Part shown: positions 1 to 64,000 of the stretch, piece after piece
How the letters are laid out: every line of letters begins with the position of its first letter
Numbering within the stretch: position 1 is the stretch's first letter
Assembly: GCF_900475285.1 (NCBI RefSeq)
Contig: NZ_LS483370.1
Span: 4,602,001-4,666,000 of the forward strand
Reading direction: 5' to 3'
DNA length: 64,000 bases
Source: Pseudomonas taetrolens
GTDB lineage: Bacteria > Pseudomonadota > Gammaproteobacteria > Pseudomonadales > Pseudomonadaceae
Position numbers and translations under genes: made by a program
Notes under the pieces: model-generated
Databases searched by the model: none
What the model was told of the DNA's origin: nothing
Seen by the model: the letters and a program-made list of their open reading frames with translations, nothing else

Positions 1-282
1 ACCGTAACGGGTCATGCCTTTTTTGTCGCCAACGGCCTGATTGAAGGCTTTGCCCAGAGTGATGCCCACATCCTCGACCGTATGGTGATCGTCGATATGC
101 AGGTCGCCTTTGCACTCGATGTCCAGGTCGATCAGCCCGTGTCGGGCGATCTGGTCGAGCATGTGCTCAAGAAAAGGAACACCGATATCAAATCGGGCCT
201 TACCGGTCCCATCCAAGTTGATCGAGGCTTTAATCTGGGTTTCCAGAGTATCGCGCTCGACTGACGCCTTACGTTCGGCCAT
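1..282 (-). CDS. hisB: imidazoleglycerol-phosphate dehydratase, N-terminal part (cut by window edge)
   Basis: Histidine biosynthesis enzyme that dehydrates imidazole glycerol phosphate to imidazole acetol phosphate in the cytoplasm. Only the first 94 residues are in the window; the gene runs off the left edge. The ATG at 282 gives [20 protein letters not shown], and the family's metal-binding histidine clusters follow: [13 protein letters not shown] at about residues 37-49 and DDHHTVED at 64-71. The visible part ends in KGMTRYG, also a conserved block. The monofunctional form is usual in pseudomonads. The other his genes are presumably downstream, outside the window. Identification is secure. 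Confidence 0.96.
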
Positions 283-443
283 CACCAGCTCCGCAAAATC
301 ATTGGGCGAAAAAGGTGGCCATTATAGGCACGGGTCTGACAAACAGAAACATTAAGGGTGAGACGGCTGACGTATAACCCGTAGCAGCTACCGAAGAGGC
401 GAGTCTGCGCTCCTCGGCAACGGCTAAAAATACGCGCTACGCC

Positions 444-2105
444 TTAATGAAAGAGCACTGCCGTCATTTGCACGGTCACCCAAATCCCCCACAGCAACGG
501 AATGCCGACCACCAGCCAGGCCGCGACGGTCAACGGCAAGCTGCCCGGCGAGGCTTTCCATTCCAGCGACGTATTGGCATCAGCGCCCTTGTCGTGGCCC
601 AGAGCTTGCTCGGCGGCCAGCTGTGCGTCGGTCATGAAGTATTTGTCGGCCACCGGACGCACCAGCAAATTGCAGATAAAGCCCAGCACCAGCAGGCCCG
701 CGAGGATATACAGGGTGATGTCGTAAGCCGCCGCACGCTCTACCCCAATACTCAACTGGTATTCGCGCAGGTAGTTGACCAGGACCGGCCCCAGTACGCC
801 AGCCGCGGCCCAGGCAGTCAGCAGGCGACCGTGAATCGCGCCGACCATCTGCGTCCCGAACAGGTCTGCCAGATAGGCCGGTACCGTGGCAAAGCCACCA
901 CCATACATCGACAGGATGATGCAGAACGCCGCCACGAACAGCGAGATGTTGCCTAGGTGGCCCAGGTTCGGCACCAGCGCATACAGGGCGAACCCCAGCG
1001 CAAAGAATACGAAGTAGGTGTTTTTACGGCCCAGGTAGTCCGAGAACGAGGCCCAGAAGAACCGTCCGCCAATATTGAACAGGCTCAGCAAACCGGTGAA
1101 GCCCGCCGCAATGGCCGCGATTTGCGCCAATTGCGCAGCATCCAGTTGGCCAAAGGTCAGATCGTTGCCCAGCAACTTGCCAGCAAACACCTCCTGCAAC
1201 AAGGGCGAAGCCATGCCCAGAATGCCGATACCGGCCGAGACGTTAAGGCACAACACCAACCACACCAGCGCAAACTGCGGCGTTTTCCAGGCCACGCTCA
1301 CGTGGACATGACGCTGAGTAATCATCGCATTGGCGGTTTTTTTCACCGGCGGTGTCCAGCCTTCAGGCTTCCAGCCGGTGGGTGGCACGCGGTACGACAA
1401 TGCGCCTCCCACCATAAAGACAAAATAAATCGCCGCCATCACCAAAAAGCTCTGCCACACGCCGACACCATCCGGCCCGGCAAAGTGCCCCATCAAGGCC
1501 GCAGCCAGAGGCGCACCGACCATTGCTCCGCCACCGAAACCCATGATTGCCATGCCCGTGGCCATGCCCCGCTTGTCCGGGAACCACTTGATCAGGGTCG
1601 ACACAGGCGAGATGTAGCCCAACCCCAAGCCAATGCCCCCAATCACCCCTGATCCCAGCCACATCAGCCAGATCTGGTGGGTGTAGATACCCAGTGCCGA
1701 AATCAGCAAACCGCCACACCAGCACAGCGCCGACACCAGGCCCGCCTTGCGCGGCCCAGCGTGTTCAAGCCAGCCACCCCACACCGCTGCCGAGCAACCG
1801 AGGAAGATGAAGAACAAGGTGTAGATCCAGCCAAGCATCGAGATCGGCCAGTCGCATTGCGATGAAAACACCTGCGTGATAAAGCTCATGTCAGGTGCGC
1901 ACGCCACCGGCGCCGTCACACCCAAAGCCTTGGACAAGGGCAGCCAAAACACCGAGAAGCCATAGGCCATGCCAATGCACAGGTGAATCGCCAGTGCGGC
2001 TGGCGGAACCAGCCAGCGGTTGAAGCCGGGCCTGGCGATGATGCGCTCCTTGGACAGGAACGCAGACGGCGAGGCAGGGATGCCCGCAGCGGTACTGGTA
2101 CTCAT
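444..2105 (-). CDS. MFS transporter, oxalate/formate antiporter (OFA) type
   Basis: A 553-residue inner-membrane carrier. After a hydrophilic N-terminus, the first membrane segments read LAIHLCIGMAYGFSVFWLPL and IYTLFFIFLGCSAAVWGG. They are followed by GPRKAGLVSALCWCGG and the long glycine-rich helix GVIGGIGLGLGYISPVSTLI, which ends in the WFPDKRGMATG loop typical of the OFA/monocarboxylate MFS group. A second half with GGRFFWASFSDYLGRK (about residues 380-400) is the repeat of the MFS signature. The ATG at 2105 is chosen because GGGGGA lies eight bases upstream; an ATG at 2213 would add 36 basic residues with no family match. The substrate cannot be read from sequence; an organic anion is the family expectation. 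It stands alone between hisB and asmA. Confidence 0.85.
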   Translation of the reverse strand: MSTSTAAGIPASPSAFLSKERIIARPGFNRWLVPPAALAIHLCIGMAYGFSVFWLPLSKALGVTAPVACAPDMSFITQVFSSQCDWPISMLGWIYTLFFIFLGCSAAVWGGWLEHAGPRKAGLVSALCWCGGLLISALGIYTHQIWLMWLGSGVIGGIGLGLGYISPVSTLIKWFPDKRGMATGMAIMGFGGGAMVGAPLAAALMGHFAGPDGVGVWQSFLVMAAIYFVFMVGGALSYRVPPTGWKPEGWTPPVKKTANAMITQRHVHVSVAWKTPQFALVWLVLCLNVSAGIGILGMASPLLQEVFAGKLLGNDLTFGQLDAAQLAQIAAIAAGFTGLLSLFNIGGRFFWASFSDYLGRKNTYFVFFALGFALYALVPNLGHLGNISLFVAAFCIILSMYGGGFATVPAYLADLFGTQMVGAIHGRLLTAWAAAGVLGPVLVNYLREYQLSIGVERAAAYDITLYILAGLLVLGFICNLLVRPVADKYFMTDAQLAAEQALGHDKGADANTSLEWKASPGSLPLTVAAWLVVGIPLLWGIWVTVQMTAVLFH

Positions 2106-2519
2106 TGTTATGTCCCCCATGAATGAAAAGATTCTCCAGGCACGCTCAACCCTCGACTTTGGCGCCTTGAAAGGACGCAGCCGTTTTATTGGATCAAGTC
2201 CAAGGCGCGACAATGCGCCGCAGGTGGCCGGGAAAACAGGCGGAGATTACCATCTGAAAGTAGGAGTGATACCAAACTGACGTGGTCTTTTACGACGAAT
2301 GTGTCTCAACCTGGCACTGCCACGAACACATCGCTCAACCAGGGAAGTCACCCTGCCCCTTGAATTCCGGGCCTTTCGAACTGTCCCGGCCATGATGCTC
2401 CGGGCCGACATCCGCAGCGTTGAGCCTCGGAGGATCCAACCCCAGTCGGGCACCTCGTGGCGCTATACTCTGCGGCTAAATTTAAAACTCTTTACACACA
2501 GACCTACAAGGATCCGCCC
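2106..2519. other. intergenic region between divergent MFS carrier and asmA
   Basis: About 414 bases without a convincing gene. It should hold the divergent promoters of the MFS carrier and asmA. A TATACT hexamer at 2464-2469 is a possible -10 element for asmA, but no clear -35 lies 16-18 bases upstream. The asmA ribosome-binding site is AAGGAT at 2508-2513. Short ORFs on both strands lack ribosome-binding sites and look random. Confidence 0.5.
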
Positions 2520-4742
2520 ATGAAAGCGTTCGGCAAAATCCTGGGTCTGGTGCTTCTCGGATTGTTGCTGATCATCGTGGCGCTGGGCTTTGCCCTCAGC
2601 CACCTGTTTGATCCCAACGACTATAAAGACGAGATCCGCCAGATAGCCCGTGACAAAGCCCACATTGAACTGACCCTCAATGGCGACATCGGCTGGAGCC
2701 TCTTCCCCTGGCTCGGCCTGGAACTGCACGATGCCAGCGTCGCGACCCTGACAGCACCGACCCAACCGTTTGCAGACCTGCAAATGCTCGGCCTCTCTGT
2801 GCGCGTCCTGCCGCTCCTGCGCAAAGAAGTGCAAATGAGCGACGTGCGGGTCGAAGGCCTGAACCTGCGCCTGACCCGCGACAAAAGCGGTCACGGCAAT
2901 TGGCAGGACATCGGCAAGCCGGCACCGGCGATTGCCGGCAACGAGGCTACAGCCGCCACCGGTTCTGAGCCCGCCGCTCCCGCCAAACCTGACAGCATCA
3001 GCCAGCCACTCAAGCTCGATATCGACAGCCTGACCGTCAACAACGCACGGGTTGAATACAACGATGAGCAAAGCGGCCAGCAATTCAGTGCCGAGAGTAT
3101 TCAAATGAGCACCGGCGCGGTGCATGAAGGCATCAGCATCCCGGTCAAGCTGACCGCATTTCTGGGCACCAACAAACCCGTGATGCGGGTTAAAACCGAA
3201 GTCGACGGCAAGCTGCGCTTTGATCGCATTCTCAAGCGCTATCAGTTCGAAGACCTGAAGATCGTCGGTGAAGCGTCTGGCGAACCTCTGCAAGGCAAAA
3301 CCATGACTTATGCCGCACAAGGGCAGATTCTGGTTGATATGGCAGCGAACGTCGCCGAATGGAGCGGCCTGAAGCTTTCCGCCAACCAGTTGCGCGCCCT
3401 GGGTGAACTCAAAGCCAATAACCTCGATAAAACCCCGCAAATCACCGGCGGGCTGTCGATTGCCCAGTTTGATCTGGCCAAGTTCCTCGACAGCATCGGC
3501 CACACCCTGCCAACGATGGCGCCGGGTAGCCTGAGCAAAGTCGAAATGGTCAGCCGCCTGTCCGGTACACCCACCAGCCTGGCTTTTGACGAGCTCAACC
3601 TGAAAGTCGATGACAGCACCTTCACCGGCCGTATCGCCGTAGAAGACTTCGCCAAACAAGCCTTGCGTATCCAGCTCAAAGGCGACACGTTCGACGCAGA
3701 TCGTTACTTGCCGCCCAAATCGGCAGAGGCCACCGGCGCCACGGCTGCACGCCAGGCCGAAGTGCAAGGCAGCGAAGCCGGTGCACTGGCTTCATCGGGC
3801 GACACCCCGCTGCCGGATGCGCCGACCAAAAGCGGCTGGAGCACCAGCAAGATCATTCCTGTGACTCGCCTCAAGGCGCTGGACCTGGTTGCCGATATCC
3901 GTTTTGACCAACTGACCCTGAGCAAATTGCCGATTCAAAACGCCGGGCTCAAGGCCAATAGCAAAGCCGGGCTGCTCACCCTCGAAAACCTGAGCGGCAC
4001 GCTTTACAAAGGTAGCTTCGCCGCCAATGGCAGTCTGGACGTGCGGCCGATCCTGCCGCTGGCCAAGCTGCAGACCCGCATCAACAATGTGCCGGTTGAA
4101 AAAATCCTGCAGAGCCAGGGTAAAAAACCACCGGTGACCGGCCTGCTGACCCTCAACAGCAACATCACGGGCAGCGGCGACAGTCAGAGCGCACTGATCC
4201 AAAGCCTCAACGGCACCGCCAGCTTTGTGCTCAATGACGGCGTATTGCTCAATGCCAACCTCGAACAGCAACTGTGTCGCGGCATTTCCATCCTCAACCG
4301 CAAGACCCTGAGCGGCGAGCCCCGCGGCAAAGACACGCCGTTCAATGAACTAAAAGGCAGCCTGGTCTTGCGTAACGGCGTGGCGAGCAACCCGGACCTG
4401 GTGGTCCGCATTCCCGGCCTGAGCGTAAAAGGCGATGGCGATATCGACCTGCGTGTTTTGGGCATGGATTACCGCATCGGCATCACCGTAGAAGGCGACC
4501 AGCGCGCCATGCCTGATCCGGCCTGCCAGGTCGGCAAGAACTTCGTCGGCGTTGCACTGCCTTTGCGTTGCCGCGGCCCTCTGGAGCTGGGAGCCAAGGC
4601 CTGCCGTCTGGACAAGGACGGCCTGGGCAAGGTGGCAGCCAAAGTAACAGGCAACAAAATCAGCGAAAAAATTGAAGAAAAACTGGGGGACAAAGTCAGC
4701 CCCGAGCTGAAAGACGCCCTCAGGGGGTTGTTCAAGCGATGA
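2520..4742 (+). CDS. asmA: AsmA family protein
   Basis: A 740-residue envelope protein of the AsmA group, now viewed as bridge-like lipid-transfer proteins anchored in the inner membrane and reaching into the periplasm. Residues 5-27 (KILGLVLLGLLLIIVALGFA) form the N-terminal anchor, followed by the typical LSHLFDPNDYKDEI block and GWSLFPWLGLELHD, where AsmA homologues are best conserved. The C-terminal AsmA_2 part has the LNGTASFVLNDGVLLNANLE motif near residue 560 and ends with PDPACQVGKNFVGVALPLRC. Start: ATG at 2520 with AAGGAT upstream. The stop overlaps the mutY start by four bases (ATGA), so the two are translationally coupled, as in other pseudomonads. Confidence 0.9.
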   Translation: MKAFGKILGLVLLGLLLIIVALGFALSHLFDPNDYKDEIRQIARDKAHIELTLNGDIGWSLFPWLGLELHDASVATLTAPTQPFADLQMLGLSVRVLPLLRKEVQMSDVRVEGLNLRLTRDKSGHGNWQDIGKPAPAIAGNEATAATGSEPAAPAKPDSISQPLKLDIDSLTVNNARVEYNDEQSGQQFSAESIQMSTGAVHEGISIPVKLTAFLGTNKPVMRVKTEVDGKLRFDRILKRYQFEDLKIVGEASGEPLQGKTMTYAAQGQILVDMAANVAEWSGLKLSANQLRALGELKANNLDKTPQITGGLSIAQFDLAKFLDSIGHTLPTMAPGSLSKVEMVSRLSGTPTSLAFDELNLKVDDSTFTGRIAVEDFAKQALRIQLKGDTFDADRYLPPKSAEATGATAARQAEVQGSEAGALASSGDTPLPDAPTKSGWSTSKIIPVTRLKALDLVADIRFDQLTLSKLPIQNAGLKANSKAGLLTLENLSGTLYKGSFAANGSLDVRPILPLAKLQTRINNVPVEKILQSQGKKPPVTGLLTLNSNITGSGDSQSALIQSLNGTASFVLNDGVLLNANLEQQLCRGISILNRKTLSGEPRGKDTPFNELKGSLVLRNGVASNPDLVVRIPGLSVKGDGDIDLRVLGMDYRIGITVEGDQRAMPDPACQVGKNFVGVALPLRCRGPLELGAKACRLDKDGLGKVAAKVTGNKISEKIEEKLGDKVSPELKDALRGLFKR

Positions 4743-5806
4743 GAGATGAGCAGTTTTCAACGGCGGTCCTCGATTGGTATGACCGCCACGGCCGCCACGA
4801 CCTGCCCTGGCAACAGGGCATCACCCCGTATCGGGTGTGGGTCTCGGAAATCATGCTGCAGCAAACCCAGGTCAGCACTGTGCTGAACTACTTCGACCGA
4901 TTCATGGCCTCGCTGCCTACGGTTGAAGCGCTGGCCGCCGCCCCGGAAGACGAAGTGCTGCACCTGTGGTCCGGCCTCGGTTACTACACCCGTGCCCGCA
5001 ACTTGCAGAAAACCGCCAAAATCGTGGTTGCCGACTATGCGGGCGAGTTCCCGCAGGATGTCGAAAAGCTGGTCGAGCTGCCCGGTATCGGCCTGTCCAC
5101 CGCAGGCGCGATCGCCAGCCTGAGCATGGGCCTGCGTGCGCCGATCCTCGATGGCAACGTCAAACGGGTGCTGGCGCGCTACACAGCGCAAGAGGGTTAC
5201 CCGGGTGAGCCCAAGGTCGCCAAACAGCTATGGGCCACCGCCGAGCGCTTTACGCCTCATGACCGGGTCAACGCCTACACCCAGGCGATGATGGACATGG
5301 GCGCCACGCTCTGTACCCGCAGCAAACCCAGCTGCCTGCTGTGCCCGCTTGAAACCGGCTGTGAGGCCCACCTGCTGGGCCTTGAGACCCGTTACCCGAT
5401 TCCCAAGCCACGCAAAACCATTCCGCAAAAACGCACACTGATGCCCATGCTGGCCAATGCCGAAGGCGCGATCCTGCTTTACCGTCGCCCTTCGACCGGT
5501 CTGTGGGGCGGCCTGTGGAGCCTGCCCGAGCTGGAAGACCTCAATGATCTCGAGCATCTGGCACTGCAACACTCGCTGACCCTGGGCACGCAACACGAGC
5601 TGCCTGGCCTGACCCACACCTTTAGCCATTTTCAACTGGCCATCGAACCGTGGCTGGTCCACGTCGAGGAGTCCGGCCATCACGTGGCCGAGGCCGACTG
5701 GCTCTGGTATAACCTCGCCACCCCGCCGCGCCTGGGCCTGGCGGCCCCGGTCAAGAAGCTGCTCAAACGAGCAGCCGACCTATTGAACGCTGGAGAGTTG
5801 TCATGA
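4739..5806 (+). CDS. mutY: A/G-specific adenine DNA glycosylase
   Basis: Base-excision repair enzyme that removes adenine mispaired with 8-oxoguanine. It has 355 residues, close to the E. coli enzyme. The N-terminal HhH-GPD domain has [20 protein letters not shown] with the catalytic Glu, the helix-hairpin-helix [15 protein letters not shown] and the catalytic Asp in [14 protein letters not shown]. The four iron-sulfur cysteines keep the canonical spacing C-X6-C-X2-C-X5-C ([17 protein letters not shown]). The C-terminal Nudix-like domain (about 230-345) that recognises 8-oxoG contains [16 protein letters not shown]. It overlaps asmA by four bases and yggX by four bases. The pairing with yggX fits oxidative-damage control. 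Confidence 0.97.
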
Positions 5807-6075
5807 CCCGCACCATCATCTGCCGCAAGTACAACGAAGAACTGCCCGCGCTTGAGCGCCCTCCGTTTCCTGGCGCCAAGGGTCAGGACATTTTTGACCA
5901 TGTCTCGGCCAAGGCCTGGGCTGACTGGCAAAAACACCAAACCCTGCTGATCAACGAAAAACGTTTGAACATGATGAACGCCGAAGACCGCAAATATTTG
6001 CAGGACGAAATGGACAAGTTCTTCAGCGGCGAAGAATACGCCCAAGCCGAAGGCTATGTTCCACCAACGGAATAA
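5803..6075 (+). CDS. yggX: oxidative damage protection protein, Fe(2+) trafficking
   Basis: A 90-residue cytoplasmic protein of the YggX family, linked in enterobacteria to protection of iron-sulfur clusters and to iron trafficking under oxidative stress. The sequence starts [20 protein letters not shown] with the single conserved cysteine near the N-terminus (Cys7), then [20 protein letters not shown] and [19 protein letters not shown], all family hallmarks. Its ATG overlaps the mutY stop (ATGA), so the pair is almost certainly co-translated. The length is normal. Confidence 0.96.
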
Positions 6076-6139
6076 TCCCGGTTTTAAAGGGTTTGGCCCG
6101 TAAGCGACGGTAATAATTAAATATTTTTCAAAAAAGTGT

Positions 6140-6168
6140 TTGACGGGTCATCGAAAAAGGCTTCTAAT
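6140..6168 (+). promoter_or_regulatory. sigma-70 promoter of tRNA-Phe
   Basis: TTGACG (6140-6145) and TCTAAT (6163-6168) are separated by 17 bases, close to the sigma-70 consensus. They are followed by a GC-rich discriminator (GCGCCCC), as expected of a stringently controlled stable-RNA promoter. The tRNA begins 11 bases downstream. Confidence 0.75.
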
Positions 6169-6178
6169 GCGCCCCGTT

Positions 6179-6254
6179 GCCCAGATAGCTCAGTCGGTAG
6201 AGCAGGGGATTGAAAATCCCCGTGTCGGCGGTTCGATTCCGTCTCTGGGCACCA
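6179..6254 (+). tRNA. tRNA-Phe (GAA)
   Basis: A 76-base cloverleaf with an encoded CCA end. The acceptor stem is GCCCAGA/TCTGGGC, the D-arm contains AGCTCAGTCGGTAGAGC, and the anticodon arm GGGGA-TTGAAAA-TCCCC has anticodon GAA. The T-arm is GGCGG-TTCGATT-CCGTC (last pair weak). Discriminator A and CCA are at 6251-6254. Confidence 0.97.
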
Positions 6255-6295
6255 CATTCAGTTTTGATGTGGTGTTCGCACCACCTCAAAGCAAA

Positions 6296-6323
6296 CAAAA
6301 AACCCGCCCAGTGCGGGTTTTTT
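6296..6323 (+). terminator. Rho-independent terminator after tRNA-Phe
   Basis: A perfect 7-bp stem AACCCGC/GCGGGTT (6301-6307 and 6313-6319), loop CCAGT, and a run of six T at 6318-6323. The upstream A-run makes it partly bidirectional. Confidence 0.9.
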
Positions 6324-6419
6324 GTTGGGCGCGATTTATACCCGCAGCGCCACCTCTCTTGGCGATTGCAAAGAGATGGGGTTCAATCCTCTCTTCAGCC
6401 TGCAAAGGACACACATCGC

Positions 6420-6890
6420 ATGTCATCGCCCAAAAAACAGCAAAAGAACGCGCAGCGAGCCAAATCCAAAGCCAAGCAGAATCGCACAGGCAAACCGGCC
6501 AAACCTTCGGCGGGCTCCCTGATTGATAATCCGTTCGATGACGTGAAGATCGACCTCAGCACGTTCGACTTTCAGGACATCCTCGAAAACGGTTTTGACC
6601 CGGCCGATTACGACGACCTGTTCCAGGCGATGAAAGCCGCTGAAGCCAAAAATCAACTGACGATGTGCATGGTGTTCTTGCAATACCCGGTGCTGGAGCT
6701 GGTGATTTCGGAAGAGGAAGAAGAGCCGGCCACGGATTTCCTGATGGGCCTGTTGATCGAATACCGTATCGCCGTGCATGGCGATGACGAAGACAGTGCT
6801 GTGGCCTGGATCGAAACCCCGGCCTTCCAGAAAGACTACGTTGAAGCGTCGCGCTTGCTGCTAGAACGCAACGCCCGGAACACCCTCTGA
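6420..6890 (+). CDS. conserved hypothetical protein, acidic, with basic N-terminus
   Basis: A 156-residue soluble protein that I do not recognise as a named family. It starts with a very basic stretch (MSSPKKQQKNAQRAKSKAKQ), then becomes strongly acidic: DNPFDDVKIDLSTFDFQDIL near residues 40-60 and EEEEE near 100. Predicted helices follow, with no signal peptide or membrane segment. The ATG at 6420 has AAAGGA about 11 bases upstream. It is immediately followed by the alpha/beta hydrolase gene, whose likely start overlaps its stop, so the two may be co-expressed. The charged N-terminus could bind nucleic acid, but that is only inference. Confidence 0.75.
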   Translation: MSSPKKQQKNAQRAKSKAKQNRTGKPAKPSAGSLIDNPFDDVKIDLSTFDFQDILENGFDPADYDDLFQAMKAAEAKNQLTMCMVFLQYPVLELVISEEEEEPATDFLMGLLIEYRIAVHGDDEDSAVAWIETPAFQKDYVEASRLLLERNARNTL

Positions 6891-7810
6891 CCGCAACCCT
6901 GCCACACACCGTTAGCCGGGCGTTTACCGAGTCCGCGGCTGACGGCTATCGGCTGGGCGGCTTTGAATGGCGCCACCCTGCGCCAGACGCCACGCGCGCA
7001 GTGGTCATCATCAACGCCGCCACCTCGGTACGATGTGGCTACTACGCACGATTTGCCGATTACCTGTTCAGTCATGGCCTAGACGTGATGCTGTTCGACT
7101 ATCGCGGTATCGGTGCCTCACGCCACGGATCGCTGCGCGGCTTCGAGGCGTCGTGGTCGGATTGGGGATCACTGGACTTTGAAGCCCTCCTGAAGCGCGC
7201 ACAGCGCGAATTCCCCGGCCAGCCGACCGATGTCGTCGGTCACAGCTTCGGCGGCTGTGCAGCGGGGTTGGCGGCTTCCGGACAGGCTATTCGCCATCTG
7301 GTGACCGTGGGCGCGCAGTTTGCCCACTGGCGCGACTATGCTCCCGACCAACGCTGGCAGATGCTCGCCAAGTGGCACGCCTTCATGCCGCTGCTCACGC
7401 GCCTGTGCGGCTATTTCCCGGGCAAACGCCTGGGCTGGCTCGAAGACACTCCGACCGGCGTGGTCAAAGACTGGAGCGCCTTCAGCACACACTACGAAAG
7501 ACTCCCCAGCGCCCGCCATCACACCTCCCTGCCCTTTACGTCCGTGAATGCTAAAACCCTCGCCATCAGCCTGAGCGACGATCCTTTCGGCACGGTGGCA
7601 GCCATCGAGCGCCTTCTAAGTTATTTCAGCGCCAGCGCTCGCACACATCTACGGATAAAACCCGCAGACATCGGCGAAACATCCGTTGGTCATTTCGCGT
7701 TTTTCCATAGCCGTTTTCAGAAGAGCCTATGGCCGATTGCGCTGGAGTGGTTGTTGAACGGTGATCTGATGCCCCGCGCACCGGGGCAGGTCATCAGCAA
7801 CGTCCTGTAA
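6887..7810 (+). CDS. alpha/beta-fold hydrolase, probable non-ATG start
   Basis: A serine hydrolase of the alpha/beta fold, resembling the COG4757-type predicted hydrolases. The nucleophile elbow is VVGHSFGGCAAG (about residues 116-127 from the CTG), the strand before it reads DVMLFDYRGIGASRHGS, and the likely catalytic His lies near the C-terminus in ETSVGHFAFFHS. Starting at the GTG at 7001 would remove strand-forming sequence (GYRLGGFEWRHPAP) that hydrolases of this kind need. The better start is CTG at 6887, which overlaps the preceding stop (CTGA) and has GGAA six bases upstream. That start gives 307 residues. No ATG, GTG or TTG suits this position. The substrate is unknown. Confidence 0.75.
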   Translation: MTATLPHTVSRAFTESAADGYRLGGFEWRHPAPDATRAVVIINAATSVRCGYYARFADYLFSHGLDVMLFDYRGIGASRHGSLRGFEASWSDWGSLDFEALLKRAQREFPGQPTDVVGHSFGGCAAGLAASGQAIRHLVTVGAQFAHWRDYAPDQRWQMLAKWHAFMPLLTRLCGYFPGKRLGWLEDTPTGVVKDWSAFSTHYERLPSARHHTSLPFTSVNAKTLAISLSDDPFGTVAAIERLLSYFSASARTHLRIKPADIGETSVGHFAFFHSRFQKSLWPIALEWLLNGDLMPRAPGQVISNVL

Positions 7811-7922
7811 CCGTCGCCGGCAGCCATGATTGGGTCCGCTGTGGAACACAAACGAAGGTCTTGCAGCCCTTATCGCAGCCTGCGGTGGCCACAGGATTTG
7901 AGTTGCCAGGGTGCGTTGAACA

Positions 7923-8177
7923 TCAGCCTTCCCGGCCCGTGGAGCAGCCTTGAGGCTTGTTCACCCGAACGGTCGAGGGCGGATTGTCGGCCAGCTTGTT
8001 GCCTGGCCTGCGCGGCCGCACCATCAGCTCTCCTCCGCAGTTAGGGCACAAACCACCCAGTTTCTGCTCCGAGCACGACGCGCAAAAAGTGCACTCGAAT
8101 GAGCAAATCCGCGCCAGAGGCGATTCCGGCGGCAAGTCACAATCGCAGCATTCACAATTGGGGCGTAATTCGAGCAT
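7923..8177 (-). CDS. DUF1272 domain-containing Cys-rich protein
   Basis: An 84-residue small protein of the DUF1272 family. The first 50 residues hold the family pattern: MLELRPNCECCDCDLPPES, then ICSFECTFCASCSEQ and LCPNCGGELMVRPRRP. The cysteine pairs (CECC, C-X3-C-X2-C-X2-C, CPNC) suggest a treble-clef or double zinc-ribbon fold binding one or two metal ions. The remaining 30 residues are a low-conservation tail. The ATG at 8177 with AAGGTG upstream is preferred over an ATG at 8285. It is monocistronic. No function has been established for this family that I know of. Confidence 0.85.
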   Translation of the reverse strand: MLELRPNCECCDCDLPPESPLARICSFECTFCASCSEQKLGGLCPNCGGELMVRPRRPGNKLADNPPSTVRVNKPQGCSTGREG

Positions 8178-8537
8178 CGCGGCACCTTTTGAAAAATCGG
8201 GACAAGCACAGGGTAGATAGCCTGTGCCGGAAATGAAGCGAAGCAGGCTGTTTATTTGTAGCCGAACCCAGCAGCGTTGTTGCACTTTCTGTGCCGGGGG
8301 CGCAGGTGAGCGGGGTCATTGGTTGCTAAAGCGCAGCAATGTATTCCGGCCTTGATCGTTATTGGCCAGCTCTTACAAGCCCAGATCAATATGCACCGAT
8401 TTACATAGCTGTGATCTTTCTTGAAGACAGCCACTTTACTGGTATCAGAGCTGAGATTTCCCACGCCAATACCAGCCCAGCCAGTGCCTTCTTGCTGACA
8501 TCCTCGGTGACCTTCCCAACCTTAAACAGAAGGCACC
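8178..8537. other. intergenic region upstream of the DUF1016 gene
   Basis: About 360 bases, visibly more AT-rich than its surroundings, with no convincing gene. On the minus strand from about 8530 to 8410 a start-less frame reads like protein (KVTEDVSKKALAGLVLAW) and ends at a stop. This may be a remnant of a displaced gene or chance. No clear promoter, tandem repeat or attachment-site repeat was seen. Confidence 0.35.
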
Positions 8538-9572
8538 ATGACCCGGCCAACCCTCCAGGACTCCTCTCTTTCACCACTGTTGAGCACCCTGAGCGAACTG
8601 ATCCGCCAGGCCCGGCACAAAGCCCTGCGCGCTGTCGATACGCTGCAGGTACAAACCTGCTGGAACATGGGGCGACACATCATCGAGTACGAGCAGGCAG
8701 GTGCCGCACGGGCCGCCTATGGCAAGCAGTTGCTCCCGACCCTGGCCAAAGCACTGACGGCAGAGTTCGGTAAGGGCTTTGATGAGCGCAACCTGCGGCA
8801 CATGCGTAGCTTTTATCAAACCTTCCCGATTTGGAACGCAGTGCGTACCGAATTGAGCTGGACCCATTACCGTACGTTGCTGCGAGTCGACAACCCTCAA
8901 GCACGCCAGTGGTATATGGATGAGTGCGCGACACTCAATTGGTCAACACGGGCGCTGGAACGGCAAATCGGCACGCTGTATTACGAACGTCTTCTGGTCA
9001 GTCAGGACCGCCCGGCGATCAAGCAGGAGGCGAGTGTCAATCTGGAGCCGCTGAACAGAAGTCCACGTGAGTTCGTACGTGACCCGGTGCTGCTGGAGTT
9101 CCTGGGCATGCCCACGGTAGCCGGGCTGTTCGAGACGGGACTGGAACAAGCGCTGATCGACCACTTGCAAGGGTTCTTGCTGGAGCTGGGCAAAGGCTTT
9201 GCGTTCGTTGCCCGTCAGCAACGCATCAGCACAGAAAGCAAAGACTTCTACGTTGATCTGGTGTTCTACAACTACCTGCTCAAGTGCTTTGTGATTTTCG
9301 ACCTGAAGCGCGGCGAGCTGACCCATCAGGACATTGGCCAAATGGACATGTACGTGCGTCTCTACGACGTTCTCAAACGCGGCCCCGAAGACAGCCCCAC
9401 CGTCGGCATCATCCTGTGCGCACAAAAGGATGCCTCGGTGGTGCGCTATTCAGTGCTGCACGGCAATGAGCAATTGTTCGCCAGCAAGTACACCCTCGTT
9501 CTGCCCACCGAGGATGAGCTGCGCGCCGAGCTCGACCGCGAGCAGGCGCTGGTCGAAGCCCGCATTCGCTGA
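8538..9572 (+). CDS. DUF1016 / PDDEXK nuclease domain protein (YhcG family)
   Basis: A 344-residue protein. Residues 15-155 form the DUF1016 N-terminal helical domain (CWNMGRHIIEYEQ, DERNLRHMRSFYQTFP, LSWTHYRTLLRV, ALERQIGTLYYERLL). Residues 170-335 form a PD-(D/E)XK nuclease-like domain with FLLELGKGFAFVARQQRI, Asp240 in DFYVDLVFYN and the D-X-K triad element FDLK (255-257). YhcG proteins are often found near restriction or other defence genes, but here the gene is solitary between unrelated metabolic genes. The core family residues look intact, so the nuclease is probably functional. ATG at 8538 is preceded by AGAAGG. Confidence 0.88.
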   Translation: MTRPTLQDSSLSPLLSTLSELIRQARHKALRAVDTLQVQTCWNMGRHIIEYEQAGAARAAYGKQLLPTLAKALTAEFGKGFDERNLRHMRSFYQTFPIWNAVRTELSWTHYRTLLRVDNPQARQWYMDECATLNWSTRALERQIGTLYYERLLVSQDRPAIKQEASVNLEPLNRSPREFVRDPVLLEFLGMPTVAGLFETGLEQALIDHLQGFLLELGKGFAFVARQQRISTESKDFYVDLVFYNYLLKCFVIFDLKRGELTHQDIGQMDMYVRLYDVLKRGPEDSPTVGIILCAQKDASVVRYSVLHGNEQLFASKYTLVLPTEDELRAELDREQALVEARIR

Positions 9573-9577
9573 CTGTC

Positions 9578-9614
9578 CCGGGCCGGGCTTGCCTCGCAAG
9601 GTCGCCCGGCCCGG
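9578..9614. terminator. strong hairpin between convergent genes
   Basis: An 11-bp perfect inverted repeat, CCGGGCCGGGC (9578-9588) and GCCCGGCCCGG (9604-9614), with an inner TTGC/GCAA stem. It lies just past the stops of the DUF1016 gene and gltS. There is no T-run on either side, so it is a stable hairpin and probable transcript 3' end rather than a classical intrinsic terminator. Confidence 0.6.
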
Positions 9615-9626
9615 CAGTGCGGCGCC

Positions 9627-10835
9627 TTAGCTGAAAGCGTTGATAAACCAGGTGATCAACGGGATTGCCACGATGTCGATCAGTACGGCACCGCACAACG
9701 GCACGATGATGAACGCTTTGTACGAGAAGACTTTGTAGTGATCGCAGATGGCGCCCATGTTGGCCACGGCATTCGGGGTTGCACCCAGCCCGTGCCCCAT
9801 GAACCCTGCACACAGTACCGCGGCATCGTAGTTGCGGCCGAAGGCGCGGAACAGCACGAAAATACACAGCAGGATCATGATCACCACTTGCACCACCAAA
9901 ATCACCAGCAGCGGCAACCCGAGCTTTTCCAGTTCCCAGAATTTCAGGCTCATCATGGCCATGGTCAGGAACATGCCCAGACTTACATCACCAATCGTGC
10001 TGACGGCATGGTCCGGAACGTCGAGCACCTGCGTCCGGTCGTTGAGGTTGCGCAAGATAATCGCCACGAACATCGCACCTACATAGCTGGGCAGCACAAT
10101 GCCCAAATGCTGTTGCAGGCTGCCACCAAGCCAGAAGCCCAGCACCATGATCACCACGATGCAGGTCAGCAGACGCAGCAGCGTCGGTGCATCCAGGGCG
10201 GTGGGCGTGGTCTGCTCTGTGTGCTCAAAGGCTTTCAGGCTGCCGGCATCATCGGCCTGAACCTTGAGTTTGTTGCGCTCGATCAACCAGCGGGCCAAAG
10301 GGCTGCCCAGCAGACCGCCCGCAACCATCCCGAACGTGGCCGAGGCCAGTGCGGCGGTGGTTGCTCCTACCGCCCCCAGGTTTTCAGCGATGGGACCAAA
10401 CGCAGCCGCCGCACCGAAGCCACCTTCAAGCGATACCGCCCCCGCCATGATCCCCAGCAAAGGGTCAATACCCAACATTTTGGCCACGCTGACACCTACT
10501 ACGTTTTGCAGCAACGCCAGGCCCCAGCAGGCCCCAAGGTAGATAAACAGCAGCTTGCCGCCTTTGCGCAACAGCCCAAGGCTGCCTCCCAGACCCACCG
10601 TGGTGAAAAACGCCACCATCAGTGGCACTTGCAGGCTGGTGTCGAGGGTCAGGTTGAGCAGTTGCTGATCACGCAGCAACCAGATCAACAGTGCGAATCC
10701 GAAACCACCAATCACGGGGGCCGGCACGCAAAGCTGGCGCAACCAGTAGCTGTGTTTTTTTAACTGGGCGCCCAGGCCCAGCAGGAGCAACGCGAGAGCG
10801 AGGGTGCTCAGTGCATCCAGTTCGAATGTCAGCAT
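9627..10835 (-). CDS. gltS: sodium/glutamate symporter
   Basis: A 402-residue inner-membrane Na+/glutamate symporter of the ESS/GltS family. It begins LTFELDALSTLALALLLLGL with the characteristic GAQLKKHSYWLRQLCVPAPVIGGF motif. Both pore-loop regions are present: GIMAGAVSLEGGFGAAAAFG near residue 150 and GHGLGATPNAVANMGAI near 350. About ten membrane helices are evident. It is the last gene of the iclR-hutG-gltS unit, 58 bases after hutG. Formimidoylglutamase yields glutamate, so a glutamate carrier beside it fits a small glutamate/histidine-derivative use module. Confidence 0.93.
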   Translation of the reverse strand: MLTFELDALSTLALALLLLGLGAQLKKHSYWLRQLCVPAPVIGGFGFALLIWLLRDQQLLNLTLDTSLQVPLMVAFFTTVGLGGSLGLLRKGGKLLFIYLGACWGLALLQNVVGVSVAKMLGIDPLLGIMAGAVSLEGGFGAAAAFGPIAENLGAVGATTAALASATFGMVAGGLLGSPLARWLIERNKLKVQADDAGSLKAFEHTEQTTPTALDAPTLLRLLTCIVVIMVLGFWLGGSLQQHLGIVLPSYVGAMFVAIILRNLNDRTQVLDVPDHAVSTIGDVSLGMFLTMAMMSLKFWELEKLGLPLLVILVVQVVIMILLCIFVLFRAFGRNYDAAVLCAGFMGHGLGATPNAVANMGAICDHYKVFSYKAFIIVPLCGAVLIDIVAIPLITWFINAFS

Positions 10836-10893
10836 GGCGAATTTCTCTTTTTCTTATGATTCAACAAGCGGTTTCAGGGAGGTCCGGAAAAAC

Positions 10894-11832
10894 TTAATCC
10901 ATCAGACTGGCAAGCAAGCGCGCGCCAATGCGGGCGGTCCGGTTATCGATATCCAGGCTCGGATTGAGCTCGGCAATGTCTGCCATACGCAATTTGCCGC
11001 TGGCCTTGGCGCGGCGCACCAGGTGCTCAACGATCTGCATGTCCACCCCGTGGGCAGACGGCGCACTTACCCCGGGTGCCTGACTGGCGGGCAGAACATC
11101 GAGACAAAGCGTCAGGTACAGGTGATCGATGTCACGCAAAAAGGTGTCCAGGTACGCTTCTATCGCGGACATGTTCCAGCTGTTCATGTCCCGATCGAGG
11201 CGATAGCTCACGTTCAGTCGCCCGGCCTGCTCGAACAGCGCCTGGGTGTTGTTCAACTGGCTCACACCCAGGCAGCAATAGGCGAACGGCATGTCTGCGC
11301 GCTGGCAGTATTCGGCGATCTGACGAAAAGGCGTGCCGGAACTGCTTTGCTCGGCGTGGCGCAAATCAAAGTGCGCATCGAAATTGAGAATACCGATGCG
11401 CGGGCGTGGCGTTTGGCGACGCAAGTGGTCAGCCAGACCGCTAAAACTGGCAAATGCGATTTCGTGGCCACCGCCCAGGCCCAGCGGCAAGTGCCCTTGA
11501 TCAAGCACCTGGCTGACCTGGTGTGCGTAGCGTTGTTGTGCGCCTTCAAGGTCGCTGCCCACGCAAGCCACATCGCCCGCGTCATACAACGCGGTGTGAC
11601 CGTGCCATGCCAGGTTGGCCAGCGCCTTGCGCAGTGCCGACGGGCCTTGGCGGGCACCGGTGCGGCCCTGGTTGCGTTTAACCCCTTCATCACTGGCCAG
11701 GCCGATCAGCACGGTGCCTGCGGGCTGGTCGGCCGCCAAGGGCTTGACCCACTGGTGCCAGCGCAACGCGCCCTGCCCTTCGCCCGCATCGATGCGACCT
11801 GTCCAGAGTGACATGTCAGACATTACAGTCAT
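10894..11832 (-). CDS. hutG: formimidoylglutamase (ureohydrolase family)
   Basis: A 312-residue ureohydrolase predicted to cleave N-formimidoyl-glutamate to glutamate and formamide, the last step of one histidine degradation route. Metal-ligand blocks: [10 protein letters not shown] (His123), FDAHFDLR (Asp152, His154, Asp156) and [20 protein letters not shown] (Asp245). In the usual D-X-D pair of this last block, the first position is Cys243. The VLPA...APGVSAP stretch is the HutG signature rather than arginase or agmatinase. ATG at 11832 has GGAG eight bases upstream, 20 bases after the iclR stop. No hutH, hutU or hutI is nearby, so it is separated from the rest of the pathway. Confidence 0.82.
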
Positions 11833-11852
11833 GGTTGAAGCTCCAATCTAAT

Positions 11853-12578
11853 TCAGTCGAGCCGGGCGCTCAGGCGCAGCGCTACGTCCTGTGTCCAGCG
11901 GATCAGGCGCTCGCTGCGCTGTTGCGCACGGAAAGCCGGGGCCATGAGGCTGATAGCGCCTTGCAGACGATTACGACTGTCGATCAAGGGTGCGCTGACG
12001 CCCCAAATGCCGTCGTCAATCTCGCTCAGGCTCACGGCGTAACCCTGTTGGCGAATTTCGACAAAGCTGCGCTGGTACTGCGCGCACTGTTCGGCTTCGA
12101 CGCCCTGATCCTTGAGCAAGGACAGGCTCTGAGCCTCATCCATATGCGCCAGCAACACCCGTGCCGATGCACCGACCAGCAACGGCTGAGCCAGACCTTT
12201 CTGATAGCAGCAGCGCAAGGGTTGCGGGCTGTCGACCAGCTCGATACAAATTGCCTGGCCATTGCTCGGCACCATCAGCGCCACGCTTTCCTGACTTTGC
12301 TCGGCCAGGCGCTTGAGCTCTGGCTTGGCCAGCGTGACCAGTACCGCTTCACGGTCGAATTTTTTCGCCAGCTGCAAACAGGCAGGCCCCGGCAAATAGC
12401 GACCTTGGCCGTTCTCTTCAGCGAGGCCCCAACGCAACAGGGTCTTGAGGTGGCGATAGGTGCTGCTGAGCGGCTGTGCCAGTTGCTCAGAGAGCTCTTT
12501 CGCAGAGATCGCCTCACCGGATTGTCCGAGGGTGACGAGGATTTGCAGCAAGCGATCAGTTGGCGTGTTGTAGTTCAT
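11853..12578 (-). CDS. IclR family transcriptional regulator
   Basis: A 241-residue regulator. The N-terminal winged helix (residues 6-60) includes ISAKELSEQLAQPLSSTYRHLKTLL as the helix-turn-helix. The C-terminal IclR effector domain (about 80-240) contains QAICIELVDSPQPLRC, KGLAQPLLVGASARVLLA and a GIWGVSAPLIDSRNRLQGAISL block. It is first in the unit with hutG (20-base gap) and gltS. It therefore probably controls its own operon and perhaps the GabP-like permease 190 bases upstream. The inducer is unknown; formimidoylglutamate or glutamate would suit the context. Confidence 0.9.
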   Translation of the reverse strand: MNYNTPTDRLLQILVTLGQSGEAISAKELSEQLAQPLSSTYRHLKTLLRWGLAEENGQGRYLPGPACLQLAKKFDREAVLVTLAKPELKRLAEQSQESVALMVPSNGQAICIELVDSPQPLRCCYQKGLAQPLLVGASARVLLAHMDEAQSLSLLKDQGVEAEQCAQYQRSFVEIRQQGYAVSLSEIDDGIWGVSAPLIDSRNRLQGAISLMAPAFRAQQRSERLIRWTQDVALRLSARLD

Positions 12579-12702
12579 TATCGGCCCCTAGCTGTTGCCT
12601 GCAGGGTGCACGGAGTTTCCCATTAACTGAAATTGGATTCTCACTCACTGAGAATTATTGGCGAAATAGTGATCAGCGGTCGTCGATAACTGGTTTCAAA
12701 GG

Positions 12703-12734
12703 CAAAAAAAACCGCCATCCCTAAGGATGACGGC
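12703..12734 (-). terminator. Rho-independent terminator of the permease gene
   Basis: Read on the minus strand: CCGTCATCC-TTAG-GGATGGCGG followed by eight T, a 9-bp stem with one G-U pair. It lies 37 bases past the permease stop and separates it from the iclR operon. Confidence 0.9.
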
Positions 12735-12770
12735 TCGAGTATGGCCTTAACCGTGTGCGCCTTCCTGGCC

Positions 12771-14162
12771 TCAGCTAAGTACCGTTGCCCCCAGTTTCTC
12801 AATACGTCGACGACGTGCCACCAGCAGACCCGCCGCTACCACCAGTGCGCTCAGCAAGCCGGTGGCCATGATTTCCACTCGGTGCGCTTCCTGGAACAGC
12901 ATAAGCGTCAAAATGGCCACGATGAACACAATCACCGCCCAGGTCAGGCCCGGGAACAACCACATTTTGAAGGCTATTTTCTCGCCCTGGGCCACACGCT
13001 TTTGACGCATGCGCAGTTGCGAGACGGCAATCACCAGGTACACCAGCAGGGCAATGGCGCCGGAACTGGCCAGCAAGAACTGGAACACTGCCGCCGGCGC
13101 CACATAGTTGGCGAACACGGCCAAAAAGGCAGCGCCGGTGGACATCATCACCGCCCAGTAAGGCGTGCCGCTGGCGTTGGTGCGCTTGGCGGCCGCCGGT
13201 GCGTCACCGCGCTTGCTCAAGGAGAACAGCATCCGCGACGAGGTGTAGAGCGCCGAGTTGAGGCAGCTGGTGACCGCGATCAACACCACGATGTCGACGA
13301 TCAACTTGGCGTTTGGAATACCCATGCGCTCAAGCACCGTCTGATAAGAACCCACTTGGGTCAGGCTCGGGTCGTTCCATGGCACCAGGGCCACCACCAA
13401 GAAGATCGACACCAGGTAGAACAAGCCAATCCGCCAGATCACCGAGTTGGTGGCCTTGGTGATTTGTTTGCTTGGGTCTTTGGACTCCGCCGCCGCGATG
13501 GTGACGATTTCAGTGCCCATAAACGAGAACATGGTGGTCAGCATCGCCGCCAGTACCGCGCCCATGCCGTTGGGCATAAAGCCGATGGTATCGACCAGGT
13601 GCGACACGCCGCTGACTTCGCTGGTGGGCAGCAGGCCCATCACTGCCAGGACGCCCAGCACGATGAAGCCAATAATCGCCAGCACCTTGACCAGCGCAAA
13701 CCAGAACTCGAACTCGCCGTAGTTCTTGACGCTGAACAGGTTGGTGGCGGTCAGCAACAAGGTAATGACCAGAGTGAAGACCCAGATCGCCGTACCCGGG
13801 AACCAGGCATGCAGGATGCTGGCAGCCGCGACGGCTTCCAGTGGAATGACCAGTACCCAGAACCACCAGTACAGCCAGCCAATGGTGAAGCCGGCCCAGT
13901 GGCCGATGGCACGGTCGGCATACGTCGAAAACGAACCGGTGTCTGGTGAAGCAACGGCCATTTCGGCCAGCATGCGCATGACCAGCACCACCAGCGTGCC
14001 TGCAGCAGCATAAGCCAGCAGTACAGCGGGGCCCGCTTGCGCAATCGCGTGTCCAGAACCGACGAACAAACCGGCACCGATGACCCCGGCAATCGACAGC
14101 ATGGTGACATGCCGTGGCTTGAGCCCTTGCTCCAGGCCGTTAGAGGTTTGCGTATTGCTCAT
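12771..14162 (-). CDS. amino acid permease, GabP-like (APC superfamily)
   Basis: A 463-residue inner-membrane permease of the amino-acid transporter family, closest in feel to GABA permeases. It shows RHVTMLSIAGVIGAGLFVGSG at the first helix (the unwound substrate-binding GVIGAGLFVG), GPAVLLAYAAAGTLVVLVMR and the consensus block EMAVASPDTGSFSTYADRAIGHWAGFTIGW. About twelve membrane segments are present, with the expected MFSFMGTEIVTIAAAESKDP loop near residue 225. The ATG at 14162 with AAAGG upstream is chosen over an ATG at 14189. It is transcribed alone, ending at its own terminator. GABA is a guess from family resemblance; proline or another neutral amino acid is possible. Confidence 0.85.
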   Translation of the reverse strand: MSNTQTSNGLEQGLKPRHVTMLSIAGVIGAGLFVGSGHAIAQAGPAVLLAYAAAGTLVVLVMRMLAEMAVASPDTGSFSTYADRAIGHWAGFTIGWLYWWFWVLVIPLEAVAAASILHAWFPGTAIWVFTLVITLLLTATNLFSVKNYGEFEFWFALVKVLAIIGFIVLGVLAVMGLLPTSEVSGVSHLVDTIGFMPNGMGAVLAAMLTTMFSFMGTEIVTIAAAESKDPSKQITKATNSVIWRIGLFYLVSIFLVVALVPWNDPSLTQVGSYQTVLERMGIPNAKLIVDIVVLIAVTSCLNSALYTSSRMLFSLSKRGDAPAAAKRTNASGTPYWAVMMSTGAAFLAVFANYVAPAAVFQFLLASSGAIALLVYLVIAVSQLRMRQKRVAQGEKIAFKMWLFPGLTWAVIVFIVAILTLMLFQEAHRVEIMATGLLSALVVAAGLLVARRRRIEKLGATVLS

Positions 14163-14709
14163 TGGGACTACCTTTGCAGTGAAAGCCATTCCGAGCGCCG
14201 CCTGATTACCTTCTCGTAAAAAGTAACCAACGGGGCGTTTCGAATTATTTACGCAATAAGTGCGCCAGAAAACTCACGCCCTACGGTTTGCGCGGGCTGC
14301 AAAGGACTACTACCCGTTTTGCAAGCCATTGAGTGCCATGGCTTTTTGCCAATCCGTTACCGTAACACTCAGTTACGTGTAGTGCTGCGCACTAAAAATA
14401 CCCAATTTTGCTCATATGGCGCAAAAGCAGTGCACATCTACAACCTTTAGTAGGTTCGCGCTTCCAACACCGGGCCAAAGCTGGCAACATCGCGACCTTT
14501 TTTACGCGACACCTGTCTGGCCAAACGGCAAAACACGGGGTCGGTTGTTGTCGGCGCGACAGTCTGCTGTAACGATGCGACAAACGACCACCCTCCTGCC
14601 TTTTGCCCCGTTGAGGCGGCTGGTTGCCATTGCGACCCTATGCTAGCTTGGCCATCGCCAGGAAGGCAGCCCAACAGCAGGATCGCACCGAACACAATGA
14701 GGACCGCAC
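14163..14709. other. intergenic region between permease and ABC operon
   Basis: About 547 bases between divergent transcription units; it should carry the promoters of both. The one suggestive ORF is on the minus strand, 14447-14695 (82 codons from a GTG). It has a lipoprotein-like hydrophobic start (FGAILLLGC) and a charged tail, but no ribosome-binding site and some rare codons (ATA, TTA). I do not annotate it as a gene. The ABC ATPase start is preceded by GAGGA at 14698-14702. Confidence 0.4.
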
Positions 14710-15483
14710 ATGGCTTTGGCCACGCCCGCGCTTGAAATCCGCAACTTGCACAAACGCTACGGCGAGCTTGAGGTACTTAAAGGTATCTCGCTGACCGCAC
14801 GCGACGGCGACGTGATCTCGATCCTGGGTTCTTCCGGTTCCGGCAAGTCCACCCTGCTGCGCTGTATCAACCTGCTGGAAAACCCGCACGAGGGCCAGAT
14901 CCTGGTCGCCGGGGAAGAGCTCAAGCTCAAAAAAGCCAAAAATGGTGAACTGGTCGCTGCCGATGGCAAACAGATCAATCGCATGCGCAGCGAACTGGGG
15001 TTCGTGTTTCAAAACTTTAACCTGTGGCCGCACATGACCATCCTCGACAACGTGATCGAGGCGCCGCGTCGGGTACTGGGCCAGAGCAAGGCTGAAGCCA
15101 TCGTGGTGGCAGAAGCATTGCTGGCCAAGGTTGGTATCGCTGACAAACGTCATGCCTATCCGTCCGAACTGTCCGGCGGACAGCAACAGCGTGCCGCCAT
15201 TGCCCGTACGCTGGCCATGCAGCCCAAAGTGATTCTGTTCGATGAGCCGACATCAGCACTTGACCCAGAAATGGTTCAAGAAGTACTTAGTGTGATCCGC
15301 GCACTCGCCGACGAAGGTCGCACTATGCTGTTGGTCACCCATGAGATGAGCTTTGCTCGTCAAGTGTCCACCGAAGTAGTGTTTTTGCATCAAGGCCTGA
15401 TCGAAGAGCAAGGGTCGCCTGAACAGGTTTTCGATAACCCGGTTTCGGCGCGCTGCAAACAATTCATGTCCAGCAATCGCTAA
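14710..15483 (+). CDS. polar amino acid ABC transporter ATP-binding protein (HisP/AotP type)
   Basis: A 257-residue ABC ATPase that powers uptake of basic or polar amino acids. Walker A is GSSGSGKST (about residues 40-48), the Q-loop [13 protein letters not shown], the signature LSGGQQQR near 157 and Walker [15 protein letters not shown] with a downstream switch His in LLVTHEMSF. The insertion after Walker A ([20 protein letters not shown]) is typical of HisP and AotP. It is the first gene of a four-gene operon with its binding protein (13-base gap) and two permeases. The same operon sits after mutY-yggX in P. aeruginosa (PA5152-PA5155). Confidence 0.93.
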
Positions 15484-15496
15484 CGGAGCAACCCGA

Positions 15497-16252
15497 ATGC
15501 AGAACTATAAAAAGCTTCTCCTGGCCGCTGCCGCCTCGCTGGTGTTCAGTGCCAACGCCTTGGCTGTTGATAAGTACAAAGTCGGGATTGAAGGCGCTTA
15601 CCCACCGTTCAATAACAAGAACGCCAGCGGCGAGGTGGTCGGTTTCGACCCGGATATCGCCATGGCCCTGTGCGCCAAAATGAAAGCCGAGTGCGAAATC
15701 GTGACCTCGGACTGGGATGGCATCATCCCGGCGCTGAACGCCAAGAAGTACGACTTCATTGTGTCGTCCTTGTCGATCACTGACGAACGCAAGCAAGCCG
15801 TCGACTTTACCGACCCGTACTACTCCAACAAGCAGCAGTTCATCGCACCGAAAAACGTCGATTTCAAAACCGACCTCGAGTCGCTCAAAGGCAAGGCCCT
15901 GGGCACACAGCGTTCTACCCAGGCCGCAACCTGGCTGGAAGACAACCTGGGCACGGACGCGACCGTCTCCTTGTATGACACCCAGGAAAACGCCTACCTC
16001 GATCTGACATCCGGCCGTGTCGATGCACTGCTGGCTGACAAGTACGCCAACTTTGATTGGCTGAAAAGCCCGGCTGGCCAGCCTTACGAATTCAAAGGCG
16101 AGCCCGTCAACGAAGATGACAAGGTGGGGATCGCACTGCGTAAAGGCGACAACGAACTGCGCGCCAAGCTGAACCTGGCCCTCAAGCAAATCGTTGAAGA
16201 CGGCACGTACAAGAAGATCAACGACAAGTATTTCCCGTTCAGCATCTACTGA
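15497..16252 (+). CDS. periplasmic basic/polar amino acid-binding protein (HisJ/ArgT-like)
   Basis: A 251-residue solute-binding protein. Residues 1-23 are a Sec signal peptide (basic MQNYKKLL, hydrophobic AAAASLVFSA, cleavage after NALA). The mature SBP_bac_3 fold has KVGIEGAYPPFNNKN, GFDPDIAMALCAKM and DWDGIIPALNAKKYDFIVSS. SLSITDERKQAVDFTDPYY is the family signature, with the Asp and Arg that grip the ligand's amino and carboxyl groups. Two cysteines (Cys56 and Cys63) fit the disulfide seen in HisJ. Ligand likely histidine, arginine, lysine or ornithine; the sequence does not settle which. Confidence 0.92.
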   Translation: MQNYKKLLLAAAASLVFSANALAVDKYKVGIEGAYPPFNNKNASGEVVGFDPDIAMALCAKMKAECEIVTSDWDGIIPALNAKKYDFIVSSLSITDERKQAVDFTDPYYSNKQQFIAPKNVDFKTDLESLKGKALGTQRSTQAATWLEDNLGTDATVSLYDTQENAYLDLTSGRVDALLADKYANFDWLKSPAGQPYEFKGEPVNEDDKVGIALRKGDNELRAKLNLALKQIVEDGTYKKINDKYFPFSIY

Positions 16253-16310
16253 CCTGCCTGACCGGCGCGCCCCAGGGTTGCGCCGGTCCCTAGCAAAGCC
16301 TGCCTACCCC

Positions 16311-17003
16311 ATGACTATCGATTTATACGGATTCGGCCCGGCGCTTGCCGCCGGGGCGCTGATGACCGTCAAACTGGCACTGACTGCGCTGTGTCTTGGC
16401 CTGGTGCTCGGGTTGCTCGGTGCATTGGCCAAAACCTCCCCCCTCAAACCTTTAAGGTGGCTGGGCGGTACTTATTCAACACTGGTTCGCGGTGTACCCG
16501 AGCTGCTCTGGGTGCTGCTGATTTACTTCGGCAGCGTGAACCTGGTCCGTGCCATCGGCGAAGCCATCGGCATGCCCGAACTCACCCTCAGCGCTTTCGC
16601 GGCGGGTGTGATCGCGCTGGGGCTGTGTTTTGGTGCCTATGCGACCGAAGTGTTTCGCGGTGCCATTCTGGCCATTCCCAAAGGTCACCGCGAAGCGGGC
16701 ATGGCCCTGGGCATGTCCAAGCCACGGATCTTCAGCAAACTGATCCTGCCGCAAATGTGGCGCATCGCCCTGCCCGGCCTGGGCAACCTGTTCATGATCC
16801 TGATGAAAGACACCGCGCTGGTATCGGTGATCGGTCTGGAAGAAATCATGCGCCAGGCCCAGAACGCCGTGACCTTCGCCAAACACCCTTTCACCTTCTA
16901 CATGGTGGCCGCCGTGATGTACCTGGGCCTGACCGTATTGGCCATGGGCACGATGCACGTGCTTGAAAAACGCGCTGCGCGCGGCTTTGTGAGGAGGACG
17001 TAA
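16311..17003 (+). CDS. amino acid ABC transporter permease (HisQ type)
   Basis: A 230-residue inner-membrane permease with about five membrane helices. Residues 5-60 carry YGFGPALAAGALMTVKLALTALCLGL. The coupling-helix EAA loop is HREAGMALGMSKPRIFSKLILPQM, where it docks on the ATPase, and FRGAILAIPKGHREAG is the family block. The ATG at 16311 gives the family's normal N-terminus; earlier ATG codons lie inside the binding-protein gene. It follows the binding-protein gene by 58 bases and overlaps the next permease start by one base (TAATG). Confidence 0.92.
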   Translation: MTIDLYGFGPALAAGALMTVKLALTALCLGLVLGLLGALAKTSPLKPLRWLGGTYSTLVRGVPELLWVLLIYFGSVNLVRAIGEAIGMPELTLSAFAAGVIALGLCFGAYATEVFRGAILAIPKGHREAGMALGMSKPRIFSKLILPQMWRIALPGLGNLFMILMKDTALVSVIGLEEIMRQAQNAVTFAKHPFTFYMVAAVMYLGLTVLAMGTMHVLEKRAARGFVRRT

Positions 17004-17692
17004 TGGAGTGGGAAATCATCCTCAAGTGGATGCCCAAGCTGATTCAGGGCGCGACCCTGACGCTGGAGCTGACGGCCATCTCGGTTCTCGCCGGTCTGAT
17101 TGTGGCGATTCCGCTGGGCATCGCCCGTTCGTCCAGGCTGTGGTACGTGCGTGCACTGCCTTATGCCTACATCTTTTTCTTCCGGGGCACGCCCCTGCTG
17201 ATTCAGCTGTTCCTGGTGTATTACGGCCTGGCGCAATTCGACATGGTGCGTGAAAGCGTATTGTGGCCTTATCTGCGCAGCCCGTTCTGGTGCGCCATCA
17301 TCACCATGACCCTGCACACGGCGGCCTATATTGCCGAGATTCTGCGCGGCGCAATCCAAGCCATCCCACCGGGTGAAATCGAAGCCGCACGTGCCCTGGG
17401 CATGTCTCGCTTCAAAACCCTGGTGCACATCGTCATGCCACGTGCCACGCGCATCGGCCTGCCGGCCTACAGCAACGAAGTGATCCTGATGCTCAAGGCC
17501 AGCTCGCTGGCGAGTACCGTGACCTTGCTGGAACTGACCGGCATGACCCGCACCATCATTGCCCGCAACTACCTGACGGTGGACATGTTCCTGACCGCCG
17601 GGATGATCTACCTGGTGATGTCATTCGTACTGATTCAGGGCTTCAAACTGCTGGAGCGCTGGTTGCGCGTCGATGCCTGCCAAGGGCGCTAA
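17003..17692 (+). CDS. amino acid ABC transporter permease (HisM type)
   Basis: A 229-residue second permease, partner of the HisQ-type protein in the heterodimeric channel. It begins MEWEIILKWMPKLIQGATLT, has helices at about 20-45, 55-80, 95-115, 150-170 and 190-215, and the EAA loop EIEAARALGMSRFKTLVHIVMP. RGTPLLIQLFLVYYGLAQ is the HisM/GlnP hallmark. AGGAGG lies five bases upstream of the ATG, a strong site given the one-base overlap with the HisQ stop. Its 3' end overlaps the methyltransferase gene by 20 bases. Confidence 0.92.
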   Translation: MEWEIILKWMPKLIQGATLTLELTAISVLAGLIVAIPLGIARSSRLWYVRALPYAYIFFFRGTPLLIQLFLVYYGLAQFDMVRESVLWPYLRSPFWCAIITMTLHTAAYIAEILRGAIQAIPPGEIEAARALGMSRFKTLVHIVMPRATRIGLPAYSNEVILMLKASSLASTVTLLELTGMTRTIIARNYLTVDMFLTAGMIYLVMSFVLIQGFKLLERWLRVDACQGR

Positions 17693-18905
17693 ACCTCACG
17701 TGCTGCGTGGCGAGGCTCTGCTCGCCCGCTTCCAGGCACTGGACGCCTTTCTGCATGAACACCAGCACCTGTGGCGCCCACGGCCCTTCACTCATCTGAA
17801 TGTGCCGTGGGAAGCGCAGCACCCCGAACTGGCGCAGTGGTTGCGCCAGCGTTCGCTGCAAGACGCCGAAACCAGCCACAACCATCCCCAGCACGTGCCC
17901 GCCCCTGCGCCATTCCCCGAACTGGCCACCACTTCCTGCACCCTGAGTTCGGTTGACCGGCTGGCGACACAGGTGCTTGCGCCCGCTAACCAGCGCTTGC
18001 AGGTGGACGTGCCGGGCCGAAAATGGCAACAGATTGAAGCCTTTGCCCAAAGCCTGACCTTCAAGCAAGCACCTGCCCACTGGCTGGACTGGTGTTCGGG
18101 CAAAGGCCATTTGGGGCGTCGGCTGCTGAGCGCCGGGCAGCAACTGACGTGCCTGGAATATGACCCGGCACTGATCGAATCCGGCCAGGGTCTCAGCCAG
18201 CGCCATCACTTGCCGGCCCGTCATGTTCAGCAGAATGTGCTCGCCCCCGAAGCAGCCTTGCACCTCACACCCCGGATGACACCAGTGGCGCTGCATGCCT
18301 GCGGCGATTTGCATGTCCGTCTGCTGCAACTGGCAAGCGCAGCAGGCTGTGCACAACTTGCCATATCGCCCTGCTGCTACAACCGTATCAGTGCGTCGCA
18401 CTATCAGGCGTTATCCACAGCCGCCACAGCATCAGGCTTGCAGCTGTCGCAGGAAGACCTGAGCCTGCCCATGAGTGAAACCGTGACCGCTGGCAGCCGC
18501 GTGCGGCGCCAGCGCGACGAATCGATGGCGCGGCGGCTGGGCTTTGATGTGTGGCAACGCCAGCGCCGTCAGTGCGATGAGTACTTATCCACACCCTCGC
18601 TGCCCGGCGCCTGGCTGAACAAGCCGTTTGCCGAGTACTGTGAAGACCTGGCAGCGCTGAAGAACTTATCCACAACCGGCGCTGAAGACTGGCCCGTCCT
18701 AGAAGCGGCAGGTTGGGCGCGCCTGGCCCAGGTGCGCAATCTGGAGCTGGTACGCGGCCTTTTCCGTCGCCCGCTGGAACTGTGGCTGGTTCTGGATCGG
18801 GCGCTGTTTATGGTGGAGAACGGCTATGAGGTTGAGATTGGCGAGTTCTGCGACAGCCATCTGACGCCGCGCAATCTGATGTTGATCGCGCAGCGTTGTG
18901 GATAA
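17673..18905 (+). CDS. SAM-dependent methyltransferase (Methyltransf_32-like)
   Basis: A 410-residue cytoplasmic protein. Residues 115-260 form a Rossmann methyltransferase core: WLDWCSGKGHLGRRLL (138-153) is motif I, LTCLEYDPALIESG follows, and ALHACGDLHVRLLQLA with ISPCCYNRI (about 230-238) is the PCC(Y) block of the Methyltransf_32/GSTCD-like group. That group includes suspected tRNA or RNA methyltransferases, but no substrate is established to my knowledge. It overlaps the permease gene by 20 bases, so it belongs to the same transcript. Three rare TTA leucine codons each begin a perfect TTATCCACA, and a fourth copy, inverted, overlaps the stop codon. Confidence 0.8.
   Translation: MPAKGAKPHVLRGEALLARFQALDAFLHEHQHLWRPRPFTHLNVPWEAQHPELAQWLRQRSLQDAETSHNHPQHVPAPAPFPELATTSCTLSSVDRLATQVLAPANQRLQVDVPGRKWQQIEAFAQSLTFKQAPAHWLDWCSGKGHLGRRLLSAGQQLTCLEYDPALIESGQGLSQRHHLPARHVQQNVLAPEAALHLTPRMTPVALHACGDLHVRLLQLASAAGCAQLAISPCCYNRISASHYQALSTAATASGLQLSQEDLSLPMSETVTAGSRVRRQRDESMARRLGFDVWQRQRRQCDEYLSTPSLPGAWLNKPFAEYCEDLAALKNLSTTGAEDWPVLEAAGWARLAQVRNLELVRGLFRRPLELWLVLDRALFMVENGYEVEIGEFCDSHLTPRNLMLIAQRCG
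18411..18905. repeat. cluster of four perfect DnaA-box 9-mers
   Basis: TTATCCACA occurs at 18411-18419, 18585-18593 and 18666-18674 on the plus strand. Its complement TGTGGATAA is at 18897-18905, where the last three bases are the stop codon of the methyltransferase gene. The three direct copies are all in the same reading frame (Leu-Ser-Thr). Chance would give about one such 9-mer (both strands) per 130 kb. No AT-rich unwinding region or oriC neighbours (dnaA, dnaN, rpmH) are present, so this is not the origin. A DnaA-binding or titration site is possible. Confidence 0.6.
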
Positions 18906-18917
18906 CTTGAACAACCA

Positions 18918-18950
18918 TTCTCACCCGGGTCTTATCGATCCGGGTGAGGG
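18918..18950. terminator. hairpin between convergent methyltransferase and HIU hydrolase genes
   Basis: Inverted repeat CTCACCCGG (18920-18928) and CCGGGTGAG (18940-18948), extendable by two weaker pairs inward. There is no T-run. It lies between two convergent stops, so it probably marks both transcript ends. Confidence 0.5.
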
Positions 18951-18956
18951 AGCGCT

Positions 18957-19367
18957 CTACGACCCGCGATACGTCGAGAAGCCGTAAGGGCTGAGCAGCA
19001 GCGGAATGTGGTAGTGCTGACCGGCGTTTTTCACTTCAAAAATCACCGGTATTTCCGGGAAGAACGTCTCGCGGCCAGCGCTCTTGAAGTATTCACCGGT
19101 TTTAAACACCACCCGATACTGACCCGCCTCAAAGGTTTGCCTCGCCGGAAACAGTTCGCCGATACGCCCCTGTTCATTGGTCACGCCCTGCGCCAGCGGT
19201 TGCCAGTCTTGACCCACATGCTTTTCCAGCGTGACATTGACGCCCGGTGATGGCAGACCGTTTTCCAGGTTGAGTACATGCACGCTCAAAGGGTTGCCAG
19301 CCCCCAGTGTCAGGCTCGACAAGGCGCTCAGGCTCATAGCCAGCACCGTCATTTGCAAAGCTTTCAT
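18957..19367 (-). CDS. hiuH: 5-hydroxyisourate hydrolase, exported (transthyretin-like)
   Basis: A 136-residue transthyretin-related protein that hydrolyses 5-hydroxyisourate, the product of urate oxidation. Residues 1-22 are a signal peptide (MKALQMTVLAMSLSALSSLT), so this is the periplasmic form, like E. coli YedX. The mature part has NPLSVHVLNLENGLPSPGV with the active-site His, an NEQGRIGELFPA block carrying the Arg, and the signature C-terminus PLLLSPYGFSTYRGS. No urate oxidase or OHCU decarboxylase is nearby, so it is not in a purine operon. It follows the HbpS-like gene by 36 bases on the same strand and faces a two-component system, as yedX does in E. coli (hprRS). Confidence 0.93.
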   Translation of the reverse strand: MKALQMTVLAMSLSALSSLTLGAGNPLSVHVLNLENGLPSPGVNVTLEKHVGQDWQPLAQGVTNEQGRIGELFPARQTFEAGQYRVVFKTGEYFKSAGRETFFPEIPVIFEVKNAGQHYHIPLLLSPYGFSTYRGS

Positions 19368-19403
19368 CGGTCATCCTTTAGTCATGGTTAAAAAACAATC
19401 AAC

Positions 19404-19883
19404 TCAGCGTTGAATGGTCAGGCCGATCTGTTTCGCCGCTTTTAGCGCGCAGGCTTCGTCTTGCTCAGCCCCTCCAGCACCCGCCCCCCCCATCGCGCCG
19501 ACCAGTTCACCCTCGGCAAACAACGGCACACCACCGCCCAGCAGCAACAACTCAGCGATGGAATTGAGGTTGTTCGCTTCAGCATTGGCTCGCGCACGTT
19601 CGGCAAACAAACGGGTCGGGGTTTTGGTCGAAAGCGCGGTATAGGCTTTGCGTTGGCTGGCCAGCAGGTTGTGCGGGCCAACACCCTCCGGGCGCATCGC
19701 TATCAGCACATTGCCACCGCGATCGAGCACGCTCAGCGCGCCGGTGCAATGCATGAGCGTGGCGTCAGCCAGTTGGCGGGCGATGGCCAGATCCAGGTCG
19801 GCATGACGCGCCAGATTCGGTGCTGCCAGGGCGGTGCCGGCAACACCTACGGCAGTCCACAACAACAAGGTTTTCAGCATCAT
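19404..19883 (-). CDS. exported HbpS/GlcG-like protein (DUF336)
   Basis: A 159-residue protein with a signal peptide (MMLKTLLLWTAVGVAGTALA, cleavage before APNLARH), so periplasmic or secreted. The mature part is the GlcG/HbpS fold: DLDLAIARQLADATLMHCTG, SVLDRGGNVLIAMRPEGVGP and AELLLLGGGVPLFAEGELVGAMGGAG, the conserved core. Some relatives bind haem; in Streptomyces HbpS is an extracellular partner of the SenS/SenR two-component system. Here it forms a unit with hiuH and is divergent from a two-component system, sharing its control region. AGGAG lies seven bases before the ATG at 19883. Haem or small-ligand binding is inferred from family only. Confidence 0.85.
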   Translation of the reverse strand: MMLKTLLLWTAVGVAGTALAAPNLARHADLDLAIARQLADATLMHCTGALSVLDRGGNVLIAMRPEGVGPHNLLASQRKAYTALSTKTPTRLFAERARANAEANNLNSIAELLLLGGGVPLFAEGELVGAMGGAGAGGAEQDEACALKAAKQIGLTIQR

Positions 19884-19947
19884 GGGCTAGCTCCTGTAGG
19901 AATGAGCCCACCTTAACCAACGACCTCCGTCAGAACCCCGTCAGTTG

Positions 19948-19965
19948 CATTACAAGTTTGTAATA
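19948..19965. promoter_or_regulatory. HprR/CusR-like operator dyad between divergent units
   Basis: CATTACAAGTTTGTAATA holds a perfect inverted repeat ATTACAA-GT-TTGTAAT (19949-19964). This matches, from memory, the E. coli HprR box form CATTACAA-N2-TTGTAATG. It lies 64 bases upstream of the HbpS-like start and 53 bases upstream of the response-regulator start, well placed for divergent control and autoregulation. Confidence 0.75.
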
Positions 19966-20018
19966 GGCAACGCCCCCGAAGGCGCCTAGCCTGTGCTAAC
20001 GATTGATCGAGGTGTGCG

Positions 20019-20693
20019 ATGCGTTTGTTAGTGGTTGAAGATGAAGCCAAGACGGCAGATTTCCTGGCCAAAGGCCTTCAAGAATCAGGCTTTGCGGTGG
20101 ATGTGGCACTGAACGGGCTGGACGGCCGTTACTTTGTCGAGCAGCAGGAATACGACCTGATCATCCTCGACGTGATGCTGCCGGGGCTCAATGGCTGGCA
20201 ACTATTGCAATTGATTCGCCAACGCGGCGCCACGCCCGTACTGTTTTTGACCGCCAAGGACGCTATCGAAGACCGCGTGCGCGGCCTTGAACTGGGCGCC
20301 GACGATTATCTGCTCAAGCCCTTTGCCTTTGCCGAGTTGCTCGCCCGGGTACGCACCTTGCTGCGCCGTGGCCCCATGCGCGAGGCCGAGTCGTATGCCA
20401 TCGCCGACCTTGAAATCGACGTGCTGCGCCGCCGCGTCAGCCGGGGCGGGCAACGCATCAGCCTGACCAACAAAGAATTTTCGCTTCTGCAACTGCTGGC
20501 CAGCCGTCAAGGCGAAGTCTTGTCGCGCACCTTGATCGCGTCCCAGGTCTGGAACCTCAATTTCGACAGCGACACCAATATGGTCGAAGTCGCCGTGCGT
20601 CGCTTGCGCGCCAAGGTCGACGATCCCTACATGCCCAAACTGATCCATACCGTGCGCGGCGTCGGGTATCAGCTGGAAGCACCCGATGAGTAA
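20019..20693 (+). CDS. heavy-metal/redox-type response regulator (HprR/CopR-like)
   Basis: A 224-residue OmpR-family regulator. Receiver domain residues 1-115: acidic pair in VVEDEAK, phosphoacceptor Asp51 in [13 protein letters not shown], the switch Thr/Ser in FLTAKD, and Lys in [13 protein letters not shown]. The winged-helix DNA-binding domain (about 125-220) contains [21 protein letters not shown] and [18 protein letters not shown], highly conserved in CusR/CopR/HprR. It overlaps the kinase start by eight bases. The neighbouring hiuH gene and the ATTACAA dyad favour an HprR-like peroxide/HOCl or copper role over a general metal regulator. The assignment rests on context. Confidence 0.9.
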
Positions 20694-22119
20694 GTCCATT
20701 GCCTGGCGCCTGGCGCTGGCAATTGCTTTGACCTGCGCATTGGTGATGAGTCTGATCGGGGTGTTTCTGTATCGCTCATTGGCCTCCGAACTGGCATGGC
20801 GTGACGATCAGGCTCTGCTGGGGCGCCTTGAGCAGGTACGCGCCCTGTTGCATGACAGCGACAGCCTCGAAGCCCTGCAAGAACGCCCACGGTTGTATCA
20901 AAACATGCTGGGCAACCTGGACAGCGTGTTGCTGGTCAAGCGTGAGGACGGCAGCCCGTTGATTGCGATTAATCCGCACCAACAAGCCTTGCCGGACGTA
21001 CCACCGATTGCTCAAGCACGGGCACCACAACGCACCGATATCAAAACGGTAGGCGCGACAGTGCTGCTGGCAGGTATGGCGCAAGGCCCGGCAGGGGAAA
21101 CCTTGAGCGTCACGGTGGGCAAGCGTCTTGATGAGCGTGAGCAAATGCTCGCCAGCTATCGCATCCGTTTGTATGGCGCTGTGGGATTCGGTGCATTGAT
21201 GGCTTTCGGCCTTGGCCTGCTGCTGTTGCGTCGCGGTCTCACGCCTCTGCGTGACCTGGCCCGGGCCATGGCCGGTATCGACCCGCGCAGCCTCGACCAA
21301 CGCATGAGCGCCGACCACGTACCGGCCGAACTCAAAGAACCCGTGCAGGCACTCAACGCCATGCTCGCACGGCTTGAAGACAGCTTTGCACGGCTGTCGC
21401 AGTTCTCCGCCGACCTGGCCCATGAAATCCGCACGCCGTTGCACAACCTGCTGGGCAGCAACAGCCTGGCCTTGAACCAGTCACGCAGCGCGGCCGAATA
21501 CCAGGAAGTGCTGGCCTCGAATATCGAAGAGTACGAACGCCTCAATCGCATGGCCGAAAACCTGATGTTTCTCGCCCGCGCCGAGCACGGTCAACGCCCC
21601 TTGCAACTGCACGTGCTGGATCTTGGAGAAGTGGGTGAAGGATTGTGTGATTACTTCGAGGCCCTGGCCGAAGACCGCCAGTTACGACTGTACAATCAGC
21701 TCAGCGGCCCCCTGACAGCCGACCTGCAACTGCTGCAACGGGCGCTGGGCAACCTGCTGGCCAACGCCGTGCGCCATGCACAAACCGGCTCGACCGTACG
21801 CCTGCTGCGTCACGACGATGCCGAATATGGCTGGATTGGGGTACACAACCTTGGCCCGGCGATTGACCCGCAACATATCGACAAACTGTTCGACCGCTTT
21901 TACCGGGTCGACCCGTCACGCGCCCAACCCGGTGACTCCGGCGGCCTGGGATTGGCGATCGTGCATTCGATCATGCACTTGCATGGCGGACAGGTACGCG
22001 TGGTGAGCAATGACAGCGGCACACTGTTTGAGCTGGGGTTTGCCCGCAATCCCCCGACTTTTCCGAGGTCCGGAGTCGATACCGTGCCAGCGCAGTCCAG
22101 TGCTCGCACCCAGACTTGA
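20686..22119 (+). CDS. sensor histidine kinase (HprS/CusS-like)
   Basis: A 477-residue inner-membrane kinase. Transmembrane segment 1 spans about residues 9-30 ([20 protein letters not shown]), a periplasmic sensor of some 130 residues follows, and segment 2 is at 164-182 ([18 protein letters not shown]). A HAMP domain follows ([19 protein letters not shown]). The dimerisation H-box is [20 protein letters not shown] with His246. The ATPase domain has N-box [15 protein letters not shown] and G-boxes [18 protein letters not shown]. The periplasmic portion contains several methionines. Redox, hypochlorite or copper sensing is suggested by the HprS resemblance and by two exported neighbours. Confidence 0.9.
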
Positions 22120-22162
22120 GCGAACACCGGCCAGGATCATGAAAATAGTCAGTTATCAGGGG

Positions 22163-22190
22163 TTTACAAGCCCAAACATCCGCGTATACT
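22163..22190 (+). promoter_or_regulatory. sigma-70 promoter of tRNA-Thr
   Basis: TTTACA (22163-22168) and TATACT (22185-22190) with a 16-base spacer, followed by a C-rich discriminator and the tRNA 13 bases later. Confidence 0.75.
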
Positions 22191-22203
22191 CCTCGCCCAT
22201 AAC

Positions 22204-22279
<76 letters not shown>

Positions 22280-22290
22280 TACGAAACACC

Positions 22291-22324
22291 AAAAAAGGCT
22301 CACCGCAAGGTGGGCCTTTTTTGT
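22291..22324 (+). terminator. Rho-independent terminator after tRNA-Thr
   Basis: A 10-bp stem AAGGCTCACC-GCAA-GGTGGGCCTT (22295-22318, one G-U pair) followed by a T-run. The A-run before the stem may also stop transcripts arriving from the convergent MFS gene. Confidence 0.9.
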
Positions 22325-22404
22325 TTTAAGACTTGCCCCCCTTCCAATACCGTTGCTGCAGCCGTGCTGGAGCGATCAGGCTAAACGTACGGCGTCTGTG
22401 CCGG

Positions 22405-23964
22405 TCACTCGCGGTCGGCTGCGATCAAGGGACTCACCCTCTCTACGGATTGATGGTCATGTGCGCTCACTCGACCGAGTGTTGCGAACACTGCTACTGC
22501 CGTGAGTACGCTGCCAGCACCCAAGATGAAAAGCAGGTGTCGAAACGCGTTGGCGTACTCGTGGCGCAAAAGTTCTGACTGCCCTGGGAGTTGGCTGTTG
22601 GCGTTCTGCAGATCGCCGAGCGCTGCCCGGCTGGATGCTTCCATGATCTGATGCGGTGCAAAACCCGTGGCGGCGTCGAATAGCCCCCATTGAATGAACG
22701 TCGCCAGCAACGCCCCGGCGACGGCGATGGCAATGCCATCGGCGGAAACGCGAACGGCGTTAAAAATCCCTGTGGCCATGCCCGCACGTTCTTTTTCAAC
22801 CACGCTAACGGCCATGCCGTCCATCAGACCCCAAGGCAGGCCAATGCCGATGCCGATCAGCACCATGGGCATTACCGCCTTGCTGACTCCGCCATCCAGC
22901 ACGACACCTAGCCAAAACAGTCCGACTGCCACCAGCATTAGCCCGACCGCCGAGAGCATCCCTGAGGTGTAATGCCGCGCGAGCTGGGCCGCCAGAAACG
23001 GCACAAGCAACAAGGGTGCAGCCAGCGCGATCATCATTTGTCCGGTCTGCAAAGCACTGAGCCCTTCGACTCCGATGAATCGCGCCGGGAGCATGATGAT
23101 GAGGACGACAAAAAAGAATGCAGGGCTTGCTGCCAGGATCTGCACGCCAACAAACCTGGATTGCTTGAATAGCGAAAGGTCGAGCATCGGACTACTGGTT
23201 CGGCGCTCTATCAGAACGAATAGCATGAACAGCAGGATCGCGCCGACGACACTGCCCAAAACGATTGGGCTGGCCCAACCGTCTTCAGGCGCGAGGAGTA
23301 TGCCGTAGGTAAACAAGGTGAGTGCGGCCGTGAAGCTGAGAGCACCGGGCCAATCCATACCCTTGTTAGCCGGGTCTTTAGACTCCGTCGCGCTCACGCA
23401 GACGAGTACGAAGCCCACTACACCTATCAATGCCGTAGCGTGGAACGTCCATTTCCAGCCGGCAGAGTCGACCAGTAACCCGGCAGCCAAGGGGCCGAAG
23501 GCTAATCCAATGCCGAACGTGGTCCCAAGGAGACTGAAAACCCTGGTGCGTTCAGAGCCGTGGAATACCTGGGCGAGAGATGACATGGCGCCGGCGAAAG
23601 CAGCTGCTCCGCCCAACCCCTGTACAAGCCGCAGGATATCGATTTGCACAACCGTGGAGGAGAAGGGAATAGCGAGGGTAGACAATACGAATATGACCAG
23701 TCCCATCAGCCATACGCGCTTGCGTCCGTAGATATCTGTCAGGCTCCCGGCGGCCATCATCGCGCTGCCATACGTCAGGATATAGGCGTTGACGACCCAA
23801 CTGAGCTCGACAGCAGATCCACCCATGGCAGCGCTGATTGAAGACAGAACAACTGCCGGCCCGGTAAAGCAAAGCGGGATAAGAATGCCTGTCAGGCACG
23901 CTGCGAACAGCTGTACCCACGTCAGTAACGGGGGAGCCGTCTGAACGCTGCATGTCGAATTCAT
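22405..23964 (-). CDS. DHA2-type MFS efflux transporter
   Basis: A 519-residue, 14-helix drug:H+ antiporter-2 type pump in the inner membrane. Helix 1 is LFAACLTGILIPLCFTGPAV. The MFS loop is GSLTDIYGRKRVWLMGL, motif C is GTTFGIGLAFGPLAAGLLVD and the DHA2 central segments lie around residues 190-260. The ATG at 23964 has AGGAAA upstream; longer in-frame starts lie in the control region. It is divergent from a LysR gene with a 158-base gap, the usual arrangement of a locally regulated efflux pump. Lower GC and codon choice than the flanks, plus the tRNA-Thr next door, suggest acquisition. Substrate unknown. Confidence 0.88.
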   Translation of the reverse strand: MNSTCSVQTAPPLLTWVQLFAACLTGILIPLCFTGPAVVLSSISAAMGGSAVELSWVVNAYILTYGSAMMAAGSLTDIYGRKRVWLMGLVIFVLSTLAIPFSSTVVQIDILRLVQGLGGAAAFAGAMSSLAQVFHGSERTRVFSLLGTTFGIGLAFGPLAAGLLVDSAGWKWTFHATALIGVVGFVLVCVSATESKDPANKGMDWPGALSFTAALTLFTYGILLAPEDGWASPIVLGSVVGAILLFMLFVLIERRTSSPMLDLSLFKQSRFVGVQILAASPAFFFVVLIIMLPARFIGVEGLSALQTGQMMIALAAPLLLVPFLAAQLARHYTSGMLSAVGLMLVAVGLFWLGVVLDGGVSKAVMPMVLIGIGIGLPWGLMDGMAVSVVEKERAGMATGIFNAVRVSADGIAIAVAGALLATFIQWGLFDAATGFAPHQIMEASSRAALGDLQNANSQLPGQSELLRHEYANAFRHLLFILGAGSVLTAVAVFATLGRVSAHDHQSVERVSPLIAADRE

Positions 23965-24080
23965 CTGAATGTTTTCCTGATTGATGTGCGCAGGTGTCGC
24001 TTCACAGCGCACGGTTGTCCGCAGTGATCGGCACATCGAGAGGTTAGGGCTTACGTCCGCAAACAAAAACAGGCATATAA

Positions 24081-24095
24081 TCCGAACATATCGGA
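24081..24095. promoter_or_regulatory. candidate LysR operator
   Basis: TCCGAACATATCGGA is a perfect 5-bp inverted repeat (TCCGA/TCGGA) around five bases, centred between the divergent efflux and LysR genes and 28 bases before the LysR start. A site here would let the LysR protein control both genes. Confidence 0.5.
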
Positions 24096-24122
24096 CGCTG
24101 GTGTCCGCAGTGAGGGCAGCCC

Positions 24123-25022
24123 TTGGAATCGCTTGGCAGCATTTCACTCTTCGTATTGGTGGCTGAAACCCGAAGCTTCACAGAAGCCGGGAAACGATTA
24201 GGTATTTCCTCCTCTGGCGTCGGTAAAAGCATTGCCAGGCTGGAGGAGAAGCTCGGTGTACGCCTGTTCCAGCGCAACACCCGCAGTATTGCCCTGACGT
24301 TGGAAGGCTCACTGTTTCTTGAGCGGTGCCGACGGATACTTGCGGAGCTTGAAGCCGCCGAAATGGAGCTAAGCAATACCCGCGAGCAACCGAGGGGGAA
24401 ATTGCGAATCAGCTTGCCTCTCGTCAGCAGCCTGGTGATGCCCGTCATCATTCAATTCATGCGCGCCTACCCCGAAATAGAACTCGATATCGATTTCTCT
24501 GATCGAATGGTCGACGTTATTGAGGAAGGCTTCGATGCTGTATTGCGGACAGGTGAGCCGGGTGATTCGCGTTTGATTTCTAAAAGGCTGGGGAGCTTTC
24601 AGCTCCAGATTGTGGCGTCTCCAGACTATCTCGCACAGCACGGTGTACCCAAACGGCCGTCGGATCTCTCTGCACACTCATGTTTATTGCACAAGTTTCC
24701 TTCGACAGGGAAAGTCGAGCCTTGGCCGCTGCGCATTGAGACTGCAGAGCCGGATTTCGAGCTGCCTCAGACCCTGGTGTGCAACACCACCGAAGTGATT
24801 GTCGATGTGGCGTGTTCAGGTTTGGGAATGGCTTGCCTGCCTGACTTCATGACGGCTAACGCCATCAAGAACCAGCAACTGGTTCAGGTGTTAGCTGACT
24901 ATACGGTTCACACCGGCGTGTTCAGACTTTTGTGGCCCTCCAGCAAACATCTTTCTCTGAGACTGCGGACCTTTATCGATTTTATGCACAGCCAGCTATT
25001 CGTTAGCGACCGGCCCAGTTAG
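24123..25022 (+). CDS. LysR family regulator, TTG start
   Basis: A 299-residue regulator divergent from the DHA2 pump it probably controls. The winged helix is residues 1-60: SISLFVLVAETRSFTEAGKR, LGISSSGVGKSIARLEEKLG, VRLFQRNTRSIALTLEG. The effector domain (about 90-290) starts GKLRISLPLVSSLVMPVI and keeps the DAVLRTGEPGDSRL block of the LTTR subgroup that includes AaeR/DsdC-like "PBP2_CrgA" proteins. The start is TTG at 24123 with GAGGG six bases upstream; an in-frame stop at 24111 excludes anything longer. Repressor or activator status is not readable. Confidence 0.88.
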   Translation: MESLGSISLFVLVAETRSFTEAGKRLGISSSGVGKSIARLEEKLGVRLFQRNTRSIALTLEGSLFLERCRRILAELEAAEMELSNTREQPRGKLRISLPLVSSLVMPVIIQFMRAYPEIELDIDFSDRMVDVIEEGFDAVLRTGEPGDSRLISKRLGSFQLQIVASPDYLAQHGVPKRPSDLSAHSCLLHKFPSTGKVEPWPLRIETAEPDFELPQTLVCNTTEVIVDVACSGLGMACLPDFMTANAIKNQQLVQVLADYTVHTGVFRLLWPSSKHLSLRLRTFIDFMHSQLFVSDRPS

Positions 25023-25059
25023 AAAACCCCCTTGCATAAAAATGCCATCATCACAATAA

Positions 25060-25074
25060 TGCGATCGATTACCA
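25060..25074. promoter_or_regulatory. weak Fur-box candidate before the ECF sigma gene
   Basis: TGCGATCGATTACCA matches 9 of 15 positions of the Fur 7-1-7 core (TGATAATCATTATCA), 21 bases upstream of the sigma-factor start. Fur control is expected for FecI-type genes, but the match is modest. Confidence 0.35.
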
Positions 25075-25095
25075 TTTACGCATGGTGGCATTATC

Positions 25096-25596
25096 ATGTC
25101 GGCGCTCGACCATTCCGTGGTCCATCGGTTGTACCGCGATCACAACAGTTGGCTGAAAGGCTGGTTGCGCGTCCGGCTGGGCAATACGGCGGATGCTTCC
25201 GATCTTGCTCAGGACACGTTCCTGCGTGTCATGACGGCGCGCCATGACGCGCCTATCCGCGAGCCGCGAGGTTATCTGAGTACCATTGCCCGCTCGCTTT
25301 TGATCGATAAGGTCCGCCGCCGCACCATTGAGCAGGCTTACCTGCAGGCGCTGGCATTAAGGCCGGAGCCTGTGGATGTTTCGCCAGAGGTGCGCCTGTC
25401 GATCATCGAAACGCTGATCTCGATCGACGACCTGCTCGATGAGCTGGGGTCCAGGACGCGTGAGATCTTTCTGGCGGTGCAACTCGAAGGCTTGAGCTAC
25501 GTTGCCGCCGCTGAACGTTTCGGTGTGTCGGTCACCACGGTCAAAAACCATTTGATTCGCGCCATGACCCGCTGCCTGCTGCTGGTCGAGCAGTGA
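25096..25596 (+). CDS. ECF sigma factor, FecI family
   Basis: A 166-residue extracytoplasmic-function sigma factor. Region 2 (about 10-75) has LYRDHNSWLKGWLRVRLGNT, ADASDLAQDTFLRVM and EPRGYLSTIARSLLIDKVRR. Region 4 (about 105-160) has LLDELGSRTREIFLAVQLEG and VAAAERFGVSVTTVKNHLIR for -35 recognition. It overlaps the anti-sigma gene by four bases and lies upstream of a TonB receptor with a signalling domain, the classic FecI-FecR-FecA relay. It should direct transcription of the receptor when the cognate ferric siderophore binds. Confidence 0.94.
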   Translation: MSALDHSVVHRLYRDHNSWLKGWLRVRLGNTADASDLAQDTFLRVMTARHDAPIREPRGYLSTIARSLLIDKVRRRTIEQAYLQALALRPEPVDVSPEVRLSIIETLISIDDLLDELGSRTREIFLAVQLEGLSYVAAAERFGVSVTTVKNHLIRAMTRCLLLVEQ

Positions 25597-26543
25597 TGTC
25601 CAGCGCTCCGGATTTGAAGACGCTTGAGGCCGCTGCCACCTGGTACGTGCAGCTTAATGACGGAGCCGTCAGCGAGGCCCGGACCCGGGCCTGGCAGGCT
25701 TGGTTGCAAGCCTGTCCGCAGCACGCCGCCGCCTGGGCGCGTGTCGAAAAGCTTCAAAGCCAATGGGCAATGATCCCGCCAAAAGCAGCCCTCTCCAGCC
25801 TGGATGCCGCGAAAGCTCAACGCCGTGATGTCTTGAAAATGCTTGGCATGCTACTGGCCGTTGGCAGCAGTACATGGCTGGCGGTTGAGCACGTACCGTA
25901 TCGCTCGATGCTCGCTGAACACCGCACCGGTATCCGGGAGCGGCGCACGCTGCGTCTGGACGATGGCTCGCAACTGGAACTGAACAGCGACACGGCGCTG
26001 GATATCCTCTTCGATGCCAAACAGCGGTTGATCCGCCTGCACCAGGGCGAGATTCTGGTTCAGACCGCCAAGGACCCGGGCCAGCGCTCATTTATCGTGC
26101 ACACCGAGGATGGCAGCATACGCGCCCTTGGCACCCGCTTCAGCGTGCGTCAGTTACCCGGTCAGACGCGGGTCGGCGTAGAGCAATCGGCCGTGGAAAT
26201 TCGCCCCCTCAGGCACATTGATCTGCTCCTGCGGCTGGAAGCCGGGCAACAAGTCACTTTCGATCGCGATGCCGCCGGTGAAATCGAGCGTTTGCCTTCC
26301 GCCTCCACCGCCTGGGTCAAAGGCATGTTGAGCGTGGATGACTGGCGGCTGGGGGACTTTGTCGAGGAGCTGGGGCGCTATCGCCCGGGTGTACTGCGCT
26401 GTGCAACATCGGTTCAAGACTTGAGTATTTCGGGGGCTTTTCGGATCGATGACACCGAAACGGTTCTGGAGAACCTGGGTAAGACCTTACCGGTGAAGGT
26501 GCGTTATCTGACCCGTTACTGGGTCAGTATCGAACCGGCATAA
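25593..26543 (+). CDS. FecR-type anti-sigma/sigma regulator
   Basis: A 316-residue inner-membrane signal transducer. The cytoplasmic DUF4880 domain (1-75) includes AATWYVQLNDGAVSEARTRA and the WxxW-type LQACPQHAAAWARVEKLQSQ. A membrane helix lies near 85-100 (MLGMLLAVGSSTWLAV), and the periplasmic FecR domain (110-225) has GERRTLRLDDGSQLELNSD-type sequence (here IRERRTLRLDDGSQLELNSD) and HQGEILVQTAKDP. The C-terminal STN-interacting part reads SVDDWRLGDFVEELGRYRPG. It is coupled to the sigma gene by a four-base overlap and sits 113 bases before the receptor. Confidence 0.93.
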   Translation: MMSSAPDLKTLEAAATWYVQLNDGAVSEARTRAWQAWLQACPQHAAAWARVEKLQSQWAMIPPKAALSSLDAAKAQRRDVLKMLGMLLAVGSSTWLAVEHVPYRSMLAEHRTGIRERRTLRLDDGSQLELNSDTALDILFDAKQRLIRLHQGEILVQTAKDPGQRSFIVHTEDGSIRALGTRFSVRQLPGQTRVGVEQSAVEIRPLRHIDLLLRLEAGQQVTFDRDAAGEIERLPSASTAWVKGMLSVDDWRLGDFVEELGRYRPGVLRCATSVQDLSISGAFRIDDTETVLENLGKTLPVKVRYLTRYWVSIEPA

Positions 26544-26656
26544 GCGAACGCGCAAAATGCTTTGGCCTTTAACCTTGCTGATTTCGATTCTCATCCGTCA
26601 ATGACATAAGCCGCGACCGCAGCGCGTTTCTGCCATGACCATGCAAGGATCACCGA

Positions 26657-29095
26657 ATGCCCCCGCTCCCCCTCAATGCCACAACTAAAATAACGCGCGC
26701 TGTTCGCCTGGCGGTATTGGGTGCATCCCTCGCCAGCGTGTCCGGCCTGGCACTGATGTCCACTCAGGCTTGCGCGCAAAGCCAGACGGCTTATCAGGTC
26801 GCCGCAGGCCCGCTGGGCAAGGCCCTTACCCAATTTGGCGTGCAAGCGGGGGTCACTATTTCGTTCGACACCGAGCAGGCCCGGTACCTCAACACCGCCG
26901 GACTAGAAGGCTCGTACAGCATCGAGGAAGGCCTCGACCGTCTGCTCGCCAACAGCGGGTTGCAAGCACAGCGTCAGAGCAACGGTGGCTATGTACTTGT
27001 TGCCAGCAACCCCGAAGAGGCGCTGCAACTGGGGGCCACTCAAGTCATCACCAACCAGCTGGGCACGGTGACCGAAGGCACCGGTTCCTACACGCCCGGG
27101 GCCATTTCTACGGCCACCCGCCTGGTGCTGACACCCCGCGAGACGCCGCAATCGATTAGCGTGATCACCCGTCAGCACATGGATGATTTTGCGCTCGACA
27201 ATGTCGACGACGTGATGCGCCACACCCCCGGCATTACCGTATCGGCCTATGACACGGACCGGACCAACTACTACTCCCGCGGATTCTCGATCAATAACTT
27301 CCAGTACGACGGGATTCCCTCCGCCGTGCGTAACGTCGCTTATTCGGCGGGCAACACCCTGAGCGACATGGCGATCTATGACCGGATCGAGGTTCTCAAA
27401 GGCGCCTCCGGCCTGCTCAGCGGGGCAGGTTCCCTGGGGGGCACCATCAACCTGGTGCGTAAAAAACCCACCCACGAATTTCATGGCCATATCACCGCAG
27501 GAGCCGGTTCCTGGGACAACTACCGTACCGAAGTGGACCTCAGCGGCCCGTTGACCGAAACCGGTAATGTCCGCGGTCGCGCCGTGGCGGCCTATCAAGA
27601 CAGGCAGTCGTATATCGACCGCTACTCGAACCAGAGTTCGGTGTTCTACGGCATCCTTGAAGTCGACCTGACGCCCGACACATTGCTGACCGTGGGTGCC
27701 GACTATCAGGACAACAAACCCCAGGGCTCTACGTGGTCGGGGAGCTTTCCGCTCTACAACTATGCGGGTGAGATCAACGATGCCAAACGCTCATTCAGCA
27801 ACGCCACCGACTGGAGCAGTTGGCAGCAATACACCCGCACCGTCTTCGCGACCCTGGAACAGGATCTGGGCAGTGGCTGGGTGGGTAAGCTGCAACTGGA
27901 CCACAAGCTCAATGGCTACGATGCCCAATTGGGAGCGATCCAGTTCAACCAGCCCGCAGCTGATGGCACCGCCACAATCAACGCTCAACGTTACAAGGGC
28001 GAAACCACCAGCGATGCGGCCGACCTTTATGTCAGCGGCCCCTACAATTTTCTGGGGCGAGAGCATGAACTGGTGCTGGGCGGCTCGATCAGTACCGCGA
28101 ACTGGAAAGGCAAAGGTTACTGGGACGTCACGTTCGCCACACCCAACCTGGTCGATTACTTCAACTGGAACGGGCACCTGGCCAAACCTGACTGGGGCCG
28201 TGCGTCGCAAATCAGCGATGACACCGTGCGCCAGACAGGCATCTACGCCACCACGCGCCTGAACATCACTGATGACTTGAAGCTCTTCCTGGGCGGGCGA
28301 GTGGTCGACTACACCCTGACCGGTACAACCAATACCTACCGCGAGTCGGGGCGTTTGATTCCTTACGCTGGCATCACCTATGACCTCACCGACTACCTGA
28401 CCGCGTATGCCAGCTACACCGATGTGTTCATGCCTCAGGAGTTCTACAACCTGGATCGCAACAGCAAGATGCTGGACCCGGACGAGGGAGAAAACTATGA
28501 AATCGGCCTCAAGAGCGAGTTTTTCGATGGCCGCCTGAACGCCAGCCTGGCGTACTTCGAAGTCAAGGAAAGCAACCGCCCCACCCCGGACGATGACTGG
28601 AACAACCTGTCACCCACCCCGCCCAACTACGCCTTCAAGGGTACCGCCGCGAAAACCAAGGGCTACGAGCTGGAAGTGTCCGGTGAGCTGAGCCCGGGCT
28701 GGAGCCTGCAGGCCGGGTATACCCACAAGGTGGTGCGCGATGACACCGGTAAAAAGATTTCGACCTTCGAACCCGAAGATCAGCTCAGCTTCTACACCAT
28801 CTACAAACTCAAGGGTGATCTGAACAAAGTCTCCGTGGGCGGTGGCGCACGCTGGCAGAGCACAGCCTGGCAAGAGATGTACAACAGCCCCAAGGATCGC
28901 TACGAAGATTTCTCGCAAAAACCCTACTGGGTTGTGGATCTGATGACCCGCTATCAATTCACGGAAAACCTGTCGACCACGCTCAACGTCAACAACGTGT
29001 TCGACAAGTACTACTACACCAACATCGGCTTCTATAACTCAGCGATCTATGGCGAGCCACGCAACTTCATGCTGACCACACGCTGGGATTTCTGA
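26657..29095 (+). CDS. TonB-dependent siderophore receptor with STN signalling domain
   Basis: An 812-residue outer-membrane receptor and transducer. A signal peptide runs to about residue 41 (ending TQACAQ). The STN domain (about 48-100: YQVAAGPLGKALTQFGVQAG, SYSIEEGLDRLLANSGLQ) passes the signal to FecR. The TonB-box region and plug (about 150-280) contain ETPQSISVITRQHMDDF, YYSRGFSINNFQYDG and EVLKGASGLLSGAGSLGG. The 22-strand barrel ends NFMLTTRWDF, with terminal Phe as needed for Bam-mediated assembly. The YSRGFSINNFQYDGIP form recalls FpvA/FoxA-type hydroxamate or pyoverdine receptors, but the ligand is not assignable. The ribosome-binding site AAGGAT precedes the ATG by seven bases. 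Confidence 0.93.
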   Translation: MPPLPLNATTKITRAVRLAVLGASLASVSGLALMSTQACAQSQTAYQVAAGPLGKALTQFGVQAGVTISFDTEQARYLNTAGLEGSYSIEEGLDRLLANSGLQAQRQSNGGYVLVASNPEEALQLGATQVITNQLGTVTEGTGSYTPGAISTATRLVLTPRETPQSISVITRQHMDDFALDNVDDVMRHTPGITVSAYDTDRTNYYSRGFSINNFQYDGIPSAVRNVAYSAGNTLSDMAIYDRIEVLKGASGLLSGAGSLGGTINLVRKKPTHEFHGHITAGAGSWDNYRTEVDLSGPLTETGNVRGRAVAAYQDRQSYIDRYSNQSSVFYGILEVDLTPDTLLTVGADYQDNKPQGSTWSGSFPLYNYAGEINDAKRSFSNATDWSSWQQYTRTVFATLEQDLGSGWVGKLQLDHKLNGYDAQLGAIQFNQPAADGTATINAQRYKGETTSDAADLYVSGPYNFLGREHELVLGGSISTANWKGKGYWDVTFATPNLVDYFNWNGHLAKPDWGRASQISDDTVRQTGIYATTRLNITDDLKLFLGGRVVDYTLTGTTNTYRESGRLIPYAGITYDLTDYLTAYASYTDVFMPQEFYNLDRNSKMLDPDEGENYEIGLKSEFFDGRLNASLAYFEVKESNRPTPDDDWNNLSPTPPNYAFKGTAAKTKGYELEVSGELSPGWSLQAGYTHKVVRDDTGKKISTFEPEDQLSFYTIYKLKGDLNKVSVGGGARWQSTAWQEMYNSPKDRYEDFSQKPYWVVDLMTRYQFTENLSTTLNVNNVFDKYYYTNIGFYNSAIYGEPRNFMLTTRWDF

Positions 29096-29132
29096 GGCTC
29101 ACCGCCAATCACTCAAGCGACTGAGTTTCACC

Positions 29133-29160
29133 TGCAGGAGCGAGTACGCTCGCGCCTGCA
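29133..29160. repeat. REP-type palindrome
   Basis: TGCAGGAGCGAGTACGCTCG followed by CGCCTGCA: a 28-base imperfect palindrome of the kind scattered in fluorescent pseudomonads, 37 bases past the receptor stop. It may stabilise the receptor mRNA 3' end. Confidence 0.75.
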
Positions 29161-29306
29161 TTTGTCCTTCAGTGCACCGCAAGGCAAGGCTTTGGCCTGG
29201 ACACACACCCGACAGATGACCCCACATCATCTATCCCTTGAACATTCATCCTTTGTCAGCCGGCGCAGCGATGCCCTTTAATGGATGAAAATACAGGGAG
29301 GCCGAC

Positions 29307-30653
29307 ATGATTTTGGGCAAAACACTTGAGAGCTGGTGCACCCGCTACCCGCTGATTCGCGAGCTGATCGCGCTGCAAGAAACCACCTGGTTCAACCCTG
29401 GGGTTGCGCCGGTGGCACAGGCGCTTACCGATACGGGACTGACTGACGCTGATGTCGCCGACGCCAGCGCGCGCCTTGACCGGTTTGCGGCCTACCTGCG
29501 GGTGGCCTTCCCTGAAACAGAGGGCAGTGCTGGCATTATCGAGTCCGACATCCAGCCCATGACGCATCTGCATCCATTGCTAGCCGAGCGTTACGGGCAA
29601 AGCCTCAACGGCGCGCTGTGGCTCAAGCGCGACAGCCATCTGCCCATTTCAGGCTCGATCAAGGCCCGTGGCGGGATTTATGAAGTGCTCAAGCAAGCTG
29701 AAGTCCTGGCCCTGGCCGGAGGGCTGCTAACCCTTGATGACGACTACGCGCTGCTGCACAGCGACAAGGCTCGGGCCTTTTTCGGCCAGTACAAAATAGC
29801 CGTCGGCTCCACTGGAAACCTCGGCATGTCGATCGGCATCATGGGTGCTGCGCTGGGCTTTCAGGTGACCGTTCATATGTCGGCAGATGCCCGGCAATGG
29901 AAGAAAGACAAGCTGCGCTCACACGGTGTAACGGTGGTCGAATACCAAAGTGATTACAGCGTGGCCGTAGCCCAGGGTCGCCAGCAAGCGGAGTCCGATC
30001 CGTCCTGCCATTTCGTCGACGACGAAAACTCGGTCAATCTGTTCCTCGGTTACGCGGTGGCCGGCGAACGCTTGAAGCAACAACTGGCGGCGGCACAGAT
30101 CAGCGTGGATGAACAACATCCGTTGTTTGTTTACCTGCCCTGCGGAGTAGGTGGCGCGCCGGGCGGGGTGGCCTTTGGCTTGAAGCTGGCCTTCGGCGAT
30201 GCCGTGCATTGCATTTTCGCCGAGCCGACTCACTCACCCTGCATGCTGCTGGGCGTGTACACCGGGCTGCACGATGAAGTCAGCGTGCAGGATTTCGGTA
30301 TCGATAACGTAACCGCTGCAGACGGTCTGGCGGTTGGCCGGGCTTCCGGTTTTGTCGGCAAGGCCATGCAGCGCATGCTGGACGGCTTTTACACCGTCAG
30401 TGACGAAGAAATGTACAGCCTGCTGGCCCTGATGGAGCGCAGCGAAGGCTTGCGCCTTGAACCTTCCGCGCTGGCGGGCGTGCCCGGTTTTGCCAGGGTG
30501 CAGGCCGAACAACAAGGCTATCTGACCCGCGCAGGCTTGAGCCCGCAAGCCATGAACAACGCCACCCATCTGATATGGGCCACAGGGGGCAATATGGTGC
30601 CTGCAGACGAGATGGACGCTTACCTGGCCAAAGGTCGTGAGTTGCTGGGCTGA
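29307..30653 (+). CDS. dsdA: D-serine dehydratase
   Basis: A 448-residue PLP enzyme converting D-serine to pyruvate and ammonia. PLP lysine: [13 protein letters not shown] (Lys119). Phosphate-binding glycine loop: [14 protein letters not shown] near 170. N-terminal block [12 protein letters not shown] and [20 protein letters not shown] are DsdA-specific. C-terminal [16 protein letters not shown] is also a family hallmark. Length equals the E. coli enzyme. The LysR regulator follows 83 bases downstream on the same strand, rather than divergently as in E. coli. No D-serine permease (dsdX) is present. Confidence 0.95.
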
Positions 30654-30736
30654 CTCAAGCGCAAAGCGGATGTGGCAAGATGCACGCATTGCCACATCCC
30701 GTAAGAAGTCAGCCTTTGGCTTGAGGGAAAACCGCT

Positions 30737-31702
30737 GTGCTTAACCTTCCACCTCGAATCAGCGCCCGGCTCGACAGTCGCCAGTTCGCCAACCTGCATA
30801 CCTTTCTGGTCGCCGCTCGTCATCTGAGTTTCGCCCGGGCAGCACAAGAACTGTGCTTGACCGCCAGCGCCGTCAGCCACCGTATCGGCCGACTCGAAAC
30901 GGCGTTGAACATGAAGCTGTTCCAGCGCCTGACCCGACAGGTCAGCCTGACAGATGAGGGCGAGCGCATCTTCGAAGTACTGCAGCACGCGATGGGCGAA
31001 TTGTCCGAAGCATTGGAGCACTCTTCACGCGTCGAAGTTACCGGCTCCATCGCCCTCTATGTACGGCCCTCGATCGCTCAATGCTGGCTGGTGCCCAGGC
31101 TGGCTGATTTTGTCGAGCGTTACCCTCTGGTCTCGCTGGACCTGCGGGTAGGCAATGACAATGTTGATTTCCGAACCCGCAAAGTTGACTTGGCCCTGTA
31201 TTACGCCAATGGCGAATTCCCCGGACTGAAAAGCCATCGATTGATGCGCGAACAGTCGGCCCCGGTGTGCAGCCCTGAATATGCAGAGCACCATCGTCTG
31301 TATGAGCAACCGGAAAACCTCAAGCATTGCACCACGCTGCATGACGCTCTGGCCTGGGATCATGCGGCTTTCGATGCCGAATGGACGCTGTGGGCAGAAC
31401 AACACAACCTGCTGGGGGCTCTGCCCAAACGGACCTTGACCTTTGACCGCTCCGACCTGAGCGTGACAGCGGCCCTGAATCACGCCGGCATTGCCATTGG
31501 CCGCCAGCAGTTGGTACAGAAGCACATTGATAGCGGCGAACTCGTGCTGCCCCTCGCCGGGTTCAGCCGTTCTGGTCACTACGATTATTATCTGGTGCAT
31601 CCACCGCTCAGTACCATCCCCAAGCGCCTGCTGGTGTTTATGAACTGGCTGCGCGAGTGCGCACGACAATCCGCTGTGCTGGATGATCAGGAGGACGGAT
31701 AG
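30737..31702 (+). CDS. dsdC: LysR family regulator, DsdC-like, GTG start
   Basis: A 321-residue regulator next to dsdA and presumably its D-serine-responsive activator. The DNA-binding domain is NLHTFLVAARHLSFARAAQELCLTASAVSHRIGRLE with LFQRLTRQVSLTDEGERIFE. The effector domain (about 105-310) has IALYVRPSIAQCWLVPRLAD, the GcvA/DsdC type of subgroup. Start: GTG at 30737 with GAGGGA eight bases upstream; no ATG gives a full helix-turn-helix. A strong bidirectional terminator follows. The symbol rests on the gene pairing and subgroup. Confidence 0.85.
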   Translation: MLNLPPRISARLDSRQFANLHTFLVAARHLSFARAAQELCLTASAVSHRIGRLETALNMKLFQRLTRQVSLTDEGERIFEVLQHAMGELSEALEHSSRVEVTGSIALYVRPSIAQCWLVPRLADFVERYPLVSLDLRVGNDNVDFRTRKVDLALYYANGEFPGLKSHRLMREQSAPVCSPEYAEHHRLYEQPENLKHCTTLHDALAWDHAAFDAEWTLWAEQHNLLGALPKRTLTFDRSDLSVTAALNHAGIAIGRQQLVQKHIDSGELVLPLAGFSRSGHYDYYLVHPPLSTIPKRLLVFMNWLRECARQSAVLDDQEDG

Positions 31703-31720
31703 GTGTTTGCCCGCGCCAAT

Positions 31721-31752
31721 AAAAACGCCCCGAACCAGTCGGGGCGTTTTTT
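31721..31752. terminator. bidirectional Rho-independent terminator
   Basis: A 12-bp stem AAAACGCCCCGA-ACCAG-TCGGGGCGTTTT flanked by A-run and T-run, between the convergent dsdC and oprD-type genes. It serves both. Confidence 0.92.
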
Positions 31753-31788
31753 GTTGATCTGTGCGGCCTGTGTAACAGGCCACTGGCA

Positions 31789-33072
31789 TCAGAACACGCT
31801 GATCGGGTAATCCACGAACACGCGTATTTCGTTGCCGCCAACGTTGTAGTTGCTGGCGTTGTTCGACACGCGCAACCACGAACCGCGCAGACGCACGCTC
31901 AGGTCTTTGACCGGGCCGCTTTGAACAACGTATTTGGCCTGGTTGAAGATTTCGCGCTCGGTACCACGGCCACGGCCTGAACCGTCGTCGATGTTGCTGC
32001 CGCGTACGTAAGCGATGTTGTAGGTCAGGCCCGGGATGCCGACGGAACCGAAGTCGAAGCCGTAACCCAGCTGCCACGAACGCTCGTCCTTGGCATTGAA
32101 GTCGGACCAGTAGGAGTTGGCCAGCAAAATGGTGCTGCCGCCATCGCCGACGCCGCCGGCGTTACGGTAGCCACCGTACGGGTAGCCGATCTCACCGGTG
32201 CTGCTCTGGTAGGCCAGCAGCAGCGAGTGTGCGCCAAAGGCGTAAGTGGCCGCCAGGCTCCAGATTTTGTTGTCATCACCGTCGACTTTGAGCTCGTCAC
32301 GGGCGAAGTCTTCGTTGAGGTGAGTACGGTAACCGTTGAAGTCAAACGTCAGCGATTGTTTGTCTTGCAGCGGGATCGCGTAGGTCACGCCCAAGTACTG
32401 CTTGCGCAATACGTCTTCCATCTCGGAACCGTACAACGACGCCGACAGGTTCTCGGTGAACTTGTAGCTGCCACCAAACACGTTGATGCTTTTCAGATCG
32501 CCGCTGTCGCGGGCTTCGGCACTTTTACGCGACTCTGCGGTGAAGCGACCGACGTTGAGTTCCAGGCCGTCGATTTCCTTGGAGGTCAACAGTGTGCCGG
32601 TATAGCTCTCTGGCATCAGGCGCGTGTTGTCGTACATCAGCACCGGCAGCGCAGGCATCTGATCACCGTACTTGAGCACGGTGTTGGATACGCGAACCTT
32701 TACAGCTGCGCCAGCCTTGGCAATGTCGTTAGCGGCCTTGCCACTGTCGCCCTGCTTGAAGAAGTCGATGCCGCCCGCACCGCTCTTGCCGCCACCGCCA
32801 TCAAGGCGCAGCGCGTAAATGCCGAAGGCATCCACACCCACACCGACGGTGCCTTGGGTAAAGCCCGAGGTAAATGTACCCAGGAAGCCTTGGCCCCATT
32901 CGGCTTTATCTTGTTGATGGTTTTTATAGTCGCGGCTGATATACGCGTTACGCGCCAGCACGTTCAGATGACTGTCTTCGACAAAACCTTTTGCATCAGC
33001 TTGATCGTTGGCCATGGCCTGGGTCGCACTAAGCACACCCAATGCAAGCAAACCTATCCGTTTGTTCAACAT
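31789..33072 (-). CDS. OprD family outer-membrane porin
   Basis: A 427-residue, 18-strand substrate-specific porin. The signal peptide is MLNKRIGLLALGVLSATQAMA. The mature N-terminus has FVEDSHLNVLARNAYISRDY, the standard OprD opening. WGQGFLGTFTSGFTQGTVGVGVDAFGIYALRLDG follows, and the C-terminus GGNEIRVFVDYPISVF ends in Phe. The ATG at 33072 with AAGGA seven bases upstream is right; the earlier ATG at 33126 precedes the signal. OprD paralogs carry amino acids, small peptides or aromatic acids; which one is not determinable. Its position beside dsdA-dsdC is suggestive for D-serine but not evidence. Confidence 0.9.
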   Translation of the reverse strand: MLNKRIGLLALGVLSATQAMANDQADAKGFVEDSHLNVLARNAYISRDYKNHQQDKAEWGQGFLGTFTSGFTQGTVGVGVDAFGIYALRLDGGGGKSGAGGIDFFKQGDSGKAANDIAKAGAAVKVRVSNTVLKYGDQMPALPVLMYDNTRLMPESYTGTLLTSKEIDGLELNVGRFTAESRKSAEARDSGDLKSINVFGGSYKFTENLSASLYGSEMEDVLRKQYLGVTYAIPLQDKQSLTFDFNGYRTHLNEDFARDELKVDGDDNKIWSLAATYAFGAHSLLLAYQSSTGEIGYPYGGYRNAGGVGDGGSTILLANSYWSDFNAKDERSWQLGYGFDFGSVGIPGLTYNIAYVRGSNIDDGSGRGRGTEREIFNQAKYVVQSGPVKDLSVRLRGSWLRVSNNASNYNVGGNEIRVFVDYPISVF

Positions 33073-33148
33073 TTTATTTTCCTTATTACTGAATAAAGGC
33101 GCGCTGTGGGTTTCAAGCTGAAACATTGAGTGGTGGTTGCTTCACATA

Positions 33149-33183
33149 AACAAAAAAGACCCGCTCGAAGACTCGATGCGGGT
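33149..33183 (-). terminator. minus-strand terminator of the DsbA-like gene
   Basis: Read on the minus strand: ACCCGC...GCGGGT with an inner CTCGA-type repeat in the loop, followed by a run of T (complement of the A-run at 33152-33157). It lies about 140 bases past the DsbA-like stop and upstream of the porin. Confidence 0.65.
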
Positions 33184-33324
33184 ATTTCGCAAAGTTTGGT
33201 GCATGGCTTATCGCCACAGGCGTTGGCGGGAATCCTAGCCGCCGTGAAGGCAAGGTGTCAATTTCGTGAAAAATTCGTTACTTGGCATAAAACTTCAAAA
33301 CTTTGCCCGAAATACCCGAAACAG

Positions 33325-34020
33325 TTACTGGCAGCCATCCAGACCGCAGACTGGCGCGCATACACCTTCGCGTTCTGCGCTTACGCCTTCGCGCTGGCGC
33401 AGCCAGGCAGCAAACGCTTCGGGCTTGCCCAGATAGGGTCCCAGGTCGATGACTTGATACTGCCCGGACTGTTCCAGTACGACCGTCGGAAAGCCCTGGC
33501 CACCGACCTTTGACAACAGCTGACGACTGGTCTTGAAGTGCGCCAGGGTCACCTCACCACTCATCGCATCGTATGCCGTTCGAAATGCGTCGGCCTCCAG
33601 CCCCATCTCAACAGCCACCGCCATCAGCACGTCGTTATCGGCAATGCGCCGCCCTTTTTCGTAATGCGCCGTTTGCAAACGCCCCAGCATCTCAAGGCCA
33701 CGTCCGCCCAGCTGTTCAGCGGCCAGCACCGCAGTGGTCGGCGGCGCCGAATCAAACACCGCCGTGGTGTCGCGCAATAAACCCTCGAAATACGCCTCGC
33801 CAAAGGGCTGCCCGGTGTACTGCGCGATACGCAGATCGTGAGGCATCACGTAGTCGCGCAGTTGCGCAGACACCGGCTGGCGTTGCGCGCCGGTCATCAT
33901 CCCGCCGCCGTGGGCAACGACCGGCAAAATGCCGCGTGCCACGTCGATCAATGGCTTGGCGCCATAGCACCAACCACACAGGGGATCGTAGATGTAATGC
34001 AGGACGGGTGTAGCAGTCAT
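33325..34020 (-). CDS. DsbA family protein (FrnE-like thioredoxin fold)
   Basis: A 231-residue oxidoreductase. The active site CGWC (Cys15-Cys18) follows the first strand HYIYDPLCGWCYGAKPLIDV, and the cis-Pro loop is KVGGQGFPTVVLEQ near residue 175. The helical insertion between strands is the DsbA/FrnE type. No signal peptide is present, so it is cytoplasmic, unlike true DsbA. The C-terminus carries three more cysteines, CAPVCGLDGCQ (Cys221, 225, 230), which could form a metal site or a resolving disulfide. It is monocistronic and lies next to iron-uptake and porin genes with no obvious link. Function likely thiol-disulfide exchange or isomerisation. Confidence 0.88.
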   Translation of the reverse strand: MTATPVLHYIYDPLCGWCYGAKPLIDVARGILPVVAHGGGMMTGAQRQPVSAQLRDYVMPHDLRIAQYTGQPFGEAYFEGLLRDTTAVFDSAPPTTAVLAAEQLGGRGLEMLGRLQTAHYEKGRRIADNDVLMAVAVEMGLEADAFRTAYDAMSGEVTLAHFKTSRQLLSKVGGQGFPTVVLEQSGQYQVIDLGPYLGKPEAFAAWLRQREGVSAEREGVCAPVCGLDGCQ

Positions 34021-34186
34021 GGCTTGCTCCGCAGAATCAATAAATCAGAGTGCCAGCCTAGCCTTGCGAGGTAAGCGGAAAAACGCCGGTATGGCTTTTA
34101 GTCTGTTTCGCGAACCGGGCGAATCCGGTGTGGTGAGATCCGGAAGAGATAGAAACAAACAGATACATATTTACAGGCAGCACAAA

Positions 34187-34201
34187 TGGTAATCCTTACC
34201 A
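34187..34201. promoter_or_regulatory. Fur-box candidate before TonB receptor
   Basis: TGGTAATCCTTACCA matches 12 of 15 positions of the Fur 7-1-7 core and is itself a near-perfect palindrome. It lies 76 bases upstream of the receptor ATG. A second degenerate match, ACCATTACCATTC, follows at about 34214-34226. Iron repression by Fur is expected. Confidence 0.7.
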
Positions 34202-34277
34202 CCCACTAACAAGAACCATTACCATTCGCGCCCTAAAAATATAACCCCCCTCTCAACCGCCCGGACACTTCTCAACC

Positions 34278-36350
34278 ATGCTTTCCCCTCGCCGTTTAAC
34301 GCCCTTGAATCTGGGGCTGTGCGCCTTGCTGTACGCCGGATTCGGCACCGCTGCTACCGTGCTTCCCGAACTGTCGATCAATGCCAGCGAAGCCGAGGCC
34401 GATGACCCTCGGGTCAAAGACGTCACCACCGCCACCCGCACGTCAACTCCGGCGCGCTATGTACCGCAAGCCATCGATTCCGTGAAAACCAGCAACGTAC
34501 TCGATTACGGGATCAACAGTCTGGGCGAAGCCCTGAGCGGGATCCCCAACGTCAGCAGCACCGCCGATACCCGCTTCGACAGCCTGCGCATTCGTGGTTT
34601 TGACGCCAGCAACGACTTTTATCTCGATGGCATTCGCGACGACAGTCAATACGTGCGCGACCTGCATAACATCGAGCGCATTGAGGTGCTTAAAGGGCCT
34701 GCGGCCGTGTTGTATGGCCGGGGCAGTCAGGGCGGGATCATCAACCGCGTCAGCAAAATGCCGCAATTCGGGCGTCAGTCGAGTGTTCAGGCCCAGGGAG
34801 GCAGCGAAGATTTGCGCAGCCTGTACGCCGACCTTAGCGCGGACCCGAGCGACACCGTCAGCCTGCGCCTGAACATGGGCAATGAAGACAAGAACAGTTT
34901 TCGCGATCATGTCAGCGGCAATCGCCAGCTTTTTGCACCCTCGATAAGCTGGCAAATTACCCCGGATCTGAACTGGCTGGTGCAGTACGAATACAGCCGC
35001 TACAACCGTACCCCTGATCGCGGTATCCCGAGCATCAACGGACGTCCCGCCGATGTCAGCCGTGGCACGTCGTACGGCGGGCAAAACGACTTTATCGATG
35101 ACAAAACCCAGAACCTGCGCTCGCGCCTGAGCTATGAATTAAGCGACAACTGGCAGCTGCGTCATACCCTGGGCGTATTCAAGCTCGACAGTCAGTTCGA
35201 AAACACCTACCTGACCGGCTACGACCCCATCATCAACAAGGTCAATCGCCAGAGCTGGCAGCAGGACATGAGCACCCGCAACATCTTTAATAACATCGAG
35301 ATCGAAGGCGGCTTTGACACGTTCGGCCTGGAGCACCGCTTGCTGACAGGGCTGGAAATCGGCAACCAGCGTCGCGATCCGAAGCTCTACAGCGCCAAGG
35401 GCGTACCGGCGGTCGATGTATATAACCCTGACCGCCACCTGCGCCCAACCGGGCCGATGCTGATATCCAGCGATAACCACACTGAAGTCGAAAGCCAGGG
35501 CCTGTACGTTCAGGATCAGATTCGCCTCAACGATCAATGGCAGGTGCTCGCCGGCTTGCGGTATGACCGCTTTGATATCGAGTCCACCAACAACCTGAAA
35601 GAAATCTCTGAAGAGCGTAAAAGCCACAGCACCAGCCCGCGTCTGGGTGTGGTCTGGACCCCGCTGGAAAATCACTCGTTTTACGCGTCGTGGACAAAAA
35701 CGTTCTCCCCGGCAGGCGGTGGCTTGATCGGCATCACCCCGGGAGCTGCCGGCAACACCAATGACCTGAGCCCGGAGCTGACCAAGCAGAAAGAGGTCGG
35801 AGTGAAAAGCGACTGGATGGGGGATCGCCTGAGTACCACCCTGGCCGTGTATGAGCTGGAACTCTACAACCGTCGCACCAAGGACCCGGATGATCCGACC
35901 ATCACCCTGCTTTCCGGGCTGCAACGCTCGCGCGGTATTGAGCTGACGGCCAACGGCAAACTCGGTGGCAACTGGTACATGCGCGGCGGCATAGGCCTGC
36001 AGGACGCAACCGTGGTCAAGGACAACAATGGTTTCGAAGGCAAACGCATCAACGGAGTGGCCAAGCACAATGGCAGCCTGTTTATTACCTGGAAACCGGA
36101 AATGGGCTGGTACGCCGAAACGGGCCTGACGCTGGTGGGGCAGCGTTATGCCGACAACCTGAACACTGTCGTCTTGTCGGGTTACGGGCGCTGGGATGCG
36201 CTGGCGGGCTATCGCGAAAAAGACTGGGATGTGAGGGGTGCGCTGACCAACCTGACCGACCGTGATTACTATGCCTCGGCCACCAGTGCATCACAGATCA
36301 TGCCGGGCGAACCGCGCAGCCTGGTGATGACGGGTACGTACAGATTCTAA
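34278..36350 (+). CDS. TonB-dependent siderophore receptor (catecholate/Fiu-like)
   Basis: A 690-residue outer-membrane receptor without an STN domain, so transport only. The N-terminal signal segment runs to about residue 26 (ends FGTAA). The plug (about 45-170) has PQAIDSVKTSNVLDYGINSL, FDSLRIRGFDASNDFYLDGI, RIEVLKGPAAVLYGRGSQGG. The barrel runs to the terminal Phe in SLVMTGTYRF. The RGFDASNDFYLDGIRDDSQYVRD form is characteristic of Fiu/CirA-like catecholate receptors. It stands alone after a good Fur site. Upstream Shine-Dalgarno is weak. Confidence 0.9.
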   Translation: MLSPRRLTPLNLGLCALLYAGFGTAATVLPELSINASEAEADDPRVKDVTTATRTSTPARYVPQAIDSVKTSNVLDYGINSLGEALSGIPNVSSTADTRFDSLRIRGFDASNDFYLDGIRDDSQYVRDLHNIERIEVLKGPAAVLYGRGSQGGIINRVSKMPQFGRQSSVQAQGGSEDLRSLYADLSADPSDTVSLRLNMGNEDKNSFRDHVSGNRQLFAPSISWQITPDLNWLVQYEYSRYNRTPDRGIPSINGRPADVSRGTSYGGQNDFIDDKTQNLRSRLSYELSDNWQLRHTLGVFKLDSQFENTYLTGYDPIINKVNRQSWQQDMSTRNIFNNIEIEGGFDTFGLEHRLLTGLEIGNQRRDPKLYSAKGVPAVDVYNPDRHLRPTGPMLISSDNHTEVESQGLYVQDQIRLNDQWQVLAGLRYDRFDIESTNNLKEISEERKSHSTSPRLGVVWTPLENHSFYASWTKTFSPAGGGLIGITPGAAGNTNDLSPELTKQKEVGVKSDWMGDRLSTTLAVYELELYNRRTKDPDDPTITLLSGLQRSRGIELTANGKLGGNWYMRGGIGLQDATVVKDNNGFEGKRINGVAKHNGSLFITWKPEMGWYAETGLTLVGQRYADNLNTVVLSGYGRWDALAGYREKDWDVRGALTNLTDRDYYASATSASQIMPGEPRSLVMTGTYRF

Positions 36351-36406
36351 AGCCCCGCATCCCCCCTCTCCCTTAAGGAGAAGGCGGGAATGAGGCTTAA
36401 GCGGCC

Positions 36407-37513
36407 TTACGCCTTGTGCGGCGCGGGCTGTTGCTGGGTCAGGCAATGGATATTGCCACCGCCCAGCAACAGTTCACGGCCCGGGACCATGACCACTTCA
36501 TGGTCCGGGAAGAGGTTTTGCAGGATGCTCTTGGCTTCGGCGTCCATCGGGTCGTCAAAGCTCGGTGCAATCAGCCCGCCGTTGACGATCAGGAAGTTCA
36601 CATAAGAGCCGGCCAGGCGTTCCGACGGATTGCGGTCCTGGCTACCGGCGACCTTGTCCACGCCATCACACTCTTCTTGAGTGGCGTACATCGGCCCCGG
36701 AATGGGCATTTTATGCACCACGAACGGCCGACCCTTGGCGTCAGTGCTGTTGCGCAGCACGTTCATGGCCGCCTGGCAGCGCCCGTAGTTCGGATCGAGT
36801 TCGTCATCGGTCCAGGCCAGCAACACTTCACCCGGACGCACATAGCAGCAGAAGTTATCCACATGGCCGTCGGTTTCGTCGTTGAACAAGCCGTCCGGCA
36901 GCCAGATGATCTTATCCACAGCCAACTGCATGCGCAGCACGTCTTCGATCTCTTCACGAGACAGGTGCGGGTTGCGATTGCGGTTCATCAGGCACTCGGC
37001 CGTGGTGATCAGCGTGCCTTCGCCATCCACATGGATCGAACCGCCTTCGAGCACAAAACCTTCGGTGTAGTAGCGCGGGCAACGCTCGATCTCCAGTACC
37101 TTGCTGGCCACTTGTTGATCGCGGTTCCACGGCGCGTACAAGCCGCCGTCAAAGCCGCCCCACGCATTGAAATCCCAATTCACGCCACGCACTTCACCGC
37201 TGTCGTTGATCACGAAGGTCGGTCCGCTGTCACGGACCCACGCGTCGTCACTGGACATTTCGACCACGCGAATATTCGGCACGTCGAGTTGGGCACGGGC
37301 GTTTTCGTACTGGCCGGCCGAGACACCTACGGTCACCGGCTCAAAGCGCGCAATGGCCTTGGCCACAGCGGCGTGCGCTGCCTGTGCGGGTTTGCCACCC
37401 AAGCGCCAGTTGTCCGGACGCTCTGGCCAGATCATCCAGGTCTGGGTCTGTGCAGCCCATTCAGCCGGCATGTAAAAACCGTCAGCGCGCGGCGAACTAT
37501 GCAAAGTGGTCAT
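36407..37513 (-). CDS. aguA: agmatine deiminase
   Basis: A 368-residue cytoplasmic enzyme of the peptidyl-arginine-deiminase fold that converts agmatine to N-carbamoylputrescine in arginine/putrescine metabolism. Substrate and catalytic residues: [43 protein letters not shown] with the catalytic His, and the nucleophile Cys357 in [13 protein letters not shown]. Length matches P. aeruginosa AguA. The usual partner aguB (carbamoylputrescine amidohydrolase) and regulator aguR are not adjacent, unlike P. aeruginosa. The ribosome-binding site is weak, upstream is AT-rich. Two TTATCCACA 9-mers lie inside the gene on the opposite strand. Confidence 0.95.
36855..36920. repeat. two DnaA-box 9-mers inside aguA
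   Basis: TTATCCACA at 36855-36863 and 36912-36920. In aguA they encode Val-Asp-Asn and Val-Asp-Lys, which are natural codons, so they may be coincidental. Confidence 0.4.
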
Positions 37514-37852
37514 AACAATCAGGACTCCAGGTAACCGTCGAAGGGTTTGATCGGGCCGTAAAGGTCAGGACGGCGATCAGGACAGGCACAAAACTGTGGA
37601 CGCAGGCAGGATCCACGTCAATGAGGAAGGCTTTAATTATCGATAAAAATCCATAACTAAAGGCATAAAAACAAATTAATCCTCGTTAACTTAATATTTT
37701 ACCGATATAAATCGATATTAGACACCCTCATCACCGCGGCCTGTCATCAACCTCCGAAGACCCCCGGTCACGTCGACTTGCACCCCTTCCTGTATCCCCA
37801 CAAGCTAGGCCTCGAACGCTTAACGACTGCCTGGGCATCAAGGATTATCCAC
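37514..37852. other. AT-rich divergent control region between aguA and rmlB
   Basis: About 339 bases without a gene. The stretch 37630-37725 is strongly AT-rich. It includes a palindrome TTATCGATAA at 37637-37646 and two related ATCGATA-type copies in ACCGATATAAATCGATATTA (37701-37720), so three CGATA sites recur within 90 bases. These are candidate operators or curved/UP-element DNA for aguA or rmlB. A TTATCCACA at 37845-37853 overlaps the first base of the rmlB start codon. Confidence 0.45.
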
Positions 37853-37853
37853 A
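37845..37853 (+). repeat. DnaA-box 9-mer touching the rmlB start codon
   Basis: TTATCCACA whose last A is the A of the rmlB ATG. It occupies the usual place of a ribosome-binding site; AAGGAT sits just before at 37839-37844. Confidence 0.4.
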
Positions 37854-38935
37854 TGCGCATTTTAGTGACTGGCGGGGCCGGTTTCATTGGTTCAGCCCTG
37901 ATCCGTCATCTGATCAAGAACACCGGGCACGAGGTGCTTAACCTCGACAAGCTGACCTACGCCGGTAACCTTGAATCGCTGCAGAGCATCGCCACCGATA
38001 CCCGCTACGAATTCGTTCAAGCCGATATCGTCGTTCAAGCCGCCGTGAGCGCGACGCTTCAACGGTTCCAGCCCCAGGCGATCATGCACCTGGCGGCCGA
38101 GTCGCACGTTGACCGCTCCATCGATGGCCCCTCGAATTTCATCCAGACCAACATTGTGGGCACTTACAGCTTGCTGGAAGCCGCTCGCGCTTACTGGATG
38201 ACCCTTGAGGAGCCCGCCAAACGCGCGTTCCGCTTCCATCATGTGTCGACCGACGAAGTGTATGGCGACTTGCACGGTATCGATGAGCGGTTCAGCGAAA
38301 GCACACCGTACGCACCCAGTTCGCCCTATTCGGCCAGTAAAGCGGCTTCGGATCATCTGGTGCGGGCCTGGCACCGCACCTACGGTTTGCCGGTAGTGCT
38401 GAGCAATTGCTCGAACAACTACGGGCCCTTTCATTTCCCGGAAAAACTCATCCCGCTGGTGATTCTCAACGCGCTGGCCGGCAAACCATTGCCCGTGTAT
38501 GGCGATGGCCTGCAAGTACGTGACTGGCTGTTCGTTGAGGACCACGCCCGAGCCCTGCTCGATGTCGTGACCAAGGGCGTAGTTGGCGAGACCTACAACA
38601 TTGGTGGCCACAATGAGCAAAAGAACATCGACGTGGTGCGCAGTATTTGCTCACTGCTTGATGAACTCGCGCCAGAGCGTCCTGCCGGTATTGCACGGTT
38701 TGCCGACCTGATTACCTTTGTCGAAGACCGCCCCGGTCACGACCGACGCTATGCCATCGACGCCAGCAAGATCGAGCGCGAACTGGGCTGGGTGCCCGAA
38801 GAAACCTTCGAAACCGGCCTGCGCAAAACCGTGCAGTGGTATCTGGATAACCTTGACTGGTGCAAGCACGTTCAGGACGGCAGCTATCAGGGCCAGCGCC
38901 TGGGCTTCACTGCTCCGCGGGATCTGATGGCATGA
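37853..38935 (+). CDS. rmlB: dTDP-glucose 4,6-dehydratase
   Basis: A 360-residue short-chain dehydrogenase-type enzyme that makes dTDP-4-keto-6-deoxyglucose in the dTDP-L-rhamnose pathway for O-antigen or other polysaccharides. NAD-binding [17 protein letters not shown] (residues 5-21), active-site block [13 protein letters not shown], catalytic [14 protein letters not shown] and substrate region [18 protein letters not shown] are all intact. ATG at 37853; a start at 37778 adds 25 non-family residues. It overlaps rmlD by four bases (ATGA). rmlA and rmlC, which normally complete the operon, are not here. Confidence 0.96.
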
Positions 38936-39822
38936 AGCAGCCCGCAGCGCCCTTGAAAATCCTCGTCATCGGCAAAACCGGGCAAGTGGCAATCGAGCTG
39001 CAAAAGCACCTGACCGGACTTGGCGAACTGATTGTGCTGGGCCGCGACACGCTTGATCTGAACCAGCCCGCGCAAATCCGTGCTCAGGTGCGGGCACACA
39101 CGCCCGACCTGATCATTAACGCCGCCGCGCACACCGCGGTGGATCTGGCTGAAAGCGAACCGGCGCTGGCGTATGCAATCAATGGCACCGCGCCTGGCGT
39201 ATTGGCTGAAGAGGCGGGTGCATTGGGCATCCCGCTGATTCATTACTCCACCGATTACGTGTTCGATGGCACCCAAACAGCACCCTATACCGAAAGCGAC
39301 ACACCCAACCCGCTGGGTGTCTATGGCAAAAGCAAATGGATGGGCGAATGCGCAATCACCGCGACCGGCGTTCAACATCTGATCTTGCGCACCAGTTGGG
39401 TGTATTCCACCCATGGCAAAAACTTCCTGTTGACCCTGCAGCGTTTGCTGCAACAACGATCCGAAGTCCGCGTGGTGGCGGATCAGATCGGCGCACCGAC
39501 CTGGGCCGGCACGCTAGCCCGAAGTACACGAGCCTTGATCGAGCGCTGGCACACCGGTGAGGCCGGTGCCTGGGGCACTTATCACCTCACGGCCAGGGGT
39601 GAAACTTCGTGGTTTGGTTTTGCCCAGGCCATTGCCGAAGACTTGATCGCCCAAGGCAAACCGTGCGCAACCCTCGTGGCCATCCCCACCCGCGCTTACC
39701 CGACCCCTGCGCCGCGACCGCTGAACTCGCGACTCGACTGTGGCCGTCTGGAACGCGAATGGCACATCAGCCTGCCCGGCTGGCGCAGCGCCTTGGGTGA
39801 GTGCCTGAGCGAGCAAGACTGA
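38932..39822 (+). CDS. rmlD: dTDP-4-dehydrorhamnose reductase
   Basis: A 296-residue NADPH-dependent reductase, the final step to dTDP-L-rhamnose. Motifs: [18 protein letters not shown] (nucleotide binding), [38 protein letters not shown] and the catalytic [12 protein letters not shown] (Tyr-X3-Lys). Translationally coupled to rmlB by ATGA overlap. Without rmlA and rmlC nearby the pathway must be completed by genes elsewhere. Confidence 0.95.
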
Positions 39823-39976
39823 ATGCTCACCTCGCCACCTTGGTCAACCTTGTCAGATGCATACACAGACAAAGTCAGAAACATCTGTTTATTCGAGGTT
39901 CACTTTTTATACACATGAATTCGGTTAGGGTCGGTGTTCTTCAGAACACAGCATTCACCTTTGCGAGTTACACGAC

Positions 39977-40531
39977 ATGCGGCAAATAGCATTCAGCAAC
40001 AAGAAGGTCCGGGGCATTCCAAGGCGGCTCAGGGCCGTGGCTCGCTGGGCGAACAGTTTCAAAGGCTATTTCCCCGATGACCTGGCTCAAGCTGCACGCT
40101 ATTACAATTTCAAGATCCCCGTCCTGGCGACAATGGTTGAAGGCAAGCAAGCGACCGACGCCATTCGCAGCCAATGTGCCCAGCACCTGATCAACGCGTG
40201 TCAGCACCTGATTGACGCCCGCCCCGACGACGCATCCGATTGCAAAATCGTGGCTTCAATCTCGTTGCCCGACATGTTCTCCAGTGAAGTGTGCATCTAT
40301 ACCGATGCGGACTATCACCGTGCTCATACGCAGCCCTCGCACGATCAATACGGCTACAGCCTGTGCATAACCGGTCAAGGTCTGACCGAGCAGTGGGGAC
40401 TGAAGATTCCTCCCGGCATGCAGTGCGTGGGCCTGGCGTTTGAGTGCAAAGGGTTTGAGGCAAACGGGAACGCATACATTGGCCAACGCTGGTACTTCGG
40501 TGAAGTCACAGCCCAACCTGATCAATCCTGA
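39977..40531 (+). CDS. DUF3916 domain-containing protein
   Basis: A 184-residue soluble protein with the look of DUF3916: it opens with RQIAFSNKKVRGIPRRLRAV and RWANSFKGYFPDDL, continues with DMFSSEVCIYTDADYHRAH, and ends with a GQRWYFGEV motif. No signal peptide or membrane helix. No function is known. It sits where rmlA-rmlC would be in P. aeruginosa, 154 bases after rmlD, so it is probably a separate insertion. ATG at 39977 has a weak upstream site (GTTACACGAC). Confidence 0.65.
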   Translation: MRQIAFSNKKVRGIPRRLRAVARWANSFKGYFPDDLAQAARYYNFKIPVLATMVEGKQATDAIRSQCAQHLINACQHLIDARPDDASDCKIVASISLPDMFSSEVCIYTDADYHRAHTQPSHDQYGYSLCITGQGLTEQWGLKIPPGMQCVGLAFECKGFEANGNAYIGQRWYFGEVTAQPDQS

Positions 40532-40660
40532 CATCCAGCACCCATGACACGATCGACATGCCTGCAGGTGGAGGTATCTCGCCCGGGATTCACCTTATCC
40601 CCATTACACGCCCCATGAGCCTAGGCATAATGCACCGTACTTCAGTGGCGCATTCTTCCG

Positions 40661-42475
40661 ATGATCACAACTCCCTCAGTTCCTCGCAGACCCCGCTGGC
40701 GCAGCCTGGCCTTACTTGCGTTGTGTCTGGCGCCTTTACTGTGGCCCCTGCAGCATTTGGCCGAGCGCTATTACCGCAGTGAGCTGACCAGCCAGAACCG
40801 GCAGACGCTTGATCTGTATGTCGCCAACTTGCTGGGGACGTTGCACCGCTACGAAGTGCTGCCGCAAATCCTCGGCGAGCTGCCGGCATTGCAAGCCCTG
40901 CTGGCCGACCCCGAAAACCCGTTGAACCTGGCCAAAGCCAATCAGTTGCTCAATGAAATCAGCAACCAGACGGGCGCTGAAGTCATGTACCTGGTGGATG
41001 CTCACGGCGACACCCTGGCCGCCTCGAACTGGGACAAGAGCGACAGCTTTATCGGGCGCAACTTCGCGTTTCGGCCGTATTTCAGCGAGGCGATGGAAGG
41101 CAAGCTGGGGCGTTTCTTTGGCCTGGGCACCACCTCGGGCAAGCGCGGTTACTACTTTGCTGCCCCCGTGCTCGATAGCGATAAAAAAATGGGCGTGCTG
41201 GTGGTCAAGGTTGACCTGGACCACACCGAGCAGCTGTGGGGCAAGACACCTGAACAACTGTTGATGACCGATAACTATGGCGTGGTGATCCTCACTTCGC
41301 GGCCAGAGTGGCGCTTCAGAGCGACGCGTGAGCTGTCGGAAGAAGAACGCCAGGCCATTTTTGCAGTCTTGCCCTACCCGACTAGAGACCCAAAGCCGCT
41401 CAAACTCGATTTCAATGCCTGGCTGGTTCAGACCAAGAAAATCGATGAAACAGGCTGGAGCGTCAATATTCTTGCCCCGCGAACGCTGATCGATCGCCCC
41501 GTGCGCACGGTGCTGGCCATTGGCGGAGCCACCTTGCTGGTGGTCATGCTGCTGATTGGTTTGATGATGCAACGCCGGCGCCATTACCTGGATCGCATCG
41601 CGTTTGAAGCCAAGACCCGCCGCGAACTTGAAATGCGCGTGGCAGAACGGACCAGTGACCTGGAAGGGCTCAACCGGCGTTTGCGTGAAGAAGTGCTGGA
41701 GCGCGAGCATGCGCAACAGGAGCTGGTGCGTGCCCAGGACGATCTGGTGCAGGCGGGCAAACTGTCAGCGTTGGGCACTATGTCCGCCAGTATCAGCCAT
41801 GAGCTGAACCAGCCTTTGGCGGCCATCCGCAGCTATGCCGAAAACGCCGAAGTGCTGCTCGATCACCAACGCATTGATGATGCCCGCGGCAACCTCAAGC
41901 TGATCAACGAACTGACCGGGCGCATGGCCTCGATCATTGCCCACCTGCGCGCTTTCGCCCGTCGTGATCGGCATGCGCCGGAAAGCGTCGCCCTGCAACC
42001 GGCACTGGATGATGCCCTGGCGTTGCTGGCCAAGCGTCGACGCAGCATGGAGGTCGAGCTGATTCGCGACTTGCCTGCTGCCACGCTATGGGTCGAAGCC
42101 GGTGAAACCCGCTTGCGTCAGGTGCTGGGTAACTTGCTGGCCAACGCCCTCGATGCGTTGACTGAAAAGGGGCCGCCGCGACGCTTGTGGCTAAGTGCCG
42201 AATCCACCGCAGAAGGCGTCACTGTGTACATTCGCGATAATGGCCCGGGCTTTTGCATGGAGGCGCTGGGCCGCGCCGGTGAGCCGTTTTACACCACCAA
42301 AACCCGCACTCAGGGGCTTGGCCTTGGGTTGGCCATATGCGACACCCTGATCCGCGGGTTTGGAGGCGAGTTGCTGTTCTCCAACCATAAAGAAGGCGGC
42401 GCGTTAATTACCCTGCGACTGCGCGCAGGCGCGCCAGGCGTCAGTTTGCAAGCACCCGAGGACTCAAGGTCATGA
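40661..42475 (+). CDS. dctB: C4-dicarboxylate sensor histidine kinase
   Basis: A 604-residue inner-membrane kinase that senses periplasmic succinate, fumarate or malate. Membrane segments at about residues 14-31 and 284-303 bracket a periplasmic double-PAS sensor (about 40-280: YLVDAHGDTLAASNWDKSDS, GRNFAFRPYFSEAM, YYFAAPVLDSDKKMGVLVVK). A coiled coil (LEMRVAERTSDLEGLNRRLR) leads to the H-box MSASISHELNQPLAAIRSYA with His380. The ATPase domain has GNLLANALDALTEKG, IRDNGPGF and TQGLGLGLAICDTL. It overlaps dctD by four bases. The dctPQM transporter is not in this window. Confidence 0.93.
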   Translation: MITTPSVPRRPRWRSLALLALCLAPLLWPLQHLAERYYRSELTSQNRQTLDLYVANLLGTLHRYEVLPQILGELPALQALLADPENPLNLAKANQLLNEISNQTGAEVMYLVDAHGDTLAASNWDKSDSFIGRNFAFRPYFSEAMEGKLGRFFGLGTTSGKRGYYFAAPVLDSDKKMGVLVVKVDLDHTEQLWGKTPEQLLMTDNYGVVILTSRPEWRFRATRELSEEERQAIFAVLPYPTRDPKPLKLDFNAWLVQTKKIDETGWSVNILAPRTLIDRPVRTVLAIGGATLLVVMLLIGLMMQRRRHYLDRIAFEAKTRRELEMRVAERTSDLEGLNRRLREEVLEREHAQQELVRAQDDLVQAGKLSALGTMSASISHELNQPLAAIRSYAENAEVLLDHQRIDDARGNLKLINELTGRMASIIAHLRAFARRDRHAPESVALQPALDDALALLAKRRRSMEVELIRDLPAATLWVEAGETRLRQVLGNLLANALDALTEKGPPRRLWLSAESTAEGVTVYIRDNGPGFCMEALGRAGEPFYTTKTRTQGLGLGLAICDTLIRGFGGELLFSNHKEGGALITLRLRAGAPGVSLQAPEDSRS

Positions 42476-43866
42476 GCCAACCCATCGATCCGCGCGTTCA
42501 GATCATCCTGATCGATGATGACCCGCACCTGCGCCAGGCGCTGTATCAAACCCTCGACCTCGCGGGCCTCAAGGTGCTGCCACTGGCCGAAGCCACCGGT
42601 CTGGCCGAGCGCATTGAACGCAACTGGCCAGGCGTCGTGGTGAGTGACATCCGTATGCCGGGCATGGACGGCCTTGAGTTGCTGGCCCAGTTGCACGGCC
42701 AGGACCCGGATCTGCCCGTGTTGCTGATCACCGGCCATGGTGACGTCCCGCTGGCCGTGCAGGCCATGCGTGCCGGCGCCTACGACTTTCTTGAAAAACC
42801 CTTCGCCAGCGACGCCTTGCTCGACAGCGTACGCCGGGCACTGGCCCTGCGTGCCCTGGTGCTGGACAACCGCAGCCTGCGCCTGGCCTTGAGCGATCGC
42901 CAGCAATTGAGCACACGCCTGGTAGGCCTGTCACCGGCCATGTTGCGCCTGCGTGAGCAAATCGGTGCCCTGGCGGCGACCAAGGCCGACGTGTTGATTC
43001 TGGGCGAAACCGGCTCTGGCAAAGAGGTCGTTGCGCGAGCGCTGCATGACTTGTCCAGCCGCCGCAACGGCCCGTTCGTGGCAATCAATGCCGGTGCGCT
43101 GGCCGAATCGGTGGTTGAAAGCGAGCTGTTCGGTCATGAACCCGGAGCCTTTACCGGTGCGCAAAAACGCCGTATCGGCAAGTTCGAATTTGCCAATGGC
43201 GGCACGCTGTTTCTCGACGAAATTGAAAGCATGAGCCTGGACGTGCAGGTCAAGTTACTGCGCATGCTGCAAGAGCGGGTGGTCGAGCGCCTGGGGGGCA
43301 ACCAACTGATTGCGCTGGATATCCGGGTGATCGCCGCCACCAAGGAAGACTTGCGTCAGGCGGCCGATCAGGGCCGGTTCCGCGCTGACTTGTATTACCG
43401 TCTCAACGTTGCGCCGTTACGCATCGCACCCTTGCGCGAACGGGGTGAAGACGTGCTGATGCTGTTCAAATACTTTGCCGACGAAGCCAGCATCCGCCAT
43501 GGCATGCCCCCCAATGTGCTGCAGCCGGCACAGCGTGCGCTGTTACTGCGCCATACTTGGCCTGGCAACGTGCGCGAACTGCAGAACGTCGCCGAACGTT
43601 TTGCTCTTGGGCTGGAACTGGCCCTCGATGAAAGCCATGACGAGGCCATGCAGGCGTTCATGCCCGAGGCTTCGGGCGGCCTGAGCGAGCAGGTTGAACA
43701 GTTCGAAAAGAGCCTGATTGCTGCCGAACTCGAACGCTCTCACAGCTCAATGCGCAGCCTGGCCGAAGCCTTGGGTGTGCCACGCAAAACCTTGCATGAC
43801 AAGCTGCGCAAACACGGATTGAATTTTGAGAGCGGCAATAATAGCCACACTGATGATCTCGATTAA
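42472..43866 (+). CDS. dctD: C4-dicarboxylate sigma-54 response regulator
   Basis: A 464-residue NtrC-family activator. The receiver has LIDDDPHLRQALYQTLDLAG with phosphoacceptor Asp59 in VVVSDIRMPGMDGLELL. The AAA+ domain (about 145-385) shows Walker A GETGSGKEVVARAL, the sigma-54 contact GAFTGAQ, Walker B GTLFLDEIES and the arginine-finger region FRADLYYRLNVAPL. The C-terminal Fis-type helix-turn-helix is SMRSLAEALGVPRKTLHDKL. With DctB it should activate sigma-54 promoters of dicarboxylate transport genes, dctA or dctPQM, elsewhere. Confidence 0.95.
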   Translation: MSQPIDPRVQIILIDDDPHLRQALYQTLDLAGLKVLPLAEATGLAERIERNWPGVVVSDIRMPGMDGLELLAQLHGQDPDLPVLLITGHGDVPLAVQAMRAGAYDFLEKPFASDALLDSVRRALALRALVLDNRSLRLALSDRQQLSTRLVGLSPAMLRLREQIGALAATKADVLILGETGSGKEVVARALHDLSSRRNGPFVAINAGALAESVVESELFGHEPGAFTGAQKRRIGKFEFANGGTLFLDEIESMSLDVQVKLLRMLQERVVERLGGNQLIALDIRVIAATKEDLRQAADQGRFRADLYYRLNVAPLRIAPLRERGEDVLMLFKYFADEASIRHGMPPNVLQPAQRALLLRHTWPGNVRELQNVAERFALGLELALDESHDEAMQAFMPEASGGLSEQVEQFEKSLIAAELERSHSSMRSLAEALGVPRKTLHDKLRKHGLNFESGNNSHTDDLD

Positions 43867-43887
43867 CCTGAGCAAGGAGCCCATTGC

Positions 43888-44343
43888 ATGAACCGCGACA
43901 GTCGTTACCTGGAATCCGTCCTCCACCACGACATTCCGCTCACCCGTGAAATGGGTCTTAAGGTACTGAGCTGGCAAGACCATCAATTGCGTCTGCATCT
44001 CCCCCTGGCCGCCAATATCAATCATAAAAGCACCTTGTTTGGCGGCAGCCTTTACTGCGGCGCCGTGCTCGCCGGCTGGGGCTGGCTGCACATGCGCTTG
44101 CGCGAAGCGGGCATCGAGGACGGACATATCGTGATTCAGGAGGGCCACATCAGCTACCCGCTGCCGGTCACCCAGGACGCGATCGTGCTGTGCGATGCAC
44201 CCGCAGACGCTGCGTGGAACAAATTTCTGACGATGTACAAGCGCTACGGCCGGGCACGTCTGAGCCTCGATACGCGGGTGATCAATGCTGAAGGCGCGGA
44301 CGATGCGGTGCGGTTTACCGGGCAGTACGTTCTGCACCGCTAA
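43888..44343 (+). CDS. YiiD C-terminal-type thioesterase
   Basis: A 151-residue hot-dog-fold thioesterase candidate. The core reads LPLAANINHKSTLFGGSLYC with the helix GAVLAGWGWLHMRLREAG, as in the YiiD C-terminal domain family (PaaI-like, but without its GGWxxT motif). Beta strands at 20-40, 75-95 and 125-148 complete the fold. It starts 21 bases after dctD with AGGAG upstream, so may be co-transcribed. The substrate is probably an acyl-CoA; not shown. Confidence 0.85.
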   Translation: MNRDSRYLESVLHHDIPLTREMGLKVLSWQDHQLRLHLPLAANINHKSTLFGGSLYCGAVLAGWGWLHMRLREAGIEDGHIVIQEGHISYPLPVTQDAIVLCDAPADAAWNKFLTMYKRYGRARLSLDTRVINAEGADDAVRFTGQYVLHR

Positions 44344-44377
44344 TCGTCCGGGCTCGGCTACCGGCGATTTACGCCTG

Positions 44378-45223
44378 CTACGCCAGGCCTCGAGCCAATG
44401 TCAGCAAGCTGTCGCGCCACGGCGCATCGGCCGGCAGCGCCAGAAACGAGGCGTTGAGCAGCGACTCCCGGGGGGGATAGCTGAATGACGTGCCGTCCAG
44501 TTGCAGCACCACTCCGCCTGCCCCTTCGAGTACGCCCTGAGCTGCAGCGGTGTCCCATTGCGAGGTCGGCGCCAAGCGCGGGTAACAATCAGCGGCGCCC
44601 TCGGCCAACAGGCAGAACTTCAATGAGCTACCGACATTGGCCATTTGCAACGCGCCCACACACCCTTCAAGGCCGGCGAGCAGATGCTCTTGTTCGGGGC
44701 TGGAATGCCGGCGACTGGCAACCACGATCAGTGCATCGCCTGCTGGCGGCTGAGTACGCACGGTGATCGGTACAATCACGTCCGCATCCGCACGCCATGC
44801 CCCCAAACCCGCCCCACCGTAGTAGCAACGACCGCTGGTGGGCATTGAAACCACGCCGAATACCACTCGGCCCTGTTCAATCAGCGCGATATTGACGGTG
44901 AACTCTTCACTGCCAGAAATGAACTCTTTAGTGCCATCGAGCGGATCCACCAGCCACCAGCGGGTCCAGCCGGCACGCACGCTTTGCGGGATATTGGCGT
45001 CTTCTTCCGAGAGCACCGGAATGCCCGGGTCCAGCGCCGTCAGGCCATCGAGCAAGACCTGATGAGCCGCCAGGTCCGCTGCCGTGACCGGGGAATCATC
45101 GGCTTTGGCCGTAACCGCCACATCAGCGCGCCAGAATGGCAGGATCGCTTCGCCAGCACGATGGGCCAGCTCAATGACCGGGGCCAGCAATGGATGGGGT
45201 AAATGAGCCATAGGGGTGGTCAT
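44378..45223 (-). CDS. cysQ: 3'(2'),5'-bisphosphate nucleotidase
   Basis: A 281-residue Li+-sensitive phosphatase of the inositol monophosphatase superfamily that removes 3'-phosphate from PAP, the by-product of sulfate assimilation. Metal-binding motifs: KADDSPVTAADLAAH, LSEEDAN, and WLVDPLDGTKEFISG (the D-P-L-D-G-T hallmark), plus APTSQWDTAAAQGVLEGAGG at the C-terminus. Its ATG overlaps the nudE stop (ATGA). The nudE-cysQ pair is standard in pseudomonads (PA5176-PA5175). Confidence 0.96.
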   Translation of the reverse strand: MTTPMAHLPHPLLAPVIELAHRAGEAILPFWRADVAVTAKADDSPVTAADLAAHQVLLDGLTALDPGIPVLSEEDANIPQSVRAGWTRWWLVDPLDGTKEFISGSEEFTVNIALIEQGRVVFGVVSMPTSGRCYYGGAGLGAWRADADVIVPITVRTQPPAGDALIVVASRRHSSPEQEHLLAGLEGCVGALQMANVGSSLKFCLLAEGAADCYPRLAPTSQWDTAAAQGVLEGAGGVVLQLDGTSFSYPPRESLLNASFLALPADAPWRDSLLTLARGLA

Positions 45224-45786
45224 GGCTGAAACACACCGCGCTGAGTCAACAGATCACGCACCAGGTACAGCGCCGCCAAGGCACGTCCCTCGCTGAACTG
45301 CGGGTTCTGTACCAGCGTCGACAACTCACGCAGATTGACCCGATCCACTCGCATAGGCTCCGGCTCGTCGCCTTCCAGCCGTGCTTCGTAAAGCTCGGTG
45401 GCCAGCACCACCTGGATTTTCTGGCTCATGTAACCGGGCGACAACGACAGCTCTGTCAGGTGCTCAAGTTGACGAGCGCCGTACCCGGCTTCCTCTTTGA
45501 GCTCTCGCTCGGCTGCCGCCAGTACATCTTCGCCTGGCTCGATAAGACCTTTGGGCAACGACACTTCATATTCATCCGTGCCGCCGCAATATTCTTCGAC
45601 CAGGATGGCGTGTTCAGTATCGATCATCGCCACAATCATCACAGCCCCATAACCAGTGCCACGCCCCACCAGCCGTTCGTAAGTGCGTTCAACGCCATTG
45701 GAGAAACGCAGCTGCACTTCTTCGACCCGAAACAATCGGCTACTGGCAACAATTTCACGGGCAAGCACGGTGGGTTTTTGGCGCAT
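45220..45786 (-). CDS. nudE: ADP compounds hydrolase (Nudix)
   Basis: A 188-residue Nudix enzyme active on ADP-ribose, NADH and diadenosine polyphosphates. The Nudix box GLIEPGEDVLAAAERELKEE continues into AGYGA, which matches G-X5-E-X7-R-E-X2-E-E-X-G. The N-terminal half has EVQLRFSNGVERTYERLVGR, typical of NudE. ATG at 45786 has GGAG nearby. First gene of the nudE-cysQ unit, divergent from yrfG. Confidence 0.95.
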   Translation of the reverse strand: MRQKPTVLAREIVASSRLFRVEEVQLRFSNGVERTYERLVGRGTGYGAVMIVAMIDTEHAILVEEYCGGTDEYEVSLPKGLIEPGEDVLAAAERELKEEAGYGARQLEHLTELSLSPGYMSQKIQVVLATELYEARLEGDEPEPMRVDRVNLRELSTLVQNPQFSEGRALAALYLVRDLLTQRGVFQP

Positions 45787-45873
45787 AGGGGCTCCTTAAT
45801 ATGAACGGGTTACTATACCCCGGCTTTTCCGATTGTTTGTGTCGGATGTTTTTCTATTGCGGGAGAAGTTTGC

Positions 45874-46536
45874 ATGACGGCGTTACCCTGGCGCGACATT
45901 GATACCGTGCTGCTCGACATGGACGGCACGCTGCTCGACCTGCACTACGACAACCATTTTTGGCTGGAACACCTGCCCCAGCGCTATGCCGACCTGCATG
46001 GCATCAGCCGTGCAATGGCAGAGCTTGAGCTGACGCCTTTGTTCGAACGTAATGCCGGGCAGCTGCAATGGTATTGCCTGGACTTCTGGAGCCGCGAACT
46101 GAAGATCCCGGTGCGCGAGCTCAAACTGGAAACGGCCCACCTGATTGCCTTGCGCCCCGATGCAGATACCTTTTTAGCCGCGATCAAGCAGGCCGGCAAG
46201 CGGGTCATCATGATCACCAATGCTCACCGTGATTCGTTGTCGCTGAAACTGGAACGGATCGAGCTGGCGCCCTATTTCGAGCGGCTGATCAGCTCCCATG
46301 ATTATGGCTTCCCTAAAGAAAGTCCCGCGTTTTGGGACGCACTGCAAGCGGATATCGGCTTTGAACCCGGCCGCAGCCTGTTTATCGATGACACCTTGCC
46401 GATTTTGCGCAGTGCCCGGGATTTTGGCGTGGCCCACTTGCTGGCTGTCAAACAGCCGGACAGCCGAAAAGGCCCGAAAGACACTCAGGAGTTTGCAGCG
46501 TTGGGGGATTACCGCGAGTTGCTGGAAGGGCTTTAA
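45874..46536 (+). CDS. yrfG: HAD-type GMP/IMP nucleotidase
   Basis: A 220-residue haloacid dehalogenase-family 5'-nucleotidase. Motif I is LLDMDGTLLDLHYDNHFW (residues 14-31, two catalytic Asp), motif II the Thr in IMITNAHRD, motif III K in SHDYGFPKESPAFWD, and motif IV FIDDTLPIL. The HFWLEHLPQRYA segment is specific to YrfG. It lies divergent from nudE, as in other pseudomonads. The stop is followed by a palindrome shared with the convergent kbp gene. Confidence 0.93.
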   Translation: MTALPWRDIDTVLLDMDGTLLDLHYDNHFWLEHLPQRYADLHGISRAMAELELTPLFERNAGQLQWYCLDFWSRELKIPVRELKLETAHLIALRPDADTFLAAIKQAGKRVIMITNAHRDSLSLKLERIELAPYFERLISSHDYGFPKESPAFWDALQADIGFEPGRSLFIDDTLPILRSARDFGVAHLLAVKQPDSRKGPKDTQEFAALGDYRELLEGL

Positions 46537-46546
46537 TACCTGCAGC

Positions 46547-46582
46547 CTCTGACAGGTGCGAGCTTGGCCGCGCCTGTCAGAG
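46547..46582. repeat. palindromic hairpin between yrfG and kbp
   Basis: A 10-bp perfect inverted repeat CTCTGACAGG/CCTGTCAGAG around a 16-base centre (GCGAGCTTGGCCGC type). Resembles REP cores; it may act as a transcript end for both convergent genes. Confidence 0.6.
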
Positions 46583-46589
46583 AGCGGGA

Positions 46590-47030
46590 TTACTCAGGAA
46601 TACGCAGGGTTTGACCCGGGTAGATCTTGTTCGGGTCCTTGAGCATCGGTTTGTTGGCTTCGAAAATTTTGTTGTACTGGTTGGCGTTGCCGTAGACCTG
46701 CAGCGAAATCGCGCTCAGGGTGTCGCCTTTTTTCACCACGACGAAACGCGAAGCCACAACGGACGGGCCCGTCACGGTAATTTGGTCGTCAACACTGCCA
46801 ACGCCTTCGATGTTACCGGCCGCCAGAATGATTTTTTCTTTCTCTTCCTGGGTGGCCACTTCGCCGCTCACCGTCACCTTGTCGCCTTCAACGGTGGCCG
46901 TAATATTAGGGTTTCCCAAACCTACTTTTTGTACGTGCTCTTTGAGTTGCTCGCTGGCATTGGCGTTGCCCGGTGTCAGCAGGTCGATCAGTTTTTCGCC
47001 GGCTTCTTTCACAAAGCTAAAAATACTCAT
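46590..47030 (-). CDS. kbp: BON and LysM domain protein (potassium-binding Kbp/YgaU type)
   Basis: A 146-residue cytoplasmic protein. The BON domain (about 30-95) includes EQLKEHVQKVGLGNPNITA and AAGNIEGVGSVDDQITVTGP. The LysM domain (about 97-145) is VVVKKGDTLSAISLQVYGNA, ending in IYPGQTLRIPE. There is no signal peptide. Kbp in E. coli binds K+ and is induced by osmotic stress. The size and domain order match. Confidence 0.93.
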   Translation of the reverse strand: MSIFSFVKEAGEKLIDLLTPGNANASEQLKEHVQKVGLGNPNITATVEGDKVTVSGEVATQEEKEKIILAAGNIEGVGSVDDQITVTGPSVVASRFVVVKKGDTLSAISLQVYGNANQYNKIFEANKPMLKDPNKIYPGQTLRIPE

Positions 47031-47221
47031 TCGTCACGCTCCTAGGGTTGGAATATCCAGATACATGAGCGTAGACCAATATTGCCAAAGCGGGTTCCGA
47101 GGCACGCACGCTGAAAGTGTTCTTGATCGACGCCATCTATCAATAGATCAGTACTAGCAATTAGACGTGACACGGTGTCGCGCCTAGGCTAAGCGCTTGA
47201 GATTGATCTCGGTAAAGTCCT

Positions 47222-48057
47222 ATGAACGCCAAGCCCCCCCAGTGCGCGGCGCCTGCCTCTGTTTCGTCCGCGCCCGCTGCAAGTCAGACTTATCACTACG
47301 TTACGCTGGATCACAGCAGTGGCGCTGAAACCGCCCTGGCCGAAGAAGTCGCTTTGGCGATTGCCTTCAACGGGATCAACCAGGCCGTAATGCTGGTGAC
47401 CCCCACTGACCTCGAAGACTTTATCGTCGGCTTCAGCCTGGGCAGCGGCATCATTCACGATGCCAGCGAAATCTACGATCTCAGGCTCACAGGTAACGGC
47501 TCTGCCCAATACGCAGACGTCGAAATTGCCAGCCGTGCGTTCTGGAACCTCAAGCAGCAACGCCGGCAACTGGCGGGCACCAGCGGCTGCGGCCTGTGTG
47601 GCGTCGAAGCCCTGGAGCAGGCACTGCCTGAGCTCAAGGTCCTGGCCGGGGCAGCCCTGCCACCCGCGCAGTGGCTCGACGGTTTGCGTCAGCGTATCAG
47701 TGCCTTTCAGCCACTGGGCCAACATTGCGGGGCGGTGCATGCCGCCGTTTTCATGAATGACCAAGGTGAGTTGCTGCTGGGCCGCGAAGACATCGGTCGC
47801 CACAACGCGCTGGATAAACTGATCGGTGCTCTGATACGCCAGGACATTGACCTGGACGGCGGAGCTGCGATCGTGACCAGCCGTTGCAGCCTTGAGTTGA
47901 TCCAAAAAGTGTTGCGTGCCGGCATCCAGACCCTGATCAGCCTGTCCGCGCCTACAGGCCTTGCGCTGCAATGGGCTCGCCGCCACAACCTCAACCTTAT
48001 TCATCTGCCACAAAAAAGTGCGCCACGGGTGTACAGCCCCGCGCAGGAGAATCAAGC

Positions 48058-48061
<4 letters not shown>
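47222..48061 (+). CDS. fdhD: formate dehydrogenase accessory sulfurtransferase
   Basis: A 279-residue protein that transfers sulfur from IscS to the bis-MGD cofactor of formate dehydrogenases. Conserved blocks: ALAEEVALAIAFNGINQAV, LTDLEDF-type (PTDLEDFIVGFSLGSGII), the sulfur-carrying CxxC in GTSGCGLCGVEAL (about 118-130), QHCGAVHAAVF and GREDIGRHNALDKLIGA. Its stop overlaps the next gene's GTG (GTGA), so the enzyme and its maturase are co-translated. Confidence 0.95.
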
Positions 48062-50406
<2,345 letters not shown>

Positions 50407-50440
50407 CCCGTCGCAGCGCCCACGGGTCATATTCCAGGCA

Positions 50441-50472
50441 CAAAAAAGGCCGCTTTCCTGCGAAAGCGGCCT
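50441..50472. terminator. hairpin after the oxidoreductase gene
   Basis: An 11-bp perfect stem AGGCCGCTTTC-CTGC-GAAAGCGGCCT (50447-50472), 40 bases past the stop. The plus strand lacks a T-run while an A-run precedes it, so it would work best on the minus strand. Confidence 0.55.
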
Positions 50473-50630
50473 GTCCGAACTAATAAACAGACCATCGAAA
50501 TTTGATTAAGTTCCCGACTAAAAACAATAACTTAGAAAATTGTGTACAACTCGTGTTACTGGTCGGATTTTGATTGTCAGCAACGCCCTGCAGCCTCAGG
50601 ATCGCGTCGTCATCCCTTTGAGGCTTACTT

Positions 50631-51101
50631 ATGAAGCTCACCTCGATTCTCTTGTTGTCCCTTGGCCTGGTCAGTGGCGTAGCCTCGGCCGGTGGCTCCA
50701 CCGAAGCCGGTGTAGGCGGCGCATTAGGAGGTGTTCTGGGTGCCGTGGTCGGTCAACAAATAGGCGGCTCCACTGGCTCTGCAATTGGTGCAGGCCTGGG
50801 CGGCGCAGCCGGTAGTGCCGTGGGTGCCGACAGACGCAGCCGTGGCGAAGCGGCCATTGGCGGCGCACTGGGCGCTGCAGGCGGCAACGTGTTGGGCCGC
50901 AGTGTCGGCGGCAGCACCGGCGCTTTGGTAGGCTCGGCTGCTGGTGGTGGTGCAGGGGGTGCCCTGGGCAACTACATGGGTAATAAGAGCGATAACGATG
51001 ATCATCGTTATCGTGACCGCGACCGTCGCTACTACCGTGATGACCACCCTGGCCGTGGCCATGCGTATGGCCACCGCAAGCGCAACAAGCATCGTCATTG
51101 A
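50631..51101 (+). CDS. glycine-zipper envelope protein
   Basis: A 156-residue exported protein. Signal peptide MKLTSILLLSLGLVSGVASA. The mature part (about 25-115) is a run of glycine-zipper repeats: GGALGGVLGAVVGQQIGG, GSAIGAGLGGAAGSAVGA, GGALGAAGGNVLGRSVGG, GGGAGGALGNYMGN. The tail is charged and His/Arg/Asp-rich (DDHRYRDRDRRYYRDDH). Similar proteins span or insert in membranes and often respond to envelope stress, but no function is known. GAGG lies eight bases before the ATG. It is a single gene ending at a strong terminator. Confidence 0.85.
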   Translation: MKLTSILLLSLGLVSGVASAGGSTEAGVGGALGGVLGAVVGQQIGGSTGSAIGAGLGGAAGSAVGADRRSRGEAAIGGALGAAGGNVLGRSVGGSTGALVGSAAGGGAGGALGNYMGNKSDNDDHRYRDRDRRYYRDDHPGRGHAYGHRKRNKHRH

Positions 51102-51110
51102 TGCACAAGA

Positions 51111-51139
51111 ACGGGAGCCGAAAGGCTCCCGTTTTTTTT
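51111..51139 (+). terminator. Rho-independent terminator
   Basis: A 9-bp perfect stem ACGGGAGCC-GAAA-GGCTCCCGT followed by eight T (51132-51139). Ends the glycine-zipper transcript. Confidence 0.95.
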
Positions 51140-51321
51140 GGCCCCAGTACAGCAGGGTCAATGCTGGCACTTTAATGCATTAAGCCCGTAACAAAATGCG
51201 TCAACCATGCAACCTGCATGACCGCAAGGACGCTTCAGTTTTTTAACGCGCTGATAAATAACTGATTTATTCCAATCTCCTGAGTGAACACCGCACTTCC
51301 CCACTTCAGGAGCACAACAAC

Positions 51322-51879
51322 ATGGGCGGCTACCTGGCCGGTCGCCTGCAGGTCAAATGGACCAGCGTACACGGTGATGAAGTGTACTTTCGCGACACGC
51401 TGTTTCGTGATGAGCGCGGTACGGCTGTCAGCGAAGATGCTGCCCACGGCATTGTGACGCGCATCTTTGTCCGCAGCCTGGGCAATGACGGACAACTCAG
51501 TGCCGAAGACCGTACCTGCCTGGCTGAAGCCGAGCAGCGGGTTGGTCAGGTCTATGCCAACGCACATCAAGCCGTTGAAGACGCCAAGGTCAAAGCCAAG
51601 GAAGCAGCCGATACCGCAGCCAAAGTAGCCGCCTGGACCACCTTGTGGATGTTCATCACGCTGCTGATCGGCGCCTTCTTTGCCAGCCTGTGCGCCACCG
51701 TTGGCGGCCGTCGGCGCGATGCCGTGACGTCTCTGGCAACTATTCCCCCCATCCTCTGCAGCCTACTGATTCTGGAGAATAAAAATGCGCTCACTTCTGC
51801 TGTTTTTTCTCGGTATCCCGATCCCGATCCCGATCCCGATCATCATTCTGATCGCCCTGTTTGTGCACTGACCGACTAA
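51322..51879 (+). CDS. hypothetical membrane protein with possibly extended C-terminus
   Basis: A 185-residue protein that I do not recognise. Residues 1-80 are soluble (KWTSVHGDEVYFRDTLFRDE). A charged helix (AEQRVGQVYANAHQAVEDAK) leads to one membrane segment, about 108-128 (TTLWMFITLLIGAFFASLCA), then GGRRRDAV. After that the tail (about residues 135-185) becomes unnatural: TSLATIPPILCSLLILENKN and PDPDPDPDHHSD. This part overlaps the ribosome-binding site and the whole coding sequence of the 28-residue gene at 51785. A frameshift or lost stop near 51725 is likely. AGGAG lies ten bases before the ATG. Confidence 0.6.
   Translation: MGGYLAGRLQVKWTSVHGDEVYFRDTLFRDERGTAVSEDAAHGIVTRIFVRSLGNDGQLSAEDRTCLAEAEQRVGQVYANAHQAVEDAKVKAKEAADTAAKVAAWTTLWMFITLLIGAFFASLCATVGGRRRDAVTSLATIPPILCSLLILENKNALTSAVFSRYPDPDPDPDHHSDRPVCALTD
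51785..51871 (+). CDS. 28-residue Ile-Pro-repeat membrane peptide
   Basis: Not called by usual length limits. It is read in a different frame from the tail of the upstream gene. The peptide is MRSLLLFFLG followed by four Ile-Pro units and IIILIALFVH: a basic residue, then a single hydrophobic helix interrupted by the repeat. GGAG lies seven bases before the ATG. The repeat is encoded by four perfect ATCCCG hexamers (51815-51838) plus ATC, so its length could change by slippage in steps of two residues without changing frame. A terminator begins seven bases past the stop. Translation is likely; function unknown. Confidence 0.7.
   Translation: MRSLLLFFLGIPIPIPIPIIILIALFVH
51815..51841 (+). repeat. 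hexanucleotide tandem repeat ATCCCG x4
   Basis: Four identical ATCCCG units followed by ATC, inside the 28-codon gene (reading ATC-CCG, Ile-Pro). It is the only short tandem repeat of this length I noticed in the window. Confidence 0.9.
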
Positions 51880-51910
51880 AAAACGGCCTTCCTCGCGAAG
51901 GCCGTTTTTT
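51878..51910. terminator. bidirectional Rho-independent terminator
   Basis: A 14-bp stem AAAAAACGGCCTTC-CTCGC-GAAGGCCGTTTTTT between the Ile-Pro peptide gene and the convergent Lrp gene; serves both. Confidence 0.93.
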
Positions 51911-51920
51911 ATGGCATGCG

Positions 51921-52385
51921 TTACACCGGCAAGCAGGTGGTGGACTTGATCTCGGAGAGCGCAACGATCGAGTTCACTTCTTGAATACCAGGCACCATGG
52001 ACAGTTTCTCAAAGAAAAAACGTTCGTAGGCTTCGATATCGGCAGTGACGATGCGCAGCAGGAAATCCACAGCCCCCATCAGCACGTAGCATTCCAGCAC
52101 CTCGGGAAAACCGCGGATCGCGTCGGTAAATTCGGTGAAGTTGGACCGCCCGTGAGCATTGAGTTTGATTTCGGCAAAAATCTGCGTATTGAGGCCGATT
52201 TTCTTGCGATCCAGCAAGGTCACCTGCCCGCGAATGATGCCTTCGTCTTTCATCCGCTGGATACGGCGCCAGCACGGTGATTGCGACAACCCCACCTTTT
52301 CTGCGATCTGCGCACTGGACAGCGAAGCGTCCTCTTGCAACAGCGCGAGAATACGCCGGTCGTAAACATCCAGACTGCCGTGCAT
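51921..52385 (-). CDS. Lrp/AsnC family transcriptional regulator
   Basis: A 154-residue feast/famine regulator. The N-terminal helix-turn-helix (residues 5-55) is VYDRRILALLQEDASLSSAQ and IAEKVGLSQSPCWRRIQRMK; the C-terminal RAM ligand-binding domain (about 65-150) has FTDAIRGFPEVLECYVLMGA and FFFEKLSMVPGIQEVNSIVA. The ligand is probably an amino acid. The gene is divergent from the small ACT-like gene at 52513, which could be a target. Confidence 0.93.
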   Translation of the reverse strand: MHGSLDVYDRRILALLQEDASLSSAQIAEKVGLSQSPCWRRIQRMKDEGIIRGQVTLLDRKKIGLNTQIFAEIKLNAHGRSNFTEFTDAIRGFPEVLECYVLMGAVDFLLRIVTADIEAYERFFFEKLSMVPGIQEVNSIVALSEIKSTTCLPV

Positions 52386-52512
52386 AAAAACTCCTGAAAA
52401 TTGATAAACACCGACTTGAACAAGTCTATTTCTGGCGAATTCATTCCATCTTAGATAAAAAAATTCCCACGCGGCGTGTAAATATTTCTCCAGTCTTGAG
52501 AGGAGCTATTTC

Positions 52513-52860
52513 ATGCCGCACCTGGAAGCCGTTCACACGTCGACCCGCCCCGATGTCTGGGCCAGCAATGCCGCGCCCTGCCCCGTGTTGTTTCGTATCC
52601 AGGCCGAGGCGGATGCTGATGTGGTCTGCCGGGTACTCAATCTGTTTGCCTTGCAGCAACTGATGCCTCAACGCGTCGAGTCCATACGCAACGGCGATAC
52701 CGTGCGCATTGAGATACTCAGCCACGAACAGAGCTGGCATCGGGCCCAGGTGATCGGTGAAAAGTTGCGCAATCTGGTCAGCGTTTTCGACCTGCAAGTA
52801 CAACCGGCGCATGCTGCAAAGACGGCAGAATTTGCGGATATCGCCATCAGACACTGCTGA
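52513..52860 (+). CDS. small protein resembling an ACT domain
   Basis: A 115-residue soluble protein. Residues 22-100 alternate strands and helices in an ACT-like beta-alpha-beta-beta-alpha-beta order: CPVLFRIQAEADADVVCRVL, LFALQQLMPQRVESIRNGDT, VRIEILSHEQSWHRAQVIGE, KLRNLVSVFDLQV. The size recalls the regulatory subunit of acetolactate synthase (IlvM). No ilv gene is adjacent, so a catalytic partner is not shown. AGGAG lies ten bases upstream. It is divergent from an Lrp regulator. I assign the fold tentatively. Confidence 0.6.
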   Translation: MPHLEAVHTSTRPDVWASNAAPCPVLFRIQAEADADVVCRVLNLFALQQLMPQRVESIRNGDTVRIEILSHEQSWHRAQVIGEKLRNLVSVFDLQVQPAHAAKTAEFADIAIRHC

Positions 52861-52988
52861 ACCGGCGGGTAATAGCCAGCAATCATTGAGCGCTTCGGGA
52901 TATCCACGACACTACTAGGCTTGGGTTTCACGGTCAGGACAAGGAGATGTCCGGGCCGATGCTTAGCCGATGTCACCCAGGAGCCTTT

Positions 52989-54767
52989 ATGCGCAACCCC
53001 CTCTCCCATGACCAGCCACTGGACCTCCAGCAGTTGGTATCCACCTTGCTCACTCAAGGCCGGCTCCGGCAAACCTGCGCCGAACAGGTGTTGATCACGG
53101 GCCGCAACGCCCCGTGCAATCTGTTGCACCCGCTGGTGCTTCTGGCCGAACAGCGCCTCCAGGATCTCAGCCGTCCCGGCAAAACTCTTGACCTTGAAAC
53201 CCTCACCGCCTGGCTCGCCGAACAGTGCCAGCAGCCTTACCTGCGCATTGATCCGCTAAAAATCGATGTGGCCAGCGTCACCGGGCTGATGTCTTTTGCC
53301 TTTGCCCAGCGCCATGAAATCCTCGCGGTGGCGGCCAACGAACAGGCCGTCACCATTGCCAGCGCACAGCCCTGGATCAGCAGTTGGGAGGCCGATCTCA
53401 GGCAGGTGCTCAAGCGGCCGATCAAGCGGGTCATTGCCAACCCCCAGGAAATCCAGCGCCTGAGCGTGGAGTTTTTTCAGTTGGCCAAATCGGTCACCGG
53501 GGCCGTGCTCAATGACCAGAAAGGCGTTCAGCAGCACGCCCTCGAACAGTTGCTCACCCTTGGCACCAGCAACCAGGAGCCCGACGCCGATGATGCGCAT
53601 ATCGTAAATATCGTCGACTGGCTGTTGCAGTACGCCTTTGAGCAGCGAGCCAGCGATATCCACATTGAGCCGCGCCGAGAACAGGGCTGCGTGCGTTTAC
53701 GCATCGACGGAGTGCTGCATAACGTTTACCAATTTCCACCTCCCGTCACGACCGCCATTGTCAGTCGCCTGAAAAGCCTGGGCCGAATGAATGTCGCCGA
53801 AAAACGCAAACCTCAGGACGGCCGGATAAAAACCCAAACGCCTGGCGGGGCCGAGGTGGAGTTAAGGCTTGGCACCTTGCCCACCGCCTTTGGCGAAAAA
53901 ATGGTCATGCGTGTTTTCGATCCGCAGGTACTGCTAAAGAGCTTCGATCAGCTGGGTTTCACCCCCGAAGACATGCATCGCTGGCAACAGATGACCACCC
54001 AGCCCAATGGCATCATTTTGCTCACCGGGCCTACCGGCTCGGGCAAAACCAGCACCCTCTATGCCACCCTCAAACAGCTCGCCACACCCCAGATCAATCT
54101 CTGCACTCTGGAAGACCCCATCGAGATGATCGAACCGGCCTTCAACCAGATGCAGGTTCAACCCGGTATCGACCTGACCTTCGCCAACGGCGTACGGGCC
54201 CTGATGCGCCAGGACCCGGACATCATCATGCTCGGCGAGATACGGGACCTGGAAACCGCTGAAATGGCGATCCAGGCCGCCTTGACCGGGCATCTGGTGC
54301 TGTCGACGCTGCACACCAATGACGCACCGAGCGCGATCAATCGCCTGCAAGAGCTCGGTATCGCCCCCTACTTGATCAAAGCCACTCTGCTGGGCGTCAT
54401 GGCCCAGCGTTTGGTCAGAGTCCTGTGTCCTCACTGCAAGACCGAGCAGGCGCTGGCGCGCAGTGACTGGCAAAGTTTTGCCCCGGGCTGGGCTGAGCCG
54501 TCACCTGCTCGTGCTTGCAGGGCTGTTGGCTGCGTGGAGTGTCGAGACACCGGTTATCGCGGGCGGACGGGGGTGTATGAAATGATGCTCATGAGCCCCC
54601 GGCTCAAAGCATTGATTAGCTCGCAAACAGACGTCAACGCCTTGTACCACATGGCCTGCAGCGAAGGCATGCAGCCCTTGAGGCTCGCGGCGGCGCACAA
54701 AGTGGCGACGGGAATGACGACGCTGGAGGAAGCCCTGAGGGTGACACCCAACAGTTTTGTGGGATAA
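52989..54767 (+). CDS. GspE/PulE-type secretion ATPase, orphan
   Basis: A 592-residue ATPase of the type II secretion/type IV pilus assembly group. N-terminal T2SSE_N-like domain (about 1-175) with LEQLLTLGTSNQ-type linker, then the ATPase (about 200-570): ASDIHIEPRREQGCVRLRID, Walker A LTGPTGSGKTSTLYATLKQL, Asp-box LEDPIEMIEP, Walker B DIIMLGEIRDLETAEMAIQA, His-box TGHLVLSTLHTNDAPSAINR, and the zinc site CPHC...CVECRDTGYRGRTGVYE. ATG at 52989 with AGGAG six bases upstream; another ATG at 52947 is in poorer context. No gspD, gspF, pilC or pseudopilin gene is adjacent. It corresponds to PA5210 in P. aeruginosa by position. Confidence 0.92.
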   Translation: MRNPLSHDQPLDLQQLVSTLLTQGRLRQTCAEQVLITGRNAPCNLLHPLVLLAEQRLQDLSRPGKTLDLETLTAWLAEQCQQPYLRIDPLKIDVASVTGLMSFAFAQRHEILAVAANEQAVTIASAQPWISSWEADLRQVLKRPIKRVIANPQEIQRLSVEFFQLAKSVTGAVLNDQKGVQQHALEQLLTLGTSNQEPDADDAHIVNIVDWLLQYAFEQRASDIHIEPRREQGCVRLRIDGVLHNVYQFPPPVTTAIVSRLKSLGRMNVAEKRKPQDGRIKTQTPGGAEVELRLGTLPTAFGEKMVMRVFDPQVLLKSFDQLGFTPEDMHRWQQMTTQPNGIILLTGPTGSGKTSTLYATLKQLATPQINLCTLEDPIEMIEPAFNQMQVQPGIDLTFANGVRALMRQDPDIIMLGEIRDLETAEMAIQAALTGHLVLSTLHTNDAPSAINRLQELGIAPYLIKATLLGVMAQRLVRVLCPHCKTEQALARSDWQSFAPGWAEPSPARACRAVGCVECRDTGYRGRTGVYEMMLMSPRLKALISSQTDVNALYHMACSEGMQPLRLAAAHKVATGMTTLEEALRVTPNSFVG

Positions 54768-54874
54768 GCCTCAGGCAATATGGCTAAATGTTGCGTCTGG
54801 CCGTTGATTTGCGGAACTAGACTGGCCTGACCAGGATCAAACTTGGCAGTTAACTAATATCGGAGTCACCCGTC

Positions 54875-55189
54875 ATGCGCCTTAAATATGCTGTAGCTGC
54901 TATCGCACTACTGTCCCTTCCTGTTGGTTCTGCAATGGCCGATACGTTCTGGCGTAACGTCCTGTCCTCGGGTGCTACCACAGGGTCCACTTATCTGACC
55001 TTCAAAAAGGACCGTAAAGTGATCGCAGCCCAGGATGATGCTGGCAGCTTCGTAGCCAGTAACGGCTCGATCCGTGGTCCATACCTGGAGTCCGCCATGC
55101 AGCAAGTGCGTGCCGACAATCCAGGTCTGAAAGCGACCGATATGGATCTGGCAAACGCCATTCTGGCGAAAAACGCCACCGCCGAGTAA
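54875..55189 (+). CDS. DUF2388 domain-containing exported protein
   Basis: A 104-residue exported protein with signal peptide MRLKYAVAAIALLSLPVGSA ending in AMA|D. The mature part of about 80 residues begins DTFWRNVLSSGATTGSTYLT, with the FVASNGSIRGPYLESAMQQV and AILAKNATAE ends typical of pseudomonad DUF2388 proteins. No function is established. A REP palindrome follows eleven bases after the stop. Confidence 0.88.
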   Translation: MRLKYAVAAIALLSLPVGSAMADTFWRNVLSSGATTGSTYLTFKKDRKVIAAQDDAGSFVASNGSIRGPYLESAMQQVRADNPGLKATDMDLANAILAKNATAE

Positions 55190-55200
55190 GCCCGGCCAAT

Positions 55201-55228
55201 TGCAGGAGCGGGCAAGCTCGCTCCTGCA
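55201..55228. repeat. REP-type palindrome
   Basis: TGCAGGAGCGGGCAAGCTCG plus CTCCTGCA: a 28-base near-palindrome of the same family as at 29133 and 56541. Probable transcript end of the DUF2388 gene. Confidence 0.8.
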
Positions 55229-55342
55229 AGCCACTTCATTCAGCGTTGATACAGTATTTTCAACTGATGTGAGCCATGCTCTGGGTATGATCTTGTGGTT
55301 ACGGATCACCTCTCTTCATCTCACATCGGACGCCTTGCCTCT

Positions 55343-56485
55343 ATGAGCTCGCTGCCTTTCCTGCCGTTTTCCAAACCCTCCATCGATGAAGCCACCATTG
55401 CCGCCGTAGGCGACGTGCTGCGCTCCGGCTGGATCACCAGCGGCCCCAAGGTTCAGGCATTCGAAGCGCAACTGTCCGAGTACTTCGGCGGACGCCCGGT
55501 ACGGACCTTCAACTCCGGCACGTGCACCATGGAAATCGCATTGCGCATCGCGGGCATAGGCCCTGGCGATGAAGTGATCACCACCCCGATTTCATGGGTC
55601 GCCACCGCCAACGTGATTCTGGAAGTAGGCGCTACCCCGGTGTTTGCCGATATCGACCCGGTCACCCGAAATATCGATCTGGCCAAGGTCGAGGCGGCCA
55701 TAACGGCGCGAACCAAAGCCATCATCCCGGTCTATTTGTCAGGCCTGCCGGTCGACATGGATGCGTTGTACGCCCTGGCCGACAAGCATCATCTGCGTGT
55801 TGTCGAAGACGCCGCCCAGGCCCTGGGCTCGAACTGGCAAGACCAGCGCATCGGTGCTCGCGGCGATCTGGTTTCGTTCAGCTTTCAGGCCAACAAGAAC
55901 ATCACCTCGTCCGAGGGCGGCTGCCTGGTGCTGAACAATGAAGACGAGGCCAGACTGGCCGAGAAATACCGCTTGCAGGGCGTGACACGTAGCGGCTTCG
56001 ACGGGCTGGATGTCGACGTGCTGGGTGGCAAGTTCAATATGACGGATATCGCTGCAGCCATCGGGCTGGGCCAGTTTGCCCACATTGAAGCAATCACGGC
56101 CCATCGCCGGGAATTGGCCAAGCATTATTTCGCCTGCTTCGGACCCGATTTCGAAGCCACCTACGGCGCGCAATTGCCGGTGGCCGACTTCACTAACACC
56201 AACTGGCATTTATTCCAGCTGGTGTTGCCAGAACGCAAGGATGGTCAGCCGGCTCGCGCCACCTTCATGAAAGAGATGCAGGCGCTGGGTGTCGGCGTGG
56301 GTTATCACTACCCGCCCATTCACTTGCTGAGTCTTTATCGTGCGCGCGGATTTACCGAAGGGATGTTGCCGATTGCCGAACGTGTCGGGCGATTGATCGT
56401 GTCACTGCCGATGTTTACAGCGATGACCAAGGCAGATGTCGAGCGCTCAGTGGCGGCGGTAAAAGCTGTGCTTAACGCCGTGTAA
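55343..56485 (+). CDS. DegT/DnrJ/EryC1/StrS aminotransferase
   Basis: A 380-residue PLP-dependent aminotransferase of the sugar-nucleotide group (ArnB, WbpE relatives), modifying a keto-sugar nucleotide. Substrate and PLP residues: FLPFSKPSIDEATIAAVGDV, GWITSGPKVQAFEAQLSEYF, FNSGTCTMEIALRIAGIGPG, PVYLSGLPVDMDALYALADK, VVEDAAQALGSNWQ, and the Schiff-base Lys185 in SFSFQANKNITSSEGG. The residue before the Lys is Asn; relatives often have Pro-X-Lys here. The ATG at 55343 has a poor ribosome-binding site; a GTG at 55295 is an alternative. No polysaccharide cluster surrounds it. Confidence 0.9.
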   Translation: MSSLPFLPFSKPSIDEATIAAVGDVLRSGWITSGPKVQAFEAQLSEYFGGRPVRTFNSGTCTMEIALRIAGIGPGDEVITTPISWVATANVILEVGATPVFADIDPVTRNIDLAKVEAAITARTKAIIPVYLSGLPVDMDALYALADKHHLRVVEDAAQALGSNWQDQRIGARGDLVSFSFQANKNITSSEGGCLVLNNEDEARLAEKYRLQGVTRSGFDGLDVDVLGGKFNMTDIAAAIGLGQFAHIEAITAHRRELAKHYFACFGPDFEATYGAQLPVADFTNTNWHLFQLVLPERKDGQPARATFMKEMQALGVGVGYHYPPIHLLSLYRARGFTEGMLPIAERVGRLIVSLPMFTAMTKADVERSVAAVKAVLNAV

Positions 56486-56564
56486 GAGCGAGCTTGCTCA
56501 CGAAACATACAACGCAGTGTGTTTCACCGCAGTGATGCTATCGCGAGCAAGCTCGCTCCTGCAG
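56486..56564. repeat. REPIN (two inverted REP units)
   Basis: A left unit GAGCGAGCTTGCTCACGA (56486-56503) and a right unit TCGCGAGCAAGCTCGCTCCT with GCA (56541-56563) in inverse orientation, about 37 bases apart. This pairing is the REP doublet (REPIN) form mobilised by RAYT transposases in pseudomonads. It lies exactly where gcvP would end or begin in P. aeruginosa, between the DegT gene and gcvH. Confidence 0.8.
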
Positions 56565-56581
56565 GAGTCAGGGCGTCTGGC

Positions 56582-56965
56582 TTACTCGCCGATAGCGGCT
56601 TTGTAGCTGGCAGCGTCCAGCAGCTTTTCCAGCTCTGCCATGTTGCTTGGCTTGAGCTTGAAGATCCAGCTTGCGTACGGCGCGTTGTTCAGCTCTTCAG
56701 GGCTGTCCGCCAGGGTTTCGTTGACCGCAATCACTTCGCCAGACACCGGCGCGTAGATGTCAGAGGCCGCTTTTACCGACTCAACAACACCCGCGGTATC
56801 GCCTGCCGCGAACACCTTGCCGACTTCGGCCAACTCAACAAACACCACATCCCCCAAGGCTTCCTGAGCGTGATCACTGATGCCCACGGTAACCGTGCCA
56901 TCCGCTTCCAGACGCGCCCACTCGTGACTTTCAGCAAAGCGCAGGTCAGCAGGAATTTCGCTCAT
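56582..56965 (-). CDS. gcvH: glycine cleavage system H protein
   Basis: A 127-residue lipoyl carrier shuttling the aminomethyl group among P, T and L proteins. [20 protein letters not shown], the hallmark [13 protein letters not shown], and the lipoylated Lys65 in [20 protein letters not shown] are intact, as is the C-terminal [12 protein letters not shown] at 56965 with GAGGA upstream; the TTG at 56980 adds five residues. It follows gcvT by 62 bases. gcvP is missing downstream. Confidence 0.96.
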
Positions 56966-57027
56966 ATTCAGTGTCCTCAAGAAGAAATGTCAGCAGCCCG
57001 CACTCTGCGCGAGTCCGCCAGTAAACG

Positions 57028-58110
57028 TTAGATCAAGGCTTTGCCCTGACGAACAAAAGTCGGTTTGACTACACGAACCGGGTACCACTTGCCACGGATC
57101 TCAACCTCGGCCCGGTCAGCCGTGGCCATCGGAACTCGCGCCAGAGCGATCGATTTGCTTAGCGTAGGAGAGAAACTACCACTGGTGATCTCCCCTTCGC
57201 CAACATCGGCGATACGAACCACTTGATGAGCGCGCAAAACGCCTCGTTCTTCAAGCACCAGCCCCACGAGTTTAAGCTGTACGCCGCCAGCCTTTTCGGC
57301 TTCCAGCGCTTCGCGCCCAATGAATTTTCGCGAGGCAGGTTCCCACGCGATGGTCCAGGCCATGTTGGCGGAAAGTGGCGACACCGCCAGGTGAATGTCC
57401 TGCCCGTAAAGGTTCATGCCCGCTTCAAGACGCAAGGTATCGCGGGCACCCAAGCCAATCGGCGAGATACCGGCACCTACCAGGTCGTTAAAAAAGGCCG
57501 GGGCCTGATCGGCCGGGAGCACAATTTCAAGGCCATCTTCGCCGGTGTAGCCGGTGCGGGCGATAAACCAGTCACCGCTGCTCTGTCCTTCAAAGGGCTT
57601 GAGCTGCTGGATAAGCTGGCTGCGAGCCTGATCCACCAGCTCGGCGACCTTATGCCGTGCATGCGGCCCCTGAATCGCCAGCAAGGCCAATTCGGGACGC
57701 TCACGCAGTTGCACGTCATAGCCTTGCAGCTGGGCGGTCATCCACGCCAGGTCCTGATCGCGAGTGGCGGCGTTGACAATAAGCCGATAACCCGCGGGCA
57801 TCAGGTAGACGATCATATCGTCGACCACACCGCCTTTTTCATTGAGCATGGCGCTATAGAGCGCGCGGCCGGGCGTGTTAAGACGTTCGACATCGTTAGC
57901 CAATAAATACTGGAGCCATTCCTTGGCCTGGACCCCGGTGACGTCAATCACGGTCATATGCGAGACATCAAAAACCCCACAGTCTCGACGCACCTCATGG
58001 TGCTCCTCGACTTGCGAGCCATAATGCAAAGGCATATCCCAACCGCCAAAATCGACCATCTTCGCGCCAAGGGCGAGATGCAGGTCATACAGAGGCGTAC
58101 GCTGTCCCAT
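57028..58110 (-). CDS. gcvT: aminomethyltransferase (glycine cleavage T protein)
   Basis: A 360-residue folate-dependent enzyme releasing ammonia from the aminomethyl-lipoyl H protein and forming methylene-THF. Key sequence: [20 protein letters not shown], the conserved [35 protein letters not shown] with the catalytic Asp, and [20 protein letters not shown]. The C-terminal [20 protein letters not shown] loop is also typical. GAAGGAG lies eight bases before the ATG. First gene of gcvT-gcvH. No glycine riboswitch is recognisable in the 156-base leader. Confidence 0.95.
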
Positions 58111-58266
58111 GGGTTTCTCCTTCCGGGCTTGGCGAAGGTGCGGACAGGCTTATCAAGCATTTAAAGCCGCCAAAGGTGGCTATCTTACGCTTGGCAGAGA
58201 ACCTGATCTGACAGACAGACCGCACCGAATGCCGCGCATTGTATCCGCATGGGGAAGGACTGACAC

Positions 58267-59883
58267 CTAGCCGATTCGATGTGCCGAGCGCCGGATCAGC
58301 CCGATCACGGGCAACAAGCCAACCAGTACCAGTGTCAGGGCCGGCAATGATGCCCGCGCCCATTCGCCTTCACTGGTCATTTCAAAGATGCGCACCGCCA
58401 ACGTATCCCAGCCAAACGGGCGCATGAGCAAGGTGGCGGGCATTTCCTTGAGTACATCGACAAATACCAGCAGCGCCGCACTCAAGGTGCCCGGCAGCAA
58501 TAGCGGCAGATACACTTTGAAAAACAGTCGTGGCCCACTCACGCCCAGGCTACGGGCAGCTTCCGGCAATGACGGTCGAATCCGCGCGAGGCTGCTTTCA
58601 AGAGGGCCATAAGCGACGGCAATGAATCGCACCAGATAGGCCAACAGCAAGGCCGACAGGCTGCCCAGCAACAGCGGTTTCCCCGCGCCGCCCAGCCAGC
58701 CGGACACCGGTATGACCAACTCACGGTCCAGATAACTGAACGCCAGCATGATCGACACGGCCAACACCGACCCAGGCAAGGCATACCCCAGGTTCGCCAG
58801 GCTGACACCGGCGCGAATGGTCGGGGTCGGTGCCTGGCGCCGGGCAAAGGCCAGCACCAGCGCCACGCTGACGGTAATCAAGGCCGCCATGCTGCCCAGG
58901 TACAGGGTATGCACGATCAAACCGGTGTAACGCTCATCCAGGTCAAAGCGCCCGCGCTGCCAGAACCACACCACCAGTTGCAGCATCGGGATCACAAAAG
59001 CGCAGGCGAACACCAGCAAGCACCAGCCACTGGCCAACCAGGCCTTCAGCCCCCGCAGGTGATACAGGGCCTTGACCCGTGGTCGTTCGTTACTGGCACG
59101 GTTGGCCCCGCGGGCCTTGCGTTCACCGTAGAGCACCACCATCACCACCAGCAACAGCAAGCTGGCCAGTTGCGCAGCCGTCGACAGACTGAAAAAGCCG
59201 TACCAGGTTTTGTAGATGGCAGTGGTAAACGTGTCGAAATTGAACACCGACACGGCGCCAAAATCAGCCAGGGTTTCCATCAACGCCAGCGCCACCCCGG
59301 CCCCGATCGCCGGACGGGCCATCGGCAATGCCACGCGCCAGAATGCCTGCCAGGGGCTTTGGCCCAACACTCGGGCGGCTTCCATCAGGCCCTTGCCCTG
59401 CGCCAGGAAGGCGGTGCGCGCCAGCAAGTAAACGTACGGATAAAACACCAGAATCAGGACAATGATCACGCCACCAGTAGAACGCACCCGCGGCAATCGC
59501 AGCCCCATGCCAAACCATTCACGCAGCAGGGTTTGCACTGGCCCGGCAAAGTCGAGCAAACCCACAAACACGAATGCCAGCACATAGGCCGGAATCGCAA
59601 ACGGCAGCATCAGGGCCCAGTCCAGCCAGCGCCGGCCCGGGAACTCGCACAAACTGGTCAGCCACGCCAGACTCACGCCGAGCAGCGTCACCCCAATGCC
59701 GACCCCCACGATCAGTGTCAGGGTGTTACCCAGCAAACGTGGCATTTGCGTGTCCCAAAGATGGCTCCATATCTGGGTATCAATGCTTTGCCAGGACAGC
59801 AGCAAGACGCTCAGCGGCAACAGAACCAGAGCTGCAATGACAAAGACCAGCGGATACCAGCGACGTTGGGCAGGATGGGCCAC
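58267..59883 (-). CDS. iron ABC transporter permease (FbpB/SfuB-like)
   Basis: A 538-residue inner-membrane permease of two fused halves, each with about six helices and an EAA loop: AARVLGQSPWQAFWRVALPM in the first (about residue 205) and AARSLGVSGPRLFFKVYLPL in the second (about 475). GALMETLADFGAVSVFNF-type sequence (LALMETLADFGAVSVFNFDT) is the FbpB signature. Start GTG at 59883 has GAGAG six bases upstream; the longer ATG at 59973 would add 30 residues. The matching binding protein is upstream. No ATPase (fbpC) gene lies in this cluster, as also remembered in P. aeruginosa PA5216-PA5217. Confidence 0.88.
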   Translation of the reverse strand: MAHPAQRRWYPLVFVIAALVLLPLSVLLLSWQSIDTQIWSHLWDTQMPRLLGNTLTLIVGVGIGVTLLGVSLAWLTSLCEFPGRRWLDWALMLPFAIPAYVLAFVFVGLLDFAGPVQTLLREWFGMGLRLPRVRSTGGVIIVLILVFYPYVYLLARTAFLAQGKGLMEAARVLGQSPWQAFWRVALPMARPAIGAGVALALMETLADFGAVSVFNFDTFTTAIYKTWYGFFSLSTAAQLASLLLLVVMVVLYGERKARGANRASNERPRVKALYHLRGLKAWLASGWCLLVFACAFVIPMLQLVVWFWQRGRFDLDERYTGLIVHTLYLGSMAALITVSVALVLAFARRQAPTPTIRAGVSLANLGYALPGSVLAVSIMLAFSYLDRELVIPVSGWLGGAGKPLLLGSLSALLLAYLVRFIAVAYGPLESSLARIRPSLPEAARSLGVSGPRLFFKVYLPLLLPGTLSAALLVFVDVLKEMPATLLMRPFGWDTLAVRIFEMTSEGEWARASLPALTLVLVGLLPVIGLIRRSAHRIG

Positions 59884-60046
59884 GAAGAACTCTCGGAAGG
59901 TGGGTGGAGGTACAACACGCAGAAAGCATATAGCCGCTGCCGCAGAATGCGACGGGTCGCGCAGTACCCTCAATAATTTGAAAGTCCTGCGGCCCCTGTC
60001 TCAGCCTGCGGCAGCGGCTACAAAGGTTGTGCGTTTTGTGTATTTA

Positions 60047-61048
60047 TCAGTTCCAGCCAGCGCGGTCCATCATGCGGATCGCTTCGGCCTGTCGCTTGCC
60101 TGCAACTTCAACGGGCATGGCGTCGGCCTTGAAACTCCCCCAGCTGGCGACTTCAGCCGAAGGGGCAACGCCTGGATTGGCCGGGAATTCCTGGTTGGTG
60201 CCGGCAAAAATCGCTTGGGCTTCAGGTGTGGTCATCCACTCGACCAGTGCCTTGGCCGCTTCCGGGTGCGGCGCATATTTGGTCAGGCCAATGCCCGACA
60301 GGTTGACGTGCACACCCCGGTCCGCCTGGTTCGGCCAGAACAATTTGACCGCCAGATCCGGCTTCTGCTTGTGCAGGCGACCGTAGTAGTAGGTATTGAC
60401 GATGCCGACATCGCACTGCCCGGCGTTGATCGCTTCCAGCACCGCGATGTCATCCGAGAATACGTCAGTGGACAGGTTGTTCACCCAGCCCTTGAGGATC
60501 TCTTCGGTTTTTTGCGCACCGTTTACTTCGATCATGGTGGCGGTCAGCGACTGGTTGTACACCTTTTTGGCCGTACGCAGGCACAGGCGGCCTTCCCACT
60601 CCTTGCCAGCCAGGGCTTCGTAGGTCGACAGCTCTTCAGGTTTAACGCGGTCGGTCGAATAGGCGATGGTACGGGCGCGCAGGCTCAGACCGGTCCACTG
60701 GTGGGAAGAAGAGCGGTATTGCGGAGGAATGTTCTTGTCGATCACGTCAGAAGTGAGCGGCTGCAGGATGCCCATTTGCTCGGCTTGCCAGAGGTTGCCG
60801 GCGTCCACGGTCAGCAACAGGTCGGCCGTGGCGTTTTCGCCTTCAGCCTTGATGCGCTGCATCAATGGTGCCTCTTTGTCGGTGATGAACTTGACCTTGA
60901 CCCCGGTCTTGGCGGTATAGGCATCAAATACCGGCTTGATCAGCTCATCGATACGCGAGGAATAGACCACCACTTCGTCGGCAGCAAATACGCTGCTCCC
61001 GAAAAGGGTAAGGGCCAGGGCAGTCAGTAGACGCTTGGGTGCCAACAT
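60047..61048 (-). CDS. periplasmic Fe(3+)-binding protein (FbpA/IdiA-like)
   Basis: A 333-residue solute-binding protein for ferric iron. Signal peptide [20 protein letters not shown] with cleavage after FAA. Mature part: [37 protein letters not shown] and [32 protein letters not shown] supplies the iron-ligating Tyr pair near residue 220, the FbpA hallmark. A 163-base gap separates it from the permease gene. A Fur-like site upstream (61085-61099) fits iron repression. Confidence 0.93.
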
Positions 61049-61084
61049 GGAGGGCGGTCTCTCTTAATGCGAATCGGGCGTAAA

Positions 61085-61099
61085 TGGTAGTGAATCACA
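61085..61099. promoter_or_regulatory. Fur-box candidate before the iron-binding protein gene
   Basis: TGGTAGTGAATCACA (read on the minus strand TGTGATTCACTACCA) matches 10 of 15 positions of the Fur 7-1-7 core, 37 bases upstream of the start. Confidence 0.5.
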
Positions 61100-61186
61100 T
61101 TTGCCAGCTCAACCTAACTCGCCCCCGAGGCGTTACCAGATGTTACAGGCCCGACAAAAGCCTGCGACAGCCGCTGCCGCAATCGG

Positions 61187-62410
61187 TCAGGGTTTGGCCA
61201 GCGGCGGCAAATCACCGGTCAGGCCAAGGGCCTGGCGCACAAACACGGCTTTGGCCTCGGGCATGTTGTTGACCCATTTCAAACCGGTGTTACGCAGCAG
61301 GCGCACGGCCAACGAGTCGGCCTGGAACAATCGCTCAAAGCCCTCCATTGCGGCCATGAGCGCCAGGTTATGCGGCATGCGGCGGCGCTCGTAACGGCTC
61401 AGCACGCGGACATCGGCCAATCGTTCGCCACGATCGGCGGCGTGCAGCAGCACCTGTGCCAGGACAGCCGCATCCAGGAACCCCAGGTTAACGCCCTGCC
61501 CGGCCAGCGGGTGAATGGTATGCGCCGCATCTCCGATCAGCACCAGCCCCTCGGCGACATAGCGCTTGGCATGACGCTGACGCAAGGGTACGCACACCCG
61601 CGGATCGGCGCTGAGCACCTGACCCAGACGCCCCTCAAAGGCCAGTTCGAGCTCACGACAAAAGGCTGCATCGTCCATCGCCATCGCCCGTTCGGCCAGC
61701 TCAGGTGTGGTCGACCAGACAATCGAGCACCAGTCCTGTTGCCCGTCGCGCGCCAACGGCAGGAATGCCAAGGGCCCGTGGTCAGTAAAGCGCTGCCACG
61801 CGGTCTGTTGATGCGGCCTGGAGCAACGCACGCTGGTCACGATGGCGTGATGCTTGTAATCCCACTCGCGGGTCTCACAGCCTGTCAGGCGGCGCACGGC
61901 CGAGTTGGCGCCATCGGCAGCCACCACCAGCGGCGCGCGCAGCGTTCGGCCATCGGCCAGAGTCAGAAGCCAGTCGTCGCCGGAGCGGCGCATTTGTTCA
62001 AGGCGCGCATTGGACAGCATTTCGATGGCGGTGCCGTGCAGGCAATCCAGCAGGGCGTCTTGCACCACGCGGTTTTCGACGATATGCCCCAGGACTTCGG
62101 CATGCACGCTGGCCGCCGAAAAATGGATCTCACCTGTGCCACTGCCGTCCCACACCTGCATGTGTGCATACGGGCTGGTGCGCCTACCGGTGATGCCTGC
62201 CCAGGCGCCAAGGCGCTCCAGAATACGCTGGCTGGCGGCAGACAAGGCGCTGACACGCGGTTCAAACGGCAGCTCGGCAGCAAAGGGTTTGACACTCAGC
62301 GGGCTGCCATCGAGCAGCAGGATGTTTAACCCGCTGTCCTTGAGCGCCAACGCGAGTGCGCTTCCGACCATTCCGGCCCCAACAATCAGCAGATCTGCGC
62401 GCATTTCCAT
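61187..62410 (-). CDS. ubiI: FAD-dependent ubiquinone hydroxylase (UbiI/VisC)
   Basis: A 407-residue flavoprotein monooxygenase of the UbiH/COQ6 family. FAD-binding: DLLIVGAGMVGSALALALKD (residues 5-24) and the second motif GLVLIGDAAHTIHPLAGQGVNLGFLDAAVL near 290-320. VVAADGANSAVRRLTG is the middle motif. It hydroxylates a ring position of the ubiquinone precursor. It follows ubiH by 79 bases; the ubiH-ubiI-pepP order is pepP-ubiH-ubiI as in other gammaproteobacteria. C5 hydroxylation is the usual UbiI activity. Confidence 0.93.
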   Translation of the reverse strand: MEMRADLLIVGAGMVGSALALALKDSGLNILLLDGSPLSVKPFAAELPFEPRVSALSAASQRILERLGAWAGITGRRTSPYAHMQVWDGSGTGEIHFSAASVHAEVLGHIVENRVVQDALLDCLHGTAIEMLSNARLEQMRRSGDDWLLTLADGRTLRAPLVVAADGANSAVRRLTGCETREWDYKHHAIVTSVRCSRPHQQTAWQRFTDHGPLAFLPLARDGQQDWCSIVWSTTPELAERAMAMDDAAFCRELELAFEGRLGQVLSADPRVCVPLRQRHAKRYVAEGLVLIGDAAHTIHPLAGQGVNLGFLDAAVLAQVLLHAADRGERLADVRVLSRYERRRMPHNLALMAAMEGFERLFQADSLAVRLLRNTGLKWVNNMPEAKAVFVRQALGLTGDLPPLAKP

Positions 62411-62489
62411 GCTTTAAGCCTGTCTCGCTAGCGGCCTGGGCCGCACCTGAAAAAAGAATCGACACGGAGCTTGCTCGCCCCGGTCGCTA

Positions 62490-63677
62490 TCAACTGTCCG
62501 GGCGGGTGCCCAGGCCCATGGCCTGACGGGCAAACCAGCGCTTGGCCGGCGGCAATAAATCGAGCCCCAGCAAGCCCAGGTTACGACCAAACGAGAGCAG
62601 TGTCTGATCACTGCCAAACAGACGTGTCACTTGATCCGAAAAACCAATCGTCAGTTGTTGATCCAACTGTTGGCGCTGTTGATAACTCAAGAGCGTTGCC
62701 AGGTCACCAGGCTGTTTGTCACTCGCCAGCAAGGCATCTGCCAGGGCCTGGGCATCACGCAACGACAGGTTGAAGCCCTGCCCGGCAATTGGATGCAGGC
62801 TATGAGCCGCGTTGCCCAGTACCGCCAGGTGCGGGCGTACCTGTTCTTCAGCTTCAATCAGCGTCAGCGGGTACAGGTGCCGGGCACCTACCTGCTTGAG
62901 GGTCCCAAGGCGATAGCCGAACACGCCCTGCAACTCACTCAGAAAACTGCGTTCATCCAGTCCGGCCAGGCGCTGGGCGTCCATGCCGAGACGGGTCCAC
63001 ACCAATGCGCAGCGGTTATCCGACAAGGGCAGCAGAGCCATCGGGCCTTCGTCGGTGAAGCGCTCGAAGGCCATCCCGGCGTGGGGCTGACTGGGAGTGA
63101 TGTTGGCGATTAACGCACTTTGATCGTAGGGCCGCTGGCGCACGTTAATACCCAGTTGCTCGCGCAACCCGGAACGGCCGCCGTCGGCCAATACCGCAAG
63201 GTCGCATTCCAGCGTGGTTTCGTCATTGAGCGTCAGGCAATACCCGTCTTCAAGCGGCTGCAGGCGAGTCACTTCAGCCGGACAACGCCAAATGATCACG
63301 TCCGGGTCCAGCCCCTTCCACAGGCACTGGCCGAGCCAGGCGTTTTCGACCACATAACCCAGCGCCGGAACACCTTCCTCGCCAGCCGACAGGCGCGCCG
63401 TCGAGAAGCGCCCCCGATCGGACACGTGAATATCCAGGATCGGCTCGGCGCGTTCGGCAATGGCAGTCCAAAGACCGAGGCGTTCGTAGATTTGCCGCGC
63501 GCCATAGCTCAGTGCCGATGAACGGGCATCGTAACTGGGCTGGTAGCTGTTACCGGGGGCAAACGGCTCAATCAATACGATCTTCCAGCCCCGGGCCTTG
63601 GCTCCAGCTTGCAACGCCAAAGCCAGGCTGGCGCCAACCAGACCGCCGCCGATGATTGCCAGAGTGACTCGATTCAT
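62490..63677 (-). CDS. ubiH: 2-octaprenyl-6-methoxyphenol hydroxylase
   Basis: A 395-residue FAD monooxygenase of ubiquinone biosynthesis, paralog of the downstream ubiI. FAD motifs: [20 protein letters not shown] (residues 6-25), [17 protein letters not shown] and [20 protein letters not shown], where Asn replaces the usual Asp in GDAAH, as in other UbiH proteins. Its ATG overlaps the pepP stop (ATGA), so the two are translationally coupled. Confidence 0.95.
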
Positions 63678-64000
63678 GCCGCGCTCGCTCGTGCTGCTGC
63701 CATCAAGGCTTCGATTTCAACAACGGTTTTTGGCACGTCGCCGGTCAGAATTTCACAGCCGCCTTTGGTCACGACTACATCATCCTCGATGCGCACACCG
63801 ATGCCGCGCCATTTTTTGGCAACCTGCTGATTGTTCGGACTGATGTAAATGCCGGGCTCCACGGTCAAGGTCATGCCGGCCTCCAGCACGCGCCACTCGC
63901 CGCCCACTTTGTACTCACCCACATCATGCACATCGAGCCCCAGCCAATGACCCGCGCGGTGCATGTAAAACGCTTTGTAGGCTTCGCTGGCAATCAACTG
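63674..64000 (-). CDS. pepP: Xaa-Pro aminopeptidase, C-terminal part (cut by window edge)
   Basis: The last 108 residues of a M24 metallopeptidase that removes N-terminal residues before proline. Visible: [20 protein letters not shown], where the His of [10 protein letters not shown] is a catalytic/metal residue, [19 protein letters not shown] with the metal-ligand Glu, and [19 protein letters not shown] with the last metal-ligand Glu. The N-terminal two thirds lie beyond the right edge. Confidence 0.95.

Follow-up and report, generated by a model that had tools for sequence, protein, structure and literature searches.

The window, a 64,000-nucleotide stretch of the Pseudomonas taetrolens genome, contains a four-gene locus in which two gene pairs diverge from a shared 135-bp intergenic region (19884-20018). 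On the minus strand the first gene of the operon encodes an exported GlcG/HbpS (DUF336) protein of 159 aa (19404-19883, here called HbpS), followed after a gap of 36 bp by hiuH, encoding an exported 5-hydroxyisourate (HIU) hydrolase of 136 aa (18957-19367), and both products have N-termini which, read by eye, resemble signal peptides. On the plus strand lie an OmpR-type, HprR-like response regulator (20019-20693) and an HprS-like sensor histidine kinase (20686-22119), which overlap by 8 bp in the ORF calls. An earlier note on this DNA had described the exported DUF336 and HIU hydrolase genes as co-directional, 36 bases apart and divergent from the regulator/kinase pair across the dyad ATTACAA-GT-TTGTAAT, and we found the ORFs and the dyad to be just so. 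Among titles and abstract openings in the literature we found no description of this HbpS-hiuH-hprRS combination, and our literature search returned no expression or binding study of such a pseudomonad locus.

The dyad is of the HprR/CusR/CopR type and lies between hbpS and the regulator gene at 19949-19964, inside the interval 19940-19970 given by the earlier note, which had also likened it to the E. coli regulator box. The likeness is close, with 15 of 18 bases shared with the E. coli HprR/CusR box, given in the part of the source consulted as CATTACAAAATTGTAATG between hprR and hiuH (PMC9302797). Taken by itself the dyad is statistically not overwhelming; when the intergenic region was simulated 5000 times under a Markov-1 model, 183 runs contained a 7-bp dyad with a spacer of 0-8. 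It is the sole exact match in the genome to ATTACAANNTTGTAAT, and ATTAC-n6-GTAAT is kept in every one of the 72 kinase-bearing loci fetched (of 80). The box is present in all 93 fetched hbpS-hiuH loci, 72 with the two-component system (TCS) and 21 without the kinase, and is missing from all 13 fetched receiver-only loci, which occupy the same chromosomal site without hbpS-hiuH, so the box goes with hbpS-hiuH. Two further elements flank it, TAAGGT on the hbpS side (19910-19915, minus strand) and TAGCCT on the regulator side (19987-19992, plus strand), both the consensus of 23 of 72 TCS loci; a -10-like role for TAAGGT is an inference from its conservation only, and the putative -10-like TAGCCT was not seen in the kinase-less clade. 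The msrPQ genes are sited elsewhere in this P. taetrolens genome and a search near them for the dyad, allowing up to 2 mismatches, gave no match.

The earlier note had named lack of conservation in other pseudomonads as grounds for refuting its proposal, and a survey of 298 Pseudomonas genomes shows the opposite. In 101 of these an HbpS-like gene is present and adjoins hiuH every time, and the HprS-type kinase occurs in 80 and adjoins both hbpS and hiuH in all 80, so that gene order and co-inheritance are conserved. No HprS-type kinase (at least 388 bits) lacking HbpS was found among the 298 genomes. Outside the order, 21 genomes with HbpS relatives were matched in a draw of 321 genomes of the class, and 18 of them show no hiuH within ~1.5 kb.

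The regulator scores above the cut-off of TIGR01387 and reaches 296.9 bits against the HprR equivalog PRK11517, which is below the cut-off of 353, and we therefore call the pair HprRS-type and do not file it as HprRS proper. The kinase has HisKA/HATPase domains and scores above the cut-off of TIGR01386; its HAMP match does not reach the Pfam cut-off. As the earlier note had recognised, the pair is HprRS-like, lying divergent from an exported hiuH as in E. coli K-12 with an HprR-type box between. Two methionines of the kinase, M74 (codon 20905-20907, plus strand) and M154 (codon 21145-21147, plus strand), align with M72 and M153 of E. coli HprS, which we take to be its sensing methionines. M74 is found in all 72 aligned kinases and M154 in 69, the latter position being I or V in the Acinetobacter and Chimaeribacter kinases. 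The position of C165, presumably the important transmembrane cysteine of E. coli HprS, holds V or L in 12 kinases aligned, so the cysteine is not kept, and C17 in the first transmembrane helix is present in only 39 of 72. The part of the review consulted describes two periplasmic sensing methionines, with residue numbers not given, and a transmembrane cysteine needed for signalling (PMC10151825).

An alternative, which we judge rather unlikely, is that the kinase senses copper or another metal in the manner of CusRS/CopRS instead of an oxidant and that HbpS and HiuH answer copper toxicity. TIGR01386 and TIGR01387 are heavy-metal models and the regulator is 65% identical to a CopR-like regulator of the same genome; these names and this identity allow a metal signal and count against the oxidant-led explanation that we prefer. 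In addition, E. coli hiuH is also copper-induced and msrP responds through CusSR, according to the part of the source consulted (PMC9302797), and the box of the clade that lacks HprRS resembles that of Pseudomonas CopR. Against a metal sensor, this genome has a separate CopRS-type pair beside a cupredoxin-like gene, with its own box, CTGACA-n5-GTAAT, and the kinase of the locus has the HprS methionines, whereas the CopS paralogue has L and F at these positions. The divergence from hiuH is likewise that of E. coli hprRS. Pseudomonas CopRS (and P. paraeruginosa CusRS) thus resembles the pair in its paralogous regulator and kinase and in a related dyad but differs in the box half-site, in the neighbouring gene and in the absence of the methionines from the CopS of this genome.

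HiuH scores above the cut-off of PF00576 and at 143.8 bits against TIGR02962 (cut-off 87.45), falls below the E. coli-type equivalog PRK15036 (142.2 bits, cut-off 217) and has as its best PDB matches the transthyretin-like proteins 2igl, 2g2n and 2gpz. SVHVLN, HYHIP and YRG are conserved across 93 orthologues and the C-terminal YRGS is present. In E. coli hiuH and msrPQ form one operon whose induction by HOCl requires HprSR, as described in the part of the source consulted (PMC9302797), and the suggestion of the earlier note that HIU hydrolase is an output is supported as probable. At the P. taetrolens locus hbpS stands in the place of msrPQ and is first in the operon, whereas no hbpS lies beside hiuH in E. 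coli K-12.

The constant adjacency of hbpS and hiuH, which extends to loci without the kinase, could also mean that the two proteins act together in periplasmic urate/5-HIU turnover with the TCS as a passenger, and a Sphingomonas plasmid carries uraH-MAPEG-hbpS without HprRS. We regard this as improbable, as the E. coli gene does without an hbpS neighbour, no urate-pathway gene other than hiuH adjoins the cassette within the window, and HbpS is kept after loss of hiuH on plasmids. An obligate metabolic pair was rejected on this last ground, HprRS and HbpS being kept and hiuH lost on one Duffyella and one Chimaeribacter plasmid. Going by database annotation only, in 4 of the 9 plasmid stretches examined an HprRS-type pair adjoins a gene for an exported 'heme-binding protein'; an Acinetobacter plasmid carries the full four-gene module and a Pantoea agglomerans plasmid the full module with the gene order swapped. 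Searching plasmids for the kinase at a threshold of E 1e-80 gave no match, although more distant HprRS-type kinases do occur there. The HprRS-type loci of Pantoea, Duffyella, Chimaeribacter and Acinetobacter differ from that of P. taetrolens in being plasmid-borne, and have a box with a TGACA half-site. A paper on an Acinetobacter hiuH plasmid concerns a different urate module.

The HbpS-like protein scores 87.2 bits against PF03928 (cut-off 25), its best PDB sequence match is HbpS, and its predicted structure (pLDDT 81.9) has 3fpw and 3fpv as top Foldseek matches, bearing out the fold family assigned by the earlier note. C46, H71 and C145 are invariant across all 93 orthologues. The core-iron motif E78xxE81 of Streptomyces HbpS is not kept, the aligned residues being L and Q, nor are the haem residue T113 and the exposed K108, which align with L and N; the surface sites D/ExxE, D143 and K83, by contrast, are kept, as EQDE and K79 in the P. 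taetrolens protein. A classical HbpS haem/iron sensor was rejected on the absence of the key residues, and other haem ligands, for example H71, are not excluded.

The earlier note had gone further and suggested that the protein could be a third, periplasmic sensing component of the system, responsive to haem or oxidants. In the form weighed here, it would dock on the kinase as a co-sensor or inhibitor, in the way HbpS acts on SenS. The part of the source consulted describes HbpS as binding the SenS sensing domain and modulating SenS autophosphorylation (PMC4991794), and the resemblance to Streptomyces HbpS-SenS-SenR extends to an exported protein of the same fold associated with a redox-responsive TCS. 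In Pseudomonas the kinase never occurs without HbpS (80 of 80), as a co-sensor would also predict, which counts against our preferred explanation, and on the Duffyella and Chimaeribacter plasmids HbpS outlasts hiuH together with HprRS. Other evidence did not favour the proposal, which we consider quite unlikely. Unlike the Streptomyces system, the locus has an HprS-type kinase that keeps its own methionines, the haem and core-iron residues are not kept, and E. coli HprSR answers HOCl with no hbpS neighbour, as far as the part of the source consulted describes. Moreover HbpS is retained and constrained independently of the kinase, persisting in 21 of 101 loci without it: 53 columns reach 95% conservation or more among 49 closely related loci that have the kinase, and in the 21 kinase-less loci none of these is changed and one is mixed (T86/S). 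The HbpS/HiuH divergence ratio after kinase loss was 1.38 vs 1.97, and constraint on HbpS appears not relaxed. In a mirror-tree test, for which a p-value is not valid because the loci are related, HbpS did not co-vary specifically with the periplasmic domain of the kinase (residues about 33-157), the partial r of 0.19 being the lowest of four tested, against 0.30 with HiuH.

A softer form, in which HbpS is mainly an output but also damps the kinase where present, much as CpxP damps CpxA, with the kinase-less clade keeping the output role only, seems unlikely. It would fit the shared box and apparent export, and HbpS dN/dS is higher in 22 kinase-bearing loci than in the 17 loci set against them (0.166 vs 0.092, in sets that differ in depth), leaving room for an extra variable interface; however no conserved HbpS column changes with kinase loss and the co-variation is the same low value. 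The HbpS-like protein is thus unlikely to belong to the sensor, and the pattern of conservation suggests that both exported proteins are products turned on by the switch.

The kinase-less loci belong to a P. fluorescens-subgroup clade (21 genomes) in which the kinase and the regulator DNA-binding domain are lost and hbpS-hiuH and the box are kept. A stand-alone HprR-related receiver is found in 73 of 298 Pseudomonas genomes, and we dropped the idea that it arose only in this clade. Simple decay was likewise rejected on median dN/dS values of 0.064 (17 loci, 133 pairs) and 0.100 (13 loci, 78 pairs), and the receiver appears, unexpectedly, to be under purifying selection in many pseudomonads. 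One possible but doubtful reading is a natural rewiring in the P. fluorescens subgroup, in which HprS disappeared together with the DNA-binding half of HprR, CopR captured the hbpS-hiuH promoter as its box shifted to the CopR half-site, and the leftover receiver was kept as a single-domain response regulator that takes phosphate from CopS or titrates it. Where hbpS-hiuH is gone too, it would survive as a pseudo-receiver lacking the metal-binding Asp8. Its likelihood was lowered because 12 of the 56 receiver holders outside the clade also have a full module elsewhere.

Overall we consider it likely that the locus is an HprRS-type cassette against oxidant/copper stress in the periplasm, in which the kinase senses by itself, the regulator drives two promoters and HbpS is an exported effector, not a sensor. 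Counting against this reading are the sub-threshold PRK11517 score, the loss of C165, the I or V at M154 in the Acinetobacter and Chimaeribacter kinases, and the finding that outside the order most HbpS relatives do not adjoin hiuH. The kinase would sense reactive chlorine or related oxidants, probably via its conserved periplasmic methionines, and phosphorylate the regulator, which may then bind the central dyad and activate the opposed promoters of its own hprRS operon and of hbpS-hiuH. HiuH would hydrolyse periplasmic 5-hydroxyisourate arising from urate oxidation, and HbpS may act as a second, redox- or metal-handling effector through its invariant cysteine pair; as a periplasmic product of the regulon marked by the HprR/CopR box, it would occupy the operon position that msrPQ has in E. 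coli.

The envelope response to oxidant and copper stress would thereby gain an exported, uncharacterised HbpS-like protein, together with a setting in which its function is testable. If the rewiring reading were true, HbpS-HiuH would be a periplasmic effector pair passed between oxidant- and copper-sensing systems. Within one genus and at one chromosomal site, the full module, hbpS-hiuH with the receiver, and the receiver alone form a natural deletion series, which makes testable both the passing of a regulon from a sensor kinase to its paralogue and the role of an orphan receiver.

The four genes and the dyad described in the earlier note were verified at the positions given, the genes by open reading frames and family profiles. 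To the left of the box ATTACAA-GT-TTGTAAT (window 19949-19964) lie the hbpS-like gene (19404-19883) and, beyond it and separated by a 36 bp gap, hiuH (18957-19367), while to the right the response regulator (RR, 20019-20693) overlaps the kinase (20686-22119) by 8 bp, followed by a tRNA-Thr gene (22204-22279). By HbpS, the closest named relatives are P. bubulae, P. fragi and P. psychrophila, at 86-91% identity in a listing that may omit records very close to the window, and the host therefore probably belongs to the P. fragi group. The left flank of the cassette carries ORFs judged by eye to encode an ABC amino-acid transporter (ATPase, binding protein and two permeases, 14710-17692), followed by a methyltransferase gene (PF13679, 17673-18905). 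A run of consecutive ORFs at 25096-29095 was assigned by eye to an ECF sigma factor, a FecR-like anti-sigma protein and a TonB-dependent receptor.

Conservation of the gene order, one of the checks proposed in the earlier note, was borne out across 298 Pseudomonas genomes, using orthologue thresholds of at least 129.7 bits for HbpS and at least 388 bits for the kinase, with one scoring step covering the best 5 candidates per genome only. An HbpS-like orthologue was found in 101/298 genomes, adjacent to and co-directional with hiuH in every case (gap 14-158 bp between alignment ends), and the kinase in 80/298, adjoining the hbpS-hiuH pair in all 80. The exported HiuH type was present in 102/298 genomes, one of which (G254) holds a broken fragment without HbpS; with neither hbpS nor the two-component system (TCS) nearby, this locus appears to have lost the entire cassette. 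Among the best 80 of 370 HbpS relatives from named genomes hiuH was adjacent in all 80, with a TCS in 63, a receiver without kinase in 15 and neither in 2. We fetched 93 of the 101 loci, comprising 72 of the 80 with kinase and all 21 without.

The window box and the E. coli box between hiuH and hprR, CATTACAAAATTGTAATG (PMC9302797), agree at 15 of 18 positions. When the region was simulated 5000 times with a Markov-1 model, a dyad of equal size arose in 183 runs; the box is convincing because of its conservation across loci, ATTAC-n6-GTAAT being present in 72/72 fetched kinase-bearing loci. A consensus built from 23 of these also shows a -10-like hexamer to the left and to the right of the box. 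The exact box occurs once in the genome, and three further places lie within two mismatches. The one inspected, CTGACAAAGTTGTAAT, is located between a cupredoxin-like gene and copR, whose product is 65% identical to the RR. With a box beside copR and another at the RR, the genome thus holds HprRS-like and CopRS-like pairs with related but distinct boxes, comparable to the coexistence of HprRS and CusRS in E. coli.

The 21 loci without kinase form a single clade (bootstrap 98), which is the P. fluorescens subgroup by the names of its relatives (P. marginalis, P. orientalis, P. libanensis, P. cedrina, P. canadensis and others, which we take to belong to that subgroup). All 21 retain hbpS, hiuH and the box; the RR is cut down to a 119-122 aa receiver in 17, absent in three (L045, L051, L060) and a fragment in one (L061). 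Their boxes read ATGACA-n5-GTAAT in 15, ATGACA-n4-TGTCAT in two and ATTACAGGTTTGTAAT in four, the TGACA half-site being absent from all 72 kinase-bearing loci. The P. aeruginosa CopR consensus is CTGACAn5GTAAT (PMC11195947), and CTGACAAAGTTGTAAT lies beside copR in 26/26 CopR loci read. For most members of the clade this amounts to a shift of the hbpS promoter box towards the CopR half-site. CopR of at least 89% identity is encoded in 19 of the 21 genomes; control of the hbpS box by CopR is disfavoured in the other two (G031, G136) because their best CopR relatives reach at most 57%.

Scoring of the top 15 candidates in each genome identified stand-alone receivers of at least 69% identity in 73/298 genomes, and these are thus not confined to the kinase-less clade. 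Frames read in 30 of the 73 were all 119-123 codons long, 17 beside hbpS-hiuH and 13 without. The 13 share one chromosomal site between a DUF962 gene and an AraC gene, with a Crp/Fnr gene in 12, and this site houses the full module in 27/72 TCS loci; by eye their leader looks like that of hprR. We read the receiver as an HprR shortened in place, and receivers and HprR group as a clade (support 100 in one tree, 93 in another). Against this reading, 12 of 56 receiver holders outside the kinase-less clade carry the full module elsewhere in the genome, and an older split from HprR is possible because the receivers branch, on a long branch, beside all HprR and not within it. Purifying selection acts on receivers both beside hbpS-hiuH (median dN/dS 0.064) and alone (0.100). 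Glu7-Asp8, Asp51, Thr78 and Lys100 are retained in 17/17 of the former, and Asp8 is His in 13/13 of the latter; among 120 listed database relatives position 8 is Asp in 73, His in 40 and unreadable in 7. The box is absent from all 13 loci without hbpS-hiuH, and therefore belongs to hbpS-hiuH and full hprRS, not to the receiver.

Outside the genus the linkage is thinner. HbpS matches occurred in 21/321 genomes of the class; three (the window's genome, G459 and G569) have HbpS beside hiuH and a TCS, and 18 have no hiuH within about 1.5 kb of the match. HiuH matches at E 1e-28 occurred in 9/244 genomes of the order, five beside HbpS (two Pseudomonas already counted, G459, G569 and G809) and four without HbpS alongside. 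Plasmid records with an HbpS match numbered 77, and an HprRS-type pair adjoined HbpS in four of the nine stretches inspected: gene order is identical on an Acinetobacter piscicola plasmid, hiuH comes first on a Pantoea agglomerans plasmid, and Chimaeribacter and Duffyella plasmids carry the pair, hbpS and a remnant HiuH C-terminus between box and hbpS (L295 3666-3922, L296 3681-3922), possibly through a single loss. Exported HbpS-like proteins at L122-L127 have neither TCS nor hiuH alongside, and neither was present in three Escherichia IncF plasmid stretches (L293, L294, L300), one plasmid of which has two exported HbpS-like copies. In Pantoea sp. SOD02 an exported HbpS-like gene lies beside another TCS, with a LuxR-type regulator by eye.

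Four tests weigh against the proposal that HbpS is a third, periplasmic sensing component for the kinase. HbpS is retained unrelaxed after kinase loss: the 49 near TCS loci define 53 columns with at least 95% conservation, and in the 21 kinase-less loci one of these is mixed and none has changed. Streptomyces HbpS has T113 as its haem residue, K108 and a core E78xxE81; the window protein has L, N and L..Q at these places, although it retains K83, D143 and the surface motif. Covariation was not specific to the kinase periplasmic domain, with which HbpS had a partial correlation of 0.19, lower than with the kinase core (0.27) or HiuH (0.30), figures from related loci carrying no p-value. Methionines of the kinase align with E. 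coli HprS M72 and M153, presumably the sensing residues in that numbering. The fourth test is E. coli HprSR, which responds to HOCl (PMC9302797) with no HbpS-like gene beside it. A review (PMC10151825) assigns HprS sensing to two periplasmic methionines. A feedback role of HbpS on the kinase is unlikely, but keeps some probability because no kinase without HbpS was found in the 298 Pseudomonas genomes and HbpS outlasts hiuH beside hprRS on two plasmids, both of which count against HbpS being output only.

C46, H71 and C145 are invariant in 93/93 HbpS orthologues and also present in 10 outside HbpS proteins aligned, and so mark a wider exported subfamily rather than the cassette alone. The protein is predicted to adopt the HbpS/GlcG fold. 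In the portions of the open-access literature available we found no description of an HprRS-type cassette with HbpS in the hiuH operon. The cassette is of HprRS type, with HbpS sharing the hiuH operon, and the HbpS-like protein is a putative periplasmic effector that may have a redox- or metal-handling role.
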